Assembly (NCBI GenBank): GCA_944389015.1
Contig: CALXKS010000069.1
Span: 1-64,000 of the forward strand
Origin: an uncultured Spirochaetaceae bacterium
Lineage (GTDB): Bacteria > Spirochaetota > Spirochaetia > Sphaerochaetales > Sphaerochaetaceae
DNA length: 64,000 nt
Direction of reading: 5' to 3'
The translations under genes and the position numbers were made by a program. Shown here one piece after another: positions 1-64,000 of the stretch. Below the pieces are notes generated by a model. It had not been told where the DNA came from. It did not search any database and saw only the letters and a list, made by a program, of their open reading frames with translations. The first letter of the stretch is position 1, and each line of letters starts with the position of its first letter.

Positions 1-89
1 TCTTCTGAAGACCATGAATAAGCATACAGCGATTATATGCAATTGCATAAGAAGCTGAAAGAGAGCCAGCAGATCAGGACTCAATGAAA

Positions 90-127
90 ATGGTGCTGCT
101 CACCAGGCAATAGGATCACAGCACCAT
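90..127 (-). terminator. Probable terminator of valS
   Basis: A perfect 9-base inverted repeat (ATGGTGCTG and CAGCACCAT) with a 20-base loop lies just past the valS stop. On the minus strand it is followed by TTTT. The loop is long and the T-run short, so the call is moderate. Bases 1-89 to its left hold nothing I can assign. Confidence 0.45.
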
Positions 128-147
128 CTTTCAGCCATCTTTGGATA

Positions 148-2796
148 TCAGAACGACTCCAGAAGCTTTATATGCTCCTTTGCCTTCTCTATCTTCTCCT
201 CGAACTCAGCCTTCTTGCCCTTCTCTTTCTCAATGGCCTCAGGCTTTGCATGTGATATGAAGTTCTCATTGGAGAGCTTCTTCTCAGAAGCCTCAAGAAG
301 CGCTGTGTTCTTCTGGATCTCGTTCTCGAGCCTCTTTATCTCCGCATCGATATCAATTGCATCGCGCACGAATACAAAGGCCTCGAAACCGATAGCCGTT
401 GCAGGGAATGCCCCCTTCACATCCTCGCTTCCATCGGTGTCTATGACAATCGATGATGCTGTCATGAAGGACTTCATCAGATCCGCTTCCTGACGGAAGA
501 ATGCAGCTGAAGCGGACTCTGGCATCCTGATCACGACCTTGAGCTTCTTCTCAGGAGCGATCTGAAGATTAGCCCTTGCGGCCCTCACTACCCTCGAAGC
601 CTCCTGCAGAAGCCCGACAAGATCATCAGCCTCCTTGTCCTCAGCGTCTGCGGAATACTCTGGATAAAGAGCCGTGATGACATCTCCTTCATGGTTCGGA
701 AGCTTCTGATAGATCTCCTCTGTGATGAATGAAAGGAATGGATGCATAAGCCTCATAGCCTTCTCAAGGATGTCCATGAGAACGGATACAGCAAGATTCT
801 TCTCATCCTCGCTTCCTGAGAGCAGCCTTGGCTTCGATGCCTCGATATACCAGTCGCAGTAGTCATTCCAGAAGAATGAGTAGATAGCCTGCGCTGCCTC
901 ATTGAATCTATAGTTCTCCATAGCATCATGGATCGTCTCTGCAGCCGTATTGAGGCGGGAATAGATCCAGCGGTCCATGATCGAGAGTCTGGCTCTGTCA
1001 ATCTCCACAAGCTCCCTTCCCTCAAGATTCAGGAGAAGGTATCTTGCAGCATTCCAGATCTTGTTTGCGAATCTTGAACCAAGACGGAATGACTCCATAT
1101 CGATCATGACATCCTGTCCCTGGGCTGCAAGGTAGCAGAGCGTGAACTTCATTGCATCCGCACCAAAGCGGTCAATAACCTCAAGAGGATCAATGCCATT
1201 CCCAAGGGACTTGGACATCTTGCGCCCCTTGATATCCCTGACAAGACCTGTGATCACGATATCACGGAAAGGAGCCTTGCCCATGAAGATCTCTGAGGAC
1301 ATTATCATCCTGGAAATCCAGAAGAAGATGATATCATATGCGGACACAAGCGTATTGGTCGGGAAGAACTTCTCAAGATCCAGCGTCTTATCAGGCCAGC
1401 CGAGCGTCGAGAACGGCCAGAGCCATGATGAGAACCATGTATCAAGAACATCCTCATCCTGCTTCAGATTATGGCTATGGCAGTCAGGACACTCTGTGAC
1501 ATCGGTGCGGGATACGATCATCTTCCCGCAGTCCTGGCAGTACCAGACAGGAATCCTATGTCCCCACCAGAGCTGACGGGATATGCACCAGTCCCTTATA
1601 TTCTCCATCCAATGGGCATATGTATTCTCCCACCTTCTGGGATAGAATACGATATCTCCATTCTTCCATGCTGCGAGTGCTTTATCAGCAAGACTTCTCA
1701 TCGATACGAACCACTGCTCCGAAAGGTATGGCTCAACAGTCGTATGGCAGCGATAGCAATGGCCGACATCATGGGCATGATCGGTGATCTTCACAAGATA
1801 CCCGCCCTTCTCAAGATCCTCGACAACAAGCGCCCTTGCATCCTCCGCCATCATTCCGCGGTACTTCTCCGGGACATTCTCATTGAGCGTTCCATCGGGA
1901 TTGAGGAGATTGATTGCCTCAAGATCATGGCGCTTTCCGCACTCGAAGTCATTCGGATCATGTGCCGGAGTGATCTTCACCATGCCTGTACCGAACTCCA
2001 TATCGACGAATCTATCGGTGATGATGGGGATCTTCCTGTCAGTTAGCGGAAGAAGAAGCTCCTTGCCGACAACGCTCTTATAGCGCTCATCATCGGGATT
2101 GACGGCAACAGCAGTATCACCGAACATCGTCTCAGGACGTGTCGTCGCAACTGTAATGTATCCTGATCCATCTGCATATGGATATCTGACATCATAGAGC
2201 TTTCCCGGAACGTTCTCGTACTCCACCTCGTCATCAGCGAGCGCCGTCCCGCACTTCGGGCAGTAGTTAACGAGATACTTGCCCTTATAGATGAGACCTT
2301 TCTCATAGAGTGTCACGAATGCTTCACGGACAGCTCTGGAGAGACCTTCATCCATAGTGAAGCGCTCATGATCCCAGTCACATGAACAGCCCATCTTCTC
2401 GAGCTGGCTCTTTATGATATCATGATGCTTCTCCTTGACCTTCCATGTGCGCTCTACGAACTTCTCACGTCCAAGATCCTGACGCCTCAGTCCCTCTTTC
2501 TGAAGCTGTCTCTCAACGACATTCTGCGTTGCGATGCCGGCATGATCGGTTCCCGGAACCCAGAGCGTCGGGCGGCCATGCATCCTGTAGTACCTTATGA
2601 TTATATCCTGCAGGCTGTTATTCAGCGCATGTCCCATATGAAGCACACCTGTGACATTCGGTGGCGGCATGACTATCGAAAAGTGCTCTTTATCGGAATC
2701 GGAAGGGGCGAATTCGCCTTTTTCCTTCCAGTAAGAATAGATACGGTCCTCAAAATCCTTAGGATCATAGGCCTTTGACAGCTCAACTGCTTTCAT
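148..2796 (-). CDS. valS: Valyl-tRNA synthetase
   Basis: Charges tRNA-Val with valine in the cytosol. The 882-residue length is normal for the class Ia family. The ATP-binding HIGH signature appears as HMGHA near residue 53, and the KMSKS loop as KMSKS near residue 528. The editing (CP1) domain lies between them, and the C-terminus ends in the coiled-coil arm typical of ValRS (last 60 residues, rich in K, E and L). The start has a good Shine-Dalgarno (AAGGAAGG) and its own promoter at 2827-2855, which overlaps the 3' end of the caspase-like gene upstream. That gene points the same way, but valS is probably transcribed separately. Confidence 0.98.
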   Translation of the reverse strand: MKAVELSKAYDPKDFEDRIYSYWKEKGEFAPSDSDKEHFSIVMPPPNVTGVLHMGHALNNSLQDIIIRYYRMHGRPTLWVPGTDHAGIATQNVVERQLQKEGLRRQDLGREKFVERTWKVKEKHHDIIKSQLEKMGCSCDWDHERFTMDEGLSRAVREAFVTLYEKGLIYKGKYLVNYCPKCGTALADDEVEYENVPGKLYDVRYPYADGSGYITVATTRPETMFGDTAVAVNPDDERYKSVVGKELLLPLTDRKIPIITDRFVDMEFGTGMVKITPAHDPNDFECGKRHDLEAINLLNPDGTLNENVPEKYRGMMAEDARALVVEDLEKGGYLVKITDHAHDVGHCYRCHTTVEPYLSEQWFVSMRSLADKALAAWKNGDIVFYPRRWENTYAHWMENIRDWCISRQLWWGHRIPVWYCQDCGKMIVSRTDVTECPDCHSHNLKQDEDVLDTWFSSWLWPFSTLGWPDKTLDLEKFFPTNTLVSAYDIIFFWISRMIMSSEIFMGKAPFRDIVITGLVRDIKGRKMSKSLGNGIDPLEVIDRFGADAMKFTLCYLAAQGQDVMIDMESFRLGSRFANKIWNAARYLLLNLEGRELVEIDRARLSIMDRWIYSRLNTAAETIHDAMENYRFNEAAQAIYSFFWNDYCDWYIEASKPRLLSGSEDEKNLAVSVLMDILEKAMRLMHPFLSFITEEIYQKLPNHEGDVITALYPEYSADAEDKEADDLVGLLQEASRVVRAARANLQIAPEKKLKVVIRMPESASAAFFRQEADLMKSFMTASSIVIDTDGSEDVKGAFPATAIGFEAFVFVRDAIDIDAEIKRLENEIQKNTALLEASEKKLSNENFISHAKPEAIEKEKGKKAEFEEKIEKAKEHIKLLESF

Positions 2797-2826
2797 AAAT
2801 ATACCTTCCTTTGGAATACAGCGTGG

Positions 2827-2855
2827 ATTCTATCAGATTAAAAGAAATGGAACAA
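2827..2855 (-). promoter_or_regulatory. Promoter of valS
   Basis: Reading the minus strand: -35 TTGTTC (2850-2855), 17-base spacer, -10 TAGAAT (2827-2832) with an extended TGa before it. It leaves a leader of about 24 bases that contains the Shine-Dalgarno. Confidence 0.6.
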
Positions 2856-2858
2856 TAT

Positions 2859-3905
2859 TCAGAAAAGGACAAGATCGACGCCTGTAAGGACGTAATCCAG
2901 CACCTGCGATCTCTCCAATGGCTCATCCTCCATGCCGTAAATGATGAATGCATTCCTCATCTCGTCCGGCATCGATGCTGCTGCATCAACTATCGGCAGC
3001 TTATACAGCCTTGCGATATTCCTGCAAATATCCATTACGGAAAGCCTGTCACTGCCGGTTATGCTGAAGCTGTCATTCACAGGATCATACCCAAACGACT
3101 GCGCAGCATAATCGACAAACGGATCCCATGTCATCTTCATTCCATCAGCATCTGTGTAGTTGAAGCTGAAAGATTCCTGATCATGCTGGGCTGCGGTTAT
3201 CATCCAGAGCTTCCCATTTCCAGAGCCGGAAGAACCGAACTGCTTTGCCAGGGAATCAGAGAGAGCCTTTCCTATCGAGAACTCTGTTGAGAAGCCTGCA
3301 TTCATATCCTCGTTTATGATCATTCCATTGCTCATTGCCCCATCTCCCAGATCCGCGACTGTTCCAGAGAAGCATGTAAGGAGCAAGGCAAGCTTATTGC
3401 ATTCAATTCCAGCCATCAGACTGATGAAATCCTCAGGCAGCAGATAGTCCATACCATTTTCCGCATCTGGATTATAGAAGCATAGCGCACCATCAGCTCT
3501 GCCATGGCCGCATATGAAAATGACAAGAAGATCATTTTGGTCAGCCCTGTCCGAGATGCTTTCAAGCTTAGGGATTATATCCCCTTCAAGGGTCCATTTC
3601 CCAGATTCCTCCGGCAATGCAGCTGAAGCTGAGAGATAGTAGCTGCCCCGGACCTCATCGAATATGACAGCTTCCATCTCATCGAAGTCCGTATGGCCAT
3701 CATCGAAGAGAGATTCAATAGCTGATGACATAGCACTCCTGTTCACAGTCTCAGCAATATAGTTGCCGGACCCCTCATTGCCATAGGTCATCGACACCTG
3801 GACAAGATAGAGAGTCCTGGGATCATCAGCATCAGGCACAGGGCTTACAGCGCATGACTGGAAAAGAACGGATACGAATGCGAGAACGAATAGAAGCTTT
3901 TTCAT
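2859..3905 (-). CDS. Caspase-like (clan CD) cysteine peptidase lipoprotein
   Basis: Predicted secreted lipoprotein of 348 residues: the N-terminal hydrophobic segment ends in a lipobox with Cys18 (LFQSC). The body carries the two marks of clan CD peptidases. A hydrophobic strand ends in ICGHG with His134, and a second hydrophobic strand ends in LLTCFSG with Cys178, about 44 residues later, as in caspase/C13-type folds. The substrate is unknown. It lies 62 bases upstream of valS but valS has its own promoter. No Shine-Dalgarno is visible close to the ATG; an AGGAGG lies about 27 bases upstream, so the start is uncertain. The assignment rests on the His/Cys motif spacing, not on a full domain match. 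Confidence 0.72.
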   Translation of the reverse strand: MKKLLFVLAFVSVLFQSCAVSPVPDADDPRTLYLVQVSMTYGNEGSGNYIAETVNRSAMSSAIESLFDDGHTDFDEMEAVIFDEVRGSYYLSASAALPEESGKWTLEGDIIPKLESISDRADQNDLLVIFICGHGRADGALCFYNPDAENGMDYLLPEDFISLMAGIECNKLALLLTCFSGTVADLGDGAMSNGMIINEDMNAGFSTEFSIGKALSDSLAKQFGSSGSGNGKLWMITAAQHDQESFSFNYTDADGMKMTWDPFVDYAAQSFGYDPVNDSFSITGSDRLSVMDICRNIARLYKLPIVDAAASMPDEMRNAFIIYGMEDEPLERSQVLDYVLTGVDLVLF

Positions 3906-4033
3906 ATGAGAACGGTCAGCAATAAGCCCTGCCCCTCCTTGTTTTCCTCCACATCAATATACCACCTGGAACACATCTTTTGCATAGCATTTTCCTGTAC
4001 GAACCTGAATTTCAGGATTTTATCGCAAAGGTA

Positions 4034-4062
4034 TTGACAGCACATATCAAAATCCTTATTCT
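4034..4062 (+). promoter_or_regulatory. Promoter of tRNA-Asn
   Basis: Consensus -35 TTGACA (4034-4039), 17-base spacer, -10 TATTCT (4057-4062), 24 bases before the mature tRNA. Confidence 0.7.
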
Positions 4063-4086
4063 CTCCATTGTTCGGAAGAACGCAAT

Positions 4087-4159
<73 letters not shown>

Positions 4160-4162
4160 CAT

Positions 4163-4196
4163 AAGACTCCTTGGAAACAGGGAGTCTTTTTATTTT
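4163..4196 (+). terminator. Terminator of tRNA-Asn
   Basis: An 8-base stem AAGACTCC/GGAGTCTT with a 10-base loop, followed by a T-rich run (TTTTATTTT). Confidence 0.85.
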
Positions 4197-4238
4197 ACCG
4201 GCTGAAATCATCTCAGGAGATTGATTGCAGGTACTACT

Positions 4239-5135
4239 ATGCAGCTCAATATCCTTCTGTTTTTCCAGCGTATTGCCAATCCAGTCCTTGATGTGCTGAT
4301 GAACATGATCTCCATGACCGGGGAGATAGTCATTCCGCTTTTCATAATACTCTTCATCTATTGGTGCCTGGATAAGAAAAGAGGATTCGCCGTCACTCTT
4401 TCAATGCTTACTGCCTTGATAACAACCCAGATAGTGAAAGCGATTGTCAGATACCCACGGCCTTTCATGGTCTATCCGGAGCTTATCAGCGGAGGAAGAC
4501 TTGAAACAGCGACCGGATACTCCTTTCCGTCTGGACACAGCACAGGCGCATCCTCATTCTATGGCTCCCTGGCTGTCATCTTCAGCTCCAGGATTCTGAG
4601 GGCGATTGCAATCATCCTTATAATCATGGTGCCTGTATCGAGGATGTATCTTGGAGTGCACTGGCCGATGGATGTCTTTGCAGGAACGATAATAGGACTT
4701 ATCTCGGCATTCCTCCTTGCGCCGATGTTCCTGCAAATGCAGGAAAGCAGGGAAAGCTTTCTGATGTTCACAATGATCTATGGGGCGATCTGCCTTGCAT
4801 CAGCAGCCATCTCAGCATTTCTGCTTGATATGGCACTCATCGAGGATCTCGCCTTCTCCGACTTCTCTTCGAACATGGCGATTGCAGCAGGAGTCCTCAT
4901 CGGAGCTAATATCGAGAAGAAGCACATCGATTTCACTTCAGAAGGAACCATCGGGAAGAAAGCCGCAAGATACATCATCGGCCTTATATCATCGATAGCC
5001 GTAGTTGCCATACTGATGATGCTTCCTCTTCCGCACTATACAGAAAAGCTCATCGCTTTCTTCATTCTTGGATTCTGGGTGACATTCTGCTATCCCGCGC
5101 TCGCAGTGAGAGCGGGGCTTATGGAAAGAGCCTAG
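4239..5135 (+). CDS. PAP2 superfamily membrane phosphatase
   Basis: A membrane-bound phosphatase that likely acts on lipid phosphates or undecaprenyl diphosphate. The three catalytic motifs of the PAP2/phosphatidic acid phosphatase family are all present: KAIVRYPRP (residues 67-75), PSGHS (97-101) and SRMYLGVHWPMD (134-145). Several hydrophobic segments lie before and after them; the C-terminal 120 residues add further membrane helices. The frame could start at a TTG at 4221, but that codon abuts the AGGAGA, so the ATG at 4239 is preferred. It ends tail-to-tail with the exonuclease gene, overlapping by 3 bases. Confidence 0.9.
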   Translation: MQLNILLFFQRIANPVLDVLMNMISMTGEIVIPLFIILFIYWCLDKKRGFAVTLSMLTALITTQIVKAIVRYPRPFMVYPELISGGRLETATGYSFPSGHSTGASSFYGSLAVIFSSRILRAIAIILIIMVPVSRMYLGVHWPMDVFAGTIIGLISAFLLAPMFLQMQESRESFLMFTMIYGAICLASAAISAFLLDMALIEDLAFSDFSSNMAIAAGVLIGANIEKKHIDFTSEGTIGKKAARYIIGLISSIAVVAILMMLPLPHYTEKLIAFFILGFWVTFCYPALAVRAGLMERA

Positions 5136-5707
5136 ATCTGCTTCGGATAGCGTCCGTTCTTCTCTTTGTACACCCTGCGGAAGAAGCGCTTAGCATCATC
5201 ATCATTGAATAGATAGCTTCCGCAGAGCCTTGAGAAGAGTCTCCCGCACGTATCGCTGTCAGCGAGTGCATTATGGGCATCATACTCCCAGCCAAGGGAG
5301 GAAGCCAGAGCAGTAAGGCTGTATGAACGTCTGCCTTTCCACAGTCTCCTTGATAGAGAGAGCGTGCAGTAATAATCGTTATGCGGAGCCTCAAGATCCC
5401 ATGCAGATGCAGATGATCTCAGGACATTTATATCAAAAGGCGCATTATGCGCGACCAGCGGCGCCCTGCCTATGAATGATGTGATATCCTCCCACAAGTC
5501 CGCAATGGTCGGGGCCTTTATTATGTCTGCAGGATCAAGATGATGGACTGCGGTGCAATGCGGATCGAAAACAAGGCGCGGAGGCCTGATCAGAGAGTAG
5601 TAGCTGTCAATCGTCTCACCCTCCGCATCCTTTCTGACAAGTCCTATCGCGCAGGCAGAATCGGGAGATCCCGATGCAGTCTCAAAATCTATCGCAACGT
5701 ATTCCAT
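5132..5707 (-). CDS. DnaQ-like 3'-5' exonuclease (DEDDh)
   Basis: A stand-alone proofreading-type exonuclease of about 191 residues. The DEDDh residues are visible: Asp7 and Glu9 in AIDFET, Asp92 in NAPFD, then His145 and Asp150 in HNALADSD. The family usually starts just before the first strand, which fits the ATG at 5707. An extended -10 (TGaTATATT) lies 11 bases upstream of this ATG and no Shine-Dalgarno is present, so the message would have almost no leader. The open frame extends further upstream, but that stretch has no similarity to the family. Whether it serves Pol III epsilon-like proofreading or RNA/DNA turnover cannot be told. Confidence 0.88.
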   Translation of the reverse strand: MEYVAIDFETASGSPDSACAIGLVRKDAEGETIDSYYSLIRPPRLVFDPHCTAVHHLDPADIIKAPTIADLWEDITSFIGRAPLVAHNAPFDINVLRSSASAWDLEAPHNDYYCTLSLSRRLWKGRRSYSLTALASSLGWEYDAHNALADSDTCGRLFSRLCGSYLFNDDDAKRFFRRVYKEKNGRYPKQI

Positions 5708-5718
5708 AACAGAAAAGG

Positions 5719-5727
5719 AATATATCA
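5719..5727 (-). promoter_or_regulatory. Extended -10 promoter of the exonuclease gene
   Basis: TGa then TATATT on the minus strand, 11 bases before the ATG at 5707. No good -35 was seen. Predicted leader is about 4 bases. Confidence 0.45.
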
Positions 5728-5969
5728 AAGAAAAAGCCATGCGGCCAGTAGACTGGAAGCATGGCATGCAATCCCGCAAAGATCATTCAGCGAAGATCAT
5801 GAATCTGTCAGCTGTATACCCTATTTCCTGAATATTCTCCAGCCTTCATCCTCTTCCTGCGGTACTGGTTTATGTACTATGGAAGAAATACAAAGATAAC
5901 CAAAAGCTGCAGAAATTATCAGAACTGAGAGAAGAGATAATATTCCATATAGAGGAACTGCGATAAAGA
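5728..5969. other. Stretch with no assignable gene
   Basis: Short frames only. It probably includes the lost 5' half of the RelB-like antitoxin relic that follows. One frame just before the relic reads TAIK, a tetrapeptide seen in RelB/DinJ proteins, but this may be chance. Confidence 0.4.
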
Positions 5970-6093
5970 ATAATACCTTTCGCTGTATCCAGAGTTCCTA
6001 ACAAGGAAAGCAATTTCCGATGCGATGGAAGAAAGAAATCTTGATGGACCATATAAGACAATGGAAGATCTAAGGGCTGCACTCGATGCTTGA
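5970..6093 (+). pseudogene. Remnant of a RelB/DinJ-family antitoxin
   Basis: Two adjacent reading frames together spell the C-terminal half of a RelB/DinJ antitoxin. The first gives IIPFAVSRVPNKE, matching the family's conserved IPF...PN segment. The second, from 6010 to a TGA at 6091, gives AISDAMEERNLDGPYKT and then MEDLRAALDA, the typical end. A 2-base loss (or 1-base gain) at about 6009 separates them, and the N-terminal DNA-binding half is not recognisable. It is followed, with an 8-base overlap, by a truncated YafQ-like toxin frame, the normal order for this pair. The locus is dead. Confidence 0.72.
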
Positions 6094-6211
6094 CATATTC
6101 CTTACAACTCAATTCAAGAAGGTCTATAAAAAGATCAAAAAGTCAAAAGATACAGCACTGTTTCTTGGTGTTGTGGATATGCTGAGGAAAGGGAATGGAC
6201 TTCTGCGCTAA
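6086..6211 (+). pseudogene. Truncated RelE/YafQ-family toxin
   Basis: A 41-codon frame overlaps the end of the antitoxin relic. It begins MLDIFLTTQFKKVYKKIKKS and reads like the first 40 residues of YafQ-type mRNA interferases (usually about 90). The C-terminal half, which carries the catalytic residues of the family, is missing, and no continuation is seen in the other frames up to 6350. Non-functional as a nuclease. Confidence 0.72.
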
Positions 6212-6359
6212 GCCATACTGCAAGGATCCTCCAATTTCGCTCTAGACTTGCTCATTCTCTGAAGTCCTAGGAAGGCGTTGAGTTTCTGCATATTTGTATG
6301 CATATTCCGTAACATTATATCACCACAATAGAGAGCGGCTTTCCTTGCACAAGAAAGCA

Positions 6360-6389
6360 TTGGTAAGGACACGGATTATCTGATATATT
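6360..6389 (+). promoter_or_regulatory. Promoter of the GNAT pair
   Basis: -35 TTGGTA (6360-6365), 18-base spacer, extended -10 TGaTATATT (6381-6389). A GGAGGA Shine-Dalgarno follows before the ATG at 6410. Confidence 0.55.
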
Positions 6390-6409
6390 GCAATTGGAGG
6401 AACAGTAAA

Positions 6410-6592
6410 ATGGCTACAAGCTCTTTCGATACGACATTCAGGATAAATCCTGACTGGGGAGTGAAGAATCTTGAAAAGGCTTTCAAGGACTATGAGAAGA
6501 ATGGTCCAAAGAAGCCACAGGCAGCTCCTGTTCCTGAGGCAAAGCCTACGGAAGAGACAATGAGGAAGATGAGGAGCTGGATGGAAAAATGA
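6410..6592 (+). CDS. Small protein, candidate antitoxin partner of a GNAT protein
   Basis: A 60-residue soluble protein with no recognised domain. The N-terminus (SSFDTTFRINPDWGVKNLEKA) resembles, by eye, small proteins often encoded ahead of GNAT genes in Firmicutes; the C-terminus is charged with a Pro/Ala-rich linker. Strong Shine-Dalgarno (GGAGGA). The stop overlaps the next start as ATGA, so translation is coupled. The arrangement (short first gene, overlapping GNAT second gene, next to a dead toxin-antitoxin pair) suggests a GNAT-type toxin-antitoxin module, but there is no ribbon-helix-helix signature to confirm it. Confidence 0.6.
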   Translation: MATSSFDTTFRINPDWGVKNLEKAFKDYEKNGPKKPQAAPVPEAKPTEETMRKMRSWMEK

Positions 6593-7155
6593 GCGAAATG
6601 ATTGAGATGATCCGGCTCTCCAAATGGATAGCCAAGGACAGATCCTCAGAGGAAATCCAGAGACAGGAGATGATTGACAAGCTCCTGTCTTCTTTTTCAG
6701 TGGAACGGAACGCGGACGTGGAACGCTTTGCCCACATCAATGCTATACCATATGAGAAGGCCAACAAGGGAAGAACGTATATCCTCGTAGATGCGGATAT
6801 GTATACTTTGGGATACTTCACCCTTGGTCTTGGTAGGCTTGAATATTCTGCGGATATACCGGAGCGCCTGTGGAAGAAGCTGAGAGGCGTAGGAGATGGG
6901 GATGCCACGGTACTATCATGCATTCTTCTAGGGCAGCTCGCAAGGAATGATGGAATCTCATACGGGAAGCTCCCGAAAGGCTTTCTATTCGATCAGATGC
7001 TTTCTATGGTCTACAAAGGACAGGATATCCTCGGTGGACGCCTTCTCCTGGCCGAATGCAATGACGATGTCATTGGATACTATGAATCCAGAGGCTTCAG
7101 GCATCTTTATAAAAACAACAATAACGGTCTTAATCAGATGGTCATGATTCTTTAG
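6589..7155 (+). CDS. GNAT-fold acetyltransferase, possible toxin
   Basis: A 188-residue protein whose second half has the pattern of a GNAT acetyltransferase. A strand reading VLSCILLGQLARND (residues 108-121) corresponds to the acetyl-CoA-binding strand, and LLLAECNDDVIGYYESRGFRHL corresponds to the C-terminal motif. The usual Arg/Gln-x-x-Gly-x-Gly/Ala loop is replaced by YGKLPKGF, as in TacT/AtaT-like variants where it drifts. The N-terminal 60 residues are helical and charged. Coupled by a 4-base overlap to the 60-residue protein. The substrate (aminoacyl-tRNA if a toxin) is inference. Confidence 0.65.
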   Translation: MSEMIEMIRLSKWIAKDRSSEEIQRQEMIDKLLSSFSVERNADVERFAHINAIPYEKANKGRTYILVDADMYTLGYFTLGLGRLEYSADIPERLWKKLRGVGDGDATVLSCILLGQLARNDGISYGKLPKGFLFDQMLSMVYKGQDILGGRLLLAECNDDVIGYYESRGFRHLYKNNNNGLNQMVMIL

Positions 7156-7195
7156 AGTTTTCTGAAAATTATCTCATGGATGGCCGTTGCAAAAA

Positions 7196-7247
7196 CCCTG
7201 TTTGTGGATTTCTTTCATGTTTTAAAGAAAAGCAATCTCTAACAGGG
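7196..7247. repeat. Nested inverted repeats
   Basis: CCCTGTT (7196-7202) pairs with AACAGGG (7241-7247). Inside it TTTCTTT (7209-7215) pairs with AAAGAAA (7224-7230). It lies in the gap between the GNAT gene and manA, which converge. No T-run follows, so it is not a classic terminator. Confidence 0.5.
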
Positions 7248-7346
7248 ACTTCAGAGATACAGAAGCATATGACCTTTAAGGGCATTGAATTCAATCAGGA
7301 ATTCCCCTTTCCGATCAGAAAACCAGATCTGGCAGCAGTCTCCGCT

Positions 7347-8516
7347 TCATGCAGGATCCGGTATCTCAGCAAAGAATACTGTTCCTCTGATATTTATCCC
7401 AAAAGGAGCCGCTGAGGCTGGGATGAGAGCACACTCGCCTTTCTCGAGTCTCAATCCCTCTCCTTTATATGAGAAGCGGGCAGTCCCTTCTGTTACAAGA
7501 GCAAGTGATAGCCGTCCACCCTTCACTTCATAGCTTCCACTTGATGCGCGGCGCAGGACGAAGCTCTCTGAAGGACAATCGTAGGAGACTCTGCCTGAAC
7601 CCGTACGGGATATCGGGGCCTTTGATACAGCAGATGAGCTGAATGACATCACCCTCTCAAGCTCCTCCAGATTGATGCGCTTCTCTGTTAGACCTCCACG
7701 CAGGACATTGTCAGAAGCATCCATGAGCTCAATGCCATTTCCCAGGACATAGGCATGCAGAGTACCGGGCTGAAGATAAAGCGCCTCTCCTATCTGGAGA
7801 TTCACGATGTTCATCATATAAGGGAACAGAGCTCCGATATCCCCCGGATACTCCTTGAGGCACTTCAGGGCAATTCCCTTCCGTGTCAGGAAAAGGCCGG
7901 ACCAGCTGTCATCGCCAGACGCTTCAAGTGAATTCCGGTACTCACTGAGCACAGATTCCTTCCTGTTCTCATCAAGGGAATAAAGCCCTAGGAAGAGAGA
8001 CTTCACATCACTTGAGATATCTTTCAGGATTCCTGCATATGATACTGGCATGAGCACTGCAAGATCGGCCTTCGTTACTTCGATATCCCTGAATCCGCAC
8101 ATCGCTGTTATAGGAGATAGGGCCGCTATTATCTCGGCTTTCTGGTTATCATCCTGATAATCCCCATCCTCTCCCCTCTCTCTCATCTCCTTCTCCCTTC
8201 TCCAGCCATCCTCTGCCTGGGCCTTATCAGGATGGCACTGAAGAGAGAGCGGATTAGCGATAGCCAGCACTTTGAGAAGAAGGGGAAGCTGTCCATTGAA
8301 TCTTTCCCAGTCTCTTTCACCGAGTATCGACTTGTCAGATGCTATCAGAGAAGAAAGCCTCTCTCCGTCTTCAGTATAGGACTCCCCGGATGGATGGGTT
8401 CCGAACCATAGCTCAGCCTGCGGCTCTCCTGTATATCCTCCTACAAGGGAAGGGATGAAATCATCATTTCCCCATGCATAATCCTTCACTGTTCCTTTGA
8501 TCTTTCTGATGTCCAT
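7347..8516 (-). CDS. manA: Mannose-6-phosphate isomerase, class I
   Basis: Interconverts mannose 6-phosphate and fructose 6-phosphate in the cytosol. Zinc-binding residues of the type I family are present: Gln93 and His95 in LQCHPDK, a KAE motif near residue 128, and a histidine in PGTLHAYVLG. Length 389 is normal. It follows the MATE gene on the same strand with a 12-base gap, yet has no Shine-Dalgarno. Instead an extended -10 (TGaTACAAT) overlaps the MATE stop codon and ends 6 bases before the ATG, suggesting an independent leaderless message. Confidence 0.95.
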   Translation of the reverse strand: MDIRKIKGTVKDYAWGNDDFIPSLVGGYTGEPQAELWFGTHPSGESYTEDGERLSSLIASDKSILGERDWERFNGQLPLLLKVLAIANPLSLQCHPDKAQAEDGWRREKEMRERGEDGDYQDDNQKAEIIAALSPITAMCGFRDIEVTKADLAVLMPVSYAGILKDISSDVKSLFLGLYSLDENRKESVLSEYRNSLEASGDDSWSGLFLTRKGIALKCLKEYPGDIGALFPYMMNIVNLQIGEALYLQPGTLHAYVLGNGIELMDASDNVLRGGLTEKRINLEELERVMSFSSSAVSKAPISRTGSGRVSYDCPSESFVLRRASSGSYEVKGGRLSLALVTEGTARFSYKGEGLRLEKGECALIPASAAPFGINIRGTVFFAEIPDPA

Positions 8517-8522
8517 ATCGAT

Positions 8523-8531
8523 ATTGTATCA
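8523..8531 (-). promoter_or_regulatory. Extended -10 promoter of manA (leaderless)
   Basis: Minus strand TGa-TACAAT, then 6 bases, then the manA ATG. The TGA is also the MATE stop codon. Confidence 0.55.
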
Positions 8532-9914
8532 CAGCCCGGTATGATTCTGTGCCTTCCCTGCTTCTTTTCCATTCAGCATTCTCTGGAATGAGACAAAGAA
8601 GAAGACTGCGGCAATGAATGTTATGAAATCGCTAAGAGGCTGTGCGATCTCAACACCGAGGATTCCGAGGTGGGAAGGCAGGATAAGGATCAGTGGAATG
8701 AAGCATATTCCCTGCCTTGCCATCGCAAGCACTGTTGCGGGGAGGGCCTGTCCTGTGCTCTGAAGTCCCATATTCGTTGTCGTTACAAGACCTGTCAGAG
8801 GCAGAAGGATTGCCTGCAGACGGAGCGCCATCACCCCGATCTCCATCACTTCAGGATCGTCAGCCCTGAAAGCACCGATGAGAGGATGGGCAAAGATGAT
8901 GCATACAGCAGCTGCAGCTGTCATTATCACAGTACCGGTGATGGCTGTGAAGCGGACAGCCTCCTTGACCCTGCCATAAAGCTCTGCCCCGTAGTTGAAT
9001 GATGCGACAGGCTGGAATCCCTGACCGAAACCAAGCATCGCACTGAATGCGAACATCGAAATCTTTCCTGCAATGCTCATCGCGGCTACAGCAGCATCCC
9101 CGAATGACGCGGCTGCGACATTGAGGGAGATGGAAGCGATGCTTGCCAGTCCCTGCCTCATCAGAGTCGGCATTCCTATCTTTACAATCTGGATATATGT
9201 CCCAACACTGCCGGACACCATCTTCAATGATATCCTGACACTGCTCTTTCCTCTTAGGAAGAATGAGAGAAGGATGCAGAATGAAACAAGCTGCGAGAGT
9301 GCAGTCGCCATTGCCGCTCCAGCTGTACCGAAACCGAATGCGAAGATGAAGATCGGATCAAGAACGATGTTCAGCATACCACCAGTCGTTATCCCGACCA
9401 TTCCAAGCATGGCCTTGCCTTCTGCCCTGAGATAGTTGTTCATGACAAACGAAAGGCACATCACAGGGCATCCTATGAAGATATACTGCGCATATGCCTC
9501 TGCATATGGAAGTATAGTCTCAGTAGCGCCAAGAAGCCTCATCAATGCGGGACGGAAGACTATACCGATGAATGCAAGCACAAGTGAGAGGACAAGGGCG
9601 AAGAAGAAGCCGGAGGAAGCTGTCTTTGTCGCATCCTCATCCCTTTTTGCGCCAAGCTGCCTGGAAAGAATATTTCCAGCACCCATTCCGATAGTGAATC
9701 CGATAGCCTGGATGATAGCCATGATGGAGAATACGATTCCCACAGCACCAGCGGCACTGGTCCCGAGCTTCGCCACGAAGTATGTATCGGCAGTGTTGTA
9801 TATCGCCGAGACAAGCATGCTTATGATCGTAGGGACAGCAAGACGTCCGATAAGCTTGGGAACGGGGGTCTCGGTCATCTTCCTGTAGTGCTCCATCCTT
9901 TCTTTATCGTCCAT
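8529..9914 (-). CDS. MATE family efflux transporter (1)
   Basis: A 461-residue inner-membrane exporter with about 12 hydrophobic helices in two related halves; the substrate is probably cations or drugs and is unknown. The first helix region contains the family pattern SAIYNTADTYFV. The start at 9914 has GGAGG five bases upstream. The longer open frame, to 9980, would run into the tRNA-Gly gene on the other strand and is rejected. It is clearly paralogous to the MATE at 15508-16893: both begin with a MTETPV segment and share long stretches such as IGF followed by GxGxGN. manA lies downstream. Confidence 0.95.
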   Translation of the reverse strand: MDDKERMEHYRKMTETPVPKLIGRLAVPTIISMLVSAIYNTADTYFVAKLGTSAAGAVGIVFSIMAIIQAIGFTIGMGAGNILSRQLGAKRDEDATKTASSGFFFALVLSLVLAFIGIVFRPALMRLLGATETILPYAEAYAQYIFIGCPVMCLSFVMNNYLRAEGKAMLGMVGITTGGMLNIVLDPIFIFAFGFGTAGAAMATALSQLVSFCILLSFFLRGKSSVRISLKMVSGSVGTYIQIVKIGMPTLMRQGLASIASISLNVAAASFGDAAVAAMSIAGKISMFAFSAMLGFGQGFQPVASFNYGAELYGRVKEAVRFTAITGTVIMTAAAAVCIIFAHPLIGAFRADDPEVMEIGVMALRLQAILLPLTGLVTTTNMGLQSTGQALPATVLAMARQGICFIPLILILPSHLGILGVEIAQPLSDFITFIAAVFFFVSFQRMLNGKEAGKAQNHTGL

Positions 9915-9969
9915 ACCATCCTCCCATAGCTTGCAAAAGAATGCCCTTTGGTATATCCTCAGCGCATAT

Positions 9970-10041
9970 GCGACCGTCATATAGTGGCTATTACCTCAGC
10001 TTCCCAAGCTGAAGATGCGGGTTCGATTCCCGTCGGTCGCT
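9970..10041 (+). tRNA. tRNA-Gly (anticodon CCC)
   Basis: A 72-base cloverleaf. The acceptor GCGACCG/CGGTCGC pairs perfectly. The anticodon stem TCAGC/GCTGA holds loop TTCCCAA, giving CCC. T-loop TTCGATT, discriminator T, no encoded CCA. A -10-like TATATC lies at 9952-9957, and a terminator follows at once. Confidence 0.95.
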
Positions 10042-10043
10042 TC

Positions 10044-10074
10044 AGAGTCCGGAAAGCCGGGCTCTTTTTCTTTC
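10044..10074 (+). terminator. Terminator of tRNA-Gly
   Basis: A 9-base stem AGAGTCCGG/CCGGGCTCT (one U-G pair) around AAAG, followed by TTTTCTTT. Confidence 0.85.
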
Positions 10075-10104
10075 CGATTATAATCCCATTCCGGCAGATT
10101 TGCA

Positions 10105-10113
10105 TGCTAGAAT
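10105..10113 (+). promoter_or_regulatory. Extended -10 promoter of rmlB (leaderless)
   Basis: TGc-TAGAAT ends 6 bases before the ATG at 10120. No Shine-Dalgarno is present. Confidence 0.55.
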
Positions 10114-10119
10114 CTGGCT

Positions 10120-11064
10120 ATGGTAATCGCAGTCTCAGGAGGAGCCGGATTCGTCGGTTCAGCATTCATCAGATACATATCCAGAACACATCCGGAGGAC
10201 AGGATCATATGCTTCGATGCCCTCACATATGCTGCTGATCTGCACAATCTGGATGAGGTTTCCGGCAATAGCGGATTTGCATTCATCGAAGGGGATATCA
10301 CAAAGAAGGATGATGTGGAGAAGCTCTTCTCCTTCCATCCCGATATCCTTGTCAATTTCGCGGCGGAAAGCCATGTAGACAGATCCATTGAGGACCCGGG
10401 ATTGTTCATCAGGACCAATGTCTATGGTACAGGCGTTCTTCTTGATGCCTGCATTGAGCATGGGATCGGACGCTTCCATCAGATATCGACAGATGAGGTC
10501 TATGGTGATCTTCCTCTCGATCGGAATGATGAGGCATTCACAGAGTCGTCCCCTCTGAAACCCAGCTCGCCCTACAGTGCATCGAAGGCAGGTGCGGATC
10601 TTCTTGTGCTTTCATACATCAGGACATACGGAATGAATGCGACCATCTCGCGTTCATCAAACAACTATGGACCGGGGCAGAACAGGGAGAAGCTCATACC
10701 AAAGACTGTCTGGAATGCACTTCATGGAATCAGGATCCCGGTCTACGGGGACGGGCTGAACGTACGGGACTGGATACATACAGATGATCATGCAAGAGCA
10801 GTGGATCTCATCATCAGGGATGGGAAAAGCGGTGAGATCTACAATATCGGAGCGGAGAATGAGATAAGGAACATTGATCTGATAAGAAAGATACTCAGTA
10901 TCCTTGGAAGACCGGAGGATCTCATCTCATTCGTTCCTGACAGGAAAGGACATGACAGACGATATGCCATCAATCCGGAGAAGATACGGAAAGAACTTGG
11001 ATTCCGTGCTGAGCAGAGAGACATGGAAGAGACAATCCTTGGCTATGCTTCCGTCTTCAGCTGA
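10120..11064 (+). CDS. rmlB: dTDP-glucose 4,6-dehydratase family protein
   Basis: An extended short-chain dehydrogenase of 314 residues that should convert dTDP-glucose to the 4-keto-6-deoxy sugar for cell-surface glycans. The NAD-binding GGAGFVG is at residues 7-13. STDEVYGD, the catalytic YSASK and the SNNYGPGQ motif are intact and are characteristic of RmlB rather than other sugar epimerases. It stands alone: rmlA, rmlC and rmlD are not nearby. A leaderless start is likely. It converges with the thioesterase gene, overlapping by 22 bases. Confidence 0.92.
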   Translation: MVIAVSGGAGFVGSAFIRYISRTHPEDRIICFDALTYAADLHNLDEVSGNSGFAFIEGDITKKDDVEKLFSFHPDILVNFAAESHVDRSIEDPGLFIRTNVYGTGVLLDACIEHGIGRFHQISTDEVYGDLPLDRNDEAFTESSPLKPSSPYSASKAGADLLVLSYIRTYGMNATISRSSNNYGPGQNREKLIPKTVWNALHGIRIPVYGDGLNVRDWIHTDDHARAVDLIIRDGKSGEIYNIGAENEIRNIDLIRKILSILGRPEDLISFVPDRKGHDRRYAINPEKIRKELGFRAEQRDMEETILGYASVFS

Positions 11065-11456
11065 TCGATAAGGAATCCAGGAATCGGATGGGGCTTTCTT
11101 GTCACTGACGAGATGAATGCGATCTTTATATCGAGCTCCGCAAGCAGATCCTCCCCTCTCATGATTCTCTGATGGACTGTGCATGAAAAGCGCTGCATAT
11201 TCACGATTCCTGTATGCACTTCGATCATATCGTCAAGAAGGCCTGGCTGTCTGAACTCTATATTGATCGAGCGGACAACCATGAAAACACCATCTTCGCC
11301 TTCTGAGAGCGCTGTCTGTGAATAATCGGGAATCATCTCCCTGATCATCTCTGTCCTGGCATGCTCCGCCCAGTCCAGATACCGCGCATGGTATACGATG
11401 CCTTCTGCATCGGTATCGGAGAAATAGACTCTGGCTTTGTAGATGAACTCCCTCAT
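11043..11456 (-). CDS. YbgC/FadM-type acyl-CoA thioesterase (hotdog fold)
   Basis: A 137-residue single hotdog domain. The segment SDTDAEGIVYHARYLDWAEH (residues 13-32) matches the 4HBT active-site signature, including the catalytic Asp. Such proteins hydrolyse short or medium acyl-CoA or acyl-ACP. The start overlaps the end of topB as ATGA, so the two are co-translated. The link to topoisomerase is probably only operonic. Confidence 0.9.
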   Translation of the reverse strand: MREFIYKARVYFSDTDAEGIVYHARYLDWAEHARTEMIREMIPDYSQTALSEGEDGVFMVVRSINIEFRQPGLLDDMIEVHTGIVNMQRFSCTVHQRIMRGEDLLAELDIKIAFISSVTRKPHPIPGFLIDQLKTEA

Positions 11457-13684
11457 TTCCTCTTTGAAGACCTCTCTTTGTTCCTCTCCTGGCTGATGCG
11501 GAAGAAGTCTGCCATCGTACCTCCGCCGAAATCAGAGGAGGAGAATCTGTTCTGGCTGGGCCTCCTCTCCTCATCGGATCTCCTATCCCGCCTGAAGGCA
11601 TGCTTTGACTCCCGGACAACGACAGTCTTAGTCTCATAGACTGCCTTGGGGACCTTCACTGAGGATTTCCTGTTTATAACGACACGGATCTTGCCGGATG
11701 CATCTGTGGAGAACTTCTTCTCAGGTGCGGTCCCTGTGGAGACCTTCACCTTCACTTCCTTCTCCTCATACTGGCATGAAAGCTTCTGGCAGATATAATG
11801 CACTGAACCGTCCGCATCGACAGTCTTCATCATATCTGAATTGCAGAAGGGGCACTTCTTCGTATCCTTGAACTTCGGAGAGAAGACCTTGTCGCTCCTC
11901 TCAACCTCTTTCACGAGGTCTGAAGCCATCTTCTTGATATCCTTTATGAATGCCTCAGGATCTTCCTTTCCCTTTGCGATCTTCTCAAGCCTGCCTTCCC
12001 ATATGCCGGTCAGCTCAGGAGAGCGGAGGACCTCAGGAGCAAGTCGGACCACTTCTCTTCCCTTGGCTGTAGGAACGAAGTACTTTCCCTCCCTCTCCAC
12101 ATATCTGTTCTGTATAAGCTTCTCGATCATATCGGCTCTGGTTGCAGGTGTTCCAAGCCCGTTCCCGAGATTCGCCTTGAGAGCGTCATCATCAACGAAG
12201 CGGCCTGCATGCTCCATTGCGGAAAGAAGCGTTGCATCGGTGTATCTTTCAGGGGGATTCGTGACATTCTTCCTGACCTTGACCGAATGGAGGACAACCT
12301 CATCTCCTTCCTTCAGTGTCATCAGGGCAAAGCTGTTCTCCCCATCCTCAGTGATAAGTGATGCGCTCTTTATGCCTGCACTCTCCGCTGCGGATCTGTA
12401 TCCCTTTCTGACAGGAACTGTAAGGCGTGTGCGGAAGAGCCTTCCTTCGACCTCGATATCGCAGGTAGTGGTCTTATAAAGGTAGTCCTCACCTATGACC
12501 TCAAGGAATCTGAGCGCTATCAGCTGCCAGAGCTTAAGCTCATCGGATGAGAGATTCTCCGTCTTCACAGGCTCTTCGGTAGGGATTATGGCATGATGGT
12601 CTGACACCAGGCTGTCATTGACGAACCGTGGGTTATCGCTCCTGAAACCAGAAGCAAGATACTCATCTGCCTGGCGGGAGAATATCGTAGTTGACAGGGC
12701 CTTTATCCTCTCTGGGAGCGTCGGTACGATATCATTTGTTATGTATCTTGAATCCGTTCTCGGATACGTAACGATCTTATGCACTTCGTAAAGACGCTGG
12801 AGCGTATCCAGAGTCTCCTTTGCAGAGAAACCCAGGACAATATTCGCATCCCTCTGAAGCTCAGTGAGGTCATATGCCTGCGGCACCGGATCGCTCTTCT
12901 CCTCCGAGACAAGCCTTACGACCTTGCCTTTCCTCTCCTTCCACTGGGGGAACTCCTCTGCAAGGCTGTCTTCGGTGAACCTTACGGTATTCTCCTCAGG
13001 ATAATATGAAGCGGAGAATATACCGAAGTCCCCTCTGGCTGAGTAGTAGTACTTTCCTTCAAAGCTCTCGATCTCATCCTCGCGCTCCGTCATAAGCGCA
13101 AGAGTCGGTGTCTGCACCCTTCCCGAGGAAAGCTTGGCATCGTAATAGCACGTAAGGGCTCTGGTGACGTTCATTCCGACATACCAGTCAGCGGCAGCAC
13201 GGCACTCTGCAGCATGATAGAGATTGTCATAGTCTGAAGCTGGATGGAGATTCTGGAATCCTTCCTTGATGGCCTTCTCCGTCTGGGATGAGATCCAGAG
13301 CCGTTCCGCAGACCCACTGTAACCCGCAAGCTTCAGTATCCAGCGCGCGACAAGCTCTCCCTCTCGGCCGGCATCGGTCGCAATGACTACTGAGGAGATA
13401 TCCTCTCTGGAAAGAAGGGATGAGATTACATCAAACTGCTCATGGGACTCATCGATGACAACCTGATCAAGATGCTCAGGAAGCATCGGAAGCGTCTTCA
13501 GCGACCACCTCTTATAGCTTTCCGAATAGTGCTGCGGCTCAGCAAGCTCCACAAGATGCCCGAGAGCCCATGTGACGATATAGTCAGGGCCTTCCGTATA
13601 CCCCTTCTCCTTCTGGAAGCATCCAAGGTTCCTTGCTATCTCACGTCCTACCGACGGCTTTTCGGCTATTACAAGTTTCTTCAT
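11453..13684 (-). CDS. topB: DNA topoisomerase III (type IA)
   Basis: Relaxes and decatenates DNA; 743 residues. The TOPRIM domain begins KKLVIAEKPSVGREIA and holds the acidic motif TDAGREGE. SSGRVQTPTLAL and the active-site tyrosine in VTYPRTDSRY follow. The C-terminus has a four-cysteine zinc motif (CPFCNSD ... CQKLSC) and then a basic, Ser/Arg-rich tail of about 100 residues that is longer than in most TopB proteins. No Shine-Dalgarno: an extended -10 TGcTATCAT ends 7 bases before the ATG. The gene is divergent from a MATE transporter with a mirror-image promoter. Confidence 0.95.
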   Translation of the reverse strand: MKKLVIAEKPSVGREIARNLGCFQKEKGYTEGPDYIVTWALGHLVELAEPQHYSESYKRWSLKTLPMLPEHLDQVVIDESHEQFDVISSLLSREDISSVVIATDAGREGELVARWILKLAGYSGSAERLWISSQTEKAIKEGFQNLHPASDYDNLYHAAECRAAADWYVGMNVTRALTCYYDAKLSSGRVQTPTLALMTEREDEIESFEGKYYYSARGDFGIFSASYYPEENTVRFTEDSLAEEFPQWKERKGKVVRLVSEEKSDPVPQAYDLTELQRDANIVLGFSAKETLDTLQRLYEVHKIVTYPRTDSRYITNDIVPTLPERIKALSTTIFSRQADEYLASGFRSDNPRFVNDSLVSDHHAIIPTEEPVKTENLSSDELKLWQLIALRFLEVIGEDYLYKTTTCDIEVEGRLFRTRLTVPVRKGYRSAAESAGIKSASLITEDGENSFALMTLKEGDEVVLHSVKVRKNVTNPPERYTDATLLSAMEHAGRFVDDDALKANLGNGLGTPATRADMIEKLIQNRYVEREGKYFVPTAKGREVVRLAPEVLRSPELTGIWEGRLEKIAKGKEDPEAFIKDIKKMASDLVKEVERSDKVFSPKFKDTKKCPFCNSDMMKTVDADGSVHYICQKLSCQYEEKEVKVKVSTGTAPEKKFSTDASGKIRVVINRKSSVKVPKAVYETKTVVVRESKHAFRRDRRSDEERRPSQNRFSSSDFGGGTMADFFRISQERNKERSSKRK

Positions 13685-13691
13685 GAGCGCG

Positions 13692-13700
13692 ATGATAGCA
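13692..13700 (-). promoter_or_regulatory. Extended -10 promoter of topB (leaderless)
   Basis: Minus strand TGc-TATCAT, then 7 bases, then the topB ATG. Confidence 0.55.
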
Positions 13701-13715
13701 GAAATACACTATCTC

Positions 13716-13724
13716 TGCTATATT
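13716..13724 (+). promoter_or_regulatory. Extended -10 promoter of MATE 2 (leaderless)
   Basis: TGc-TATATT, then 7 bases, then the ATG at 13732. With the topB box it forms an inverted repeat ATAGCAGA/TCTGCTAT (13695-13702, 13714-13721). Confidence 0.55.
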
Positions 13725-13731
13725 TCCAGCC

Positions 13732-15060
13732 ATGGCAGCAAAAGATCTTACAAAAGGCGGAATCATAGGGCCGATGCTCTCATTCGCCCTTCCACTGATA
13801 CTAGGCAACATGCTTCAGACACTGTATAACGCTGCCGATTCGGTCATCGTAGGCCGCTTTGTCGGACCTGATGCCCTTGCTGCTGTCGGTTCAGCATATT
13901 CCCTGATGACATTCCTCACATCGCTGATGATCGGGCTGTCGATGGGAGCAGGGATCTCTTTCTCATACTTCTATGGATCAGGGGATAGGAAGAGCCTCAG
14001 GTCAGCGCTGGGTATATCATTCATGATGATAGGCATCATCACAGGAGCGATAACAGCACTCTCGTTTGCCCTTCTCGGCTGGATACTCAGGATCCTCTCC
14101 GTTCCTGAGGGCATAGTGCCGCTCATGTCCGATTACCTTCTTGTGATCTTCACCGGCCTTCCTGCCCTCTTTCTCTTCAACTTCTATGCATCTGCGCAGC
14201 GTGCAGTCGGAAACAGCCGCATAGCGCTCCTCTTCATGGCAGTATCCGCGCTTATGAACATAGCCCTCGATCTCTACTTCGTGATCTCCCTTAGATGGGG
14301 TGTCTGGGGAGCTGCGGTTGCCACTATGATATCCCAGTACGCGGCAGGGGTCGGGATAATGCTCTATACCTTGCTTTCATCGAAGCTGCTGTCATTCTCC
14401 TTCCGTGACATGAAGCCTGAGAGGAAGCTGATGAAGGAGATCTCATCGCTTTCAGTGCTCACATCTATGCAGCAGTCGATAATGAATCTCGGGATCCTCA
14501 TGGTTCAGGGGCTTGTGAATTCATTCGGCACAGGGGTCATGGCGGCATTCGCTGCAGGAGTCAAGATCGATAGCATCGCCTACATGCCCCTGCAGGAATT
14601 CGGGAATGCATTCTCCACATTCGTAAGCCAGAACATGGGAGCATCAAGGCATGACAGAGTAAGAAAAGGTGTTGTCTTTGCATTCCTCACCGCACTTCTC
14701 TTCGGACTTGCAGTCTCGGCAGTCGTATTCCTCATCCCTGATCAGCTGATGGCTGTCTTCATCGACCCTTCGGAAACGGATATCATCGATATCGGCAGAG
14801 GATATCTGAGAATCGAAGGATCCTTCTATGTCCTCATCGGATTCCTTTTCCTTTTCTATGGAATATTCCGTGCACTGAAGCATCCTGCGATCTCCCTTCT
14901 TCTCACCATCATCAGCCTTGGTCTCAGGGTTCTTCTTGCCTATATGATGGCAGGACCAATTGGCGAGACGGGAATATGGATGAGCATTCCAATCGGCTGG
15001 GCTATTGCCGATGCCGCAGGTTTCATCATCTACAGGAAGGTCTCTGGGAAAACTGCATGA
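13732..15060 (+). CDS. MATE family efflux transporter (2)
   Basis: A 442-residue membrane exporter of the MATE superfamily with about 12 hydrophobic helices. It belongs to the DinF/NorM-like branch with NAADSVIVGRFVGPDALAAVG in the first helices, and is paralogous to the MATE at 33555-34910, which has nearly the same segment. Substrate unknown. Divergent from topB; the start has no Shine-Dalgarno and an extended -10 seven bases upstream. Confidence 0.95.
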   Translation: MAAKDLTKGGIIGPMLSFALPLILGNMLQTLYNAADSVIVGRFVGPDALAAVGSAYSLMTFLTSLMIGLSMGAGISFSYFYGSGDRKSLRSALGISFMMIGIITGAITALSFALLGWILRILSVPEGIVPLMSDYLLVIFTGLPALFLFNFYASAQRAVGNSRIALLFMAVSALMNIALDLYFVISLRWGVWGAAVATMISQYAAGVGIMLYTLLSSKLLSFSFRDMKPERKLMKEISSLSVLTSMQQSIMNLGILMVQGLVNSFGTGVMAAFAAGVKIDSIAYMPLQEFGNAFSTFVSQNMGASRHDRVRKGVVFAFLTALLFGLAVSAVVFLIPDQLMAVFIDPSETDIIDIGRGYLRIEGSFYVLIGFLFLFYGIFRALKHPAISLLLTIISLGLRVLLAYMMAGPIGETGIWMSIPIGWAIADAAGFIIYRKVSGKTA

Positions 15061-15139
15061 TAGCACCGAGTTGCTTTCTGCTAACCTCATTTAAATGCAA
15101 AATTCAGCCTCAAAGTACCGCCAAAACCATCAATCTCGG

Positions 15140-15168
15140 TTGACGCCAGAACGCCTTAGGAGTAGATT
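15140..15168 (+). promoter_or_regulatory. Promoter of the ferredoxin gene
   Basis: -35 TTGACG (15140-15145), 17-base spacer, -10 TAGATT (15163-15168). The leader of about 40 bases has GAAGGAG before the ATG. Confidence 0.65.
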
Positions 15169-15213
15169 CTAAGCAGAATGACAATGCTGCTTCAGCGGCA
15201 GAAGGAGTTAAAT

Positions 15214-15381
15214 ATGGCTTACAAAATCACCGATAGCTGCATCGCATGCGGAACATGTGCTGGAGAGTGCCCGGTCGGCGCAATCAGCGAGGGAGATATC
15301 TACTCAATCGATCCAGATACATGCATCAGCTGTGGAACATGCGCAAGCGTATGCCCTCAGGGCGCAATCGAAGAGGAGTAA
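15214..15381 (+). CDS. 2[4Fe-4S] ferredoxin
   Basis: A 55-residue bacterial (clostridial-type) ferredoxin. Two CxxCxxCxxxCP cluster motifs are complete: CIACGTCAGECP and CISCGTCASVCP. It carries low-potential electrons for anaerobic enzymes such as pyruvate:ferredoxin oxidoreductase or hydrogenase; no partner lies next to it. The ATG at 15214 follows GAAGGAG by 6 bases. It is transcribed alone, between its own promoter and a terminator. Confidence 0.97.
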   Translation: MAYKITDSCIACGTCAGECPVGAISEGDIYSIDPDTCISCGTCASVCPQGAIEEE

Positions 15382-15400
15382 GATAGATTCTTCTCCACTG

Positions 15401-15430
15401 AGGCCGCAACCGGAAGCGGCCTTAATTTAT
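15401..15430 (+). terminator. Terminator of the ferredoxin gene
   Basis: Stem AGGCCGC/GCGGCCT with an 8-base loop, followed by TAATTTAT. The T-run is weak. Confidence 0.6.
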
Positions 15431-15507
15431 GCCTTCCCAAATAGTTTTTTCTATTAACTTTCTGCTTTTCTCCCGCTCTCGCTGGTAGTAATATCGAAGT
15501 AAGCACC

Positions 15508-16893
15508 ATGAGAATACAGACAGCAGATGAGAAATTCAGAGAGATGACCGAGACTCCTGTACGGAGTCTCATTCTTTCGCTTTCAGTGCCGACAGTGATA
15601 AGCAATCTCATATCGACGCTGTACAATGCGGCGGATACATTCTTCGTCGGACAGATATCAACAAGCGCATCGGCAGCAGTAGGGGTTGCATTGTCGCTTC
15701 AGGCTATAATCCAGGCGATAGGCTTCTTCTTCGGGCAGGGAAGCGGGAACAACATGTCCCGCAGACTCGGTGCCCACGATGAGAAGACAGCTGAAATACT
15801 CGCATCGACGGGATTCTTCTCTGCTCTGATCTTATCCGCTCTTGTCACCCTTCTCGGACTTCTGTTCCTGCGTCCCCTATCGATCTTCCTAGGCTCGTCC
15901 GAGACCATCCTTCCATATGCCATGGACTATATGTTCTGGATTCTTCTTTCCGCTCCATTCATGGCGGTATCGCTTGTGCTTAATAACCAGCTGCGGTTCG
16001 AAGGCAATTCCTTCTATTCGATGATTGGCCTGACCACAGGAGGAATCCTCAACCTCTTTCTCGATCCATTATTCATCTTCGTCTTCGGACTCGGGATATC
16101 AGGAGCGGCAATCGCAACCGCTATAAGCCAGGTTGTGAGCTTCATAATCCTTTTCATCCTCTCAGAGCGCATAGGGACAGTGAAGATCAGACCGCGGTCA
16201 TTCAGGCCTTCTCTAAGAATACTGGGCACGATCACGAACGGAGGATTGCCTTCGCTATGCAGACAGAGTGTCGCATCTGTCGCGATGATCGCACTCAATA
16301 ATGCTGCACTGCCATATGGAGATGCCGCAATCGCGGCAATGGCAATCGTGAACAAGATCGGCAATTTCACGAACTCAATCCTCATCGGCGTCGGACAGGG
16401 CTATCAGCCGGTATGCGGCTACAACTACGGTGCGAAGCTGTACATACGCGTAAAGGAAGGATTCTGGTTCTGCGTGAAGCTTATGTCATTCGTGCTTCTT
16501 GCCCTTTCTGTCATCGAGTTCATCTGGGCCACCCCCATCGTCGGATTCTTCAGGAAAGGCGATCCGGAAGTCATCGCAATCGGAGACATAGCACTGCGCC
16601 TCAGATGCTTTACCCTTCCTCTCTCCTCATGGCTGATCATCAGCAATATGCTTCTTCAGACCACAGGGAAGATGTGGAGGGCTTCAATACTCGGATTCGC
16701 AAGACAGGGTCTGATGCTTATCCCGCTTGTACTGATCCTTCCCCCTCTTATCGGAATATGGGGCATACAGATAGCCCAGCCGTTTGCGGATATCATTGCA
16801 TTCGCAATCTCGATTCCGATGACGACAGGAATACTCAGAGAGCTCAACAACGAAGCATGGGAAGAGAACTTCCTGCAGAATACTGCAGAATAA
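15508..16893 (+). CDS. MATE family efflux transporter (3)
   Basis: A 461-residue membrane exporter with about 12 helices, starting MRIQTADEKFREMTETPV. It is a close paralogue of the MATE at 8529-9914, sharing the MTETPV start, the YNAADTFFVGQ segment and the same length. No clear Shine-Dalgarno precedes the ATG; a TAATAT lies 13 bases upstream. Substrate unknown. The gene stands alone and is followed by an AT-rich gap. Confidence 0.94.
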   Translation: MRIQTADEKFREMTETPVRSLILSLSVPTVISNLISTLYNAADTFFVGQISTSASAAVGVALSLQAIIQAIGFFFGQGSGNNMSRRLGAHDEKTAEILASTGFFSALILSALVTLLGLLFLRPLSIFLGSSETILPYAMDYMFWILLSAPFMAVSLVLNNQLRFEGNSFYSMIGLTTGGILNLFLDPLFIFVFGLGISGAAIATAISQVVSFIILFILSERIGTVKIRPRSFRPSLRILGTITNGGLPSLCRQSVASVAMIALNNAALPYGDAAIAAMAIVNKIGNFTNSILIGVGQGYQPVCGYNYGAKLYIRVKEGFWFCVKLMSFVLLALSVIEFIWATPIVGFFRKGDPEVIAIGDIALRLRCFTLPLSSWLIISNMLLQTTGKMWRASILGFARQGLMLIPLVLILPPLIGIWGIQIAQPFADIIAFAISIPMTTGILRELNNEAWEENFLQNTAE

Positions 16894-16987
16894 AACTATT
16901 ATCGTATGATTTTTTATATAATCTATTTATAAATGTGATATTATTTATATAAATAAAATGCAATAATGATTTATTATTCAATGCTAA

Positions 16988-17020
16988 ATATATTGGATTC
17001 CATGAAGGAACCCAATATAT
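16988..17020. terminator. Long hairpin between MATE 3 and the glycosyltransferase gene
   Basis: ATATATTGG (16988-16996) pairs with CCAATATAT (17012-17020), and TTCC pairs with GGAA inside, leaving a 5-base loop. It sits 2 bases beyond the glycosyltransferase stop in an AT-rich gap between convergent genes, so it may end both transcripts. Confidence 0.6.
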
Positions 17021-17022
17021 CA

Positions 17023-17976
17023 TTATGGATTGCCAGCAGGCTGGTCATTCTTATCCGGGCCGGTGTCCCTGACCTTCCATTTATCTATCAGAGATGGGAA
17101 ATCTGTCTTCTGGAGTATCATCTGCTTCTTCTTCACCTCATCCTGGAGAACATCCTTATCGACAAACGGCTTCCACTTCTCCACCACATTCTTACCTGCG
17201 ATATGCCTGATGGAGAGCGCCTTGGTATAGAACCGGTTGACACCATCGCAGAGCGATCTGTCCTCTATTATCGATATCCGCTCAGGGAACTGGACAGCAA
17301 GGGAACGGCAGGTGAATATCCTGTAGCCGAAAAGAAAGCACCTCACTCCGAAATCCATAGACTGGAAGTACTCTCCCGCGATCTGCTCATCGAAGCCTCT
17401 GAGCCGCTGGAAGAGCGCTCTGTCATACAGCCCGATCTCCATTACAGGATAGAGATTATCCTCCTCTGCATCCTCCTCTATCGTAGGAACGAACGACAGG
17501 GGCTCCACTGTACGGCCTTTGATGAAAGGAGCGCGCAGGGTCGGGAGTATATCACCGGATGAGGAGATCATCACAGGGGTTATGAGAGCAGGATGATTGT
17601 GCTCTGCCATATGTGCCATGAGCTTCTCGCCATCGAAAGCGATCAGTACAGCATCCGTACGGACAACGAGGAAGAACGAAGCATAGCACTCATCTGCGAA
17701 TGCATTGATGTATGCTCCTGTCGTTGATGCATTCTTGAAGACAATGAAGTTAACATCCTGGAAGGCATCCTGGATATCTCCATCCTCCATTCTCTCTGAA
17801 GTGGTCATGACATAGATATGGGCGCTCATATTCTCCGTATACCACTTCAGCGTGCTCTCCAGATCCTTCCTTGTCGAAAGGTCGAGGATGCCGATCGCAA
17901 GCTGCTCCTGCCTGTAAAGCGAGGAGATCCTCAGCCCAAGATCCTGACGGCGATGTATAACCTTGTACTCACTCAT
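17023..17976 (-). CDS. Glycosyltransferase family 2-like protein
   Basis: A cytosolic 317-residue protein with the outline of a GT-A glycosyltransferase. A central hydrophobic strand ends in an acidic residue (ASFFLVVRTDAVLI, near residue 105), and a C-terminal block YDRALFQRLRGFDEQIAGEY with FGVRCFLFGYRIF matches the acceptor-side motif of GT2 proteins. A clear DxD is not seen. The start at 17976 overlaps the end of proB, making it the last gene of the yqeC-yqeB-proA-proB operon, followed by a hairpin. Donor and acceptor are unknown. Confidence 0.6.
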   Translation of the reverse strand: MSEYKVIHRRQDLGLRISSLYRQEQLAIGILDLSTRKDLESTLKWYTENMSAHIYVMTTSERMEDGDIQDAFQDVNFIVFKNASTTGAYINAFADECYASFFLVVRTDAVLIAFDGEKLMAHMAEHNHPALITPVMISSSGDILPTLRAPFIKGRTVEPLSFVPTIEEDAEEDNLYPVMEIGLYDRALFQRLRGFDEQIAGEYFQSMDFGVRCFLFGYRIFTCRSLAVQFPERISIIEDRSLCDGVNRFYTKALSIRHIAGKNVVEKWKPFVDKDVLQDEVKKKQMILQKTDFPSLIDKWKVRDTGPDKNDQPAGNP

Positions 17977-19087
17977 TATCCATAAAGACAAGATCCTCTG
18001 GCCTGAAGATCACGTCCTTCCTCCCTTCTCCGAGTATTGCAGCGATCTCAGAGCTCTTATGGCCCTGGATCAGTTCCAGTTCGGTACTGTCGAAATATGG
18101 CGCTGCCTTGGCGAATACTCTTCCTTCCTTATCCATTATAGCGGCAACCTCCCCTTGGGAGAATACGCCCTTTACAGCTATGATCCCAGATGGAAGGAGG
18201 CTCTTATGGCTATACAGAGCCTTCACAGCACCATCATCAACAACGATGGATCCTTCGTATGTGGTATTGAGAAGCCACCTTTCACGCTGCGTGAGCCGTT
18301 TATCAGGATGGATGAATGTCCCCAGAGTCTCTCCTGAGACTATCCGCGGAAGGATATCATCGATATAGCCCGAGGCTATAACCGTTGCGCATCCGCCCTT
18401 CTGCGCGATCTGGGCAGCAAGCAGCTTGGTCTTCATACCGCCTGTGGCGAACTTCGACCCTGCTCCCTTAGCGAATGACATTATCTCAGGGGTTATCTCC
18501 TCGATCTCCGGAATGAGGACAGCGTTCTTGTCGGTCTTTGGATTTCCTGTGTATATTCCGTCGATATCCGTGAGAAGGACAAGAAGATCCGCATCTATCT
18601 TCGAAGCAACGAGAGCACTCATTCTGTCGTTATCGCCGAACTGGTTTCCGATCTCCGCAGTGGATACGACATCATTCTCATTGAATATAGGGACAACCCC
18701 CATGGCAAGGAGCATTGAGACAGATTGCCTGAGATTGTTGTAGCTGGTCCTGTTGTTAAGTATGGTGCGTGTTATGAGAACCTGCGCGCACAGAAGCCCA
18801 TGGCTTTTGAAAGCCTCCCTGTATGCACTCATGAGAACAGGCTGGCCGATAGCTGCACATGCCTGCCTCATCCCGATGTATACGACAGGATTGTTATGGC
18901 CAAGGGCTTTCGCTCCCAGTCCTACAGCGCCCGATGAAACAAGAAGCACCTGATACCCTTTCTCCTGAAGCGCCGCGATCTGGCTTGCTATGCTCCTGAC
19001 CCTTTCCATATCAATCCCATCAGGTGAAGAAAGGATATTGGTTCCTGCCTTTATGACAATTCTCTTGAGACCGGAAAGATCACGCAT
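17969..19087 (-). CDS. proB: Glutamate 5-kinase
   Basis: Catalyses the first step of proline synthesis, glutamate to glutamyl 5-phosphate. The 372 residues comprise an amino-acid kinase domain (IVIKAGTNIL at the start, VSSGAVGLG near residue 53, NENDVV and FGDNDRMSALVA in the middle) and a C-terminal PUA domain from about residue 280, the usual two-domain form. It starts one base into the proA stop (TGATG), so it is translationally coupled to proA. Confidence 0.97.
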   Translation of the reverse strand: MRDLSGLKRIVIKAGTNILSSPDGIDMERVRSIASQIAALQEKGYQVLLVSSGAVGLGAKALGHNNPVVYIGMRQACAAIGQPVLMSAYREAFKSHGLLCAQVLITRTILNNRTSYNNLRQSVSMLLAMGVVPIFNENDVVSTAEIGNQFGDNDRMSALVASKIDADLLVLLTDIDGIYTGNPKTDKNAVLIPEIEEITPEIMSFAKGAGSKFATGGMKTKLLAAQIAQKGGCATVIASGYIDDILPRIVSGETLGTFIHPDKRLTQRERWLLNTTYEGSIVVDDGAVKALYSHKSLLPSGIIAVKGVFSQGEVAAIMDKEGRVFAKAAPYFDSTELELIQGHKSSEIAAILGEGRKDVIFRPEDLVFMDNE

Positions 19088-20367
19088 CAGATAAGCTCCT
19101 TATGATGGAAGGATTTCCCATTCCTGCCGGAATATTCAGCAACTGTCTCGCCATGGCCTGAGAGAAGCCACTTAGAGGTCATGAGTCCTGAAAGCCCCAC
19201 GGGGCCTCTAGCATGTATCTTTCCTGTAGATATTCCGACTTCGGCACCAAGCCCGAATCTGAAACCATCAGCAAAACGGGTTGAGCAGTTGCAGAAGACA
19301 TCCGCGCTGTCCACGTCCTGGAAGAATCTGCGCTTTGCATCTTCGCTTTCCGTGACTATGGCATCGGTATGATGGGATGAATGCTCTGCAATGTGCTCAA
19401 TGGCCTCATCAATCGATGAGACAACCTTCACTGCGCACTCAAGAGCAAGGAACTCCGTATCGAAATCCTCAGGAACAGCAGGGACAGCACCATCCATATA
19501 TGCAATCGCCTTTCCATCAGCATGGACCTTGACGCCAAGCCTTGCGAACTCCGCATTGAGCTTCGGAAGGAACACGGGAGCGGCTCCCTCATGGACAAGG
19601 AAGGTCTCCGCAGCATTGCATGCTGCAGGATACTGCGTCTTGCTGTCGACAGCGATGCTGAGAGCTTTATCACAATCAGCGGATGAGTCGATATACACAG
19701 AGCAGATACCATCGGCATGTCCGATGACAGGTATCCTTGTATGATCCATGACATACCTTACAAAAGCATTCGAGCCGCGTGGAATCACAAGATCTATGTA
19801 TCTGTCCATCCCAAGAAGGATGGAGACATCCTCATGGCTCTCCACGCCTAGTATCCAGTCATTGCCGGCAGCCTCCGAGATGATATCAACAAGGACGCGG
19901 TTAGTATTCCTTGCCTCACTGCCTCCCTTTAGCACAACAGCATTCCCGGAACGCAGGGCCAGACCTGCTATCTGGACAAGAGCATCGGGCCTGGCTTCGA
20001 ATATCATGGCAATCACGCCTATAGGGAACGAGACCCGCTCCAGGATGAATCCGGGGTCAAGCTCTCTCTTCTCCAGTACTCTGCCTATTGGATCTGGAAG
20101 AGAGCAGAGCTCCTTCAACCCCTGGATGGAAGAGTCTATCTTCTCTTCAGTGAATGCAAGGCGCTTCATGAGAGACGGCTGAAGCCCTTTATCTTCCGCA
20201 GCCTTCAGATCGGCATCATTGGCCTCCCTTATCCTTTCCCTGCTGAAATCAAGAGCACCTGCGATGCTCATCAGAAGGTTCTTCCTCTCCTCATCGCCTG
20301 ATGAGGAAATCCTGCGGGCTCCCTTCCTGAGAGCCATGATCATTTCCTGTAGCGTTCTTTCTGCCAT
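19087..20367 (-). CDS. proA: Glutamate-5-semialdehyde dehydrogenase
   Basis: Reduces glutamyl 5-phosphate to the semialdehyde, the second step of proline synthesis. At 426 residues it is of typical ProA length. The catalytic Cys lies in QYPAACNAAETFLVHEG, and the FEARPDALVQIAGLALRSGN block is a strong ProA signature. It begins 19 bases after the yqeB stop without a visible Shine-Dalgarno and overlaps proB by one base, so proline synthesis is run together with the selenium-linked yqeBC genes. Confidence 0.97.
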   Translation of the reverse strand: MAERTLQEMIMALRKGARRISSSGDEERKNLLMSIAGALDFSRERIREANDADLKAAEDKGLQPSLMKRLAFTEEKIDSSIQGLKELCSLPDPIGRVLEKRELDPGFILERVSFPIGVIAMIFEARPDALVQIAGLALRSGNAVVLKGGSEARNTNRVLVDIISEAAGNDWILGVESHEDVSILLGMDRYIDLVIPRGSNAFVRYVMDHTRIPVIGHADGICSVYIDSSADCDKALSIAVDSKTQYPAACNAAETFLVHEGAAPVFLPKLNAEFARLGVKVHADGKAIAYMDGAVPAVPEDFDTEFLALECAVKVVSSIDEAIEHIAEHSSHHTDAIVTESEDAKRRFFQDVDSADVFCNCSTRFADGFRFGLGAEVGISTGKIHARGPVGLSGLMTSKWLLSGHGETVAEYSGRNGKSFHHKELI

Positions 20368-20386
20368 ACAGAAAGCTTACAACAAT

Positions 20387-21196
20387 TCACCGATTCAGGA
20401 AATGGTCCACAGCTTCAAGGACCCCGCCCCCTATCGCTCTTGCCTTATCGGAGACCGTGAGATGATCTGCATCCTTTCCTCTTGGGTCGATATCTGCGAT
20501 CTTGAAGCCTGAAGGGACCTCAAGACCAGAGCGCAGAAGACCGCGGAGCATTCCGTCAATCGTTGCATGCACAGGCACGGAAGAGACCTCTGCTATCACA
20601 TCCCCTTTGCTTACTATATCCCCAATCTCCCTGAGTCCCCGGAACTGACCGGGACATGGGGAATGGATCACCCGCTCAGCAGCATATCCTGCTATCATCC
20701 CCGGAATGCCTGTATTGGCGATAGCACTGCCGGAATAGATCACACGGCCAAGGTAGTGTCCCCGCTTCGTCTCCACAACAGCATCCACGTCCACCCCGGC
20801 CTCGAAACCGGGGCCGAGAGCAATGGTGAAAGGCGCCATGGAACGGCTGGTCCCCAGATTCCTTTTTGCGATTATCGCATCAACAAGCACCGCAGGTCTG
20901 AAGGAGGAAAGCACAGCTAGCTCCGGATCAACGACAACCGGCACATTGCCCCTGTCGATGACATAGGAAGCTGTCTCAATAGAAGCTCTCTCCGCCACTG
21001 TATCCTCAACAGCCACAGAGCCTTCATAGACAGCCTCTGCGAAGGCAACGGTCCTCCTTATGACTGTCGGTCTTTCAATCTCAAGGGCAATTACCTTGTA
21101 TCCTGCATTATGGAGGCGGATGATCGTCCCGGTCGCAAGATCACCGGCCCCCCGGACTATGATAAGCTTACGATCCGGATCAGCATAGCTTCCCAA
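20387..21196 (-). CDS. yqeB: YqeB-type protein of the selenium-dependent molybdenum hydroxylase system
   Basis: A 269-residue protein of the EF2563/YqeB family, found in organisms with selenium-dependent molybdenum hydroxylases such as xanthine dehydrogenase. The N-terminus IIVRGAGDLATGTIIRLHNAG is a Rossmann-like dinucleotide-binding start typical of the family. Its biochemical role is not settled; cofactor maturation is inferred from its genomic company. Its start overlaps the end of yqeC by 17 bases. The hydroxylase itself is outside the window. Confidence 0.9.
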   Translation of the reverse strand: MGSYADPDRKLIIVRGAGDLATGTIIRLHNAGYKVIALEIERPTVIRRTVAFAEAVYEGSVAVEDTVAERASIETASYVIDRGNVPVVVDPELAVLSSFRPAVLVDAIIAKRNLGTSRSMAPFTIALGPGFEAGVDVDAVVETKRGHYLGRVIYSGSAIANTGIPGMIAGYAAERVIHSPCPGQFRGLREIGDIVSKGDVIAEVSSVPVHATIDGMLRGLLRSGLEVPSGFKIADIDPRGKDADHLTVSDKARAIGGGVLEAVDHFLNR

Positions 21197-21884
21197 TTAT
21201 CCTGTCCTCCTTTATGGAAACGGCGTATGACGGCAGAGGATACTCAAGAGTCCTCAGCATTTCCATCTTCTCATCAGCTAAGTCCTCCGCCCCGTTTATG
21301 AGGGTAACTCCCTTTCCTGCCATTCCCTTGGTCAATCCCTCTTCTGAATGGAGATACCAGTCAAGATATCCCCTGTCCACGATTTCATCACGTCCATCAC
21401 CGAATACAGCAGAGTATATCCTTTCCCCGATGCCCCATGCCCCCATGATGGCAACGGTAGCAGTCGTAAGGGGATGGATCACAGGATCCCGTTCTGTATG
21501 GATCTTCAGCGGCAGGCCTCTTGACCCATCTGATTCGGAGATTATCACATCATAATAGCCATAAAGAGCGGAAAGCACTTCTTCCCTGGGGGAAAGCCAT
21601 TTCTTCATATCCATCGTGCTCTTCTCCGCATAAAAGACCAGAACCGGTTTCTCAGGCTGGAATCCAAGAACGCTCTCATCGCTGAAAATGAGATCCTGCC
21701 CATACTTATGGAGCCGGGGAGACATCACTTTAGCAGTTGTGGTGATCAGCACCCGCATCCCCTTATCCCTGAGATAAGAGCCGAATGCGCTCATGAAGGA
21801 GGTCTTGCCGCCCCCGCCTGTTATAGAAATAAAACCATGATTGCCGGAGACAAGAACAGCCTCCATCTCATCCATAAGTCCCAT
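21180..21884 (-). CDS. yqeC: YqeC-type selenium-dependent hydroxylase accessory protein
   Basis: A 234-residue P-loop protein. Residues ITGGGGKTS near position 22 are the family's nucleotide-binding loop, and TTTAKV follows as a second conserved segment. YqeC is a marker of selenium-dependent molybdenum hydroxylases. First gene of a five-gene operon (yqeC, yqeB, proA, proB, glycosyltransferase). The ATG is preceded by a perfect TATAAT six bases upstream and no Shine-Dalgarno, indicating a leaderless mRNA. Confidence 0.9.
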   Translation of the reverse strand: MGLMDEMEAVLVSGNHGFISITGGGGKTSFMSAFGSYLRDKGMRVLITTTAKVMSPRLHKYGQDLIFSDESVLGFQPEKPVLVFYAEKSTMDMKKWLSPREEVLSALYGYYDVIISESDGSRGLPLKIHTERDPVIHPLTTATVAIMGAWGIGERIYSAVFGDGRDEIVDRGYLDWYLHSEEGLTKGMAGKGVTLINGAEDLADEKMEMLRTLEYPLPSYAVSIKEDRIIGKLC

Positions 21885-21890
21885 GCATTG

Positions 21891-21896
21891 ATTATA
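21891..21896 (-). promoter_or_regulatory. -10 box of the yqeC operon (leaderless)
   Basis: Minus strand TATAAT, then 6 bases, then the yqeC ATG. The -35 is weak. Confidence 0.6.
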
Positions 21897-21902
21897 TTCA
21901 TC

Positions 21903-21931
21903 TTGCCCTCATCGATAAAGGTGGCTAAACT
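21903..21931 (+). promoter_or_regulatory. Promoter of the CDF transporter gene (leaderless)
   Basis: -35 TTGCCC (21903-21908), 17-base spacer, -10 TAAACT (21926-21931), then 8 bases to the ATG. Confidence 0.55.
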
Positions 21932-21939
21932 CACGGTTA

Positions 21940-23052
21940 ATGACTGGTGATGATAGAAACAGGATATTGAAACGGACTGCATTGACAGGGATCATCTCCA
22001 ATGCATTCATTGCTGCATGCAAGCTTGTTATCGGACTTGCCTCTGGCTCTGTAGCCATCATCTCCGATGCAGCGAACAATGCCTCGGACATGCTCTCGTC
22101 AGTTGTCACGATTATCGGCTTCGATGTGGCTAAGAGAAGGCCTACCCATTCCCATCCGCTTGGATTCGGGAGAATCGAGTATATTTCCGCCCTGTTCGTA
22201 GCATTCCTGGTTCTATTCACCGGAGCTGCATTCTTCCGCTCATCGGTAGAAGCGATAAAGAACCCCGTTCCTGTGACTGTATCGCTTCCGATGATGTTCA
22301 TACTTCTTCTGACAATCGGCATCAAGATGATGTTGTGGAGGCTGAGCGTAAGGAACGGGAAGAGAATCAACAGCGAGGCACTCTCAGCATCGGGCTCCGA
22401 TGCGCTTTCCGATGCACTTGCGACGACTGTCACGATAATCGCATCAATCATAGGCCATTTCTCATCAATCCCGATCGATGGATATGCGGGGATCATCGTC
22501 AGCATATTCATACTGTACTCTGGCGTGAAGAGCATCATTGAGACAGTTTCCGCAATCGTTGGTGAAAGACCAGAGAAGAAGACTGTTGAAGAGCTGAGAT
22601 CGATAATAAACCGCCATCCACCTCTCTCAGGAGGATACGATGTCCAGATCCATAACTACGGACCATCACGGGCAATAGGCACATGCAACGTCGAGGTTCC
22701 ATCCGATTCGATGGCAGAAGCGATCTTCGATGCAATGACAGATGCCCAGGAAGAGATAATGGCAAAGATGGGCATATACATGACATTCGGAATGTATGCG
22801 GTCAACTCAAAGAATCCCGTCGTGCAGCTCATGAAGAAGGAAGTGCTCAAGGTTCTTAAGGAGGCATCCCCTGCTGTCATCGGCATCCATGCATTCCACG
22901 TGCATCTTGAGGACTCAAGGGTCCACTTCGATGTCGTTGTTGATTTCACCATCCGCGATTATGCGGAATTCAGGAGAACTGAGGAGAAAGCCCTTGAAGC
23001 TGCATTCCCTACATACAGCTTCCAGTTCAACATAGATCCCGATTATGCCTGA
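21940..23052 (+). CDS. Cation diffusion facilitator family transporter
   Basis: A 370-residue inner-membrane exporter of divalent metals (Zn, Fe, Mn or Co). Six membrane helices are suggested. The metal-site motifs of the CDF family are present in helix 2 (ISDAANNASDMLSS) and helix 5 (ASGSDALSDALATT), and the HPLGFGRIEY loop follows helix 2. A cytoplasmic domain of about 90 residues follows, longer than in the minimal CDF family. Divergent from yqeC; no Shine-Dalgarno, with a promoter placed for a leaderless start. Confidence 0.93.
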   Translation: MTGDDRNRILKRTALTGIISNAFIAACKLVIGLASGSVAIISDAANNASDMLSSVVTIIGFDVAKRRPTHSHPLGFGRIEYISALFVAFLVLFTGAAFFRSSVEAIKNPVPVTVSLPMMFILLLTIGIKMMLWRLSVRNGKRINSEALSASGSDALSDALATTVTIIASIIGHFSSIPIDGYAGIIVSIFILYSGVKSIIETVSAIVGERPEKKTVEELRSIINRHPPLSGGYDVQIHNYGPSRAIGTCNVEVPSDSMAEAIFDAMTDAQEEIMAKMGIYMTFGMYAVNSKNPVVQLMKKEVLKVLKEASPAVIGIHAFHVHLEDSRVHFDVVVDFTIRDYAEFRRTEEKALEAAFPTYSFQFNIDPDYA

Positions 23053-23077
23053 TATATTCATTGTGATTCTCTTCTCC

Positions 23078-23104
23078 CGGAAACCGGCAACCGACTCCGT
23101 TTTT
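23078..23104 (+). terminator. Possible terminator of the CDF gene
   Basis: A broken stem (CGGA/TCCG outside, CGG/CCG inside with a 3-base loop) followed by TTTTT. Confidence 0.45.
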
Positions 23105-23106
23105 CA

Positions 23107-23135
23107 TTTACAGATAATTCCCACACTGATATAAT
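23107..23135 (+). promoter_or_regulatory. Strong promoter of the beta-helix lipoprotein gene
   Basis: -35 TTTACA (23107-23112), 17-base spacer, consensus -10 TATAAT (23130-23135) with an extended TGa. GGAGG follows at 23144-23148 and an ATG at 23158. Confidence 0.75.
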
Positions 23136-23176
23136 CGTGTGTTGGAGGTTCAACTAAATGTTTAGTACCCAAAAAG

Positions 23177-24460
23177 TTGCTCTACTTTCTGTCACTGTTA
23201 GCAGTCCTTCTGCTCGCTTCCTGCAGGAACTATATCCTCGCGCCAATAGGCGATACAGGGAATTCTGAAGCATCAGAATACTTTGTTGATGATAATGGGA
23301 AAATCTGGGAAATCACCTACGATAGTTCAGGGGAATTAAGGCAGACCAATACGGGCTGGTATCTGGCAACACCGGATACAGCACAGGAAATGCTGGACAA
23401 AGTCCAGAGCGGAGAGAATATCTACTTCTCAGCCGGCACATATCCGGACACATATTATCTCAGAGCCACAAGAACCACGGCCACAGCATATGACCAGGGA
23501 AAAGATGATGCATATAACAATAAGATTGAAGAGTCGGCTCTGGTGGAAATCGATGAACTCAGAATCAATGGAAGATACCATTATGTGAGGGAGATGTCTG
23601 ATATAGAGTTCCGCGCTGATGAGAATGCCGTATTCACGGGAATGTTCAAGATCGAGAATGAATATGGTCCCTCTTCATACGACCCAGTAAGGCAGATCAT
23701 CATTGATAACAGCAATTTCGCAAATAGCTACACAGTGGGATACGGCAACCATGTCCGCATCGATGGTCTTGTCTTCGATGGATTTGATTTCAGAAGAGAT
23801 TCAAGGGATGCATCCTTCAAGGCTCTGTACGTATATCGTGATCTTGAAATGGAGGATATGATCACAGACCTTGAATTCAGGAACTGCAGCTTCTCCGGAA
23901 CCGATACAGCTCAGAATACAGCTGATCTGACTGATGACCAGAAAAATGAAGGCGGATATGACGGGCAGCGTGCGATCTTCCTCCATGCGAATACGGAAGG
24001 TGCCTTCAATGACATCAGGATTGTGAACTGCTCATTCTCTACCCTTTTCCAGGGAATATATGGCTACCAGATCAACGGATTCACTGCTGATGGGTGCTCA
24101 TTCGAGAATATCGGGCACAACTCCATTGCACTTCAGAATTACAATTATGGAGAACCCCAGTACACAAAAGGAAAGATCTCGATAACTGATAATTCTTTCT
24201 CAAACAGCGACACGCCAATCGGCAGAGGGGGATTCAAAGATGCTGATATCCTCATCTCAGGCAATGATTTTGCAGACATCAAGGGTGAAGCAATCGTCAA
24301 GTTCGGCGCAGGAGGTACCAACCAGAAGCTTTACGATGTGACTGTCGACTTCACAAAAAACAGATATGGAAGCAAAGCTCTGCCAGAAAGTGATATATCC
24401 ACCGGTACGGAAAAGAACAGCATTGTGATAACCAATACCGGTGAAGTGACTGTCTCCTGA
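23177..24460 (+). CDS. Right-handed beta-helix lipoprotein, frameshifted near its start
   Basis: A surface or periplasmic lipoprotein of about 430 residues. After a lipobox (LLLASC) the protein has recurring short strands such as IRIVNCSFSTLFQGIYGYQ and ITDNSFSNSD, the Asn/Ser ladder pattern of pectate-lyase-like beta-helices (approximately residues 60-410). The ligand is unknown. The start is odd. The only ATG with a Shine-Dalgarno (23158, after GGAGG) is one base out of frame with the signal peptide. Removing one C of the CCC at 23168-23170 would join them as MFSTKKLLYFLSLL. Otherwise translation would need the TTG at 23177, which has no Shine-Dalgarno. Lower GC than its neighbours. Confidence 0.75.
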   Translation: MLYFLSLLAVLLLASCRNYILAPIGDTGNSEASEYFVDDNGKIWEITYDSSGELRQTNTGWYLATPDTAQEMLDKVQSGENIYFSAGTYPDTYYLRATRTTATAYDQGKDDAYNNKIEESALVEIDELRINGRYHYVREMSDIEFRADENAVFTGMFKIENEYGPSSYDPVRQIIIDNSNFANSYTVGYGNHVRIDGLVFDGFDFRRDSRDASFKALYVYRDLEMEDMITDLEFRNCSFSGTDTAQNTADLTDDQKNEGGYDGQRAIFLHANTEGAFNDIRIVNCSFSTLFQGIYGYQINGFTADGCSFENIGHNSIALQNYNYGEPQYTKGKISITDNSFSNSDTPIGRGGFKDADILISGNDFADIKGEAIVKFGAGGTNQKLYDVTVDFTKNRYGSKALPESDISTGTEKNSIVITNTGEVTVS

Positions 24461-24484
24461 AAACAGCAGGCCATCAAACACCAG

Positions 24485-24510
24485 TGCTCCTCAGAAATGG
24501 GGAGCATTTT
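24485..24510 (+). terminator. Terminator of the beta-helix lipoprotein gene
   Basis: Stem TGCTCC/GGAGCA with a 10-base loop, followed by TTTTC, 25 bases past the stop. Confidence 0.75.
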
Positions 24511-24607
24511 CATAAAATCATCTCAGCATCAAGGATTGCAGCTTTCCATCCATTCGGCACAAACAACATCCATAAGAGCCTTTGCTTATCCATTATATTT
24601 TTGATAA

Positions 24608-24613
24608 TATAAT
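24608..24613 (+). promoter_or_regulatory. -10 box of the Fec-type ABC operon (leaderless)
   Basis: Perfect TATAAT, then 6 bases, then the permease ATG at 24620. No Shine-Dalgarno. Confidence 0.6.
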
Positions 24614-24619
24614 GACCAT

Positions 24620-25633
24620 ATGAAGAGCATCCTGTCGAAAAGAGGAAAGATCATTGCAGCATTCATCGTTCTATATCTTGCTGTATTCATCCTTTCATTC
24701 TCCATCGGACGTTTTCCTGTAGGACCGGCGGAGCTTATCAGGATACTGCTATCAAGGATGCTGCCCATAGAGAAGACATGGACGGATCAGGCGGAGTCGG
24801 TGGTATTCATAATACGGCTTCCAAGGATTCTCGTCGCATCGCTTGTTGGAATGGCTCTTGCTGTCTCAGGGCACATATTCCAGATAATCTTCCGCAATCC
24901 GATGGTCTCGCCAGACGTCCTTGGGTGCTCGGCCGGAGCCGGTTTCGGCGCATCGCTTGCGCTTCTTTACGGACTGAGTGGAATGGGGGTATCGCTATCA
25001 GCATTCGCAATGGGGCTGCTCGCAGTGCTTCTTGTCTGGAAGATCGGGTCCGCAATGCGTGGAAACCATATTCTCGGTCTTATTCTCAGCGGTATAATGA
25101 TCAGCTCGATATTCCAGTCCGGGACAAGCTTTGTAAAGCTGGTCGCAGATCCTGACAACGAACTTCCTGCCATAACATACTTCCTGATGGGATCCCTTGC
25201 AGGGACAGGAAGAGACGAACTCAGGCTGATCATAGTCCCGATGATGGCAGCAGTCATCCCTGTTCTCCTTCTTTCATGGAGGCTGAACATACTCTCGCTG
25301 CCTGAGGAGGAAGCTCTATCCCTGGGGATACCAGTACGCATGATAAGAGCGATTGCCATAGCATCAGCATCCCTCATGACGGCACTCACCGTCGCTGTGG
25401 CAGGGATGATAGGCTGGGTAGGGCTTGTCATCCCCCATATCACAAGGATGACGACAGGGACCGATTCAAGGACATCTGTGCCTGCATCAATGCTTCTAGG
25501 AGCAGCCTTCCTCACAGCAGTCGATACAGCATCAAGGAGCATTACCACATCGGAAATACCGATAGGCATACTCACATCATTCATCGGTGCGCCTTTCTTC
25601 CTCTACCTCATCCTCAAGGAGGGAAGACAATGA
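24620..25633 (+). CDS. FecCD-family ABC transporter permease
   Basis: A 337-residue inner-membrane permease for iron-siderophore, haem or cobalamin-type metal chelates. About 10 helices. Family signatures are FRNPMVSPDVLGCSAGAGFGASLAL (split by the first third of the protein) and MIGWVGLVIPHITR. First gene of a four-gene operon: it overlaps the ATPase by 4 bases, then come a methyltransferase and the binding protein. Likely leaderless. The ligand cannot be set from sequence. Confidence 0.95.
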   Translation: MKSILSKRGKIIAAFIVLYLAVFILSFSIGRFPVGPAELIRILLSRMLPIEKTWTDQAESVVFIIRLPRILVASLVGMALAVSGHIFQIIFRNPMVSPDVLGCSAGAGFGASLALLYGLSGMGVSLSAFAMGLLAVLLVWKIGSAMRGNHILGLILSGIMISSIFQSGTSFVKLVADPDNELPAITYFLMGSLAGTGRDELRLIIVPMMAAVIPVLLLSWRLNILSLPEEEALSLGIPVRMIRAIAIASASLMTALTVAVAGMIGWVGLVIPHITRMTTGTDSRTSVPASMLLGAAFLTAVDTASRSITTSEIPIGILTSFIGAPFFLYLILKEGRQ

Positions 25634-26403
25634 TACTGACAGTTGACGATATCTCCTTCGGATACGGGAGCCGGAAAATACTTGATGGGGTATTCTTCAC
25701 GCTGGAGAGCGGATGCATCACATCGCTCATAGGCAGGAATGGCGCGGGAAAGACAACCCTCATAAAGCTTATGATGGGCTTTCTGATGCCGGATGCAGGA
25801 AAGGTGCTGATCAATGGGATCAACAGCCATGACATGAAGGCAGAGGGAAGAGCAAAGGCCATTGCATATATCCCGCAATACACATCAATGGTCTACAAAT
25901 ACTCCGTTCTGGACTCTGTTCTGATGGGAAGAGCTCCACATATAATGCTATTCAGCCATCCGAAGGAGAATGATATGGAAAAGGCTCTCGAAGCACTGGG
26001 AATGCTTGGCATAGAGCATCTTGCCAAGCGTCCCTGCGATGAGCTTTCAGGAGGCGAAAGGCAGCTCATGATGATAGCAAGGGCTCTTGCCCAGGATGCC
26101 GAGATACTGATCCTCGATGAACCTACCGCTTCGCTCGACTACCCCAATCAGCTCCTCGTGATGGAAACGATCTCCTTGCTGAAGACAAAAGGCTACTCGA
26201 TACTATTCTCCACCCACAGTCCTGAGCAGGCACTGATGGTATCGGACAGGATAATACTCCTTAAGATGGATGGGAAAGCTGTCTCAAGGGCCCCTGAGGA
26301 GCTTATGGATGGAAAGGAGCTTTCAGAACTTTACGGAAGAAAGCTCTGCATTGCTGAAATAGAGACAGGAAAGGGACGGAGGCTTGTATGCGTGCCGGAG
26401 TAA
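25630..26403 (+). CDS. FecE/BtuD-type ABC transporter ATPase
   Basis: A 257-residue cytoplasmic ATPase energising the FecCD permease. Walker A is GRNGAGKTT (about residues 36-44), the ABC signature ELSGGERQLM is near 138, and Walker B ILILDEPTASLD is near 157. The preceding Q-loop and following H-loop (STHSPEQ) are present. Its start overlaps the permease stop by 4 bases. Confidence 0.96.
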   Translation: MILTVDDISFGYGSRKILDGVFFTLESGCITSLIGRNGAGKTTLIKLMMGFLMPDAGKVLINGINSHDMKAEGRAKAIAYIPQYTSMVYKYSVLDSVLMGRAPHIMLFSHPKENDMEKALEALGMLGIEHLAKRPCDELSGGERQLMMIARALAQDAEILILDEPTASLDYPNQLLVMETISLLKTKGYSILFSTHSPEQALMVSDRIILLKMDGKAVSRAPEELMDGKELSELYGRKLCIAEIETGKGRRLVCVPE

Positions 26404-27059
26404 GCTGGTGGGATGATGAGAGGATTCTCTGGTACGAGCGGGCTGCAGCTGAATGCTCTTTCCACAGAAGGCTATCAGAATATGTCCAGAGCCATCTGGA
26501 CAAGGGAAAGCCTATCCATGAAGCGGGATGCGGGCTTGGACATGTAGCTGAGATTCTTTTCCATGATGGATTCGATATCACAGCATCGGACAGGGATCCT
26601 GCAGCCATAGCCCAGGCCTCATGGCGCTCCTCCCTTGACATCTTCTCGCTCAGGGATGCCTGTGACCTGCCCTATTCCCCACAGCTCCTGCTGATCTTCT
26701 TCGGCCGCATAAGCGAGGGCGATAACCTCCATAGATTCCTTGAGAATACGGAAAGGATCATATGCATTCTCTCCGAGCACTCAGGACAGGGAGTAAATAC
26801 AGGGAGGAAGGGATCGGCAGAGACGGAACGATTCCTCCATGAAAATGGAATCAGATATTCAAAGGAATCATTTGAGATCCCCTTTCCCCAGCCTCTTCTT
26901 TCTCTATCAGAGGCAGAGAAGTTCATTGAGCAAAGCTATGGAAGAAAGTTTGTCGATACCCTCATTCCATTTGCGGAGAAGGCTGAAGGACGGTATCCAT
27001 TGATACTCAGGAATGATAAGAAATGCACCTTATTCGATATAAGAAAGGAGGAATCATGA
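26388..27059 (+). CDS. SAM-dependent methyltransferase-like protein in the metal ABC operon
   Basis: A 223-residue cytosolic protein with a class I methyltransferase start. EAGCGLGHVAEILFHDGFDITASDRDP (split across motifs I and II, residues about 44-70) gives the glycine-rich SAM loop and the acidic residue after strand 2. The rest is poorly conserved. GGAGG lies 5 bases before the ATG. It overlaps the ATPase by 16 bases and the binding protein by 4, so it is an integral operon member. It may modify a metallophore or a ligand imported by the system; this is inference from position only. Confidence 0.75.
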   Translation: MRAGVSWWDDERILWYERAAAECSFHRRLSEYVQSHLDKGKPIHEAGCGLGHVAEILFHDGFDITASDRDPAAIAQASWRSSLDIFSLRDACDLPYSPQLLLIFFGRISEGDNLHRFLENTERIICILSEHSGQGVNTGRKGSAETERFLHENGIRYSKESFEIPFPQPLLSLSEAEKFIEQSYGRKFVDTLIPFAEKAEGRYPLILRNDKKCTLFDIRKEES

Positions 27060-28066
27060 GAAAACTGCTGATAGCCTTGATGCTGCTTGTTTCATTGTCA
27101 TTGGCAGCAGCGCCATTCACCGACTCACTCGGAAGGACTGCAGAGCTGCCGGATGAGATTGAACGCATAGTCCCATCCGGGAATCTTGCCCAGATGGTTC
27201 TCTACTCACTCTCTCCGGAAAAGATCGCTGGATGGTCTTCAAAGCTTTCAGGATCCGCAGAGGAGTATTTTCTGCAGGATACGGTCAACCTTCCTGTATT
27301 CGGCACCTTCTATGGAAAGAAGGCCAACCTCAACAAGGAAGCGCTCATGGCAGCGTTCCCCGATGTCGTCATCGATATGGGAGAGATCAAGGGATCAAAG
27401 GAAGCGATGATAAAGGATCTGGACAAGCTCTCTTCCGAGATCATGATACCTGTGATCTTCATTGAAGCGTATCTCGACAATACTCCCGATGTATACAGGA
27501 CGATGGGAAGCCTTCTGGGCATTGAGGAAAGAGCTGAGGATCTTGCATCTTTCGCAGAGGATGCGATCGCGATGGCGGCAGAAGCCAGGGAGAGGATATC
27601 AGAGCCTGTTACAGTCTATTATTCGACTTCCCCTGATGGACTCGAGGCCATTGCTGAAGGCAACTTCCATGGAGAGGTGATTGAGAAGATCGGAGCAAAG
27701 AACATAGTCCCATCATCCTTCGGGGAAGCTTCAGGCAGCATATCTCTGGAGCAGCTCTATATATGGGATCCTGATGTGATCCTATTCCAGGAGGAAGAGG
27801 CCTACAGGAATGCGGTCAGCAGCCCGGAATGGCAGGTGCTGGATGCGGTATCGGAAGGCAGGGTTTATCTGATTCCCTCAGAGCCATATTCATTCATAGA
27901 TGCACCTCCTGCGACAAACAGGATCATCGGAATCTACTGGCTTGGGAATCTTCTGTATCCGGATCTCTACCCTGTGGATATCATCGAGAAGACAATGGAG
28001 TACTACAAGCTCTACTACAGCTATGAGCTGACAGAGGATCATGCTATGGAGATTCTCCATATCTGA
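27056..28066 (+). CDS. Periplasmic metal-chelate-binding protein (FecB/BtuF family)
   Basis: A 336-residue periplasmic solute-binding protein of class III. It has a cleavable signal peptide (MRKLLIALMLLVSLSLAAA) without a lipobox Cys, so it should be soluble, as expected in a diderm. The mature start PFTDSLGRTAELPDEIERIV is the common N-terminus of this family (TDxxGR...P..P.RIV). The ATG at 27056, 4 bases after AAAGGAGG, is used rather than one 33 bases upstream. Last gene of the operon; it converges with the next operon with a gap of 3 bases. Confidence 0.93.
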   Translation: MRKLLIALMLLVSLSLAAAPFTDSLGRTAELPDEIERIVPSGNLAQMVLYSLSPEKIAGWSSKLSGSAEEYFLQDTVNLPVFGTFYGKKANLNKEALMAAFPDVVIDMGEIKGSKEAMIKDLDKLSSEIMIPVIFIEAYLDNTPDVYRTMGSLLGIEERAEDLASFAEDAIAMAAEARERISEPVTVYYSTSPDGLEAIAEGNFHGEVIEKIGAKNIVPSSFGEASGSISLEQLYIWDPDVILFQEEEAYRNAVSSPEWQVLDAVSEGRVYLIPSEPYSFIDAPPATNRIIGIYWLGNLLYPDLYPVDIIEKTMEYYKLYYSYELTEDHAMEILHI

Positions 28067-28069
28067 AAG

Positions 28070-28429
28070 CTATATCCCCGCATTCCTCAGTATCTTCTCA
28101 GGATTGCCACCATATGAGCGGACCGAGGCTGTAAGCGCATCAACGGATTTTCTGAGCTTTGCGATCTCACTATCCGCATTGCTCTGTATCCCCAGATTCT
28201 TCAGCAGCCCCGGAAGCGATTTTGCGAACTCTGTGCATGCTGCATCCCTCCAGGCTTGATTGCGGCTTGCCGCTATGAGAATTGAGGACGCCATCCGAAC
28301 CACGTCCTGAGGCGTTGGATTATTCTGGAAAACGAGGCTGAAGTGCGACGCATCTGTCTTCAGTATATTGATTCCCGGAAGCGTCTTTGCCATCTCCGGC
28401 GTGATCCTCTGCATATTGCTGCTATCCAT
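28070..28429 (-). CDS. Hypothetical protein, last gene of the pyrimidine/envelope operon
   Basis: A 119-residue soluble protein that I do not recognise. The middle (FSLVFQNNPTPQDVVRMASS) looks alpha-beta, and the C-terminal 40 residues (SEIAKLRKSVDALTASVRSY) have a short coiled-coil heptad pattern. The start at 28429 is set by GGAGG five bases upstream; the longer frame overlaps the MGMT gene. It lies 31 bases after that gene and is probably co-transcribed. Confidence 0.7.
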   Translation of the reverse strand: MDSSNMQRITPEMAKTLPGINILKTDASHFSLVFQNNPTPQDVVRMASSILIAASRNQAWRDAACTEFAKSLPGLLKNLGIQSNADSEIAKLRKSVDALTASVRSYGGNPEKILRNAGI

Positions 28430-28460
28430 ATTTTCCTCCATAGGGATCATATCCCCTTTT

Positions 28461-28772
28461 TCATTCCCAGTTCCATCTGCATCTGGAAAGATCCACATGC
28501 TCCACATCCCTGAAGGGCACTCCCTCACTTTCAAGGAGCTCATGCTGCTCATTCCATCCCGGGACAAGCCTGCCTGCATGGTTCACGACCCGGTGGCAGG
28601 GGTAATTGCCATAGTTTCCGGAAAACCTGCATATCCTCCCAACAAGCCGCGACCTTCCGGGCATGCCAAGGAGATTCGCGATATCCCCATATGTCGAGAC
28701 ATGGCCAGGAGGGATCTCACCTATCAATGACAGCACTTCATAGGCAAGATCATCGGTGAGGACCCGATGCAT
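28461..28772 (-). CDS. MGMT/Ada-family alkyltransferase-like protein, short form
   Basis: A 103-residue single-domain relative of O6-methylguanine-DNA methyltransferase. IPPGHVSTYGDIANLLG (residues 19-35), the arginine finger region and YPCHRVVNHAGRLVPGW (near 57) are clear. The acceptor Cys of PCHR is kept, unlike the alkyltransferase-like (ATL) proteins that carry Trp, so it could still accept alkyl groups. The N-terminal domain of full MGMT is missing. It starts one base into the stop of the upstream outer-membrane-like gene. Confidence 0.9.
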   Translation of the reverse strand: MHRVLTDDLAYEVLSLIGEIPPGHVSTYGDIANLLGMPGRSRLVGRICRFSGNYGNYPCHRVVNHAGRLVPGWNEQHELLESEGVPFRDVEHVDLSRCRWNWE

Positions 28773-29290
28773 CAGAAGTAATCCCTGTATGTACCGCGGA
28801 CATAGAAGTCGATATCGAGAAGCGAGAAAAGAACGACAACGCCATTGTTCACAGCATCATACCCCACTGCCGTTCTGAAAAGCCTCTCTCGCCTTCCAGA
28901 TACAGGGCTCCCGATAGTAAGCGGGGTTATTGATATCATCGGACCTGCGCCATTGTTGGCTGTCCGATAGAATCCTCCGATGCCGATCAGTGTGTTCATC
29001 CCGGATCCGGCGATCCTGGACGCTGTCGACCTCGGTCCAAGGAGAGCTGCAGAGAAATCAATGCCGAACATATTATCGGCAAACGGAATGGGAAGGATCT
29101 CCGATACTCCCCACAGATCCATCTCCCAGCGCTCTGACAGTCCGATGTTCACACCATAGGAGAAGCTTATTCCCTTCTCCGGCCACCTGTATATCCCATG
29201 GCCTATCGAAAGGGATATATCATGATAATCACCGGCACTGAGAGGAAGAAGCGAGAGAATAAGCATTATGGCTATGACGGCTCTTCTCAT
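28772..29290 (-). CDS. Outer-membrane-like protein with signal peptide
   Basis: A 172-residue protein with a signal peptide (MRRAVIAIMLILSLLPLSAG), then alternating strands rich in Gly, Ser and aromatics (SLSIGHGIYRWPEKGISFSY, for example) and a C-terminal aromatic residue (RDYF). This is the profile of a small beta-barrel. No known family was recognised. The start at 29290 follows GGAGG by 6 bases and overlaps the upstream gene as ATGA. Confidence 0.7.
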   Translation of the reverse strand: MRRAVIAIMLILSLLPLSAGDYHDISLSIGHGIYRWPEKGISFSYGVNIGLSERWEMDLWGVSEILPIPFADNMFGIDFSAALLGPRSTASRIAGSGMNTLIGIGGFYRTANNGAGPMISITPLTIGSPVSGRRERLFRTAVGYDAVNNGVVVLFSLLDIDFYVRGTYRDYF

Positions 29291-29784
29291 ACAGCACCTC
29301 CGAAGAAACATGAGAACTTCATCACGTACAGTCCCCAGCCCCACCTGCCTTCCAGTATCTCATAGAGCACATACGGGGAGAAGAACTCGAACGAATATGA
29401 TTTATCGTGGAATGCGAATGGGGATAAGGATACAAGAAGATTGAACTCGTTCCCCATTCTGTACTGGAAACCGGTTCCGATGCGCGGTGACCATACAACA
29501 GGATTCGGGAACAGCGCGTTGAACGCATGATCCGTAAGAAGGAGCATGGGAAGCGAGACCTGTACTCTTGCGCTCTCGAAGAATGTACCATATGGTGTGA
29601 GGTCCATAGAGAGCTCTATATCCCCTGCATGATCCGGATTGAACGAGACTACCGCAGCCGCGGTAAGCCCACCATATGGCTTCTGGCCTGAGAACTGGCC
29701 GACAGGAGCAAGGGAATAGCCGAATGAGACTGAATAGAGAGAAGATGGAATAAGAAGAAGCAAAAGCAGAATGATACGTCTCAT
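29287..29784 (-). CDS. Outer-membrane-like protein with signal peptide
   Basis: A 165-residue protein: a signal peptide (MRRIILLLLLLIPSSLYS), then amphipathic strands with many Phe, Tyr and Gly, as in small outer-membrane barrels. It shares signal-peptide style and size with the next gene, with which it overlaps by 4 bases, so the two may form a pair. The ATG at 29784 comes right after GGAGGTTAG, which includes the stop of the phospholipase-D-like gene. Function unknown. Confidence 0.7.
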   Translation of the reverse strand: MRRIILLLLLLIPSSLYSVSFGYSLAPVGQFSGQKPYGGLTAAAVVSFNPDHAGDIELSMDLTPYGTFFESARVQVSLPMLLLTDHAFNALFPNPVVWSPRIGTGFQYRMGNEFNLLVSLSPFAFHDKSYSFEFFSPYVLYEILEGRWGWGLYVMKFSCFFGGAV

Positions 29785-29785
29785 C

Positions 29786-31048
29786 CTAACCTCCATAGTA
29801 CATGAAAAGATACGAGAAGAGATTTCCCTGCTCCTTCTTCAGGCGCTCTGCCTCTTCCATCGTATAGAGATGGGAGCCCTTCATTATCATGCGTGCATGC
29901 TCCTCAAGCTCTTCTGCAAGCTCCCTGCTGTCAATGACAAGGGCAAGCTCGTGGGAAAGCCCCATAGATCTGTAATTGAAGTTCGATGATCCGATGACGA
30001 CATATCGGTCATCGACGATCATGAGCTTCTCATGGAGAAGAGGGAGCTCATTGCCCTCCTCGTCCTCTGTGCTGCTGTAGACCGTTATCCCTGTACCGAG
30101 AAGATCCGGGAGGAAATAGTATACCCCGCCTGCTGCATATCCCCTGAGATCGATCGGCATGACCATCGTCACATCGACACCGCGCTCGGAGGTCATCGAA
30201 AGGCATTTCTTCATATTGTCATCGAGGACAGGGAGATACGGGAAGATAAGCACTGACCTTGAAGCTGATGCGAAAAGCGAAGCATACATGCCTGAAATGG
30301 AGTCAGATCCCATATTCAATAGATATGCATCATATATTCCATCATTCTCCTCTGCGATCGGGAAATCATCATAGCTTATCTCCTCTACGGAGGTCCTGTT
30401 CCAGATATCCACGAACTCCTTCATGAGAGCTTCGGAAAGAGATGGGGACCGGAAGAGATACATGCTGTCCCGCTGTGTCTTCCCTTCTCCTGCTCCCATC
30501 GAGATGTAGTTCATGTTCATGCCGCCTATCGCCGCAAGCTCCCCATCTATGACAAACAGCTTCCTGTGGTCACGGATCACGAGCTCGGAGGGATTGAGAA
30601 GCCTGGTCGCGGAGAGCGGGGAATACTCCAGCAGGTTGATGCCGAAATCACGGAGGAAGTAGAGCTGGGTCATGTGATTGCGCGTCTCCGTCATATCATA
30701 GGAGGAGATACCATCTATGATGAAATAGATATCGACACCCCGCTGAGAAGCATCTATCAGGGCATCATACATTCCATCCAGGGACTCGGAGCTTGACCCG
30801 AGGAAAGTCGAGATCAGGATATAATCCTCTGCTTCCCCGATAAGCCCTGTTATACGTTCAAGCCACTCCGTTCCATCAAAATAGGTCTCAGGATATGGCA
30901 CAGTCACATGCTCTGCCCCGAACGAGATGAGCTTCTCCTCAAGGGAGAGGGAGCTATCATAGGCAGGTCCTGCCACGAAATCCTCCGTGAATGAGGCACA
31001 GGAGGAAAGGAACAGGGAAAATAGGATGATATATGCCAGCCGTTTCAC
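29786..31048 (-). CDS. Phospholipase D / cardiolipin synthase-like lipoprotein
   Basis: A 420-residue exported lipoprotein (lipobox LFLSSC, Cys17). Two HKD motifs of the PLD superfamily are complete: HRKLFVIDGELAAIGGMNMNY in the first half and HEKLMIVDDRYVVIGSSNFN in the second. It may transfer or hydrolyse phosphodiesters of lipids in the envelope, as cardiolipin synthases do, but the lipoprotein anchor instead of N-terminal helices is unusual for that role. It starts with GTG 3 bases after the upstream stop. Confidence 0.9.
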   Translation of the reverse strand: MKRLAYIILFSLFLSSCASFTEDFVAGPAYDSSLSLEEKLISFGAEHVTVPYPETYFDGTEWLERITGLIGEAEDYILISTFLGSSSESLDGMYDALIDASQRGVDIYFIIDGISSYDMTETRNHMTQLYFLRDFGINLLEYSPLSATRLLNPSELVIRDHRKLFVIDGELAAIGGMNMNYISMGAGEGKTQRDSMYLFRSPSLSEALMKEFVDIWNRTSVEEISYDDFPIAEENDGIYDAYLLNMGSDSISGMYASLFASASRSVLIFPYLPVLDDNMKKCLSMTSERGVDVTMVMPIDLRGYAAGGVYYFLPDLLGTGITVYSSTEDEEGNELPLLHEKLMIVDDRYVVIGSSNFNYRSMGLSHELALVIDSRELAEELEEHARMIMKGSHLYTMEEAERLKKEQGNLFSYLFMYYGG

Positions 31049-31051
31049 GCA

Positions 31052-32149
31052 CTAGATTGTATTCAGGGTGAATGGTTTCGGCAACAGCTCCGAGAACTTC
31101 ATCTCAACTCTGCTGCGCTCCGAGGCAAGAATCACAGCAGTATCGGGATGTGCGAACTCTGCAAGGACCTGAAGACATACGGCGCAAGGAGGAGATGGAG
31201 GATCGCTTTCAGTGAATACGACGATAAGATCTATCGATGTCCTGCCCTCCTCTGAAATAGCTGTCGTGACTGCATTCCGCTCTGCGCATATGGTAGCGCC
31301 ATATGATGAATTCTCCACATTGGACCCTGTGTGGATTCTTCCGGATGCTGTGACAACCGCTGCACCTACCTTGAATCTGGAGTAAGGAGCATATGCATTA
31401 AGGCGTGCTTTTTCTGCCATCTCCAACGCATGGTCTTTAAGATAATCCGTGATGACCGCATGCATAGCTCTCCTTCCTTCGCCGATCAGCTCAGCTGCAT
31501 CATCAGCGGAGCCGAAAGCTGCTAGATCCGATACAACACGATCAGCCCCAGCTCCATAGAGCTCTGCCACGGAATATGTGGATCCAGTACCTATGGCATA
31601 GCACCCGGCGCTCTTCGCGCTCCTGATTCCCATCACAGAGTCCTCGAATACAATAGCCTCCTTTCCATCAAGACCCAGCCTGATCAGGCATAGCGAATAG
31701 ATATCGGGGAAAGGTTTGTTGCGCTTTATATCCTCACCTGATGCTATGAAGTCGAAGTCAGCCTCTTCCAGCCCTATGCATGAGATATTCATCAATACCT
31801 TCCAGCGGGGTGCTGATGATGCAAGCGCTGTCATTATCCCCCGCTTCCGTGCGCTTCTCACGATTTCCTTCGCACCGGGAAGCGAAAGATCAAGATCCGC
31901 GGCTCTCTTCCCATACTCCTTCCTGAAAAAAGCAGAGGCATCCTCGTATGAATATGGAGGACCTGAGAGCCCGAGATCCTTAGCAGGCCCATCGAAGAAT
32001 ATACGTTCTCCTCCCCCAAGATAGCGGGAGAAATCAGAGCTGCTGGCATTCACTCCGATCGATCTGAAGTAGCTTACTCCGACAGAGACTGAGAGCTCCT
32101 CGCTCTCCGCCAGAACTCCATCCATATCGAATAGGAAAGCCCTGATCAT
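31052..32149 (-). CDS. HAD phosphatase - cytidine deaminase fusion protein
   Basis: A 365-residue two-domain enzyme. Residues 1 to about 225 form a HAD hydrolase of the beta-phosphoglucomutase-like branch: FDMDGVLAESE (residues 7-17), the lysine in IKRNKPFPD, and VFEDSVMGIRSAKSAG. Residues about 230-365 form a homotetrameric-type cytidine deaminase: PYSRFKVGAAV, CAERNA with the catalytic Glu, and PCAVC supplying the zinc cysteines. Together they could dephosphorylate a pyrimidine nucleotide and deaminate the cytidine released. The gene overlaps dihydropyrimidinase by 4 bases, which supports a pyrimidine role. The HAD substrate is inferred. Confidence 0.92.
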   Translation of the reverse strand: MIRAFLFDMDGVLAESEELSVSVGVSYFRSIGVNASSSDFSRYLGGGERIFFDGPAKDLGLSGPPYSYEDASAFFRKEYGKRAADLDLSLPGAKEIVRSARKRGIMTALASSAPRWKVLMNISCIGLEEADFDFIASGEDIKRNKPFPDIYSLCLIRLGLDGKEAIVFEDSVMGIRSAKSAGCYAIGTGSTYSVAELYGAGADRVVSDLAAFGSADDAAELIGEGRRAMHAVITDYLKDHALEMAEKARLNAYAPYSRFKVGAAVVTASGRIHTGSNVENSSYGATICAERNAVTTAISEEGRTSIDLIVVFTESDPPSPPCAVCLQVLAEFAHPDTAVILASERSRVEMKFSELLPKPFTLNTI

Positions 32150-33513
32150 CTCTTCACCTTCAGATAGCGGCCATCCCCGGAAAGCCCGAGATAGATGCCA
32201 TCGCCCATGATGAGCCGTCCTCTGAGAAATGTCATCACTACCCTGCCTGTCACATTCATTCCCTCATAGGCGGTATAGCCGGAGGCACTGTGGATCGTAT
32301 CTTTTGAGAGCGTCCATGATGAGTCAGGATCAAAGAGAACGATATCCGCATCGGTGCCCTCCTCAAGGGATCCCTTCTCAGGATAGAGGCCGAAGATCTT
32401 GGCAGGTCCTGTGGAGATGAGGTTAACGACCTGGGAAAGAGAGAGGCTTCCTGAGGAGAGTGCGAATGTATTCACAAGAGGAAGCAGCTCCTCGGTTCCT
32501 GGGATTCCCGGATATATCGTCCTGCAGTCATCGCTCTCAAGCTTCTGCTCATATGTGAATGCGCAGTGATCTGTTGCAATCACCTGTATCTCTCCATTGA
32601 GCACAGCTTCCTGAAGGGCCAGATTATCCTCCCTGGTCCTCAGCGGAGGAGTCATGACATAAAGCGATCCATCCTTGCCTTCAAGCTTCGACTTATCCAG
32701 GAAAAGATAATGGGGAGTTGTCTCGCAGATTATCCTGACGCCGCGGCTTCTGAGTTCCCTTACAGCCTCAAGACCTGCCTTCGATGAAAGATGGACGATA
32801 TAGACTGGCATATCGAGCTCCTCTGCGATTCCTCCGACATATCTTATGGCCTCGGCCTCCGCTTCCGAAGGACGCAGCGAGGCATGATCGGCAGGTTTGT
32901 ATCCACCCTTCCAGTTTTTTCCTATCTCCGTGATGATCCTGTCATCCTCTGAATGGACTGTGACAAGAAGATCGAGATCGCGGGCAGCGCGGAAGATGGA
33001 GAGAAGCTCATCCCTCTTCTCCACAAGGTATCCTACATCGCGGTATGTGGTGAAGATCTTCAGCGTTCCGACACCTGCCTCCGCGATGCTCTTAAGCTCC
33101 TCGGATATATCATCACGATAGGCATAGACTCCCTGATGGAGCGTATAGTCTATTGCCATCGGAGCCATCTCGCGGCGCCTCGTATTGAATGAGCCAAGGA
33201 GTGATTTCTTATCGTCATCGGCAAAATCAACGACTGTCGTCACACCTCCGAATGCAGCCAGCCGTGAGCCTTCCTCGAAGGAATCAGCAGTGACAGTCCC
33301 CCGGGATACAAGATGATAGTGCGTATGCGCATCTATGATGCCAGGAAGGACGCATAGCCCTGAAGCATCGATCGTAGCAGTATCAGCAGGAAGAGCCGAT
33401 ACGTCAATTGCAGGAGCAACTCTCTTTATCTTCGATCCCTCGATGAGGATATCCTGATGCCTCATCCACTCTCTATCAATAAGTAATCCGCCTTTGATCA
33501 ATGTATATGCCAT
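32146..33513 (-). CDS. Dihydropyrimidinase / D-hydantoinase family amidohydrolase
   Basis: A 455-residue cyclic amidohydrolase that opens dihydropyrimidine or hydantoin rings. Metal ligands are visible: His63 and His65 (DAHTH), the carboxylated Lys152 (GTLKIFTTY), His187 (TVHSED), a His in VHLSSKAG and the Asp in ATDHCAF. It heads a seven-gene operon with the HAD-cytidine deaminase fusion, then envelope proteins and an MGMT-like protein. There is no Shine-Dalgarno; a promoter with TTGCTA, 17 bases and TATCAT ends 6 bases before the ATG. Allantoinase or dihydroorotase activity is less likely given the partner gene. Confidence 0.9.
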   Translation of the reverse strand: MAYTLIKGGLLIDREWMRHQDILIEGSKIKRVAPAIDVSALPADTATIDASGLCVLPGIIDAHTHYHLVSRGTVTADSFEEGSRLAAFGGVTTVVDFADDDKKSLLGSFNTRRREMAPMAIDYTLHQGVYAYRDDISEELKSIAEAGVGTLKIFTTYRDVGYLVEKRDELLSIFRAARDLDLLVTVHSEDDRIITEIGKNWKGGYKPADHASLRPSEAEAEAIRYVGGIAEELDMPVYIVHLSSKAGLEAVRELRSRGVRIICETTPHYLFLDKSKLEGKDGSLYVMTPPLRTREDNLALQEAVLNGEIQVIATDHCAFTYEQKLESDDCRTIYPGIPGTEELLPLVNTFALSSGSLSLSQVVNLISTGPAKIFGLYPEKGSLEEGTDADIVLFDPDSSWTLSKDTIHSASGYTAYEGMNVTGRVVMTFLRGRLIMGDGIYLGLSGDGRYLKVKR

Positions 33514-33519
33514 GCTTTT

Positions 33520-33548
33520 ATGATATATCCGGCGGATAACGATAGCAA
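33520..33548 (-). promoter_or_regulatory. Promoter of the dihydropyrimidinase operon (leaderless)
   Basis: Minus strand -35 TTGCTA (33543-33548), 17-base spacer, -10 TATCAT (33520-33525), then 6 bases to the ATG. Confidence 0.65.
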
Positions 33549-33554
33549 ATGGAT

Positions 33555-34910
33555 TTAGAGATCATGGCGTCTGAATGCCCGGTCAAGCCAGTCTGCCTTC
33601 AGAAGATAAACGATGAAAAGAACGGAGGATAGGACCCATGTGATGGGATATGCAAGATATACCAGCTCTATCGTATGGGAGATCGAGAGAGCAACCGTTA
33701 TGTAGATGACGCGGAAGATGCACCAGGCCCCGAGCATTATAGCCATTGGTACAGTCGCCTTACCCGCTCCTCTGAGGACCCCTGCTATGCAGTGCGAAAG
33801 CGCAAGGACGCAGTAGAAAAGACACTCGATCCTCGCCTGCCTTACTCCGAAGGAGACCACATCCGGCGATGAATTGAACAGGGATATGAGCTGTGGCGCG
33901 GAAATAAAGAAGAACAGTCCGATGCACTCTGCCATCAGAACCGAGCATAATACTCCGAACTTCACACCCTTGATCACTCTGTCTCTCTTCCCTGCCCCGA
34001 TGTTCTGTCCGACAAACGTTGTCAGCGACAATGAGAAACTTGTGATGGGAAGGAATGCGAAGCCCTCGATCTTCGAGTATGCACCGCTTCCTGCGACCGC
34101 GAAGGAGGCGAATGTATTTATATTTGTCTGGACGATTATGTTCGCGAAGTTTATCACGGAGTTCTGCACACCGGAGGGAAGTCCATAGGAGATAATGCGC
34201 CTGAGCATTGCCCTGTCGATCCTGATATCCCTGATCCGCACCTTATATGGCGTATCATCATGCATGAGCTTCCTCATGCAGAGAAAAGAGCTCACAGCCT
34301 GTGACATTATCGTTGCGAACGCTGCTCCTCCGACACCTGTGCGGACGACACCGACAAGAAAGAGATCCAGGAATATATTGATGATCGAGGATAGAATCAG
34401 ATAGTAAAGGGGATGACGGCTGTCACCCAAGGCATTCATGATTCCCATCATTATGTTGTACAGGACCGAGAATATCACACCGAGAGAGTAGATACGGAAG
34501 TAGCGGATGCTCTCCGGAAGCACATCCTCCGGAGTCTGCATCCACCTGAGAATCGTAGGAGTGAACAACGTTCCAAGGACAACGAGGACTGCTCCTGCGG
34601 CTATTCCGAACGCTATATCGGTATGGATTGCTTTTCTCAGCTTCTCCATATCCCTGGCCCCGAAATAGCCTGCGATGACAACACCTGCTCCGATGGCCAT
34701 TCCATTGAAGAAACCCACCATCATGTTTATAAGAGGTGTCGATGAGGAGACTGCTGCAAGGGCCTCCGGTCCAACGAAATTGCCTACTATGACGGAATCG
34801 GCGGCATTGTACAGCTGCTGGAAGAGATTCGAAAGCAGCAGGGGAATAGCAAAAAGAAGCATATTCCTCTCTATAGGACCTGTCGTGAAATCTATACCCT
34901 TCCCATCCAT
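33555..34910 (-). CDS. MATE family efflux transporter (4)
   Basis: A 451-residue membrane exporter with about 12 helices. The N-terminal block YNAADSVIVGNFVGPEALAAV is nearly the same as in the MATE at 13732-15060, marking a paralogous pair. Substrate unknown. No Shine-Dalgarno; TAAAAC lies 6 bases before the ATG with TTGCGG 18 bases further up. The gene lies 41 bases upstream of the dihydropyrimidinase start, which has its own promoter. Confidence 0.94.
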   Translation of the reverse strand: MDGKGIDFTTGPIERNMLLFAIPLLLSNLFQQLYNAADSVIVGNFVGPEALAAVSSSTPLINMMVGFFNGMAIGAGVVIAGYFGARDMEKLRKAIHTDIAFGIAAGAVLVVLGTLFTPTILRWMQTPEDVLPESIRYFRIYSLGVIFSVLYNIMMGIMNALGDSRHPLYYLILSSIINIFLDLFLVGVVRTGVGGAAFATIMSQAVSSFLCMRKLMHDDTPYKVRIRDIRIDRAMLRRIISYGLPSGVQNSVINFANIIVQTNINTFASFAVAGSGAYSKIEGFAFLPITSFSLSLTTFVGQNIGAGKRDRVIKGVKFGVLCSVLMAECIGLFFFISAPQLISLFNSSPDVVSFGVRQARIECLFYCVLALSHCIAGVLRGAGKATVPMAIMLGAWCIFRVIYITVALSISHTIELVYLAYPITWVLSSVLFIVYLLKADWLDRAFRRHDL

Positions 34911-34916
34911 ACTTCT

Positions 34917-34946
34917 GTTTTACATCCAAGATGGGGCTGTCCGCAA
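34917..34946 (-). promoter_or_regulatory. Promoter of MATE 4 (leaderless)
   Basis: Minus strand -35 TTGCGG (34941-34946), 18-base spacer, -10 TAAAAC (34917-34922), then 6 bases to the ATG. Both boxes are imperfect. Confidence 0.4.
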
Positions 34947-34953
34947 CAGAGTC

Positions 34954-35373
34954 TTAAGGGAATGCTCTCACGACGAAATCATAGACAAACTGAACCGAAC
35001 GGCATGTGAGGTCCTCACAGCGATGAGGTGGATCATCCTCTGAGAATCCCCCTGGTCTGAGATCGGAACATCTGAGGGAACCGAATGCCGCTTCATACTC
35101 CCCTGCGAATCTCCTGCAGAGCCCTGGTATATCCTCATAGCCTCTGCTTTCAGCAATGACCGCAAGGAACATCAGCGCACCCTCGACCAGCCCGCACTGA
35201 GCTCCATATCCCCCGGCTCCATGCATTCCGGATGCCGCAATGAGCGTCTGATCCTCAATCCTGACCCCGGTAAGGCGGGAAAGGATGCGGAGAGTTGTCC
35301 GCGCACAGTTCTCATCCAGCTCCCAGTACAGCCTACGGACTTCCTTCCTGATATACTCTTCAGCCTGTTCCAT
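34954..35373 (-). CDS. C_GCAxxG_C_C family protein
   Basis: A 139-residue soluble protein of the C_GCAxxG_C_C family, likely a redox or metal-binding protein of anaerobes. The pattern is seen as NCARTT near residue 22, GAGGYGAQCGLVEGAL near 53, then single Cys in LRCSDLR and CEDLTC toward the end. Function in the family is not established. A perfect extended -10 (TGcTATAAT) ends 6 bases before the ATG and there is no Shine-Dalgarno, the cleanest leaderless start in the window. Divergent from ung. Confidence 0.88.
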   Translation of the reverse strand: MEQAEEYIRKEVRRLYWELDENCARTTLRILSRLTGVRIEDQTLIAASGMHGAGGYGAQCGLVEGALMFLAVIAESRGYEDIPGLCRRFAGEYEAAFGSLRCSDLRPGGFSEDDPPHRCEDLTCRSVQFVYDFVVRAFP

Positions 35374-35379
35374 AGCAGG

Positions 35380-35388
35380 ATTATAGCA
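35380..35388 (-). promoter_or_regulatory. Extended -10 promoter of the C_GCAxxG_C_C gene (leaderless)
   Basis: Minus strand TGc-TATAAT (full consensus), then 6 bases, then the ATG at 35373. Confidence 0.65.
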
Positions 35389-35424
35389 CTTGACGCGCTC
35401 GATGTATTGTCAGAGCATCATCTT

Positions 35425-36084
35425 ATGATAAATGTTGGCAATGACTGGCAGCCTCTTTTCGATATAGAGCAGAATAAGGAGTACTACCTGAACCTCAGGC
35501 AGTTCCTGAAATCAGAGTATTCCACAAAGACCATCTATCCTCCGATGAATGAGATATTCAATGCATTCCGCCTCACGCCATTCAATGAGACGAAGGTCAT
35601 AATAGTCGGACAGGATCCGTACCATGAGCCCGGACAGGCTATGGGACTGTCGTTCTCGGTCAGGGAAGGAACACCGGAGCCTCCTTCCCTTCAGAATATA
35701 AAGAAGGAGCTTGAAGATGAGGGATTCAATGAGGCGCACTGGTCCTCTGATCTCTCGCGCTGGGCAAAGGATGGCGTGCTTCTTCTCAACAGCACGCTGA
35801 CAGTACAGGCCCATAGGGCTGCATCCCATGCTGGAAAGGGATGGGAACGATTCACGGATAATGCGATAAAAGCCCTCGGGGATGACCCACGCCCCAAAGT
35901 ATTCATGCTGTGGGGAAGCTATGCACGGAGCAAGAAGGCTCTTATCTCATCGCAGGCACATCTCATACTCGAATCGGCCCATCCAAGCCCGCTGAGCGCA
36001 TACCGCGGCTTCTTCGGGAACGGCCATTTCAGGAAGTGCAATGACTTCCTGATCAGGACAGGCCAGTCCCCGATAGCATGGTGA
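35425..36084 (+). CDS. ung: Uracil-DNA glycosylase, family 1
   Basis: Removes uracil from DNA in base excision repair. At 219 residues it is of normal length. The catalytic water-activating motif GQDPYHEPGQAMGLSFSV and the C-terminal minor-groove motif HPSPLSAYRGFFG are intact. The start at 35425 (MINVGNDW) matches the family N-terminus; the open frame upstream runs through the divergent gene and is discarded. A TTGACG at 35390-35395 is spaced for a start at the ATG, but the -10 (GAGCAT) is poor. Confidence 0.97.
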   Translation: MINVGNDWQPLFDIEQNKEYYLNLRQFLKSEYSTKTIYPPMNEIFNAFRLTPFNETKVIIVGQDPYHEPGQAMGLSFSVREGTPEPPSLQNIKKELEDEGFNEAHWSSDLSRWAKDGVLLLNSTLTVQAHRAASHAGKGWERFTDNAIKALGDDPRPKVFMLWGSYARSKKALISSQAHLILESAHPSPLSAYRGFFGNGHFRKCNDFLIRTGQSPIAW

Positions 36085-36088
36085 TCAA

Positions 36089-37342
36089 TCAGAAGAGCTC
36101 ATGATAATCCGTGCCTATGCTCTTCGACATGTTCGGTTTCTGAAGGATATCAAAGAGAGCGGAAGGCACAGGGATCTCCTTTCCGATGATCGGCTCGACG
36201 ATCTTATCGAACTTCGCAGGATGGGCAGTGGCTACAACAACTGTATCATCTGAAGAATAGTGATCGCGTCTCACACGCTCTCCGCATGCTGTATGCGGAC
36301 AGATGATATGGCCTTTCTCTGCAGCCTCCTCGCCGATTGTCCTCCTTATCTCATCATCTGAGACAGAGAACGAACGCACATTGTCCCTGAACTCCTCTAT
36401 GGAGGGGAACATGGCAAAGAGCCTCTCCATATTCGACGGGGCTCCGACATCCATAGCATTCGCAAGGGTTTCAACAGATGGCCGTGGCCTGTACTCCCCT
36501 GTCTCAAGATAATCAGGGATGGTCCTGTTGGCATTCACAGCAAGCACGATGCTCTTTATAGGAGCGCCCATAGCCTTCGCCCAGAAAGCTCCAGTCGAGT
36601 TCCCGACATTGCCAGAGGGGATGATGAACACAGCTTCCTTCCCGTACTTCGCCTTATAGAGCGATGAGGCATATACATAGTAGGCCATCTGCGGGAGAAG
36701 CCGTCCCAGATTTATGGAGTTGGCGCTTGAAAGGCCTGAGATGGACCTGTCCATAAAAGCTTCCTTGACCATCTTCTGGCAGTCATCGAAGGTACCGTCA
36801 ACCTCATAGCTCTCGATATTCCCATCCCAGCATGTAAGCTGCTTCTGCTGTCTTTCAGCTACACGGCCCTTAGGGAAAAGGACCTTCACCGAGAGATGCT
36901 CCCTGTTATGGAAGGCAGAGGCCACTGCGCCCCCTGTATCTCCGGACGTCGCAACGAGGATGCAGAGATCCCTGTTCCGCTTCTCAAGAAGCTTCTCCAT
37001 GGAGAAAGCCAGGAAACGGGCTCCGAAGTCCTTGAACGCCGCAGTCGGACCATAGAAGAGCTCCAGCGTGTCCTTTCCTTCATTGCTGAAGAAAGGAACA
37101 GGGAATGAGAACGCATTCCTTGCGATCTCCTCAAGGCTCTCCTCGAGCTCATCACCTTCAAAATATGGCTTCATAGCCTGATACATCGCATACCAGGCAC
37201 CCTTTGAAAGGGTGAAATCCTCTGGGATGCGGGGTATGCTCTCAGGGATGAAAAGACCTCCATCCGGAGCAAGGCCTGTAAGTATGGCATCTGATGCCGT
37301 GAATCCATCGCCGCCTATTGATCTTGTTGAAACGTACTTCAT
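36089..37342 (-). CDS. thrC: Threonine synthase
   Basis: A PLP enzyme turning O-phosphohomoserine into threonine; 417 residues. The PLP lysine lies in PTAAFKDFGARF, and the phosphate cup in ATSGDTGGA and SGNVGN. It follows thrA on the same strand with a gap of 9 bases. An AGGAGGAG precedes two adjacent ATGs; the second, better spaced, is chosen. Ends 4 bases from the ung stop (convergent). Confidence 0.97.
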   Translation of the reverse strand: MKYVSTRSIGGDGFTASDAILTGLAPDGGLFIPESIPRIPEDFTLSKGAWYAMYQAMKPYFEGDELEESLEEIARNAFSFPVPFFSNEGKDTLELFYGPTAAFKDFGARFLAFSMEKLLEKRNRDLCILVATSGDTGGAVASAFHNREHLSVKVLFPKGRVAERQQKQLTCWDGNIESYEVDGTFDDCQKMVKEAFMDRSISGLSSANSINLGRLLPQMAYYVYASSLYKAKYGKEAVFIIPSGNVGNSTGAFWAKAMGAPIKSIVLAVNANRTIPDYLETGEYRPRPSVETLANAMDVGAPSNMERLFAMFPSIEEFRDNVRSFSVSDDEIRRTIGEEAAEKGHIICPHTACGERVRRDHYSSDDTVVVATAHPAKFDKIVEPIIGKEIPVPSALFDILQKPNMSKSIGTDYHELF

Positions 37343-37351
37343 CATCTCCTC

Positions 37352-39760
37352 CTATATCCTTGAGCCGAGATACGCGCTTAAGCGGAGTATATCAGCAAAG
37401 ACGCCGCCTGCTGTGACCTCCGGCCCAGCTCCTGGTCCTTTTATGACCAGCGGCTCCTTGTTATAGCGTGCCGTGGTGAATGCGATCACATTGTCCGTCC
37501 CGCTTGCAGTGGAGAACGGATGATCTGCAGGATACTCGGAAAGCGAGACAGAGCACACCCCGTCCTCAACCTTCCCAACATACCTCAGCTTCATGCCTTT
37601 CTTCGCTGCATCTTCATATAGAGCAAGCATATGATCGTCTATCTCAGGAAGACGTGACAGGAACTCATCCTTCGGCACATTCCTCAATGACTCAGGGACA
37701 AGCGACTCCACGTTGATATCTGAGACCTCGGTCCTGTACCCAAGCTCACGGGCAAGGATGACAGTCTTTCTCGCAACATCCATCCCAGAAAGATCATCCC
37801 TTGGATCCGGCTCAGTGAATCCAAGCTCCTTGGCTTTGAGGACAAGCGATGAGAACGGAACGGTGCCATCATACATGGAGAAGAGCCATGCAAGCGTTCC
37901 GGATACCATTCCCTCGATCCTGTATACTGTATCACCGGTCTCCCTGAGATCCTTGAGGGTGCAGATGACAGGCAGGCCTGCACCTACCGTCGTCTCATAT
38001 AGGAACTTCCTGCCAGTGCGGAGCGCAGATGCCATCAGCTTCTCATAATAGTCATATGGCCCTGATCCTGCCTTCTTGTTCGGGGTTATCACATGGAAGC
38101 CCATATCGATATACTTCCTGTACTGCCTTGCCCTCTCCTCGGAGGAGGTGCAGTCAACAAGGACTGCATGGGGATAGTAGGCTGCATTTATATGAGAGAG
38201 GAATACCTCCTCGTTGTATACCACGCTCTTCTTGCTGAACTCCTCCCGCCATGCCGAGAGATCTATGCCGCTTTCGGAGAGAAGCATCTTCTTCGATGTA
38301 GCGATTCCCCTTATGCGGATATCGAGATCGAACTCACGGCGGAGCCTCTCGCTCTCAGCTGCAAGCTGATCAAGAAGTGTTCCTCCGATATTCCCTGGAC
38401 CGAAAAGACCGATTGAGAGAGTCTGGGCAGAGAGGAAGAACGAGGAATGCAGTGACCTCAGAGCCTTACCGCTCTCGCTGCTCTTTATAACTGCGCTGAT
38501 ATTCCGCTCGCTTGACCCCTGGGCTATCGCCCTGATATTCACACCGGCCCTGGCGAGGGACGAGAAGAACTTGCCTGCAACACCGATATGACCCGGCATT
38601 CCCTCGCCTACTGCGGCAAGTATCGCAAGATCGCTCTCAGTTGTCACAGAAGCGATGCTGCCATTGCCGATCTCCTCTGCAAACTCCCTTCTTATCGTCT
38701 TCTCTGCGCTCTGCGCTTCCTTCTGGGGGACTGCGAAGCAGATGGAATACTCCGAAGAGGCCTGTGATATGAGGATTACGGATATCCCCTCCCTGCGGAG
38801 AGCAGTGAAGAGGCGCGAAGAGAAACCTGGCACACCTGACATACCTGAGCCCTCTACGTTCATGAGCGCAACACGGCGGACAACGGAGAATGCCTTGACC
38901 GATGTCTTCTCATCCGGGTAGGTCTCCCTGGAAACAAGAGTGCCTTTGTTCTCCGGCTCTCCCCAGTATCTGAGATGGATCGGCAGCGAACGCTGTACAG
39001 CAGGCAGGAATGACTGCGGATGGATTATAGGCGCACCGAAGAACGAAAGCTCCGTTGCCTCATCATATGTAAGGTGCTCAATAACGCTGGAAGCAGGAAC
39101 ATCGCTTCTCGATGCAGAGCACAGGAGAGAACGCGAATTCCAGAATGTCAGCGAGCCATTATGCATAGCTGCAATCAAAGATGCAGTATACTCGCTACCA
39201 CCATCTCCATGGACCTTTCCTGATGCATCGGCAGACCCCGGAGCAGAGTACAGATTCCCTGAGACGAGGACAACGCCTGAGGGAAGCGAACTTCCCTTCA
39301 CTGCCTCTGAGGCATCCAGAACGGCAGACTCTGCGCCCTTTGATATGAAATAGGCATTAAGGATAAGGGAAAGAAAGGAACCTGTAAGCTCTGACAGATG
39401 CTTTCTTGCAGCATCCGGGGCATCCTCCAGGATCCAGAGCGCGCGGAGCACGTCCTCGATCTCCGAGAAGGACTTATCCATGCTGTCGGTGACAGAGCCT
39501 TCATTGCCATCCCCGAGGATCGATGATGCTGTCTCCTCCCAGGCATTCTGGCTCTTCTCAAGCCTCGACCAGAGCTTCTCATCCCTGGCTGCTGCAGATG
39601 CGATCAGACTATCCATAGAAAGATCCGATACCGCCACCGGTGATATAACGAAAACCTGGGTATCAGCACTCTCGCTGCTGTATATATTGAAAAGCTTCTG
39701 AGCTCCCTGACTTGATGTGAGCATTGCGCCTTCAAGCGCATGAACATGTACGGATGCCAT
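37352..39760 (-). CDS. thrA: ThrA-type fusion: degenerate aspartokinase plus homoserine dehydrogenase
   Basis: An 802-residue protein with the ThrA layout: kinase-like domain (1 to about 280), two ACT repeats (about 310-450) and homoserine dehydrogenase (about 455-802). The dehydrogenase has the NAD(P) loop IGLFGPGNIGG, and both ACT repeats keep their ligand motifs (SQASSE and AQGSSERNIS). The kinase half looks inactive. The family's first strand KFGGTS is replaced by HALEGAM. The RNGSDYSAA motif survives only as GDGGSEYTAS, and WTDVDGV..DPR has become WNSRSLLCSASRSD. It probably works as a regulated homoserine dehydrogenase, with aspartokinase supplied elsewhere. Good Shine-Dalgarno (AGGAGG). 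Confidence 0.93.
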   Translation of the reverse strand: MASVHVHALEGAMLTSSQGAQKLFNIYSSESADTQVFVISPVAVSDLSMDSLIASAAARDEKLWSRLEKSQNAWEETASSILGDGNEGSVTDSMDKSFSEIEDVLRALWILEDAPDAARKHLSELTGSFLSLILNAYFISKGAESAVLDASEAVKGSSLPSGVVLVSGNLYSAPGSADASGKVHGDGGSEYTASLIAAMHNGSLTFWNSRSLLCSASRSDVPASSVIEHLTYDEATELSFFGAPIIHPQSFLPAVQRSLPIHLRYWGEPENKGTLVSRETYPDEKTSVKAFSVVRRVALMNVEGSGMSGVPGFSSRLFTALRREGISVILISQASSEYSICFAVPQKEAQSAEKTIRREFAEEIGNGSIASVTTESDLAILAAVGEGMPGHIGVAGKFFSSLARAGVNIRAIAQGSSERNISAVIKSSESGKALRSLHSSFFLSAQTLSIGLFGPGNIGGTLLDQLAAESERLRREFDLDIRIRGIATSKKMLLSESGIDLSAWREEFSKKSVVYNEEVFLSHINAAYYPHAVLVDCTSSEERARQYRKYIDMGFHVITPNKKAGSGPYDYYEKLMASALRTGRKFLYETTVGAGLPVICTLKDLRETGDTVYRIEGMVSGTLAWLFSMYDGTVPFSSLVLKAKELGFTEPDPRDDLSGMDVARKTVILARELGYRTEVSDINVESLVPESLRNVPKDEFLSRLPEIDDHMLALYEDAAKKGMKLRYVGKVEDGVCSVSLSEYPADHPFSTASGTDNVIAFTTARYNKEPLVIKGPGAGPEVTAGGVFADILRLSAYLGSRI

Positions 39761-39856
39761 CATTCCTCCTGCCGAATTGCTCTAATCGTATACTTTTCAC
39801 GCCTTTTTCAACAAGAGCTATGGCAGAATAATGCAACAGGAGCATATGAGATGCAG

Positions 39857-39878
39857 AAAGCTCCCCGGAGGGAGCCTT
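39857..39878 (-). terminator. Probable terminator of rpmB
   Basis: Stem AAGGCTCCC/GGGAGCTTT (one G-U) with a 4-base loop, 22 bases beyond the rpmB stop. The following T-run is short because the Ts lie in the stem. Confidence 0.55.
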
Positions 39879-39900
39879 CTCAAACAAGCGGCGGGAGGTC

Positions 39901-40131
39901 TTATACGACCTTCTCTACAAGTCCGCTTCTCAGGCAGCGTGTGCAGACCTTGATAGTCCTTGGAGTGCCATTGATAAGAGCCTTGACCGAAACAAGATTC
40001 GGCTTGAATGTGCGCTTCTTCGTCACACCGATATGCTGACCGACACCACCCTTCTTCTTAGCCTGTCCCTTGCGGGGTACAACGGATCCGGAAATAGTTC
40101 CCTTGCCGCAGATTTCGCATCTTCTAGCCAT
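39901..40131 (-). CDS. rpmB: 50S ribosomal protein L28
   Basis: A 76-residue ribosomal protein. The N-terminus MARRCEICGKGTISG and the C-terminal CTRCLRSGLV give a four-Cys zinc-binding (C+) form of L28. The start at 40131 follows AAGGTGGA by 6-7 bases. The leader contains a small hairpin (CTGCCA/TGGCAG, 40174-40191) that could be regulatory. Single-gene unit. Confidence 0.97.
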   Translation of the reverse strand: MARRCEICGKGTISGSVVPRKGQAKKKGGVGQHIGVTKKRTFKPNLVSVKALINGTPRTIKVCTRCLRSGLVEKVV

Positions 40132-40296
40132 GTTATCATCCACCTTGAATTGAGTTCTTTTAAGAGAGGCACGCTGCCAGGAGCATGGCAGATACCAGTC
40201 ACAACTCTGAGACTATACCGCAACGGCGGTCTTTTGTAAACCACTATCTTGACCAACCGATGGAAACTTCTGAAGATAGCTATGGAGGCATATATC

Positions 40297-40554
40297 ATGG
40301 AGAGCAATGCAGATAGCAGAATCGCTGTAATCGGAATCATCGTTGAGGACAAAAGCCAGGCAGAGAATGTGAACAGCCTTCTGCATCAGTACTCTGAGTA
40401 CATCATCGGTAGAATGGGCCTGCCATACCATGAAAGAGGGCTGAGCATCATCAGCGTTGTGGTCGATGCGCCCAGCGATACGATCAGCGCGCTTTCAGGA
40501 AAGCTCGGAAGACTCCAGGGCGTAAGCTCACAGGCACTCTACACAAAAGCCTGA
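40297..40554 (+). CDS. TM1266-type ACT-like protein (putative iron-only hydrogenase system regulator)
   Basis: An 85-residue single ACT-like domain. The sequence RIAVIGIIVEDKSQAENVN followed by IIGRMGLPYHERGLSIISVVV is typical of the TM1266 family, which tends to occur in genomes with [FeFe]-hydrogenase maturation genes. GGAGG lies 8 bases before the ATG at 40297. The next gene starts one base into its stop. No hydrogenase gene is present in the window, so the link to hydrogen metabolism rests on family knowledge. Confidence 0.85.
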   Translation: MESNADSRIAVIGIIVEDKSQAENVNSLLHQYSEYIIGRMGLPYHERGLSIISVVVDAPSDTISALSGKLGRLQGVSSQALYTKA

Positions 40555-40961
40555 TGAAGCGGTTTTCAATCCTCACGCTCGAAGAGGGATCAAGACTCCA
40601 ATGGCGAAGGATAGAGAGGGATTACTATAAAGCCACAGGCGACTGGGGATTCTATCTTCTTCCGCCATGCATAATACTGCCTGAGCTTGATGCGATAGAC
40701 GGGGATATCAATATAGGGAATGGTATATTCTCTCCTGATAAGAAAGCAGCAATACACAATGGGATCACTATCCTCCCGATAGACGATTCCCGGCTCTCCG
40801 CATTGTCCCCAGATGCCGGGATATTCATCTCATGCAGCGGAAAAACCAGCGACTATCTCTTTCCCGAAGAGAAAGCGAAGATAAAAGGCATCGCCCTTAT
40901 CGAGACGGACTGGTCATCATCAAGGATCATCAGATTCAGGCCTCTGAAGAGGGACAGATAG
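40554..40961 (+). CDS. Hypothetical protein coupled to the TM1266-type gene
   Basis: A 135-residue soluble protein not recognised. It is mixed alpha-beta with a Gly/Asp-rich stretch in the middle (DAIDGDINIGNGIFSPDKKA) and a basic end (RFRPLKRDR). Its start overlaps the stop of the ACT-like gene (TGATG), indicating coupled translation and possibly a shared role. It converges with nth, overlapping by 26 bases. Confidence 0.65.
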   Translation: MKRFSILTLEEGSRLQWRRIERDYYKATGDWGFYLLPPCIILPELDAIDGDINIGNGIFSPDKKAAIHNGITILPIDDSRLSALSPDAGIFISCSGKTSDYLFPEEKAKIKGIALIETDWSSSRIIRFRPLKRDR

Positions 40962-41547
40962 CGGAAACAGGGCATGACTGGCAGTCAGGCTTTGCATGGC
41001 AGACCACGCGTCCATGGAGGTTGAGAGCCATTGAGAGACGCGACCACATATTCTCAGGAAAGCGCTCTCGGATCTCCGTTGCGGATTTATTCCTGTCAAC
41101 TGTATCGGTGAATCCAAGCCGGGCTGCAACTCGCACGAAATGGGTATCAGCTATCACAGCAGGTCTATTGAGAATGCTGTGCATATAGCATGATGCGGTC
41201 TTCTCCCCCACCCCAGGCAATGACATAAGACCAGCCATCGTATCGGGAATACCGGATACGGAAACAGCTTCAGCAGTCCCCTTTATATTCCTCGACTTCG
41301 CTTTCGACAGCCCCGCGCTCCTGATCAGAACCTCGATTTCAGATACATCTGCAGAAGCTATCGCTTTCTCATCAGGAAATACAGAGAAAAGCGCCTCGGC
41401 AGCCTTCTCCGCCTGCCTGTCCGTCGTGGATGCTGAAAGCATGACAGTGATAAGAAATCTGAACGGGGATATAACAGGGAGAAAGGAAATCTCCTCAGGA
41501 TAGTGCTTATCGATGATATCGAAGATCGTCTTATCGCGCTCAGTCAT
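40936..41547 (-). CDS. nth: Endonuclease III
   Basis: A DNA glycosylase/AP lyase for oxidised pyrimidines. The 203 residues carry the helix-hairpin-helix LPGVGEKTA with the catalytic Asp in ADTHFVRVAARLG, and a C-terminal [4Fe-4S] motif CHAKPDCQSCPVSAIC (C-x5-C-x2-C-x5-C, one residue shorter than in E. coli). The ATG at 41547 is chosen because a TATGAT -10 box ends 7 bases upstream and the family starts here; the longer frame adds 8 unconserved residues. Confidence 0.95.
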   Translation of the reverse strand: MTERDKTIFDIIDKHYPEEISFLPVISPFRFLITVMLSASTTDRQAEKAAEALFSVFPDEKAIASADVSEIEVLIRSAGLSKAKSRNIKGTAEAVSVSGIPDTMAGLMSLPGVGEKTASCYMHSILNRPAVIADTHFVRVAARLGFTDTVDRNKSATEIRERFPENMWSRLSMALNLHGRVVCHAKPDCQSCPVSAICPSSEA

Positions 41548-41554
41548 ACAGGAA

Positions 41555-41560
41555 ATCATA
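41555..41560 (-). promoter_or_regulatory. -10 box of nth (leaderless)
   Basis: Minus strand TATGAT, then 7 bases, then the nth ATG. -35 not clear. Confidence 0.45.
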
Positions 41561-41712
41561 AGTGAAAACAATGAGCATTTTCTACTACTATCCTACGGAC
41601 TGTCCAAAGCAAAGACATATAAAACAATAGACAGGATGTATGAGCTTATCAGACAGACATATACCTTTGAGGGCGAATCTATAAGACAGCCGGATAATCC
41701 TGATCCATCAGA
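41561..41712. other. Intergenic stretch, possible gene relic
   Basis: A plus-strand frame ending in a TAG at 41714-41716 reads LLSYGLSKAKTYKTIDRMYE and then LIRQTYTFEGESIRQPDNPD. It has a protein-like composition but no start with a Shine-Dalgarno and no recognised family. It may be the 3' end of a lost gene. Confidence 0.25.
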
Positions 41713-42171
41713 TTAGCTCCATAATCCTACGTTTCTTCTGTATCCGGGAATCTTAAATCCCGGTACAGTATCGGGGTAGTTCTTCTTCCACTTTGAATGC
41801 TTTACCTTGTTTTTCTTTTTAGGTTCTTTTTCTCGATAGCATTTACCTGTATTCTGAAATTCATGCTTCAATCCTTTATTCTCTACAATCCCTGTATAGT
41901 CCATGAATTCAATCAGAAGTTTTACAATGCATAAGTATGTATTACGACTAATATATATGTTACCGAATTCTTCAGATGGATTCAGGAATAATGTAATAGT
42001 CTGGCGGTTGTATTTGATCTTGCATATATTAAGCCCGTGTTCATTAATGAATGATATGGGCATATTACCTACAAATTGAACCAATGCTCTTCCTTTAAAA
42101 GCACCCATATATCTTGTATAGACACATTTCTGAACTCCTGGATGTCCCACATCAACCCCCTCCCAAAGCAC
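41713..42171 (-). CDS. Hypothetical AT-rich accessory protein
   Basis: A 152-residue frame with a GTG start preceded by AAAAGG, 7 bases away. The sequence has a mixed alpha-beta middle (RALVQFVGNMPISFINEHGL) and a very basic tail (KEPKKKNKVKHSKWKKNYPD). Base composition is clearly more AT-rich than the surrounding chromosome, suggesting transfer. No family recognised. It could be truncated, since an in-frame stop lies only 12 bases upstream of the start. Confidence 0.45.
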   Translation of the reverse strand: MLWEGVDVGHPGVQKCVYTRYMGAFKGRALVQFVGNMPISFINEHGLNICKIKYNRQTITLFLNPSEEFGNIYISRNTYLCIVKLLIEFMDYTGIVENKGLKHEFQNTGKCYREKEPKKKNKVKHSKWKKNYPDTVPGFKIPGYRRNVGLWS

Positions 42172-42336
42172 TGTACAGCCTTTTCAATGGCTTTTCCAGT
42201 GAATTATGCATCTGATGGCAGAAAATCAATACATAGGCCTAGAGATCACGCTGATGTAAATCTGGAAGCATGGAGCATATTAAACTATACATGTCATGTC
42301 TATGTCCTATTCACTTTTCCGGGAAAACATGTAAAC

Positions 42337-42342
42337 TATATA
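42337..42342 (+). promoter_or_regulatory. Candidate -10 box of the antitoxin RNA
   Basis: TATATA, 7-8 bases before the predicted start GAGGCACTGCC. Just upstream lies TTTTCCgGGAAAA (42315-42327), a perfect palindrome, and AAACTATA occurs twice (42282 and 42333). The -35 is weak. Confidence 0.4.
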
Positions 42343-42349
42343 CGTAGAG

Positions 42350-42430
42350 AGGCACTGCCGATGAGTGGTAGCCTCAGCTAATTAAGTACGACTAAGCCGT
42401 CCTATCTGGCTAAAGCAGGGCGGCTTATCT
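42350..42430 (+). ncRNA. Candidate type I antitoxin RNA
   Basis: Predicted RNA of about 80 bases convergent to the hydrophobic peptide gene. Its 5' end folds as GAGG(CA)CTGCC, a 7-base loop, then GGTAGCCTC, and its 3' end is the hairpin AAGCCGTCC/GGGCGGCTT. It overlaps the 3' end of the toxin gene and contains GAGAGGC (42347-42353), complementary to the GCCTCTC that occurs twice in the toxin leader. This is the layout of RNA II of par (Fst) or RatA. Boundaries are inferred. Confidence 0.5.
42394..42426. terminator. Shared hairpin between antitoxin RNA and toxin gene
   Basis: AAGCCGTCC (42394-42402) and GGGCGGCTT (42418-42426) pair fully on the plus strand with one U-G. On the minus strand the same place is a C-A mismatch. 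T-runs are poor on both sides. It overlaps the toxin stop codon. Confidence 0.55.
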
Positions 42431-42493
42431 TATGACTGCTATTACAAGACCGATGATTGCAATTACAACCATCAGCAATTCATAATCACTCAC
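42425..42493 (-). CDS. Candidate type I toxin: 22-residue hydrophobic peptide
   Basis: A GTG-started frame of 22 codons. After a short polar start (SDYELLM) it is one continuous hydrophobic helix (VVIAIIGLVIAVI) ending in Arg. This matches the holin-like TxpA/BsrG/Fst type of membrane toxins, whose members often begin with a polar Tyr-Glu segment. The Shine-Dalgarno AAGGAGGTGAT is fully complementary to the 16S tail and ends 5 bases before the GTG, the strongest in the window. It is too short for routine gene calling. The 5' leader of about 100 bases holds a stable hairpin and repeats matching the convergent RNA. Confidence 0.6.
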   Translation of the reverse strand: MSDYELLMVVIAIIGLVIAVIR

Positions 42494-42526
42494 TCGACAT
42501 CACCTCCTTCTTCATCTTTGCAGAGA

Positions 42527-42549
42527 ATCGAGAGGCAACGCCTCCCGAT
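42527..42549 (-). promoter_or_regulatory. Leader hairpin of the toxin mRNA
   Basis: A 10-base stem (ATCGGGAGGC/GCCTCTCGAT, one G-U) with a 3-base loop, 17 bases upstream of the Shine-Dalgarno. The left arm could instead pair with the earlier GCCTCTCGGAT at about 42558-42568, so two alternative folds exist. Confidence 0.55.
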
Positions 42550-42605
42550 ATCCGATAGACGATCCGAGAGGCTACCACCCACCATTCTATGGCAGTGCCA
42601 TAATT

Positions 42606-42635
42606 ATCCTATCATCATGCAAGAATGGTTATCAA
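42606..42635 (-). promoter_or_regulatory. Promoter of the toxin mRNA
   Basis: Minus strand -35 TTGATA (42630-42635), 18-base spacer, -10 TAGGAT (42606-42611). The predicted transcript starts near 42599 with GGCACTGCC, the same nine bases as the antitoxin RNA. Confidence 0.5.
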
Positions 42636-42716
42636 GAAAGAATCCGCTATGAAAAACATGGAACAAAAGCAGATATACAAATTATGGAAAAGTCACATTT
42701 CCGGCTGATGAAAACT

Positions 42717-42737
42717 GTGGAAAAGTTTGTTTTCCAC
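42717..42737. repeat. Inverted repeat in a GGAAAA-rich stretch
   Basis: GTGGAAAA and TTTTCCAC with a 5-base loop. Two further GGAAAA copies flank it (about 42686 and 42752). It lies between the toxin promoter and the cysteine desulfidase terminator. Role unknown. Confidence 0.5.
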
Positions 42738-42792
42738 GCCGATTTTCATATGGAAAAATCATGAACCAGCAGATAGAAAGGTTCATATTCCA

Positions 42793-42822
42793 TGAAAAGA
42801 ACCGCACCAAGAACTGGTGCGG
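42793..42822 (-). terminator. Terminator of the oligopeptide/cysteine desulfidase operon
   Basis: Perfect 8-base stem CCGCACCA/TGGTGCGG with a 5-base loop. On the minus strand it is followed by TTCTTTTC, 40 bases past the last stop. Confidence 0.8.
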
Positions 42823-42861
42823 AAATAGGTAGAAAATGATTTATTGATTGAGATGTGATCA

Positions 42862-44133
42862 TCAATCATTGACCATGACGCTCAGAATAGTCTCATCTGT
42901 AGAGACCATGCCCTTGCTTGCTATCTCTCCGACACCGATGATCGTCGACTCGACATCGCCTTTGACAATCCCGTCACCAGGAAGGAAGTTGTCATCCTCC
43001 ATCGCAAGGTCATGCCCCATCATCGCAGCCTCAAGCGCCAATGATATCTTCGCAGCGCATGATGGCTTTGCTCCATCGCAAACCATTCCGGAGATCGTGG
43101 CAAGGGTATTCGTGATTGTCTCATTGATCTGCTCCCTTGTCCCTCCCTGAAGCCATGTTATGGCAGTTGCGGCCCCGCAGGCGGCATTGACAGCCCCGCA
43201 GTATGCAGAGAGTCTTCCGATTCTTGTCTTCTGATGGATTGCGATGAGATTGCTTATAGCAAGTGCTCTGACAAGCTTCTCATGCCCGATGCTGTTGCGG
43301 CGGCAGTAGACAATGACAGGAACTGAAACAGTGATCCCCTGATTGCCGCTTCCTGAGTTTATGACAACAGGATAGACACATCCGCTCATCCTTGCATCAG
43401 AACCGGCTGCCGCAGTGGCTTTGGCCTCCGTTATGAAGTCCTTCTCCCTTGTTTCAAGAAGGTACTGGCCGATGTTCACGCCCCATTTGTTCTTAAGCCC
43501 CTCTTCGCAGATGGCGCTGTTGCACCTGATCTGCTCCTCGATTATAGGAGCAAAGAGCGAGAGATCTGCTGTCTCTCCGAACTCGATGATGCCATCAACG
43601 CTGAGAACTGATCTGTCAGTGAGGGATTCATTCATATTCTCCTCTGATGATGAATCCTTCTGGAAGACAACCTCTCCATTCTTGATCTTCTTCACTATAT
43701 TCGTGTGCTGATGGATGACCTCGACAGAAGCGCTTTCATTCCCCTTTTCCATAGTGATGATGAAATGAAGCGTCGCTGTGGTATGAAGGAGCTTCACGGA
43801 TACACGCTTCTCAGCAATGTATTTCCTTATCTCAGGAAGCTCTTCCTCCCTCACTGCGGAAAGGACCTCGAGTCCTCTGGATGCATCCCCGCCGATCATA
43901 CCTGCAGCGACAGCAGCCTCTATGCCTTTCATCCCTCCTGTATTCGGGATGATGACGCTCTTCACATTCTTTATGATATTCCCGCTGCACTCGGCAGTTG
44001 CCTTCTCCGGCAGAACCCCGAGAAGCTTCCTGCACTCAGCAGAGGCATATGCAAGCGCGATAGGCTCTGTGCAGCCAAGGGCTGGAACAAGCTCTTCTTT
44101 GAGTATTGCTGTATAAATCCCATCTCTATCCAT
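42862..44133 (-). CDS. cyuA: L-cysteine desulfidase family protein (CyuA/CdsB, UPF0597)
   Basis: A 423-residue cytosolic enzyme expected to break L-cysteine (or a related amino acid) to pyruvate, ammonia and sulfide with an iron-sulfur cluster. Conserved marks are ALGCTEPIALAYA (residues 18-30), NSGSGNQGI, and SGMVCDGAKPSCAAKI with two of the cluster Cys. GGAGG lies 6 bases before the ATG, 10 bases after the GntR gene. Last gene of the operon that imports and cleaves peptides, so it may consume cysteine released from them. Confidence 0.92.
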   Translation of the reverse strand: MDRDGIYTAILKEELVPALGCTEPIALAYASAECRKLLGVLPEKATAECSGNIIKNVKSVIIPNTGGMKGIEAAVAAGMIGGDASRGLEVLSAVREEELPEIRKYIAEKRVSVKLLHTTATLHFIITMEKGNESASVEVIHQHTNIVKKIKNGEVVFQKDSSSEENMNESLTDRSVLSVDGIIEFGETADLSLFAPIIEEQIRCNSAICEEGLKNKWGVNIGQYLLETREKDFITEAKATAAAGSDARMSGCVYPVVINSGSGNQGITVSVPVIVYCRRNSIGHEKLVRALAISNLIAIHQKTRIGRLSAYCGAVNAACGAATAITWLQGGTREQINETITNTLATISGMVCDGAKPSCAAKISLALEAAMMGHDLAMEDDNFLPGDGIVKGDVESTIIGVGEIASKGMVSTDETILSVMVND

Positions 44134-44143
44134 TATATTCCTC

Positions 44144-44794
44144 CTAGGAAATCACCTTTCTTATCTCATCCTTTACAGCGTTTATATCCTTTGAAAGATA
44201 TGCGCATGCATCATACAGATTCCCTGCTCCAAGAGCATCCAGGATCATATGATGGTACTTGCCTTTGGACTCCCTTTCGTTATCCCAGGCAGATGAATAG
44301 TACGTTGCGAAGAATCTGGCACTGTCCCTGAGCACCGTATCCAGCGCACGGTACATATATCTGTTGCCGCTCAATGAGCAGAGCATCAGATGGAAGCGCT
44401 GGTTGCGGTAATAATTGCCATAGATATCGCTATTGGAGTCATTGTCCTTTGCCCACTCATCCTCGTTCTCGCGGAAGATGGAAAGGCTGTCAGCTGCAAG
44501 ATACGGGAAACACCTCTTGAGATTCCCTATCTCAAGGTCCTCCCTCACATCAAGCATCTCCATTATCTCCTGCACAGAGCATTGCACTACCTGGTATCCG
44601 AATCTGGGAAGGCTTTTGAGAAAGCCGTCCTTGCATAGCTCTATCAGAGCTTCCCTCACAGGAGCCTTGCTTACTGAGAAGCGTTTTATGAGGGAGCTTT
44701 CCGTCACTATATCATTGGCAGAGAGATCTCCCCTGATGATATCCTTCATCAGCGCATTATATACGGATTTCTTGAGTGTTCCTGCTGTTTCCAT
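44144..44794 (-). CDS. GntR family regulator, FCD type (1)
   Basis: A 216-residue DNA-binding repressor or activator. N-terminal winged helix (residues about 8-70) with FSVSKAPVREALIELCKDGF as the recognition region, then an all-helical FCD-type ligand domain (80-215). It is a clear paralogue of the GntR at 56407-57075: both share SKAPVREALIELCKD and SLPRFGYQVV, as well as NYYRNxRFHLxLCSLSGN. It sits inside the operon it probably controls, overlapping the M20 peptidase stop. Two ATGs are adjacent at 44797 and 44794. Confidence 0.92.
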   Translation of the reverse strand: METAGTLKKSVYNALMKDIIRGDLSANDIVTESSLIKRFSVSKAPVREALIELCKDGFLKSLPRFGYQVVQCSVQEIMEMLDVREDLEIGNLKRCFPYLAADSLSIFRENEDEWAKDNDSNSDIYGNYYRNQRFHLMLCSLSGNRYMYRALDTVLRDSARFFATYYSSAWDNERESKGKYHHMILDALGAGNLYDACAYLSKDINAVKDEIRKVIS

Positions 44795-44796
44795 CA

Positions 44797-46200
44797 TCAG
44801 ACCCTGAAGAATCCATCCACCTCTGGAATCGATGAGACATAGACACTGAATGCAACATCCAGCTTATGCCTCGATATGTACTCATCCGGCTGATGACCCC
44901 TGCCACGCTCCGGACCGAAGAACTCGGAATCCCCCGGAATCCCTGGCCCGAAGCCGACTGCATTCCTAAGCTGTCTGGCATATGTGCCGCCACCCATCAC
45001 ATAGGGTTTGAGATCCATCGAGAGCTCTTTATTGCATATCTGGGTTAGCTTATCGATGATAGGAAGGGACCTGTCTACATACATAGGGAGGCTGCCTTCC
45101 GCCCTGTCGATGGAGAAGCCATGGAAAGAAAGGGTATCCGTTATGGATGCGATCATCCTGTCATAGACAGCTGTGATCGTGTACCTGATGTTTATATTCT
45201 GATGGAATACCCCATCCTCAAGTGAGGAGAAACCTCCGACATGGGTAAGCTTTCCGGAAATCCCATCCTCATAAGGAACACCTATGCCCTTCCCGTAATA
45301 ATCGGAGAAGAGTGAAAGGATATCGGAAAAGAGTGTGTTGTCGCATGCAGGGAAAAGCTTTGATGAAAGAAGCGCCTTGCAAAGTATATTCTGAGCGCTT
45401 TCAGATCCCTCAGGGAATGCTGCATGGGCAGCGATTCCGCTGGCTGTCACAGAGCATCTGCCGTTTCCTCTGTCCTCTACTGCAATCCTATCATCATTCA
45501 GAGAAGATGAGAGCTTTCCTGCATCCATCCTGAGCTCAGCCTCAGCCAATGCAGGAACGGAGTTTGAAGCCACGCCGGATTTCCATGAGATGATCAGGGA
45601 ATCATCTCCGATCGGATGGCTGGCATCAATCTCCAGGATGCCCTTCTCTCCATAACAGACAGGGAATGATGAATCGGGAATAAGAGAGAACTCAGGCATT
45701 GGATTGCGCTTTGCAAAGAACTTTATATCCTCCATGCCGCACTCCTCATTCACACCGAAGAACTGGATTATCGTATGCTCCGGCTGATACCCCGTCTCCT
45801 TAAGATACCTCAAGGCATAGATGACAGCGAGAGCAGGTCCTTTGTTGTCCCCCGTCCCGCGTCCGATGAGTATATCCTCAAAGGAAGTGAGCTCAAACGG
45901 AGGGTATGTCCAGCCAGGTCCTGCAGGAACAACATCCATATGGCTGAAGAGACCTATTGTCTTATCGCTTCTGCCCTTCCAGCTGAGGAGCCCATACTGA
46001 TTCGAGTCGATCCTGTATTCGAAGCCGAAGCGCTTCACGATATTGCCGACAGCATTGAGGATATCAACACAGGGCCTGCCATATGGGCACTCTGCATTGC
46101 CTTTGTCCTCAACGCTCACGCTTGGAATGGAGATGAGAGTCCTGAAATCATCGAGAAATTCATCAGAGTGGTCCTTCCACCACTTTTCCATGCTTGTCAT
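44797..46200 (-). CDS. M20 family dipeptidase (PepV-like)
   Basis: A 467-residue zinc metallopeptidase. Conserved metal-site motifs: FSHMDVVPAGPGW near residue 87, GRGTGDNKGPALA near 114, and FGVNEECGMED near 151 with the catalytic Glu-Glu pair; the last zinc His lies near the C-terminus. The insert and length fit PepV/Sapep dipeptidases rather than carboxypeptidase G2. It follows the oligopeptide transporter ATPase with a 4-base overlap, so it likely hydrolyses imported dipeptides or peptide derivatives. Confidence 0.9.
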   Translation of the reverse strand: MTSMEKWWKDHSDEFLDDFRTLISIPSVSVEDKGNAECPYGRPCVDILNAVGNIVKRFGFEYRIDSNQYGLLSWKGRSDKTIGLFSHMDVVPAGPGWTYPPFELTSFEDILIGRGTGDNKGPALAVIYALRYLKETGYQPEHTIIQFFGVNEECGMEDIKFFAKRNPMPEFSLIPDSSFPVCYGEKGILEIDASHPIGDDSLIISWKSGVASNSVPALAEAELRMDAGKLSSSLNDDRIAVEDRGNGRCSVTASGIAAHAAFPEGSESAQNILCKALLSSKLFPACDNTLFSDILSLFSDYYGKGIGVPYEDGISGKLTHVGGFSSLEDGVFHQNINIRYTITAVYDRMIASITDTLSFHGFSIDRAEGSLPMYVDRSLPIIDKLTQICNKELSMDLKPYVMGGGTYARQLRNAVGFGPGIPGDSEFFGPERGRGHQPDEYISRHKLDVAFSVYVSSIPEVDGFFRV

Positions 46201-47180
46201 ACTCTGCCCTCCTTTATCTCCTCTGCAAAATGGCAGGCAACGAAGTGCTTTGGCACAATCTCCCTAAACTCCGGATAGCGCTCGCTGCACTCCTTCTTCG
46301 CATATGGGCATCTAGTATGGAAATGGCAGCCAGATGGCGGATTGTACGGACTTGGGACATCGCCTTCCAGTATCATTGCATGCCTTCTGACATCAGGATC
46401 CGGAATCGGGATCGATGAAATAAGGCATTTCGTATATGGATGGAATGTATTGTCATAAAGCTCATCCTTCTCAGCAATCTCGACAATGCGGCCGAGATAC
46501 ATGACCGCGATCCTGTCGCATAGATACCGGACGACACTGAGATCATGGGAAATGAAGAGATATGTCAAGGAGAGCTTCTCCTGAAGATCCTTCATCAGAT
46601 TCAGGACCTGTGCCCTGACTGAGACATCGAGAGCGGACACTGGCTCATCGCAGCACACGAACTCGGGACGGAGAATCAGGGCTCTTGCGATCATTATCCT
46701 CTGCCTCTGCCCTCCAGAGAACTCATGGGGGTATTTATTCATGAACTCCCTATTGAGTCCTACGAGCTCCATTGCAGAGAACACCTCCGCCATCTTCTCC
46801 TCTTCGGAAGCATCGGAGAAGATATCAAGAGGAGCCTTTATGAGCTCCCGGACCGTCATTCTCGGATTGAGGGAAGCATACGGATCCTGGAAGATTATCT
46901 GGATATGCCTCCTCATCAGGCGCATCTCCTCAGGAGAGAGCGTTGCGATATCCTTTCCATTGAAGAGCACATTGCCGCCAGTCGGCTCGATCAGCCTTAT
47001 CATCGTCTTGCAGAGCGTGGACTTGCCGCATCCGGACTCGCCTACTACGCCGAAGGTCTCTCCCTTATCGATATAGAAGGAGACATCATCGACGGCTTTG
47101 ACATACTGTCTCTCCTTGAAGAGCTTCTTCTTCGCAGGATAGTACTTCTTAAGATTCCTTACCTCAGCAAGATGTTCCAT
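46197..47180 (-). CDS. Oligopeptide/dipeptide ABC transporter ATPase (DppF/OppF)
   Basis: A 327-residue ATPase with Walker A GESGCGKST, signature FSGGQRQRI and Walker B VCCDEPVSALD, plus the C-terminal Cys-containing oligopeptide domain (CHFHTRCPYAKKEC). It overlaps the DppD gene by 17 bases and the M20 gene by 4. The second ATPase of the pair that powers the DppBC permease. Confidence 0.95.
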   Translation of the reverse strand: MEHLAEVRNLKKYYPAKKKLFKERQYVKAVDDVSFYIDKGETFGVVGESGCGKSTLCKTMIRLIEPTGGNVLFNGKDIATLSPEEMRLMRRHIQIIFQDPYASLNPRMTVRELIKAPLDIFSDASEEEKMAEVFSAMELVGLNREFMNKYPHEFSGGQRQRIMIARALILRPEFVCCDEPVSALDVSVRAQVLNLMKDLQEKLSLTYLFISHDLSVVRYLCDRIAVMYLGRIVEIAEKDELYDNTFHPYTKCLISSIPIPDPDVRRHAMILEGDVPSPYNPPSGCHFHTRCPYAKKECSERYPEFREIVPKHFVACHFAEEIKEGRV

Positions 47181-48159
47181 CTACAACCTCCCCGTCAGCA
47201 TAGAGCCAGCATCTCACATCATGGCCATCCTTCCTGAAGAGCGGAGGACATGACTCGATGCACTTTGACGTGCACTTCCCGCAGCGCGTTGAGAACCTGC
47301 AGCCTTTAGGCATGTTCTGCAGCGTCGGGACAGTTCCCTCAATCGATGAAAGCTTTCCCACAGTCTTGTCAGGACGCGGAATCGAGGCAAGAAGGCCCTG
47401 GGAATATGGATGCATCGGGCGGGAGAAAATCTCCTTTGTCGAAGCAACCTCCATCACGTTTCCCGCATACATGACCATGACCCTGTCAGCCATCTCCGCA
47501 ACGACTCCCATATCATGGGTGATGAGCATTATCGACACATTCGATGTGGCCTTCAGCTCCTGCATAAGCTCCAGTATCTGGGCCTGTATTGTCACATCAA
47601 GGGCTGTAGTAGGCTCATCCGCTATCAGGATCGAAGGAGACTGGATAAGAGCCATTGCGATCATTACACGCTGCCTCATGCCGCCTGAAAGCTGATGGGG
47701 ATACTCCCTGAATCTCTTCTCAGGCGAAGGAATACCGACCTTTGCAAGGTACGATATGGCTTTCTCCTCAGCCTCCTTCTTCCCAATATCCCTGTCGTGG
47801 CATCTTATCGCTTCGACAAGCTGCGCACCGTTGGTCATCACAGGATTGAGAGAGGTCATCGAGTCCTGGAATATCATGGAGATACGGCGACCGCGGATGC
47901 GGCTCATCTCCTTATCGCTGTACCCTGCAATATCAGTTCCATCGAAGATGACGGAACCGGAATCAATGCGTGAAGTGGTCTTGGGCAGGAGATGGAGCAT
48001 TGACATCGATGTCACGCTCTTTCCGCAGCCTGATTCGCCTACGATTCCAAGTGTTTCACCCTGATCGACGTAGAAGCTTACGCCGGTAACGGCCTGAAGC
48101 CATTTCTTCCTGACGAGGAAGCTGACCGATAGATTGCTGATTTCCAGGAGATGACTCAT
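47164..48159 (-). CDS. Oligopeptide/dipeptide ABC transporter ATPase (DppD/OppD)
   Basis: A 331-residue ATPase: Walker A GESGCGKSV, signature LSGGMRQRV, Walker B LIADEPTTALD, and the C-terminal oligopeptide-type Cys cluster (CRFSTRCGKCTSKC). It pairs with the DppF-like subunit downstream. Starts 48 bases after the binding-protein gene. Confidence 0.95.
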   Translation of the reverse strand: MSHLLEISNLSVSFLVRKKWLQAVTGVSFYVDQGETLGIVGESGCGKSVTSMSMLHLLPKTTSRIDSGSVIFDGTDIAGYSDKEMSRIRGRRISMIFQDSMTSLNPVMTNGAQLVEAIRCHDRDIGKKEAEEKAISYLAKVGIPSPEKRFREYPHQLSGGMRQRVMIAMALIQSPSILIADEPTTALDVTIQAQILELMQELKATSNVSIMLITHDMGVVAEMADRVMVMYAGNVMEVASTKEIFSRPMHPYSQGLLASIPRPDKTVGKLSSIEGTVPTLQNMPKGCRFSTRCGKCTSKCIESCPPLFRKDGHDVRCWLYADGEVVDGTSC

Positions 48160-48207
48160 TTCAAACCTCTGATGACCCTCCTCCGGAGAGGAGAGCCAGA
48201 AATAACA

Positions 48208-49818
48208 TTACTCGACAATAGTCCAGTTCCAGACATCCCTATTGAGCTGGGTATAGTCCTGGACATCCGTTATGCCTTCAACACGTGTGGTATGAGCATA
48301 GAGAATATTCTCGAAGTACATGAACGCGAATGGCACATACTCCCTGATAAGCCTCTGATACTCATCATATGCTTCCTTCCTGTCCTCGAAAGTGAAGACA
48401 TGTCCGCCCTTATCGCCTGTCTCGAAGATCGTGTAGTCAGTGAGCTGCGAGAAGTTGTTCATATGATCCGGATTGAAGTTGATCACGCACTCCGATGGAT
48501 CAGGAGAACCGCTGGAGCCGATGAAGCCGAAGTCATAGTCTCCTGCCCTTACCTTATTGAGGTGGGTTGCGAAATCAGCAGTCTGGATCTGCGTCTTGAT
48601 GCCTACATCAGCGAGATTCTGCTGGATGATGATAGCAGCCTGCTCACGTGTCGCATTTCCTGTCGGGACACTCATTATGAGAGTGCGGTTAGGATCCCAT
48701 CCTTCCTCTGCAAGTATCGCCCTTGCTCCATCAGGATTATATGGCTCCTCGATCTCAGGATTGTAGTAGATGTTGTTAGGAGCAACAGGACCGTATGCAG
48801 CAACACCCTCTCCCTGGAGAAGACCATCGATTATGAGCTGTCTGTTCATTGCCATGTTCACAGCTCTTCTGATCGCAGGTGAAAGATGCTGAGTATTGAT
48901 TGCCATGTACTGGTAAGCAACGGAAGGAGCTGCCATGCATACAAGGCCTGGCTGCTGCTGTGCCATATCCCAGTCTGAAAGCTGGAGCGATCCGACATTG
49001 CCTGCGAGGGCATCGATCTCACCGTTCATAAGACCTGCGAGGAGGTTTCCTGTAGGTACTACACGGAGAACGAACTTCTCCCAGTTTCCGTTCATCTGAT
49101 AGTAATACGGATTGGGAACGAACTCGATTCTCTCGCCGCTGATCTGGCTCTGGAAGAGACACGGACCTGATCCGATAGGAGATGCCCAGTAGGAAGCACT
49201 CCTGATGTCAGCAAGAGGCACATCGCCGAGAAGATGCTGCGGAAGAATGTAGAAATCCCTGAACTTGTTGAAGAGAAGGTAATCGACATTGGTCGGTTCG
49301 CGGAGAGTGAAGGCAACTGTGTGCTCATCAATAGCCTCTACCTGGAGAGAACCATCTCCCTCACCGAAGCCTGCGAATGGCTCAAGGTTGTTCTTTCTCA
49401 GCGCATTCACGCTTGGAGATGTATAGAGATGCGCTGTGAAGACGACATCATCTGCTGTGACAGGCTCACCATCTGCCCACTTCGCATCCTCTCTGAGATG
49501 GAAGGTAAGGACAGTGGAATCCTCATTCACATCCACGCTTGTGGCAAGACGCGGAAGATATGTGCCATCAGCCTTGAGGTAGAACAGCTTGTCATACATA
49601 AGATCGAGGACGACATCAGAGTATGAGCTTGTCGTCTCGAACGGTATGAAGCTGTCCCATGGCGATACCATCGCAAGTGTGATGGTCTTGCTCGGCTGCC
49701 TTGCTGGAGCAGGTGCTGCCTGAGCTGGCTGCTTATCTGAGGAACCTCCCGCAAAGAGAGATACCGACAGTACGAGCATGAGAACCAGAGCAATGATTGA
49801 TATTCTGCTATGTTTCAT
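48208..49818 (-). CDS. Periplasmic oligopeptide-binding protein (SBP family 5)
   Basis: A 536-residue substrate-binding protein. The signal peptide ends in VSLFAGGSSDKQPAQAA without a lipobox, so it is likely free in the periplasm. The family 5 hallmark appears as REDAKWADGEPVTADDVVFT near residue 104. The start has GGAGG. It sits between the permeases and the ATPases of the same operon. The ligand could be a peptide, opine or peptide-like metabolite. Confidence 0.94.
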   Translation of the reverse strand: MKHSRISIIALVLMLVLSVSLFAGGSSDKQPAQAAPAPARQPSKTITLAMVSPWDSFIPFETTSSYSDVVLDLMYDKLFYLKADGTYLPRLATSVDVNEDSTVLTFHLREDAKWADGEPVTADDVVFTAHLYTSPSVNALRKNNLEPFAGFGEGDGSLQVEAIDEHTVAFTLREPTNVDYLLFNKFRDFYILPQHLLGDVPLADIRSASYWASPIGSGPCLFQSQISGERIEFVPNPYYYQMNGNWEKFVLRVVPTGNLLAGLMNGEIDALAGNVGSLQLSDWDMAQQQPGLVCMAAPSVAYQYMAINTQHLSPAIRRAVNMAMNRQLIIDGLLQGEGVAAYGPVAPNNIYYNPEIEEPYNPDGARAILAEEGWDPNRTLIMSVPTGNATREQAAIIIQQNLADVGIKTQIQTADFATHLNKVRAGDYDFGFIGSSGSPDPSECVINFNPDHMNNFSQLTDYTIFETGDKGGHVFTFEDRKEAYDEYQRLIREYVPFAFMYFENILYAHTTRVEGITDVQDYTQLNRDVWNWTIVE

Positions 49819-49845
49819 TCGAACCTCCGTATATGGTAATTCTTT

Positions 49846-50715
49846 TTATACGCTCATCTTTGTATCGAGTGCATCCCTGATGCCATCGCCGAGGAAGTTG
49901 ATGCACAGTACGGTGATTATCAGGATGATGCCCGCAGGAACCCACATCCAGGGCTTGTTGGCAAGAACGCTTATCGACTGTGCATAGTAGAGGATGTTTC
50001 CCCACGATGCGGCAGGGGGCTGGACCCCAAGGCCGAGGAACGAGAGCGAGGACTCCGTTATGATCGCCTGGGCTGTCCTGAATGTGAATGCGATGATCAC
50101 AGGCGCCGATGCATTTGGAACGATATATCTGAGTATGATGTTATGGGTCTTGGTTCCGATTGCCTTCGCCGATTCAACATACTCCTTCTCCCTGACAGAG
50201 AGCGTGCTTGCATATATGAGCCTCGCGAAATCAGGCCAGCCAAGGACACCGATGACAACGGTGATCGTAACGATCGACTGTCCGAGGACCGATGCAAGAA
50301 CGAGTATGAGGATCATCGACGGGAATGACATGAAGATATCAGCAAGACGCATGACGATTATCTCGCTCTTACCGCGGAAATAACCTGCGATAAGACCAAG
50401 CGGTATTCCTACTATAAGGCTGATGACCGCAGACAATATGCCGACTGTCAGCGATACCCTTCCTCCATAGATTATGCGGGCGAACATATCGCGTCCCACA
50501 TCATCCGTTCCCATGAGATGGGTATCCGAAGGCCCTTTGCCGAATGCCATCACATCGATTGAATAGGGGTCAAGCCCAAGGATCATCGGGAGGAATATGA
50601 CGACAAGGATCTCCACAGCAAGGAAGAACAGCGCGAATACGGCAAGCTTATGATGGAGGAATCTCTCCACGACATCCTGGAAGTAAGATCCCTTGATTCC
50701 TTTTTCCTTCTTCAT
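49846..50715 (-). CDS. Oligopeptide/dipeptide ABC transporter permease (DppC)
   Basis: A 289-residue inner-membrane subunit with six helices. DppC/OppC marks include GTDDVGRDMFARIIYGGRVS (residues 75-94) and the EAA-type loop with VESAKAIG. The start at 50715 follows GAGGAA by 6 bases; the longer frame would overlap dppB. It has an N-terminal cytoplasmic/helix extension typical of OppC. Confidence 0.95.
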   Translation of the reverse strand: MKKEKGIKGSYFQDVVERFLHHKLAVFALFFLAVEILVVIFLPMILGLDPYSIDVMAFGKGPSDTHLMGTDDVGRDMFARIIYGGRVSLTVGILSAVISLIVGIPLGLIAGYFRGKSEIIVMRLADIFMSFPSMILILVLASVLGQSIVTITVVIGVLGWPDFARLIYASTLSVREKEYVESAKAIGTKTHNIILRYIVPNASAPVIIAFTFRTAQAIITESSLSFLGLGVQPPAASWGNILYYAQSISVLANKPWMWVPAGIILIITVLCINFLGDGIRDALDTKMSV

Positions 50716-50725
50716 GATATGTTCC

Positions 50726-51682
50726 TCACTTACTGTACCTGATGCGCGGATCAAGCACACTGTAGATCAGGTCTATGATGAGATTGCCGATGAGAACGGC
50801 AACTGCGATGACGACTGTGATTCCCATTATCACAGGATAGTCACGCGAATTGATCGAAAGGACCATGAGGCTTCCCAGTCCTGGCCATGAGAAGAGCTGC
50901 TCAGTGACAACAGCGCCTCCGACGAGGAACGGGATCATCGATCCTATTCTCGTGATGACAGGGGAAAGGGAGTTGCGGAGAGCGTGGCGGAAGAGCACCC
51001 TGCTCTCAAGGCAGCCCTTTGCACGGGCTGTGCGGATGTAGTCATCCTGCAGAACCTCGAGAACGCTTCCCCTCGTCTGTCTGATAAGGCTTCCGATCTG
51101 CTGTATCGAAAGGACAAGCGTCGGAAGGACCATATGATGGACAAGATCAAGGAACGTATGGGCCCCTGCACTGTCATACATACCGCTGCTGGGGAATATA
51201 TTCACTTTCACGGAAAGAAGATATATGAATACAAGACCAGCAAAGAAGTTAGGGGTTGCCGCTCCTATGAACGACAGACCCGATGAGAAATAATCCCAGC
51301 CTGAATACGGCTTATACGCGGACATCACTCCGAGCGGTATCGCTATGAGCACGGAAAGGACCAATGATGCTATAGTGATGAGCAGCGTCGGTCCTATCCT
51401 CTCCGCAACCATATCCCATACAGGAAGGCCCGTCCTGTATGAGAATCCGAGATTGCCCTGGAAAAGCTGCCCTACCCATCTGAAGTACTGAATATAGACA
51501 GGCTGGTCGAGGCCTAACCTCGCCTCCATATCCGCCATGACCTGGGCATCCGCATTGGAATCCATGAAGAGCATCTCCAGCGGTGAGCCTGGCGCTAAAT
51601 AAGACAGGAAGAAGACAAGAACTGTTATCCCTATGAATGTAGGAATGGCAACAAGCAGTCTTCTAAGAACATACTTTCCCAT
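50726..51682 (-). CDS. Oligopeptide/dipeptide ABC transporter permease (DppB)
   Basis: A 318-residue inner-membrane subunit with six helices. The N-terminal RRLLVAIPTFIGITVLVFFL segment and the C-terminal EQLFSWPGLGSLMV are typical of DppB/OppB, and the EAA loop with RTARAKG is present. It follows the URO-D-like gene by 16 bases and precedes dppC by 10. Confidence 0.95.
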   Translation of the reverse strand: MGKYVLRRLLVAIPTFIGITVLVFFLSYLAPGSPLEMLFMDSNADAQVMADMEARLGLDQPVYIQYFRWVGQLFQGNLGFSYRTGLPVWDMVAERIGPTLLITIASLVLSVLIAIPLGVMSAYKPYSGWDYFSSGLSFIGAATPNFFAGLVFIYLLSVKVNIFPSSGMYDSAGAHTFLDLVHHMVLPTLVLSIQQIGSLIRQTRGSVLEVLQDDYIRTARAKGCLESRVLFRHALRNSLSPVITRIGSMIPFLVGGAVVTEQLFSWPGLGSLMVLSINSRDYPVIMGITVVIAVAVLIGNLIIDLIYSVLDPRIRYSK

Positions 51683-51698
51683 AGAGCCTCCGTAGAGT

Positions 51699-52664
51699 TC
51701 AGCAGTTTCTGCAGGCAGAGATTGCTACTGACAGCTTATGCATATCCTGCTCGGTTGCCAGAGTGCAGTCGGCACCGAGTATGAATCCGGTCTTTCCGAA
51801 TGATGTGATGACATCCCTGACCGCTTTCTCGATATCGGCATCCGTTCCATCCACAAGAACGCCATGCCTGTCAGGAAGGCCTCCCATGATTGTCTTGCCC
51901 TTGAAGAGCTTCCTGCCCTCCTCGAGCGAATATGGAGCAGCATATACACCCCAGTTGGCAACATCGCAGAGATCTGCGTACGATGCATAGCGCTCCATGT
52001 TGAGCTTATCCTTGCACATATGCAGGAAGGCATAGCCGCCGGCTTCCTTGATTGCCTTGAGGATCTGCTTATCCATCGGTGCGATCCACTTCTCGAACTC
52101 CTCATCCGTAAAGTATCTCTTCTCCGCACCAAGAGCTGCATAGTAGACGCCATCAACGCCAAGCTCGATATATGTCCTTGCGAGATCGCACATCACATCG
52201 GTGATTCTCTGCATTGCGCTCTGCATCTTCTCAGGATCCTCTCTGAGATACTGGACAAGAAGCTCCCTCGTTCTGTCATAGCTGATGCCCATCTTCTCCA
52301 TCGGGTGGATGGAAGAGGCGGTCACGCCGTGAAGCGTACCGATCGAGAATGCATTGCTGTCAGCCTTGTCCATGATGGCCTTCACGAAATCCACCTGTGC
52401 CTGCATGAAATCGGACTTCATCGAGAATCCCCTTACGAGTCTCTCATACTCGGCAGGGCTTGTGAGCTCGCCGACGTATGGCACAAGGTTCTCATTCATT
52501 ATCTTTATGATATCCGTATCGCTCTCACGGAAGAAATCAAGATGAGACTTCACACCAGCTTCCCCGAATGCCTTGTCATGAGGGAAATGGAGTGAGAATC
52601 CACATGGTACGTAATCAACGCTTTCATGCTTGATTGCTGCGATAACGCGCTCTTTCTTATTCAT
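51699..52664 (-). CDS. URO-D superfamily protein, MtaA-like (1)
   Basis: A 321-residue TIM-barrel protein of the uroporphyrinogen decarboxylase superfamily. It keeps a His-x-Cys (LHMCKDK, residues about 214-220) and a later Cys (GADCTLA, about 298), the zinc-ligand pattern of MtaA/CmuA-type cobalamin methyltransferases; the decarboxylase itself lacks this. That points to methyl or alkyl transfer rather than haem synthesis. First gene of a nine-gene operon (URO-D, DppBC, binding protein, DppDF, M20, GntR, CyuA). Paralogous to the gene at 57166. No corrinoid protein is nearby. Shine-Dalgarno AAGGAG. Confidence 0.85.
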   Translation of the reverse strand: MNKKERVIAAIKHESVDYVPCGFSLHFPHDKAFGEAGVKSHLDFFRESDTDIIKIMNENLVPYVGELTSPAEYERLVRGFSMKSDFMQAQVDFVKAIMDKADSNAFSIGTLHGVTASSIHPMEKMGISYDRTRELLVQYLREDPEKMQSAMQRITDVMCDLARTYIELGVDGVYYAALGAEKRYFTDEEFEKWIAPMDKQILKAIKEAGGYAFLHMCKDKLNMERYASYADLCDVANWGVYAAPYSLEEGRKLFKGKTIMGGLPDRHGVLVDGTDADIEKAVRDVITSFGKTGFILGADCTLATEQDMHKLSVAISACRNC

Positions 52665-52694
52665 ATCTGCTCCTTAACCGGTAACATGTTCTCT

Positions 52695-52710
52695 GATATT
52701 ACCAGTACTG
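52695..52710. promoter_or_regulatory. Candidate GntR operator upstream of URO-D 1
   Basis: Contains GATATTAC (minus strand GTAATATC) joined to the palindrome CAGTACTG. The GTAATAT core recurs at 56149 and 57145, all next to genes of the two GntR/URO-D loci. Confidence 0.4.
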
Positions 52711-52715
52711 ATTCC

Positions 52716-52743
52716 AGTATGACTCAGTTTTGCGAGTTGTCAA
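52716..52743 (-). promoter_or_regulatory. Promoter of the URO-D 1 / oligopeptide operon
   Basis: Minus strand consensus -35 TTGACA (52738-52743), 16-base spacer, -10 CATACT (52716-52721). The candidate operator lies at the predicted start of transcription. Confidence 0.6.
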
Positions 52744-52821
52744 CAAAAATCTTAAGGTAAATTTCAAGGATAAAATCATTAAATATAGTCAATTAATCGC
52801 AAATTCAGCACAATTTGACAG

Positions 52822-52847
52822 AAATCCCCCTGATATTATCAGAGGGA
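52822..52847 (-). terminator. Terminator of the sugar-type transporter operon
   Basis: Long stem TCCCTCTGATA/TATCAGGGGGA (one T-G pair) with a minimal loop, then TTT, 7 bases beyond the permease stop. Confidence 0.65.
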
Positions 52848-52853
52848 TTATCA

Positions 52854-53690
52854 TCAACCCTTTACAGCGCCGGAGAAACTGCCGGCCTTCTGCATAAGCT
52901 GCATCAGAAGGTACAGTATGATTGCCGGAAGTATGACCAGCGTACAGCCTGCAAGTATTACCTGCCATGGGGTTGCGAGCCCGTCGCTTACAGGAAGCAT
53001 GGAGACGGAGACCATCAGCGTATACTTCGAGTTCTTGTTCAGGAAGAGAAGCGGCCAGAAATAGTCGTTCCATCTTGCGATCATCGTAAGGGATGCCCAG
53101 GAAGCGAGTGCTGGTTTGATGACAGGGCACACGACACGCCAGAAGATACCGAACTCACGGCATCCATCAACACGCGATGCCTCGACAAGCTCATCGGGAA
53201 CATCCTTTATGTACTGCGTAAGATAGAAGATTCCGACAGCAGTCGCGATTCTCGGGATGATCAGGGACCAGAGGCTGTTGATAAGATTCATCTTCCTCAT
53301 GATGACGAAAAGAGGTATTGCGCCAGCCTCTGCGCTGATAGCCATCGTCGCAACGACGAATGCGAAGAGCTTTGCGCGGCCGGGGAAGCGGTACTTCGCG
53401 AACGCAAAACCTGCAAGCGCGCAGAAGAAGAGCGTTGTAATCGTTCCCAGGACTGTCGTGAATCCGCTGTTGAAAAGGTTTGTCCACACTGGTATGAGCT
53501 CGAAGAGCCTTCCGAAGTTGGCAAGCGTCGGATGCTCGATGGTCAGTGCCGCGAACCCGGATATCTTCTCACCGACGGACTTGACGGATATGAAGCACAT
53601 CCAGAGCACGGGGAATAAACAGACCAGGACGACGAATATCATGAATGCATTGACTGCGATTGACTGTCCTCTGTTGTTCTTTGATGCCAT
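52854..53690 (-). CDS. Sugar-type ABC transporter permease (MalG family)
   Basis: A 278-residue inner-membrane subunit with six helices; the EAA loop reads VDELVEASRVDGC, shown here as PDELVEASRVDGC. It is the last gene of a three-gene unit (binding protein, MalF-like, MalG-like). Starts inside the MalF-like stop after GAGGGGG. No ATPase gene is nearby, so a shared MsmK-type ATPase elsewhere is probably used. Confidence 0.94.
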   Translation of the reverse strand: MASKNNRGQSIAVNAFMIFVVLVCLFPVLWMCFISVKSVGEKISGFAALTIEHPTLANFGRLFELIPVWTNLFNSGFTTVLGTITTLFFCALAGFAFAKYRFPGRAKLFAFVVATMAISAEAGAIPLFVIMRKMNLINSLWSLIIPRIATAVGIFYLTQYIKDVPDELVEASRVDGCREFGIFWRVVCPVIKPALASWASLTMIARWNDYFWPLLFLNKNSKYTLMVSVSMLPVSDGLATPWQVILAGCTLVILPAIILYLLMQLMQKAGSFSGAVKG

Positions 53691-53691
53691 A

Positions 53692-54609
53692 TCACACCCC
53701 CTCTTCGCTTCTGCGGAGCCTGTACTGGATCATCGATATCACAAGGAGCACGAGGATCAGTATGACGCTCAGCGCTGATGCATAGCCGAGATTGAATGAC
53801 TTGAAGCCATTCTCATAGACAAGCTGGAAGAGCGATGTATTGCTTGTTCCCGGTCCGGAGAGCGTATAGGACTCATTGAACATCTTCCAGATATCTATGG
53901 TAACCGTGAGCGCGCAGAAGAACAGGATATTCTTCAGAAGCGGTATCGTTATATACCAGAACTGCTGCAGCACCCCTGCCCCATCAACCGTTGCTGCCTC
54001 ATAGTATTCCTTCGAGATATTGAGAAGACCTGAGTATATGATGATCGTGAACCACGGAACTATTCTCCAGATGAAAAGGATTATGACAGGGATCTTCGCA
54101 TACTGGCTGCTTCCCAGCCATGCCCTGCGCTTTCCGCCCAGCGAAACGATGATTTCATTGATAAGACCTGCGTTCTCATCGAAGAGCATCATGAATATAA
54201 GGCCCATTGCGACAGATGCGCAGACATATGGAAGGAAGGTCACTGTCTGGAAGACCTTCTTTGCCCTGAGGCGCGGGCTGTTGAGACAGACTGCGATCAT
54301 AAGCGCTATGACAACGACTCCGATCACAGCGACGATCCAGTACCATACATTGTTCATGAATGCCTCTCTGAACATATAGTCCTGGAACATAACCTCATAC
54401 TGATGGAACCCTACCCATCTGAGGTTTCTCAGTCCATTCCAGTCCGCGAAGCTTATCACGAATGTCCAGATGACTGGAATGAGCTGGAAAACAAGGAAGA
54501 GGATGAAGAACGGCGCAATAAACAGATATGGTGCACGATACTTCCATACAGTTGCCAGCACTCCGCCTTTTTTCACCGCGGATGGCGCTGCAGCTTTTCT
54601 TCTGCCCAT
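53692..54609 (-). CDS. Sugar-type ABC transporter permease (MalF/UgpA family)
   Basis: A 305-residue inner-membrane subunit with six helices after a short basic N-terminus. The EAA loop reads EYYEAATVDGAGVLQQFW. Strong Shine-Dalgarno (AGGAGG). It pairs with the MalG-like subunit, which starts at its stop. Confidence 0.94.
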   Translation of the reverse strand: MGRRKAAAPSAVKKGGVLATVWKYRAPYLFIAPFFILFLVFQLIPVIWTFVISFADWNGLRNLRWVGFHQYEVMFQDYMFREAFMNNVWYWIVAVIGVVVIALMIAVCLNSPRLRAKKVFQTVTFLPYVCASVAMGLIFMMLFDENAGLINEIIVSLGGKRRAWLGSSQYAKIPVIILFIWRIVPWFTIIIYSGLLNISKEYYEAATVDGAGVLQQFWYITIPLLKNILFFCALTVTIDIWKMFNESYTLSGPGTSNTSLFQLVYENGFKSFNLGYASALSVILILVLLVISMIQYRLRRSEEGV

Positions 54610-54668
54610 TTGTTCCTCCTTTCTTTCAGGTTATGCAGCCTGCCCCGGAGGACAGACTGCAAGGATAA

Positions 54669-56015
54669 TCAGACCTCAGCCTGCCCGATCATGAGCTTGA
54701 GCTGGCTGTCCATGTTCGCGATTGCCTGATCCATCGTCTGCTCGCCTGCGACATACTTCTCGATCTCGGCGCTTATGATGATATCAGCCTGTGCATCCTG
54801 CGGTGTTACGACCATGTTCTTCGCAGCATTGTTGAGTCCATCGGACTCTGCCTTCCTGAATGACTGACCGCCATAGAAAGGCTCCGGAGCCTGCCAGAAC
54901 GGATCTGCAAGGACTTCCTTAGAGACAGGGTTGGCATACGGGCCATTCTGCTCAACAAGCTTGTTGACTCTTGCCTGGATCGCTTCATTGTTGTTCTGCC
55001 AGTCATACCACATATCCTGTACAAGGGTCTCATACTCGTTGTCGCCTGTATCAACAAGGCAGAAATACTGGGAAACAGGAGCGCCGCCTACACCGATCTC
55101 ATCGAATACAGGTGCGTTCATGACCCTCCAGTCACCTGCGGTCTCCGTAAGGTTCTTTCTGAGGAACTCATCCCAGAATGCGCCGATGTAGAATGTAGCG
55201 ATCTTTCCATCATCTGTTGCCTCGTAGATAGGAGGCTGCATCATCGATGTCCTGTAGAGAAGGCCTTCGGAATTGAGCTGATCAAGGAAGCCGAGAGCAA
55301 GCTTCGTACCCTCATCGGATCCGATCACGACATTGCCGTTCTCATCCCAGATCCTAGCATTCGCCTGCGGCATGAGACCACGTCTGCCCCAGTATCTCCA
55401 GGTATAGTTCGTTGTATCGATCCAGGAAAGATAGACCTCTCCGTTGGATCTCTCCTTGAGAAGCCTTCCAGCCTCAAGGTAGCCATCGAATGTGCTCATC
55501 ATGGCAGGATCGACATCGTACTTCTCGAAGATCTCAGCATTATAGAAAAGAAGCTGAGGGCGCACGGAATCCTGAAGACCATAGATCCTTCCATCCACGA
55601 TAGCGTCATCGATGGAACCATCGAGGTAGAGATCGGCCTGCGGCTCATAGTACTCTGTCTGATCGAGAAGGAGTCCGGCCTTCGCAAGCTCGATAAGACC
55701 TACTGTATCGAGCATGATAACATCCGGAAGCGATTCCTGATCACCTGCCATCGAGTACATGATGACTCTCTGCTGTCCATCAGCCATCGTAGGAATGGTC
55801 TCTACATGGAGCGTGACCTTTGCAGTGGCATCTCCCTGTCTATCGAGGAATTCCTGATAGAAAGGTGCTCTGAACTGCGGCTGGCCTGTTGACCAGATGA
55901 GAAGCTGGCCTTCTGGATATACACCATCTTCCGATGCTTTATCGGATGAACCACCTGCGAATACAGGCATGAATGCGATAAGGCATACCAGTGCAAGCAT
56001 CAATATTCTCTTCAT
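54669..56015 (-). CDS. Periplasmic solute-binding protein (SBP family 1)
   Basis: A 448-residue carbohydrate-type binding protein. A signal peptide ends in MPVFAGGSSDKASE without a lipobox, in the same style as the oligopeptide-binding protein. Family 1 features include LPDVIMLDTVGLIELAKAGL and a C-terminal Trp-rich region. The ligand is unknown; it may not be a simple sugar given the URO-D/GntR partners. The only GGAGGG lies 22 bases before the ATG, inside the loop of a perfect 8-base inverted repeat. Confidence 0.92.
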   Translation of the reverse strand: MKRILMLALVCLIAFMPVFAGGSSDKASEDGVYPEGQLLIWSTGQPQFRAPFYQEFLDRQGDATAKVTLHVETIPTMADGQQRVIMYSMAGDQESLPDVIMLDTVGLIELAKAGLLLDQTEYYEPQADLYLDGSIDDAIVDGRIYGLQDSVRPQLLFYNAEIFEKYDVDPAMMSTFDGYLEAGRLLKERSNGEVYLSWIDTTNYTWRYWGRRGLMPQANARIWDENGNVVIGSDEGTKLALGFLDQLNSEGLLYRTSMMQPPIYEATDDGKIATFYIGAFWDEFLRKNLTETAGDWRVMNAPVFDEIGVGGAPVSQYFCLVDTGDNEYETLVQDMWYDWQNNNEAIQARVNKLVEQNGPYANPVSKEVLADPFWQAPEPFYGGQSFRKAESDGLNNAAKNMVVTPQDAQADIIISAEIEKYVAGEQTMDQAIANMDSQLKLMIGQAEV

Positions 56016-56028
56016 AAGCTAAATTGAG

Positions 56029-56074
56029 TAGAGGACTCCCTCCTTTTTCCAGTTTTCCCGCCCCATGTCCTCTA
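56029..56074 (-). promoter_or_regulatory. Inverted repeat in the leader of the binding-protein gene
   Basis: TAGAGGAC (56067-56074 on the minus strand) pairs with GTCCTCTA (56029-56036) around a 30-base loop that holds the GGAGGG. It could control access to the ribosome site. Confidence 0.4.
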
Positions 56075-56148
56075 TCCATGGGATGGATATATCTTAACAG
56101 CTGAAATGGCTGAATAAGAGAAAATTTGATCGGAAACAGATTAGATTA

Positions 56149-56161
56149 GTAATCATATTAC
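56149..56161. promoter_or_regulatory. Candidate GntR operator upstream of the sugar-type transporter
   Basis: GTAAT-cat-ATTAC, a perfect inverted repeat. It lies downstream of a TTGACA on the minus strand at about 56190, in the leader of the binding-protein gene. Confidence 0.45.
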
Positions 56162-56323
56162 AAATATAGTCTGCCACGTTTCTGAGAGTTGTCAATCAAA
56201 AAAAAAGCGGGGAATTCATTGCCGGGAAAGCAAGGACTATCTGACAATCCACGGACTTCCTCTTTGCCGATGATGCTGAGCGGTGACGATGCTGCTATCT
56301 CCATGACTTCCTCCCTTATATGG

Positions 56324-56355
56324 AAAAAGGCACTGCAGAACAAACCTGCAGCGCC
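56324..56355 (-). terminator. Terminator of GntR 2
   Basis: Stem GGCGCTGCAG/CTGCAGTGCC (one G-U) with a 7-base loop, followed on the minus strand by TTTTT, 52 bases past the GntR stop. The rest of the gap (56075-56323) holds the transporter promoter region and a short frame I do not count as a gene. Confidence 0.85.
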
Positions 56356-56406
56356 TTTGCTGTAACTGATGATGATTATGCTCAATCCTGGAAAATCGTC
56401 AAGCCA

Positions 56407-57075
56407 TCAGAACGTTATTATCTTCTCGAAATGCTCCTTGACAGATGCTATATCCTTCTCCAAGGCCGCCGCAGCCTTGTCCAGATCCCTGATTCTCAAG
56501 GCATCTGCTATCTCTCTGTGGTACGACGCTTTTGACTCGGTATCATTATTCAGGGCAAAGGAATAGTAGACTGCGAAGAAGCGGGAGCAGCGCTTGAGTA
56601 TGCTATCAAGGATGCTGTATGCGAATGAATTTCCGCTGAGGGAGCACAGCACAAGGTGGAAGCGCGAATTCCGGTAGTAGTTCCCGGATATCCCTCCGTT
56701 CTCCCCTGCCACAATATACAATGACGGATCTGAAAGCTGCTCAAGCTTCTCATCCGTGAGGGATGGGAATGCCCTTCTGAGATTCGAGATCTCGATATCC
56801 GTCCTCACATTCAGGATATCAAGTATCTCCCTCAGGGTGAAAGGCACCACCTGATATCCGAAACGAGGGAGGCTTTGCAGGATATTGTCCTTGCAGAGCT
56901 CTATCAGAGCCTCCCTTACAGGAGCCTTGCTGACACCGAAACGCTCGGTCAGAGAGCCTTCCGTGATAATATCATTAGGGCGGAATTTCCCGCTTGTGAT
57001 ATCGTCAAGGAGCGTATCATAGACCATTTTCTTCAGAGAGCCGCTGTTTTCCATCTCGTTAAGAGTATAAGACAT
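56407..57075 (-). CDS. GntR family regulator, FCD type (2)
   Basis: A 222-residue regulator with an N-terminal winged helix (recognition region FGVSKAPVREALIELCKDN, about residues 47-65) and an FCD-type helical ligand domain. Paralogue of the GntR at 44144-44794 over its whole length. It is divergent from the URO-D gene at 57166, and the two promoters overlap at their -35 boxes. A TACACT -10 ends 7 bases before the ATG at 57075, with TTGTCA 18 bases further up, so its mRNA should be leaderless; an in-frame ATG at 57054 is the alternative. Confidence 0.92.
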   Translation of the reverse strand: MSYTLNEMENSGSLKKMVYDTLLDDITSGKFRPNDIITEGSLTERFGVSKAPVREALIELCKDNILQSLPRFGYQVVPFTLREILDILNVRTDIEISNLRRAFPSLTDEKLEQLSDPSLYIVAGENGGISGNYYRNSRFHLVLCSLSGNSFAYSILDSILKRCSRFFAVYYSFALNNDTESKASYHREIADALRIRDLDKAAAALEKDIASVKEHFEKIITF

Positions 57076-57082
57076 ACGCTTC

Positions 57083-57112
57083 AGTGTAAAGACGATATTC
57101 TTTTCTTGACAA
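57083..57112 (-). promoter_or_regulatory. Promoter of GntR 2, overlapping the divergent URO-D 2 promoter
   Basis: Minus strand -35 TTGTCA (57107-57112), 18-base spacer, -10 TACACT (57083-57088). The same bases give TTGACA (57106-57111) on the plus strand for URO-D 2. Confidence 0.55.
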
Positions 57113-57144
57113 AGACAATTGTGATGTTAAGCTTAATAATATCA

Positions 57145-57154
57145 GTAATATTAC
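57145..57154. promoter_or_regulatory. Candidate GntR operator upstream of URO-D 2
   Basis: GTAATATTAC, a perfect 10-base palindrome, preceded by TAATATCA. It lies 11 bases before the URO-D 2 start, where binding would block expression. Confidence 0.5.
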
Positions 57155-57165
57155 GAAAGTGGTTT

Positions 57166-58119
57166 ATGGACAGGAAGGAAAAGCTTCAGGCTACCCTGAA
57201 AGGCGAGAATCATAGCGGTATCATATCTGGTTTCTGGTACCATTTCAGCCAGGATGCGATGTACGGAGAGAAAGCCATACAGGCGCATATCGATTTCTAC
57301 GATGCGGTGAATCCGGATATCCAGAAGGTCATGAATGAGCATATGTTCCAGATCAGGGAGACTATCGAGAGACCTGAGGACTGGAAGAAAGTCTCCCATA
57401 TTCCTTTCAGCGAAGGCCCGTATCCTGGGCTTATCGAGGAATTCAAGGCAATCAGAAAGGCTCTTCCATCTGATCTTCCCCTCTTTGCCACAGTGCATGG
57501 CGTGCTGGTCTCGGCATACCATGCTACAGAGACTCCGGGGAATTTCAAGAATCCTGAGAATATGGTCTCCCGTCATCTCAGGGAGGATCCGGTGGCTGTA
57601 TCAAAGGGACTTGATGTGATTGCAGAGAGCCTGATAGAGCTCTGCCAGGAGCTGAGGAAGGCAGGTGCTGACGGCATCTATTACGCTGCCCTCGGAGGCG
57701 AGGCATACAGGTTCTCAGAGGATATCTTCTCCAAGTATGTCAGGAAGTATGACAGCATGGTCATCGATGGCATCAATGAGACAGGGGCAATAAGCATACT
57801 GCATATATGCAAGGATCAGATCAGGCTCCCTCTATACAGCGGAATCGATGCGGATATAGTCAACTGGGATACGCACGACTGCGAATATGGGATAGGAGAA
57901 GGAAGGAAGTACTTCCCAGGGAAGACCCTTCTCGGAGGTTTCGATGACAGGACGGGCATTCTTGTCGAGGGAACGGAGGAGGAGATACTGAAAGAGACCG
58001 ACCGCATAGTGACTGAAGCCGGAAGAGAGAAGCTCATAATAGGGTCAGACTGCACCCTTCCCGGGGATATCGAGCCATGGAGGATACGCAGGGTCATCGA
58101 CTACGCGCACACTCTTTGA
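57166..58119 (+). CDS. URO-D superfamily protein, MtaA-like (2)
   Basis: A 317-residue TIM-barrel protein paralogous to the gene at 51699. It keeps the His-x-Cys (LHICKDQ) and later Cys (GSDCTLP) expected for zinc in MtaA/CmuA-type methyltransferases, and shares the ADGIYYAALG and GGxxDRxGxLVxGT segments. It is probably not a haem-pathway enzyme. It starts at ATG 57166 between the palindromic operator and the gene; the longer open frame overlaps the GntR gene and is rejected. Single-gene transcript, divergent from GntR 2 and ended by a strong hairpin. Confidence 0.87.
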   Translation: MDRKEKLQATLKGENHSGIISGFWYHFSQDAMYGEKAIQAHIDFYDAVNPDIQKVMNEHMFQIRETIERPEDWKKVSHIPFSEGPYPGLIEEFKAIRKALPSDLPLFATVHGVLVSAYHATETPGNFKNPENMVSRHLREDPVAVSKGLDVIAESLIELCQELRKAGADGIYYAALGGEAYRFSEDIFSKYVRKYDSMVIDGINETGAISILHICKDQIRLPLYSGIDADIVNWDTHDCEYGIGEGRKYFPGKTLLGGFDDRTGILVEGTEEEILKETDRIVTEAGREKLIIGSDCTLPGDIEPWRIRRVIDYAHTL

Positions 58120-58139
58120 TTGCAGCGCTGAAATGGATG

Positions 58140-58168
58140 ATGGAGGTCCTCAGGGGCCTCCATTTCTC
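58140..58168 (+). terminator. Terminator between URO-D 2 and the SDR gene
   Basis: Stem ATGGAGGTCC/GGGCCTCCAT (one U-G) with a 4-base loop, followed by TTCTC. It lies between convergent genes and could serve both. Confidence 0.75.
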
Positions 58169-58169
58169 A

Positions 58170-58961
58170 TCAGATCATACCTGCCTTCTCATATGAATAC
58201 ATAGGATTGAGCACCACATCCCTGCCTCCGGAGACCTCCAATGCCGTTCCTGTGATGTAGCTTGCCTTATCAGATGATAGGAAGACGATCGGCCATGCGA
58301 TCTCCTCAGGCTTCGCCATACGCCTGATAAGAGTCCTTTCTTCGACAAGCGCCTTATCGGAATCGCTGACGCTGCGCTGGACTGTCTCGGTCATAGTGAA
58401 GCCCGGCATGACGCAGTTCACACGTATGCCATATGCAGCATACTCAGCCGCCTGATTCGATGAAAGGAGCCTTACAGCAGCTTTCAGCGGTCCATATATA
58501 GTGCTTCTGCCAGCTGTTCCGACACGGGCCGCAAGAGAGCTTATATTCACGATCGAGCCACCATGGTCCTTCATGTATCTGAAGGCCGCCTGAGCTCCAT
58601 GGACAGCGCTCTCAAAGCACATTGCCTCGGTCCATTGCAGGTCATCCTCCGTATACTCGTCCCCTGCTGATTTCGGATGGCTTGCTCCTACATTGTTGAC
58701 CCAGACATCGATGGTCCCGAGCATCGAGGCAGCATAATCGGCAAGGGAGTAGAACGATGATGAGTCGAGGGCATCGAAGCGGAATGTCAGTATCCTGCCC
58801 TTTCCAGAGAGCTTTTCCGCCGTTGCCCGCAGCTCCTCTTCCTTCCTTGCGGCGACAACCACCGATGCCCCTTCGCCGAGGAATGCGGAAGCCGCAGCAA
58901 GCCCTATTCCACGCGTTCCACCTGTTATGACAACGCTCTTTCCTTCCAATCCTAGATCCAT
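58170..58961 (-). CDS. Short-chain dehydrogenase/reductase
   Basis: A 263-residue classical SDR oxidoreductase. NAD(P)-binding loop GGTRGIG at residues 14-20, NVGASHP in the place of NNAG, and catalytic residues Ser, Tyr and Lys in ISSLAARVG...STIYGPLKAA, where the usual YxxxK reads YGPLK. Substrate unknown. Its start overlaps the upstream epimerase gene by 10 bases, so both act together, perhaps on a sugar or polyol. Confidence 0.9.
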   Translation of the reverse strand: MDLGLEGKSVVITGGTRGIGLAAASAFLGEGASVVVAARKEEELRATAEKLSGKGRILTFRFDALDSSSFYSLADYAASMLGTIDVWVNNVGASHPKSAGDEYTEDDLQWTEAMCFESAVHGAQAAFRYMKDHGGSIVNISSLAARVGTAGRSTIYGPLKAAVRLLSSNQAAEYAAYGIRVNCVMPGFTMTETVQRSVSDSDKALVEERTLIRRMAKPEEIAWPIVFLSSDKASYITGTALEVSGGRDVVLNPMYSYEKAGMI

Positions 58962-59944
58962 GCTCTCTCCATCCTTTTTATCACGCCATCGATGATTGCA
59001 TTGGTCTCGGGTCTGATGACCCTGCGCTCTGCCTTCTCGTCATACCATCTGAGAACCCGCCTCAATCCGATGGCAAACGGTATCGTGCAGCGGAAATCAG
59101 GGACGAGGGCCTTTATCTTCGAATTATCGAAGACCGCGCTCCAGGCCTTGTCGCCGGTAAGATTCGCGATTGCGGAAGGATCCTCCCTTGCGATGATATC
59201 AGAGGGCGCATGGACGATCTCAGGCTCTACGCCCAATGCCCTTCCGACCTCCTGGTATATCCTGTCCCAGGTCAGGACCTCATCCGACGTGATATGGTAA
59301 GCATTCCCGACAGCCCTGCTCTCAGCGAAAAGCCCTGTGATTCCCTTCGCGAAGTCATCGCTATGCGTGACTGTCCAGAGCGATGTGCCATCTCCGGGGC
59401 TCACGACAGGAAGCCCGCGCTTGATTCTGTCGATCAGAGTGTATTCGCCACCGGTACCCATAGGAAACGGAATACGGGTCGCATAGGTATGGGAAGGACG
59501 CACTATCGTGATCGGGAAACATCCATCGCGGAATGCTTCCATGAATGCCATCTCGGCCTTGATCTTATTCTGTGCGTATGGGGAATAAGGATTCGAGAGC
59601 GGCACGGACTCTGTGATCGGAAAGGAGGAAAGCGGCTTTGAATAGCAGGATGCGCTGCTTATGAAGATGAACTGCCCCACCCTGCCTGAGAACACAGAGA
59701 TATCCTTCTTCGCATCGGCTTCATTGAAGGCGATGAAATCCACTGCAACATCCCATGTACGGCCAGCAAGGGCTTTTCTCAGGCTTCTCTCATCGCCGGC
59801 ATCGGCAGTGATCTCCTCTGCCCCTTCCATATGCTCTCCATGGCCTCTGTTGAGAATCGTCAGAGAGTATCCCTTCTCCACTGTCAGGCGGCTCACCGAT
59901 GTGCTTATATTCCCGGTCCCGCCTATGATAAGAACCTTGATCAT
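58952..59944 (-). CDS. NAD-dependent epimerase/dehydratase family protein
   Basis: A 330-residue extended SDR. GGTGNIS (residues 8-14) is the NAD loop, and SPYAQNKIKAEMAF holds the catalytic YxxxK. It resembles the atypical SDRs of plants and bacteria related to mRNA-binding/CSP41-like or isoflavone-reductase-type proteins more than UDP-glucose 4-epimerase. No Shine-Dalgarno; TTGATA, 17 bases, TAGACT and 6 bases precede the ATG, one of the clearest leaderless arrangements here. Confidence 0.88.
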   Translation of the reverse strand: MIKVLIIGGTGNISTSVSRLTVEKGYSLTILNRGHGEHMEGAEEITADAGDERSLRKALAGRTWDVAVDFIAFNEADAKKDISVFSGRVGQFIFISSASCYSKPLSSFPITESVPLSNPYSPYAQNKIKAEMAFMEAFRDGCFPITIVRPSHTYATRIPFPMGTGGEYTLIDRIKRGLPVVSPGDGTSLWTVTHSDDFAKGITGLFAESRAVGNAYHITSDEVLTWDRIYQEVGRALGVEPEIVHAPSDIIAREDPSAIANLTGDKAWSAVFDNSKIKALVPDFRCTIPFAIGLRRVLRWYDEKAERRVIRPETNAIIDGVIKRMERAWI

Positions 59945-59950
59945 ATGAGA

Positions 59951-59979
59951 AGTCTAAACCCCCGTAAATCCATTATCAA
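59951..59979 (-). promoter_or_regulatory. Promoter of the epimerase-SDR operon (leaderless)
   Basis: Minus strand -35 TTGATA (59974-59979), 17-base spacer, -10 TAGACT (59951-59956), then 6 bases to the ATG. Confidence 0.65.
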
Positions 59980-59987
59980 GAAAAGTA

Positions 59988-60017
59988 TTGACGTTCTTTG
60001 CTGATTTACCTTATACT
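59988..60017 (+). promoter_or_regulatory. Promoter of tRNA-Pro
   Basis: -35 TTGACG (59988-59993), 18-base spacer, -10 TATACT (60012-60017), 13 bases before the tRNA. Confidence 0.7.
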
Positions 60018-60030
60018 CCAACACGTTGTC

Positions 60031-60103
60031 CGGGACGTCGCCTAGCGGCTATGGCGCCTGCTTTGGGAGCAGGATATCGATGGTTCGAGTCCATTCGTCC
60101 CGA
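60031..60103 (+). tRNA. tRNA-Pro (anticodon TGG)
   Basis: A 73-base cloverleaf. The acceptor CGGGACG/CGTCCCG pairs perfectly. The anticodon stem CCTGC/GCAGG holds loop TTTGGGA, giving TGG. T-loop TTCGAGT, discriminator A, CCA not encoded. No hairpin terminator follows, so the next gene may be read through. Confidence 0.95.
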
Positions 60104-60161
60104 TTATTTTTCCAGGACTGCTTTCTCTGCCACCCATTCTTAACTGCCTTAAGGAATCAAG

Positions 60162-60962
60162 ATGAGGAAGCTCTGTCTGCTCACATCATTGCTGTTGCTG
60201 CTTCCGCTGCTTCCTGCCGCGGATATACTGGGCTATGACATAACATTCTCAAAGACAATCAATGATTCCCTTATGGTGATCGACAGCGAGAAATTCGGTA
60301 TAGACTACACAGGCTATGGATATATAGGGTCATCCACGATGGGTCTGTACATGAGAGCGGGGCTTCAGGCGCCGTTCTCCAGTCTGGAGATGCTCTTCGA
60401 GAACAGCAGGGAGCTCCCGGCAAGCTGGGCTACAGACGATACGGAGAAGATCAAGAACATGCTTGAGACGTTCTTCCGCTTCTCTGCAGCCGCGGGGCCT
60501 GCTTTCAGGAGCATACTCTCGGACAAGCTGGTATGGTATATGGGACTCGGCCTCTCCGGAAGGCTGGACTATGCGAACAGAAACGGCAATCTCATAGCAG
60601 CGGTGTCCTACTTCGATATCGACATCGGCACATCATTCGACATAGGCTTCCGCTTCGATATAGAGGAGAAGACAACGATAAAGATAGGAATGAGCATCGA
60701 GGCTCCGATCTTCTCGATCAACTTCATGACATATGCATCAGGAGACGGAGGAAGGGAGCTTCTGGCAAAGCCATCGATGATTCCCTACCTCTTTCTTCCC
60801 GAGGAGATGCATAGGAACACAAAGGCGCTGGGATACATAAGCCTTGGCCACACATTCCGCCAGGACAGGGTTGATACAGTCTATCGCTACACGATCACAT
60901 CGGATGAGACTGGAAAGGGAAAGCTCGAGATCATACCCCGCTCTCGCCGGAGTCATCGATAA
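60162..60962 (+). CDS. Outer-membrane beta-barrel-like protein
   Basis: A 266-residue protein with a signal peptide (MRKLCLLTSLLLLLPLLPAA) and then repeated amphipathic strands of 9-12 residues rich in Gly, Tyr and Phe (IGTSFDIGFRFDIEEKTTIK, for example), as in outer-membrane barrels. No family recognised. AAGGA lies 6 bases before the ATG. It may be co-transcribed with tRNA-Pro. It converges with the coiled-coil gene, overlapping by 32 bases. Confidence 0.72.
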   Translation: MRKLCLLTSLLLLLPLLPAADILGYDITFSKTINDSLMVIDSEKFGIDYTGYGYIGSSTMGLYMRAGLQAPFSSLEMLFENSRELPASWATDDTEKIKNMLETFFRFSAAAGPAFRSILSDKLVWYMGLGLSGRLDYANRNGNLIAAVSYFDIDIGTSFDIGFRFDIEEKTTIKIGMSIEAPIFSINFMTYASGDGGRELLAKPSMIPYLFLPEEMHRNTKALGYISLGHTFRQDRVDTVYRYTITSDETGKGKLEIIPRSRRSHR

Positions 60963-61401
60963 GCTGGGCATCGGACGTCTTGAGTGGAATATGCCTCTTC
61001 AGGAATGGCATGAGACCTGAGTAGGTCTTCCTGAACTCCTCCTCGCTCTCCTTGAGCGCTGCCTGCCAGACAGGGGCGAAGCCGGGGCTGTTGAGCACAA
61101 GCCTATCAGCAGCTGTCTGCATTACCTGAAGCCTCTCAAGCTCTTTCCTTCCAGGCTTTTCGCGCATCGCAAGGAGGGACACCCTGAGATTCTCATTGGT
61201 CTTCCTAAGCTCCTCATTCTCAGCCTTCAGCCTGCTGACCCCGGATGATTCGATCTCCATACGCTCTGCAAGCATGTTCTTATACTTCTCGACCTCGGTC
61301 TTCTTCTCCTTCCTGAGGGAGGAAAGCTTCACCGAGAAATAGACAGATACAATAATGGCGACAGCAAGGCCGCATGCGATTCCGACAAGAAAGCTGTTCA
61401 T
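60931..61401 (-). CDS. Membrane-anchored coiled-coil protein
   Basis: A 156-residue protein with one N-terminal membrane helix (residues 4-24) and a coiled coil from about 28 to 95 (SRLKAENEELRKTNENLRVS is the clearest heptad stretch). The rest is a small soluble tail. Function unknown; shape resembles small division or envelope scaffold proteins, but nothing specific supports that. No Shine-Dalgarno; an extended -10 TGcTAATAT ends 9 bases before the ATG. Confidence 0.75.
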   Translation of the reverse strand: MNSFLVGIACGLAVAIIVSVYFSVKLSSLRKEKKTEVEKYKNMLAERMEIESSGVSRLKAENEELRKTNENLRVSLLAMREKPGRKELERLQVMQTAADRLVLNSPGFAPVWQAALKESEEEFRKTYSGLMPFLKRHIPLKTSDAQLIDDSGESGV

Positions 61402-61410
61402 AGAATAAGG

Positions 61411-61419
61411 ATATTAGCA
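61411..61419 (-). promoter_or_regulatory. Extended -10 promoter of the coiled-coil gene
   Basis: Minus strand TGc-TAATAT, then 9 bases, then the ATG. Leader of about 2-3 bases predicted. Confidence 0.45.
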
Positions 61420-61463
61420 ATCAAAGCCATAGGCAACTCCATCTTCCATGGTACGGCGAACTA

Positions 61464-61472
61464 TGCTATCAT
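61464..61472 (+). promoter_or_regulatory. Extended -10 promoter of the 6S RNA
   Basis: TGc-TATCAT, then 7 bases, then the predicted RNA start CCTATAGG. Confidence 0.55.
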
Positions 61473-61479
61473 ACTATTA

Positions 61480-61640
61480 CCTATAGGACGGCACATCTGA
61501 AGCCTCTTGGAGCAAACAATACTATATGGGGTCTGGCATAGCCTTGCGGCATTGCTCCCTTCCACAGGGAACAGAAAGCGGGCACCCAAGGATCCCCCCT
61601 TGAACTTAGTTCAAGAGCCACAGCCGCCGTCGCTATAGGG
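61480..61640 (+). ncRNA. ssrS: 6S RNA
   Basis: About 161 bases with the features of 6S RNA, the global RNA polymerase regulator. The ends pair as CCTATAGGACGGC with GCCGTCgCTATAGG. Near the 3' end CTTGAAC-tta-GTTCAAG is followed by CACAGCCGCCG, matching the conserved 3' part of proteobacterial 6S. An apical stem GGAGCAA/TTGCTCC encloses the middle, leaving a large internal bulge. Promoter and 3' end are inferred. The next gene starts 11 bases later, so the two may share a transcript, as ssrS does elsewhere. Confidence 0.78.
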
Positions 61641-61651
61641 ATTTATCTACC

Positions 61652-62917
61652 ATGAAAGACGACAGACTTAAGACAATCCGCTACATCAGAATCCCGGATA
61701 CCATCAAGGCAGAGGGAGAAGGTTTCGCAATCGATCCTGATAAGAGGATCCCGATACAGCTTCCGCCGGGCGCATCATCGCTGAGGAAGGAGGATATCTC
61801 GCTCGAGGCGATAATATCCGGAATGCTGACAGTAATAGCATTCGATGAGGATAACGAGGACTTCCAGTACTTCAGGTCATTCGTCCTCGCTGCTGATCCA
61901 TCGCTTCCGGAGAAGCTGAATCAGGCGGCAATCGCCAAGGAACAGCAGAAGGACTATGAATTCGCAGAGGAGCTCTTCCTCGATGTCTACCATCTGCTGC
62001 CGCAGAGCGCATCCTGCATCAATCTCGCGACACTCTATTCATACAGAGCTGTCGATGCAAGGGAGAAAAAGGATGACAGGAAGGAGACCGAATACCTTCT
62101 TTCCGCAAGGCATACACTCCAGGATGGCATAAAGAGATTCGGGGAGAATGCGGAGATCCTTTCAGAGCTTGCTTCCTTCGAAGCCTACATGGGGAATCTC
62201 GAGGAGGCCCAGGACTATCTTGAGCGCTATCTGAGCGTGGCGGAGGAAGGAGAGAAGAAAGAGGAGATGCGATCTCTCCTGAAGCGGATAAAGCTGCAGA
62301 TCGAGAACGATGAGGAGATCAAGGAAGCATATGATGAGATCATGCTCGGGAACAACGGCAAGGCTATAGATTCCGCATCGAAGTTCATCGCAAAGAATCC
62401 GAAGGTCTGGAATGGCTACTTCCTCAGGGCATGGGCTCTCAGGAAAGACGGGAAATACAGTGATGCGAAGAAGGATCTTCTTGAGTGCATAAAGCTCGGT
62501 GAAAGCTCCGGTGATATCTACAACGAGCTCTCGATATGCGAGCTTGAGGAAGGGAACAGGGAGCTTGCGAAGACCTATCTTGAGACAGCTGCGGATCTCG
62601 ATGACGGCAATCTCACTGTGCTTTCCAATCTCGCTTACCTCTTCCTTCAGGATGGTCAGCTGGATGAGGCAAGGGAGTATCTGGAGAAGGCAAGATTCAT
62701 CTCAGGCGATGACAGGATCATCAGCTCCCTTATAGAGGAATATGAGAAGATCTCCGGAGAGAAGATCGGAGAGCTCATACATGAGGAGATCATCCATAAC
62801 GATGATGAGGATGATGGGTATCAGGCTGAGCTTGCGGAGATAGCAAAAGACGCGGAGGCTCACCACGGCCATCATCATGATCATGAAGGAGATTGCTGCT
62901 GCCATGATAGAAGCTGA
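61652..62917 (+). CDS. TPR-repeat protein with a His/Cys-rich C-terminal tail
   Basis: A 421-residue cytosolic protein. The first 85 residues are unassigned. Residues about 90-370 form helical TPR-type repeats (AIAKEQQKDYEFAEELFLDV and GYFLRAWALRKDGKYSDAKK are clear units), a protein-interaction scaffold. The last 20 residues contain HHGHHHDHEGD and then CCCH, a metal-binding tail like those on nickel or zinc chaperones. The start has no strong Shine-Dalgarno and follows the 6S RNA by 11 bases. It overlaps tsaE. Confidence 0.85.
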   Translation: MKDDRLKTIRYIRIPDTIKAEGEGFAIDPDKRIPIQLPPGASSLRKEDISLEAIISGMLTVIAFDEDNEDFQYFRSFVLAADPSLPEKLNQAAIAKEQQKDYEFAEELFLDVYHLLPQSASCINLATLYSYRAVDAREKKDDRKETEYLLSARHTLQDGIKRFGENAEILSELASFEAYMGNLEEAQDYLERYLSVAEEGEKKEEMRSLLKRIKLQIENDEEIKEAYDEIMLGNNGKAIDSASKFIAKNPKVWNGYFLRAWALRKDGKYSDAKKDLLECIKLGESSGDIYNELSICELEEGNRELAKTYLETAADLDDGNLTVLSNLAYLFLQDGQLDEAREYLEKARFISGDDRIISSLIEEYEKISGEKIGELIHEEIIHNDDEDDGYQAELAEIAKDAEAHHGHHHDHEGDCCCHDRS

Positions 62918-63335
62918 ATATCTTTCGCACTCGGCAGAGGAAACAGAGAAGGCAGGGATGGAGCTCGGGAAGATGCTGAGGAGGGGTGATGTAGTGTCTC
63001 TCCGAGGTTCCCTAGGAGCTGGGAAGACTGTGCTTGCCAAAGGCATTGCCAAGGCTCTTTCTATCAATGAGGCGATTGTCTCCCCTACTTTCACAATCGT
63101 ACAGGAGTACGATGCGGGGACAATGCCGATGTTCCATCTCGATCTGTACAGGCTCTCTGGCGATGACGAGTTCGAATCGATGGGCGGAGAGGAGTTCCTC
63201 TACCCTGATGGTATCACACTGATAGAGTGGTCGGAGAAGATCGAGGATATGCTTCCCGATTCAACGATCTTCGTAGAGATTGCCATAAACGAAGATCTCA
63301 CAAGGAAGATAACGATCGAAGGAGGAGCGCGGTGA
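62904..63335 (+). CDS. tsaE: tRNA threonylcarbamoyladenosine biosynthesis ATPase TsaE
   Basis: A 143-residue P-loop ATPase needed for the t6A modification of tRNA. Walker A reads GSLGAGKTVLAKG (about residues 35-47), followed by VSPTFTIVQEY and the HLDLYRL motif. The ATG at 62904 is chosen after AAGGAG 12 bases away; in-frame ATGs at 62877 and 62883 are alternatives. It overlaps the TPR gene at its start and tsaB at its end. Confidence 0.95.
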   Translation: MIEAEYLSHSAEETEKAGMELGKMLRRGDVVSLRGSLGAGKTVLAKGIAKALSINEAIVSPTFTIVQEYDAGTMPMFHLDLYRLSGDDEFESMGGEEFLYPDGITLIEWSEKIEDMLPDSTIFVEIAINEDLTRKITIEGGAR

Positions 63336-64000
63336 ACATTCTTGCTGCCGATACATCATCTGAAGTCGCATCTGTCGCGCTGAAGACCGAGAACAGCTAT
63401 GAGGAGCGCCTTATCTCAGGATGCTTCTCCCCATCAGAGGATCTGCTTGGAGTCTTCGAGGAACTGCTGGAATCCGCAGGAATCACGATGAAGGATCTTG
63501 AGCTTCTGGCTGTCACGAAGGGACCTGGATCATTTACAGGGCTAAGGATAGCGATGGCCTCGATGAAGGGAATCTCATCAGCACTGTCCATACCGCTTGT
63601 CTCCATACCGACACTTGATGTTATTTACGATACTGTAAGGGATTACCCAGGGCCGGTGCTTTCCGCTATAGATGCAAGGAAGAAGAAATTCTACTTCTCT
63701 GTGAAGGAAAACGGAAAGACCTTGATAGAAGACAGGGACGGCAATCCTGAGGATGCAATAGCCTCACTTGGGAAGGATCTTCCTGTCCCTATGCTGATAA
63801 CAGGGCCTGATGCGCTCCTCTTCGCGGAGAAGTTAAGCATGATCGATGACAGCATGCCATTCATCATCGACAGCTCCTCACCCCGCAATCTCTCAAGGTC
63901 CCTGATCAAGCTTGCCATAGAGAAGTACAGGAAGGACGGGGCCGATGATATAGGCGAAGGACCTGTGTATATCAGACGCTCCGATGCAGAGGAAGCGCTT
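63332..64000 (+). CDS. tsaB: tRNA threonylcarbamoyladenosine biosynthesis protein TsaB, cut by the window end
   Basis: The first 223 codons of TsaB, the partner of TsaD in t6A synthesis. It starts with GTG, six bases after GGAGG, and overlaps the tsaE stop (GTGA). The N-terminus ILAADTSSEVASVAL and the motif TKGPGSFTGLRIAMAS are diagnostic of the ASKHA-fold TsaB family. The frame stays open to the last base of the window. Normal TsaB is about 220-240 residues, so only a few residues are missing. Confidence 0.95.
   Translation, partial: MNILAADTSSEVASVALKTENSYEERLISGCFSPSEDLLGVFEELLESAGITMKDLELLAVTKGPGSFTGLRIAMASMKGISSALSIPLVSIPTLDVIYDTVRDYPGPVLSAIDARKKKFYFSVKENGKTLIEDRDGNPEDAIASLGKDLPVPMLITGPDALLFAEKLSMIDDSMPFIIDSSSPRNLSRSLIKLAIEKYRKDGADDIGEGPVYIRRSDAEEAL

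Follow-up and report, generated by a model that had tools for sequence, protein, structure and literature searches.

Every sequence criterion tested shows the kinase half of a spirochaetal ThrA-type fusion protein to be dead, and the protein is probably a threonine-regulated homoserine dehydrogenase (HSDH) in which a pseudo-aspartokinase acts as a structural and allosteric scaffold, a reading that draws on sequence comparison and a predicted structure. The gene lies in a 64,000-nucleotide stretch of DNA from an uncultured Spirochaetaceae bacterium, referred to in full as the window, and the source genome is a 2.03 Mb assembly in 83 contigs that is 83% complete. The gene occupies positions 37352 to 39763 of the minus strand, on which its domains and motifs and the neighbouring thrC are likewise located, and forms a single frame of 803 codons with zero internal stops; a second ATG at 39760 represents an alternative start. 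Domain profiles and structure matches reveal the ThrA arrangement of aspartokinase (AK), two ACT domains and HSDH in one chain. Pfam detects two ACT_9 domains, NAD_binding_3 and Homoserine_dh, each strongly, while only a remnant of AA_kinase is found (30 bits, residues 130-264). Based on this remnant, the alignment and the predicted fold, the pseudo-aspartokinase domain comprises residues 1-284 (38912..39763). The two ACT domains are intact and span residues 285-445 (38429..38911), with aligned effector motifs ISQASSE in ACT1 (residues 332-338, 38750..38770) and IAQGSSER in ACT2 (residues 413-420, 38504..38527). The HSDH domain follows at residues 447-803 (37355..38425) with PNKK and EPDPRDDLSGMDVARK intact.

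The threonine synthase gene thrC (36089..37345) begins 6 bp beyond the thrA stop codon and, judged by its match to the family model TIGR00260 (247.6 bits; cut-off 167.1), is intact; it neighbours thrA in nearly all relatives as well. The earlier note, made from the letters of this DNA, had described retained ACT repeats, a retained dehydrogenase and an intact adjacent thrC, all of which agree with these results. The ThrA-type protein is probably the sole HSDH of the source genome, since a second one was not found in the 83% complete assembly; semialdehyde dehydrogenase-family genes do occur there. No Rfam family scored above threshold in the region upstream of thrA. Elsewhere in the window, inspection by eye identified four MATE-type efflux transporter ORFs within 27 kb (8529-9980, 13732-15060, 15508-16893 and 33555-34910) and, at 31052-32149, an apparent fusion of a HAD-type phosphatase with a cytidine deaminase.

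The kinase half has lost its catalytic motifs at sites distributed along the domain. Residue numbers of reference positions follow E. coli K-12 ThrA, and the alignment contains 172 ThrA sequences in all. KFGGTS aligns with HALEGAM (site VHALEGAM, residues 7-14, 39722..39745), GE(127) has become TG with G128 replacing the catalytic Glu E127 (39380..39382), RNGSD reads DGGSE (residues 187-191, 39191..39205) and the WTDVDGVYTCDPR motif is replaced by WNSRSLLCSASRS (residues 208-220, 39104..39142), with WTDVDG..DPR appearing as WNSRSL..ASR. Individual replacements are K5 to A, G7 to E, E127 to G, R204 to D, D208 to E, T227 to N, D228 to S and D230 to S. The protein consequently lacks the aspartokinase motifs KFGG, GE, RxGSD and WTDVxG, and five of the five key ATP-/aspartate-binding residues of aspartate kinase (EC 2.7.2.4) are replaced. 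The changes concentrate on columns that are invariant among intact enzymes, which, from this invariance and from established aspartokinase knowledge, we take to be the catalytic ones. Columns associated with the fold are retained in the dead set (W208, E235, A236, E238, L239, F242, G243, H248 and P249). Motifs that are shifted yet present are ruled out by the flanks, as register is maintained in all 172 sequences at the invariant W, along the ELSFFGA..HP stretch and through the ACT domains; the absence of KFGGTS and of the Asp-rich motif, first noticed without any alignment, thus reflects replacement. Chance and assembly or sequencing error are likewise excluded because 35 genomes of the genus have the identical loss, 34 of them with proteins 57-94% identical to that of the source genome, and other families have it as well.

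Dead ThrA proteins form a class of their own among the spirochaetes. Scored on five key positions (K, E, R, D, D), the sequences separate into a dead class that keeps at most three and an intact class that keeps at least four. The dead class comprises 96 sequences, all spirochaetal, 80 of which retain none of the five, while all five are present in 75 of the 76 intact sequences and four in the last one, which is gapped at the fifth position. Position 208 is D in 76 of 76 intact sequences; in the dead class it is E in 95 of 96 and Q in the remaining one. Both ACT glutamines are conserved in the dead class (96 and 94 of 96), as are PNKK and EPDPRDDLSGMDVARK, the catalytic residues of the dehydrogenase. 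Decay of the kinase is graded, in that some members at the least eroded end of the series (L079, L202, L203, L204 and L225) retain K and R, with one G, E and D gone. Apart from one Sphaerochaeta, the relatives that carry names are uncultured Spirochaetaceae or Spirochaetales, almost all of them metagenome-assembled genomes (MAGs).

Trees were built from ACT and HSDH columns only, leaving out the trait itself, by quick searches that contain some long branches. In both samplings, one of 33 dead with 19 intact sequences and the other of 39 with 26, the dead ThrAs occupy one side of one branch with an SH-aLRT value of 100. Because the dead set forms one clade at this value, the trees indicate that the kinase was lost once, anciently, within the spirochaetes, and that the loss spans families. 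Within the class, the dead clade extends over six or more families (f1, f3, f4, f17, f22 and f25), and intact ThrA is found there in f5 (L047), f24, f42 and f45, as well as in every non-spirochaete relative read. The dead kinase half is a lineage-wide trait and not a peculiarity of a single gene. A recent pseudogene is ruled out by the intact frame, the single ancient clade and the low omega values given below.

Dead ThrA is nearly always accompanied by a separate LysC, which would take over aspartate phosphorylation. The source genome contains one further aspartokinase, a 432-aa LysC (L003) above the cut-off of the curated model NF006540 with intact kinase motifs, the separate lysC that the earlier note had suggested looking for. 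Of 76 dead-ThrA genomes, 73 encode a LysC whose identity to it is roughly 40% or higher, and kinase motifs are intact in 42 of the 42 copies read; in G208 the LysC is represented by fragments at contig ends. LysC was not found in three dead-ThrA MAGs (G020, G022 and G075; 95, 82 and 85% complete). Among genomes with intact ThrA, a second aspartokinase was not detected in G039, G162, G266 and G276, while others, many of them treponeme-type, do have one of a more distant kind. A second aspartokinase is therefore insufficient as the sole cause of the loss; redundancy permits loss without forcing it. In the likely history, a separate LysC, either present from before or gained at the time, made the ThrA kinase dispensable in one lineage, and this kinase then would have died through loss of its phosphoryl-transfer residues. 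Pathway entry in dead-ThrA organisms appears to rest on LysC alone.

The retention of the dead half may be explained by a role in threonine control of the dehydrogenase. The ACT region of ThrA lies between the two catalytic halves and binds threonine, and E. coli ThrA fragments with HSDH but no kinase are desensitised towards threonine. We propose that the kinase half of a bifunctional ThrA ancestor was retained as a structural and allosteric module lacking catalytic activity, one that would position the ACT regulatory core and the oligomer, with bound threonine then inhibiting the dehydrogenase. Removal of the domain would be resisted because threonine control of HSDH passes through it.

It is unlikely that the pseudokinase-ACT half instead acts in trans, as a regulatory subunit that places LysC or another pathway enzyme under threonine control. 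We weigh this reading mainly because of a stand-alone AK-ACT-ACT protein in G046 (L249:4453-5835), which has no dehydrogenase in cis to regulate. Like the fusion, the G046 protein has a dead kinase, intact ACT motifs, a spirochaete host and thrC as its neighbour, with which its gene overlaps; unlike the fusion, it lacks HSDH. Its congener G072 (L255) encodes a stand-alone AK-ACT protein, likewise linked to thrC and without a cis dehydrogenase, with a partly dead kinase and retained ACT motifs, and the stand-alone aspartokinases of sister genera are intact. By these sequences, the G046 pseudo-aspartokinase represents a second, independent loss in another spirochaete family. The regular co-occurrence of LysC with dead ThrA would also suit a trans regulator, and Pyrococcus, whose paired aspartokinase subunits (TIGR02078) are considered here by model name alone, offers a possible precedent for a non-canonical aspartokinase partner, although its subunits have no HSDH fusion. 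However, the LysC of the source genome is of a distant type (ca. 23-27% identical to ThrA over the shared part) and sits on another contig, and for the fusion the HSDH in cis is the simpler target. That spirochaetes have twice or more made dead threonine sensors controlling pathway enzymes including LysC in trans, once as the HSDH-fused clade and again as the stand-alone G046 and G072 proteins, is a doubtful though conceivable generalization.

The pseudo-aspartokinase domain is under purifying selection and is predicted to preserve the aspartokinase fold. Nei-Gojobori estimates put omega for this domain at 0.04-0.11 in 10 of 10 close pairs, which exceeds the values for ACT and HSDH in most of the ten pairs and lies far below 1. 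Within the genus, the dead domain averages 48% identity, compared with 68% in ACT and 72% in HSDH. An AlphaFold2 model of the protein (pLDDT 87, pTM 0.74) matches the threonine-sensitive aspartokinase of Methanocaldococcus jannaschii (2hmf, 3c1m and 3c1n) as the closest fold over residues 5-444 with Z scores of 34-35; this enzyme differs in being an active kinase without a dehydrogenase. The match to the threonine-bound entry 3c1n has a Z score of 35.3 and an rmsd of 2.4 over 423 aligned residues, while active-state entries tie in Z score and show larger rmsd values (3.7-3.8); the smaller rmsd is only a hint as to the conformational state of the model. The predicted ACT part matches the regulatory domain of E. 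coli ThrA (6mx1, Z 21.7, rmsd 1.5) and the predicted HSDH part matches yeast HSDH (1ebf, Z 42.6). A predicted fold that is kept, lost catalytic residues, conservation across species and purifying selection together characterize the domain as a putative pseudoenzyme.

The dead domain changes more quickly than ACT and HSDH do, so that it is to some extent in slow decay. This rate, together with a ca. 100-aa deletion in two reduced genomes, is what a merely decaying relic would show, one with no role beyond solubility and tolerated because deletion is rare. We regard such a relic as very unlikely, given omega values that are not near 1, a single ancient origin, an intact predicted fold and full length of the domain in all lineages read except g32. 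In that group, the ThrA proteins of two 1.2 Mb genomes (L197 and L198; G208 and G231) are shortened to 715-720 aa by the deletion, which removes part of the pseudokinase, and in their ACT2 domain TTASPxDK stands in place of IAQGSSER, with HSDH left intact. The pattern fits a joint decay of pseudokinase and ACT effector motif and counts as a single event because the two are sister genomes. Loss of part of the domain and of the ACT2 motif with HSDH kept also fits the scaffold model. The suggestion of the earlier note that the pseudokinase may survive as a scaffold or allosteric module is thus consistent with the predicted fold, the purifying selection and the g32 proteins.

Re-use of the old active site for binding or converting some other small molecule, to which the near-universal D to E replacement at position 208 and the new residues conserved throughout the genus at the former nucleotide site (WN.RSxL..AS..DVP) might point, is scarcely credible given that the nucleotide-site Lys, the GG pair, Thr and Asp are jointly lost in most members. 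In E. coli, thrB is located between thrA and thrC; it is absent between them in the spirochaete locus, and among the genus members searched no homoserine kinase scored above the curated cut-offs of TIGR00191, TIGR02535 or TIGR00938 despite the presence of thrC. A homoserine-kinase role of the dead domain filling in for thrB is unlikely, as TIGR00191 also stays below cut-off in treponeme-type genomes with intact ThrA and the loss of nucleotide-site residues counts against it.

One of the closest known systems is E. coli ThrA (aspartokinase I-homoserine dehydrogenase I, NF006959), which shares with the spirochaete protein the domain order, the link to thrC, the ACT effector motifs and the HSDH residues. 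The two are 42-43% identical in ACT and HSDH, in contrast to 21% in the kinase half, where all key catalytic residues are replaced. The model NF006959 (cut-off 726 bits) is blind to the dead kinase: the source protein scores 818.3 bits and seven other dead ThrAs score 750-967, and all eight would receive the name bifunctional aspartate kinase/homoserine dehydrogenase I. Curated annotation therefore calls a whole spirochaete lineage aspartate kinases despite the lost residues, which affects metabolic models. Dead ThrA represents a natural separation-of-function experiment in which evolution removed the kinase chemistry and kept the remainder, and it makes testable whether threonine inhibition of the dehydrogenase needs the kinase half. 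A full-text search of non-subscription literature on aspartokinase and ThrA found no paper describing a dead aspartokinase in ThrA, and priority of the finding is not established; Lo et al. 2009 is said to be a review of aspartokinase evolution. Among the sequences collected, L091 (CAMCBU010000001.1) is titled as a Klebsiella pneumoniae MAG and encodes a ThrA of environmental gammaproteobacterial type, so its title looks wrong.
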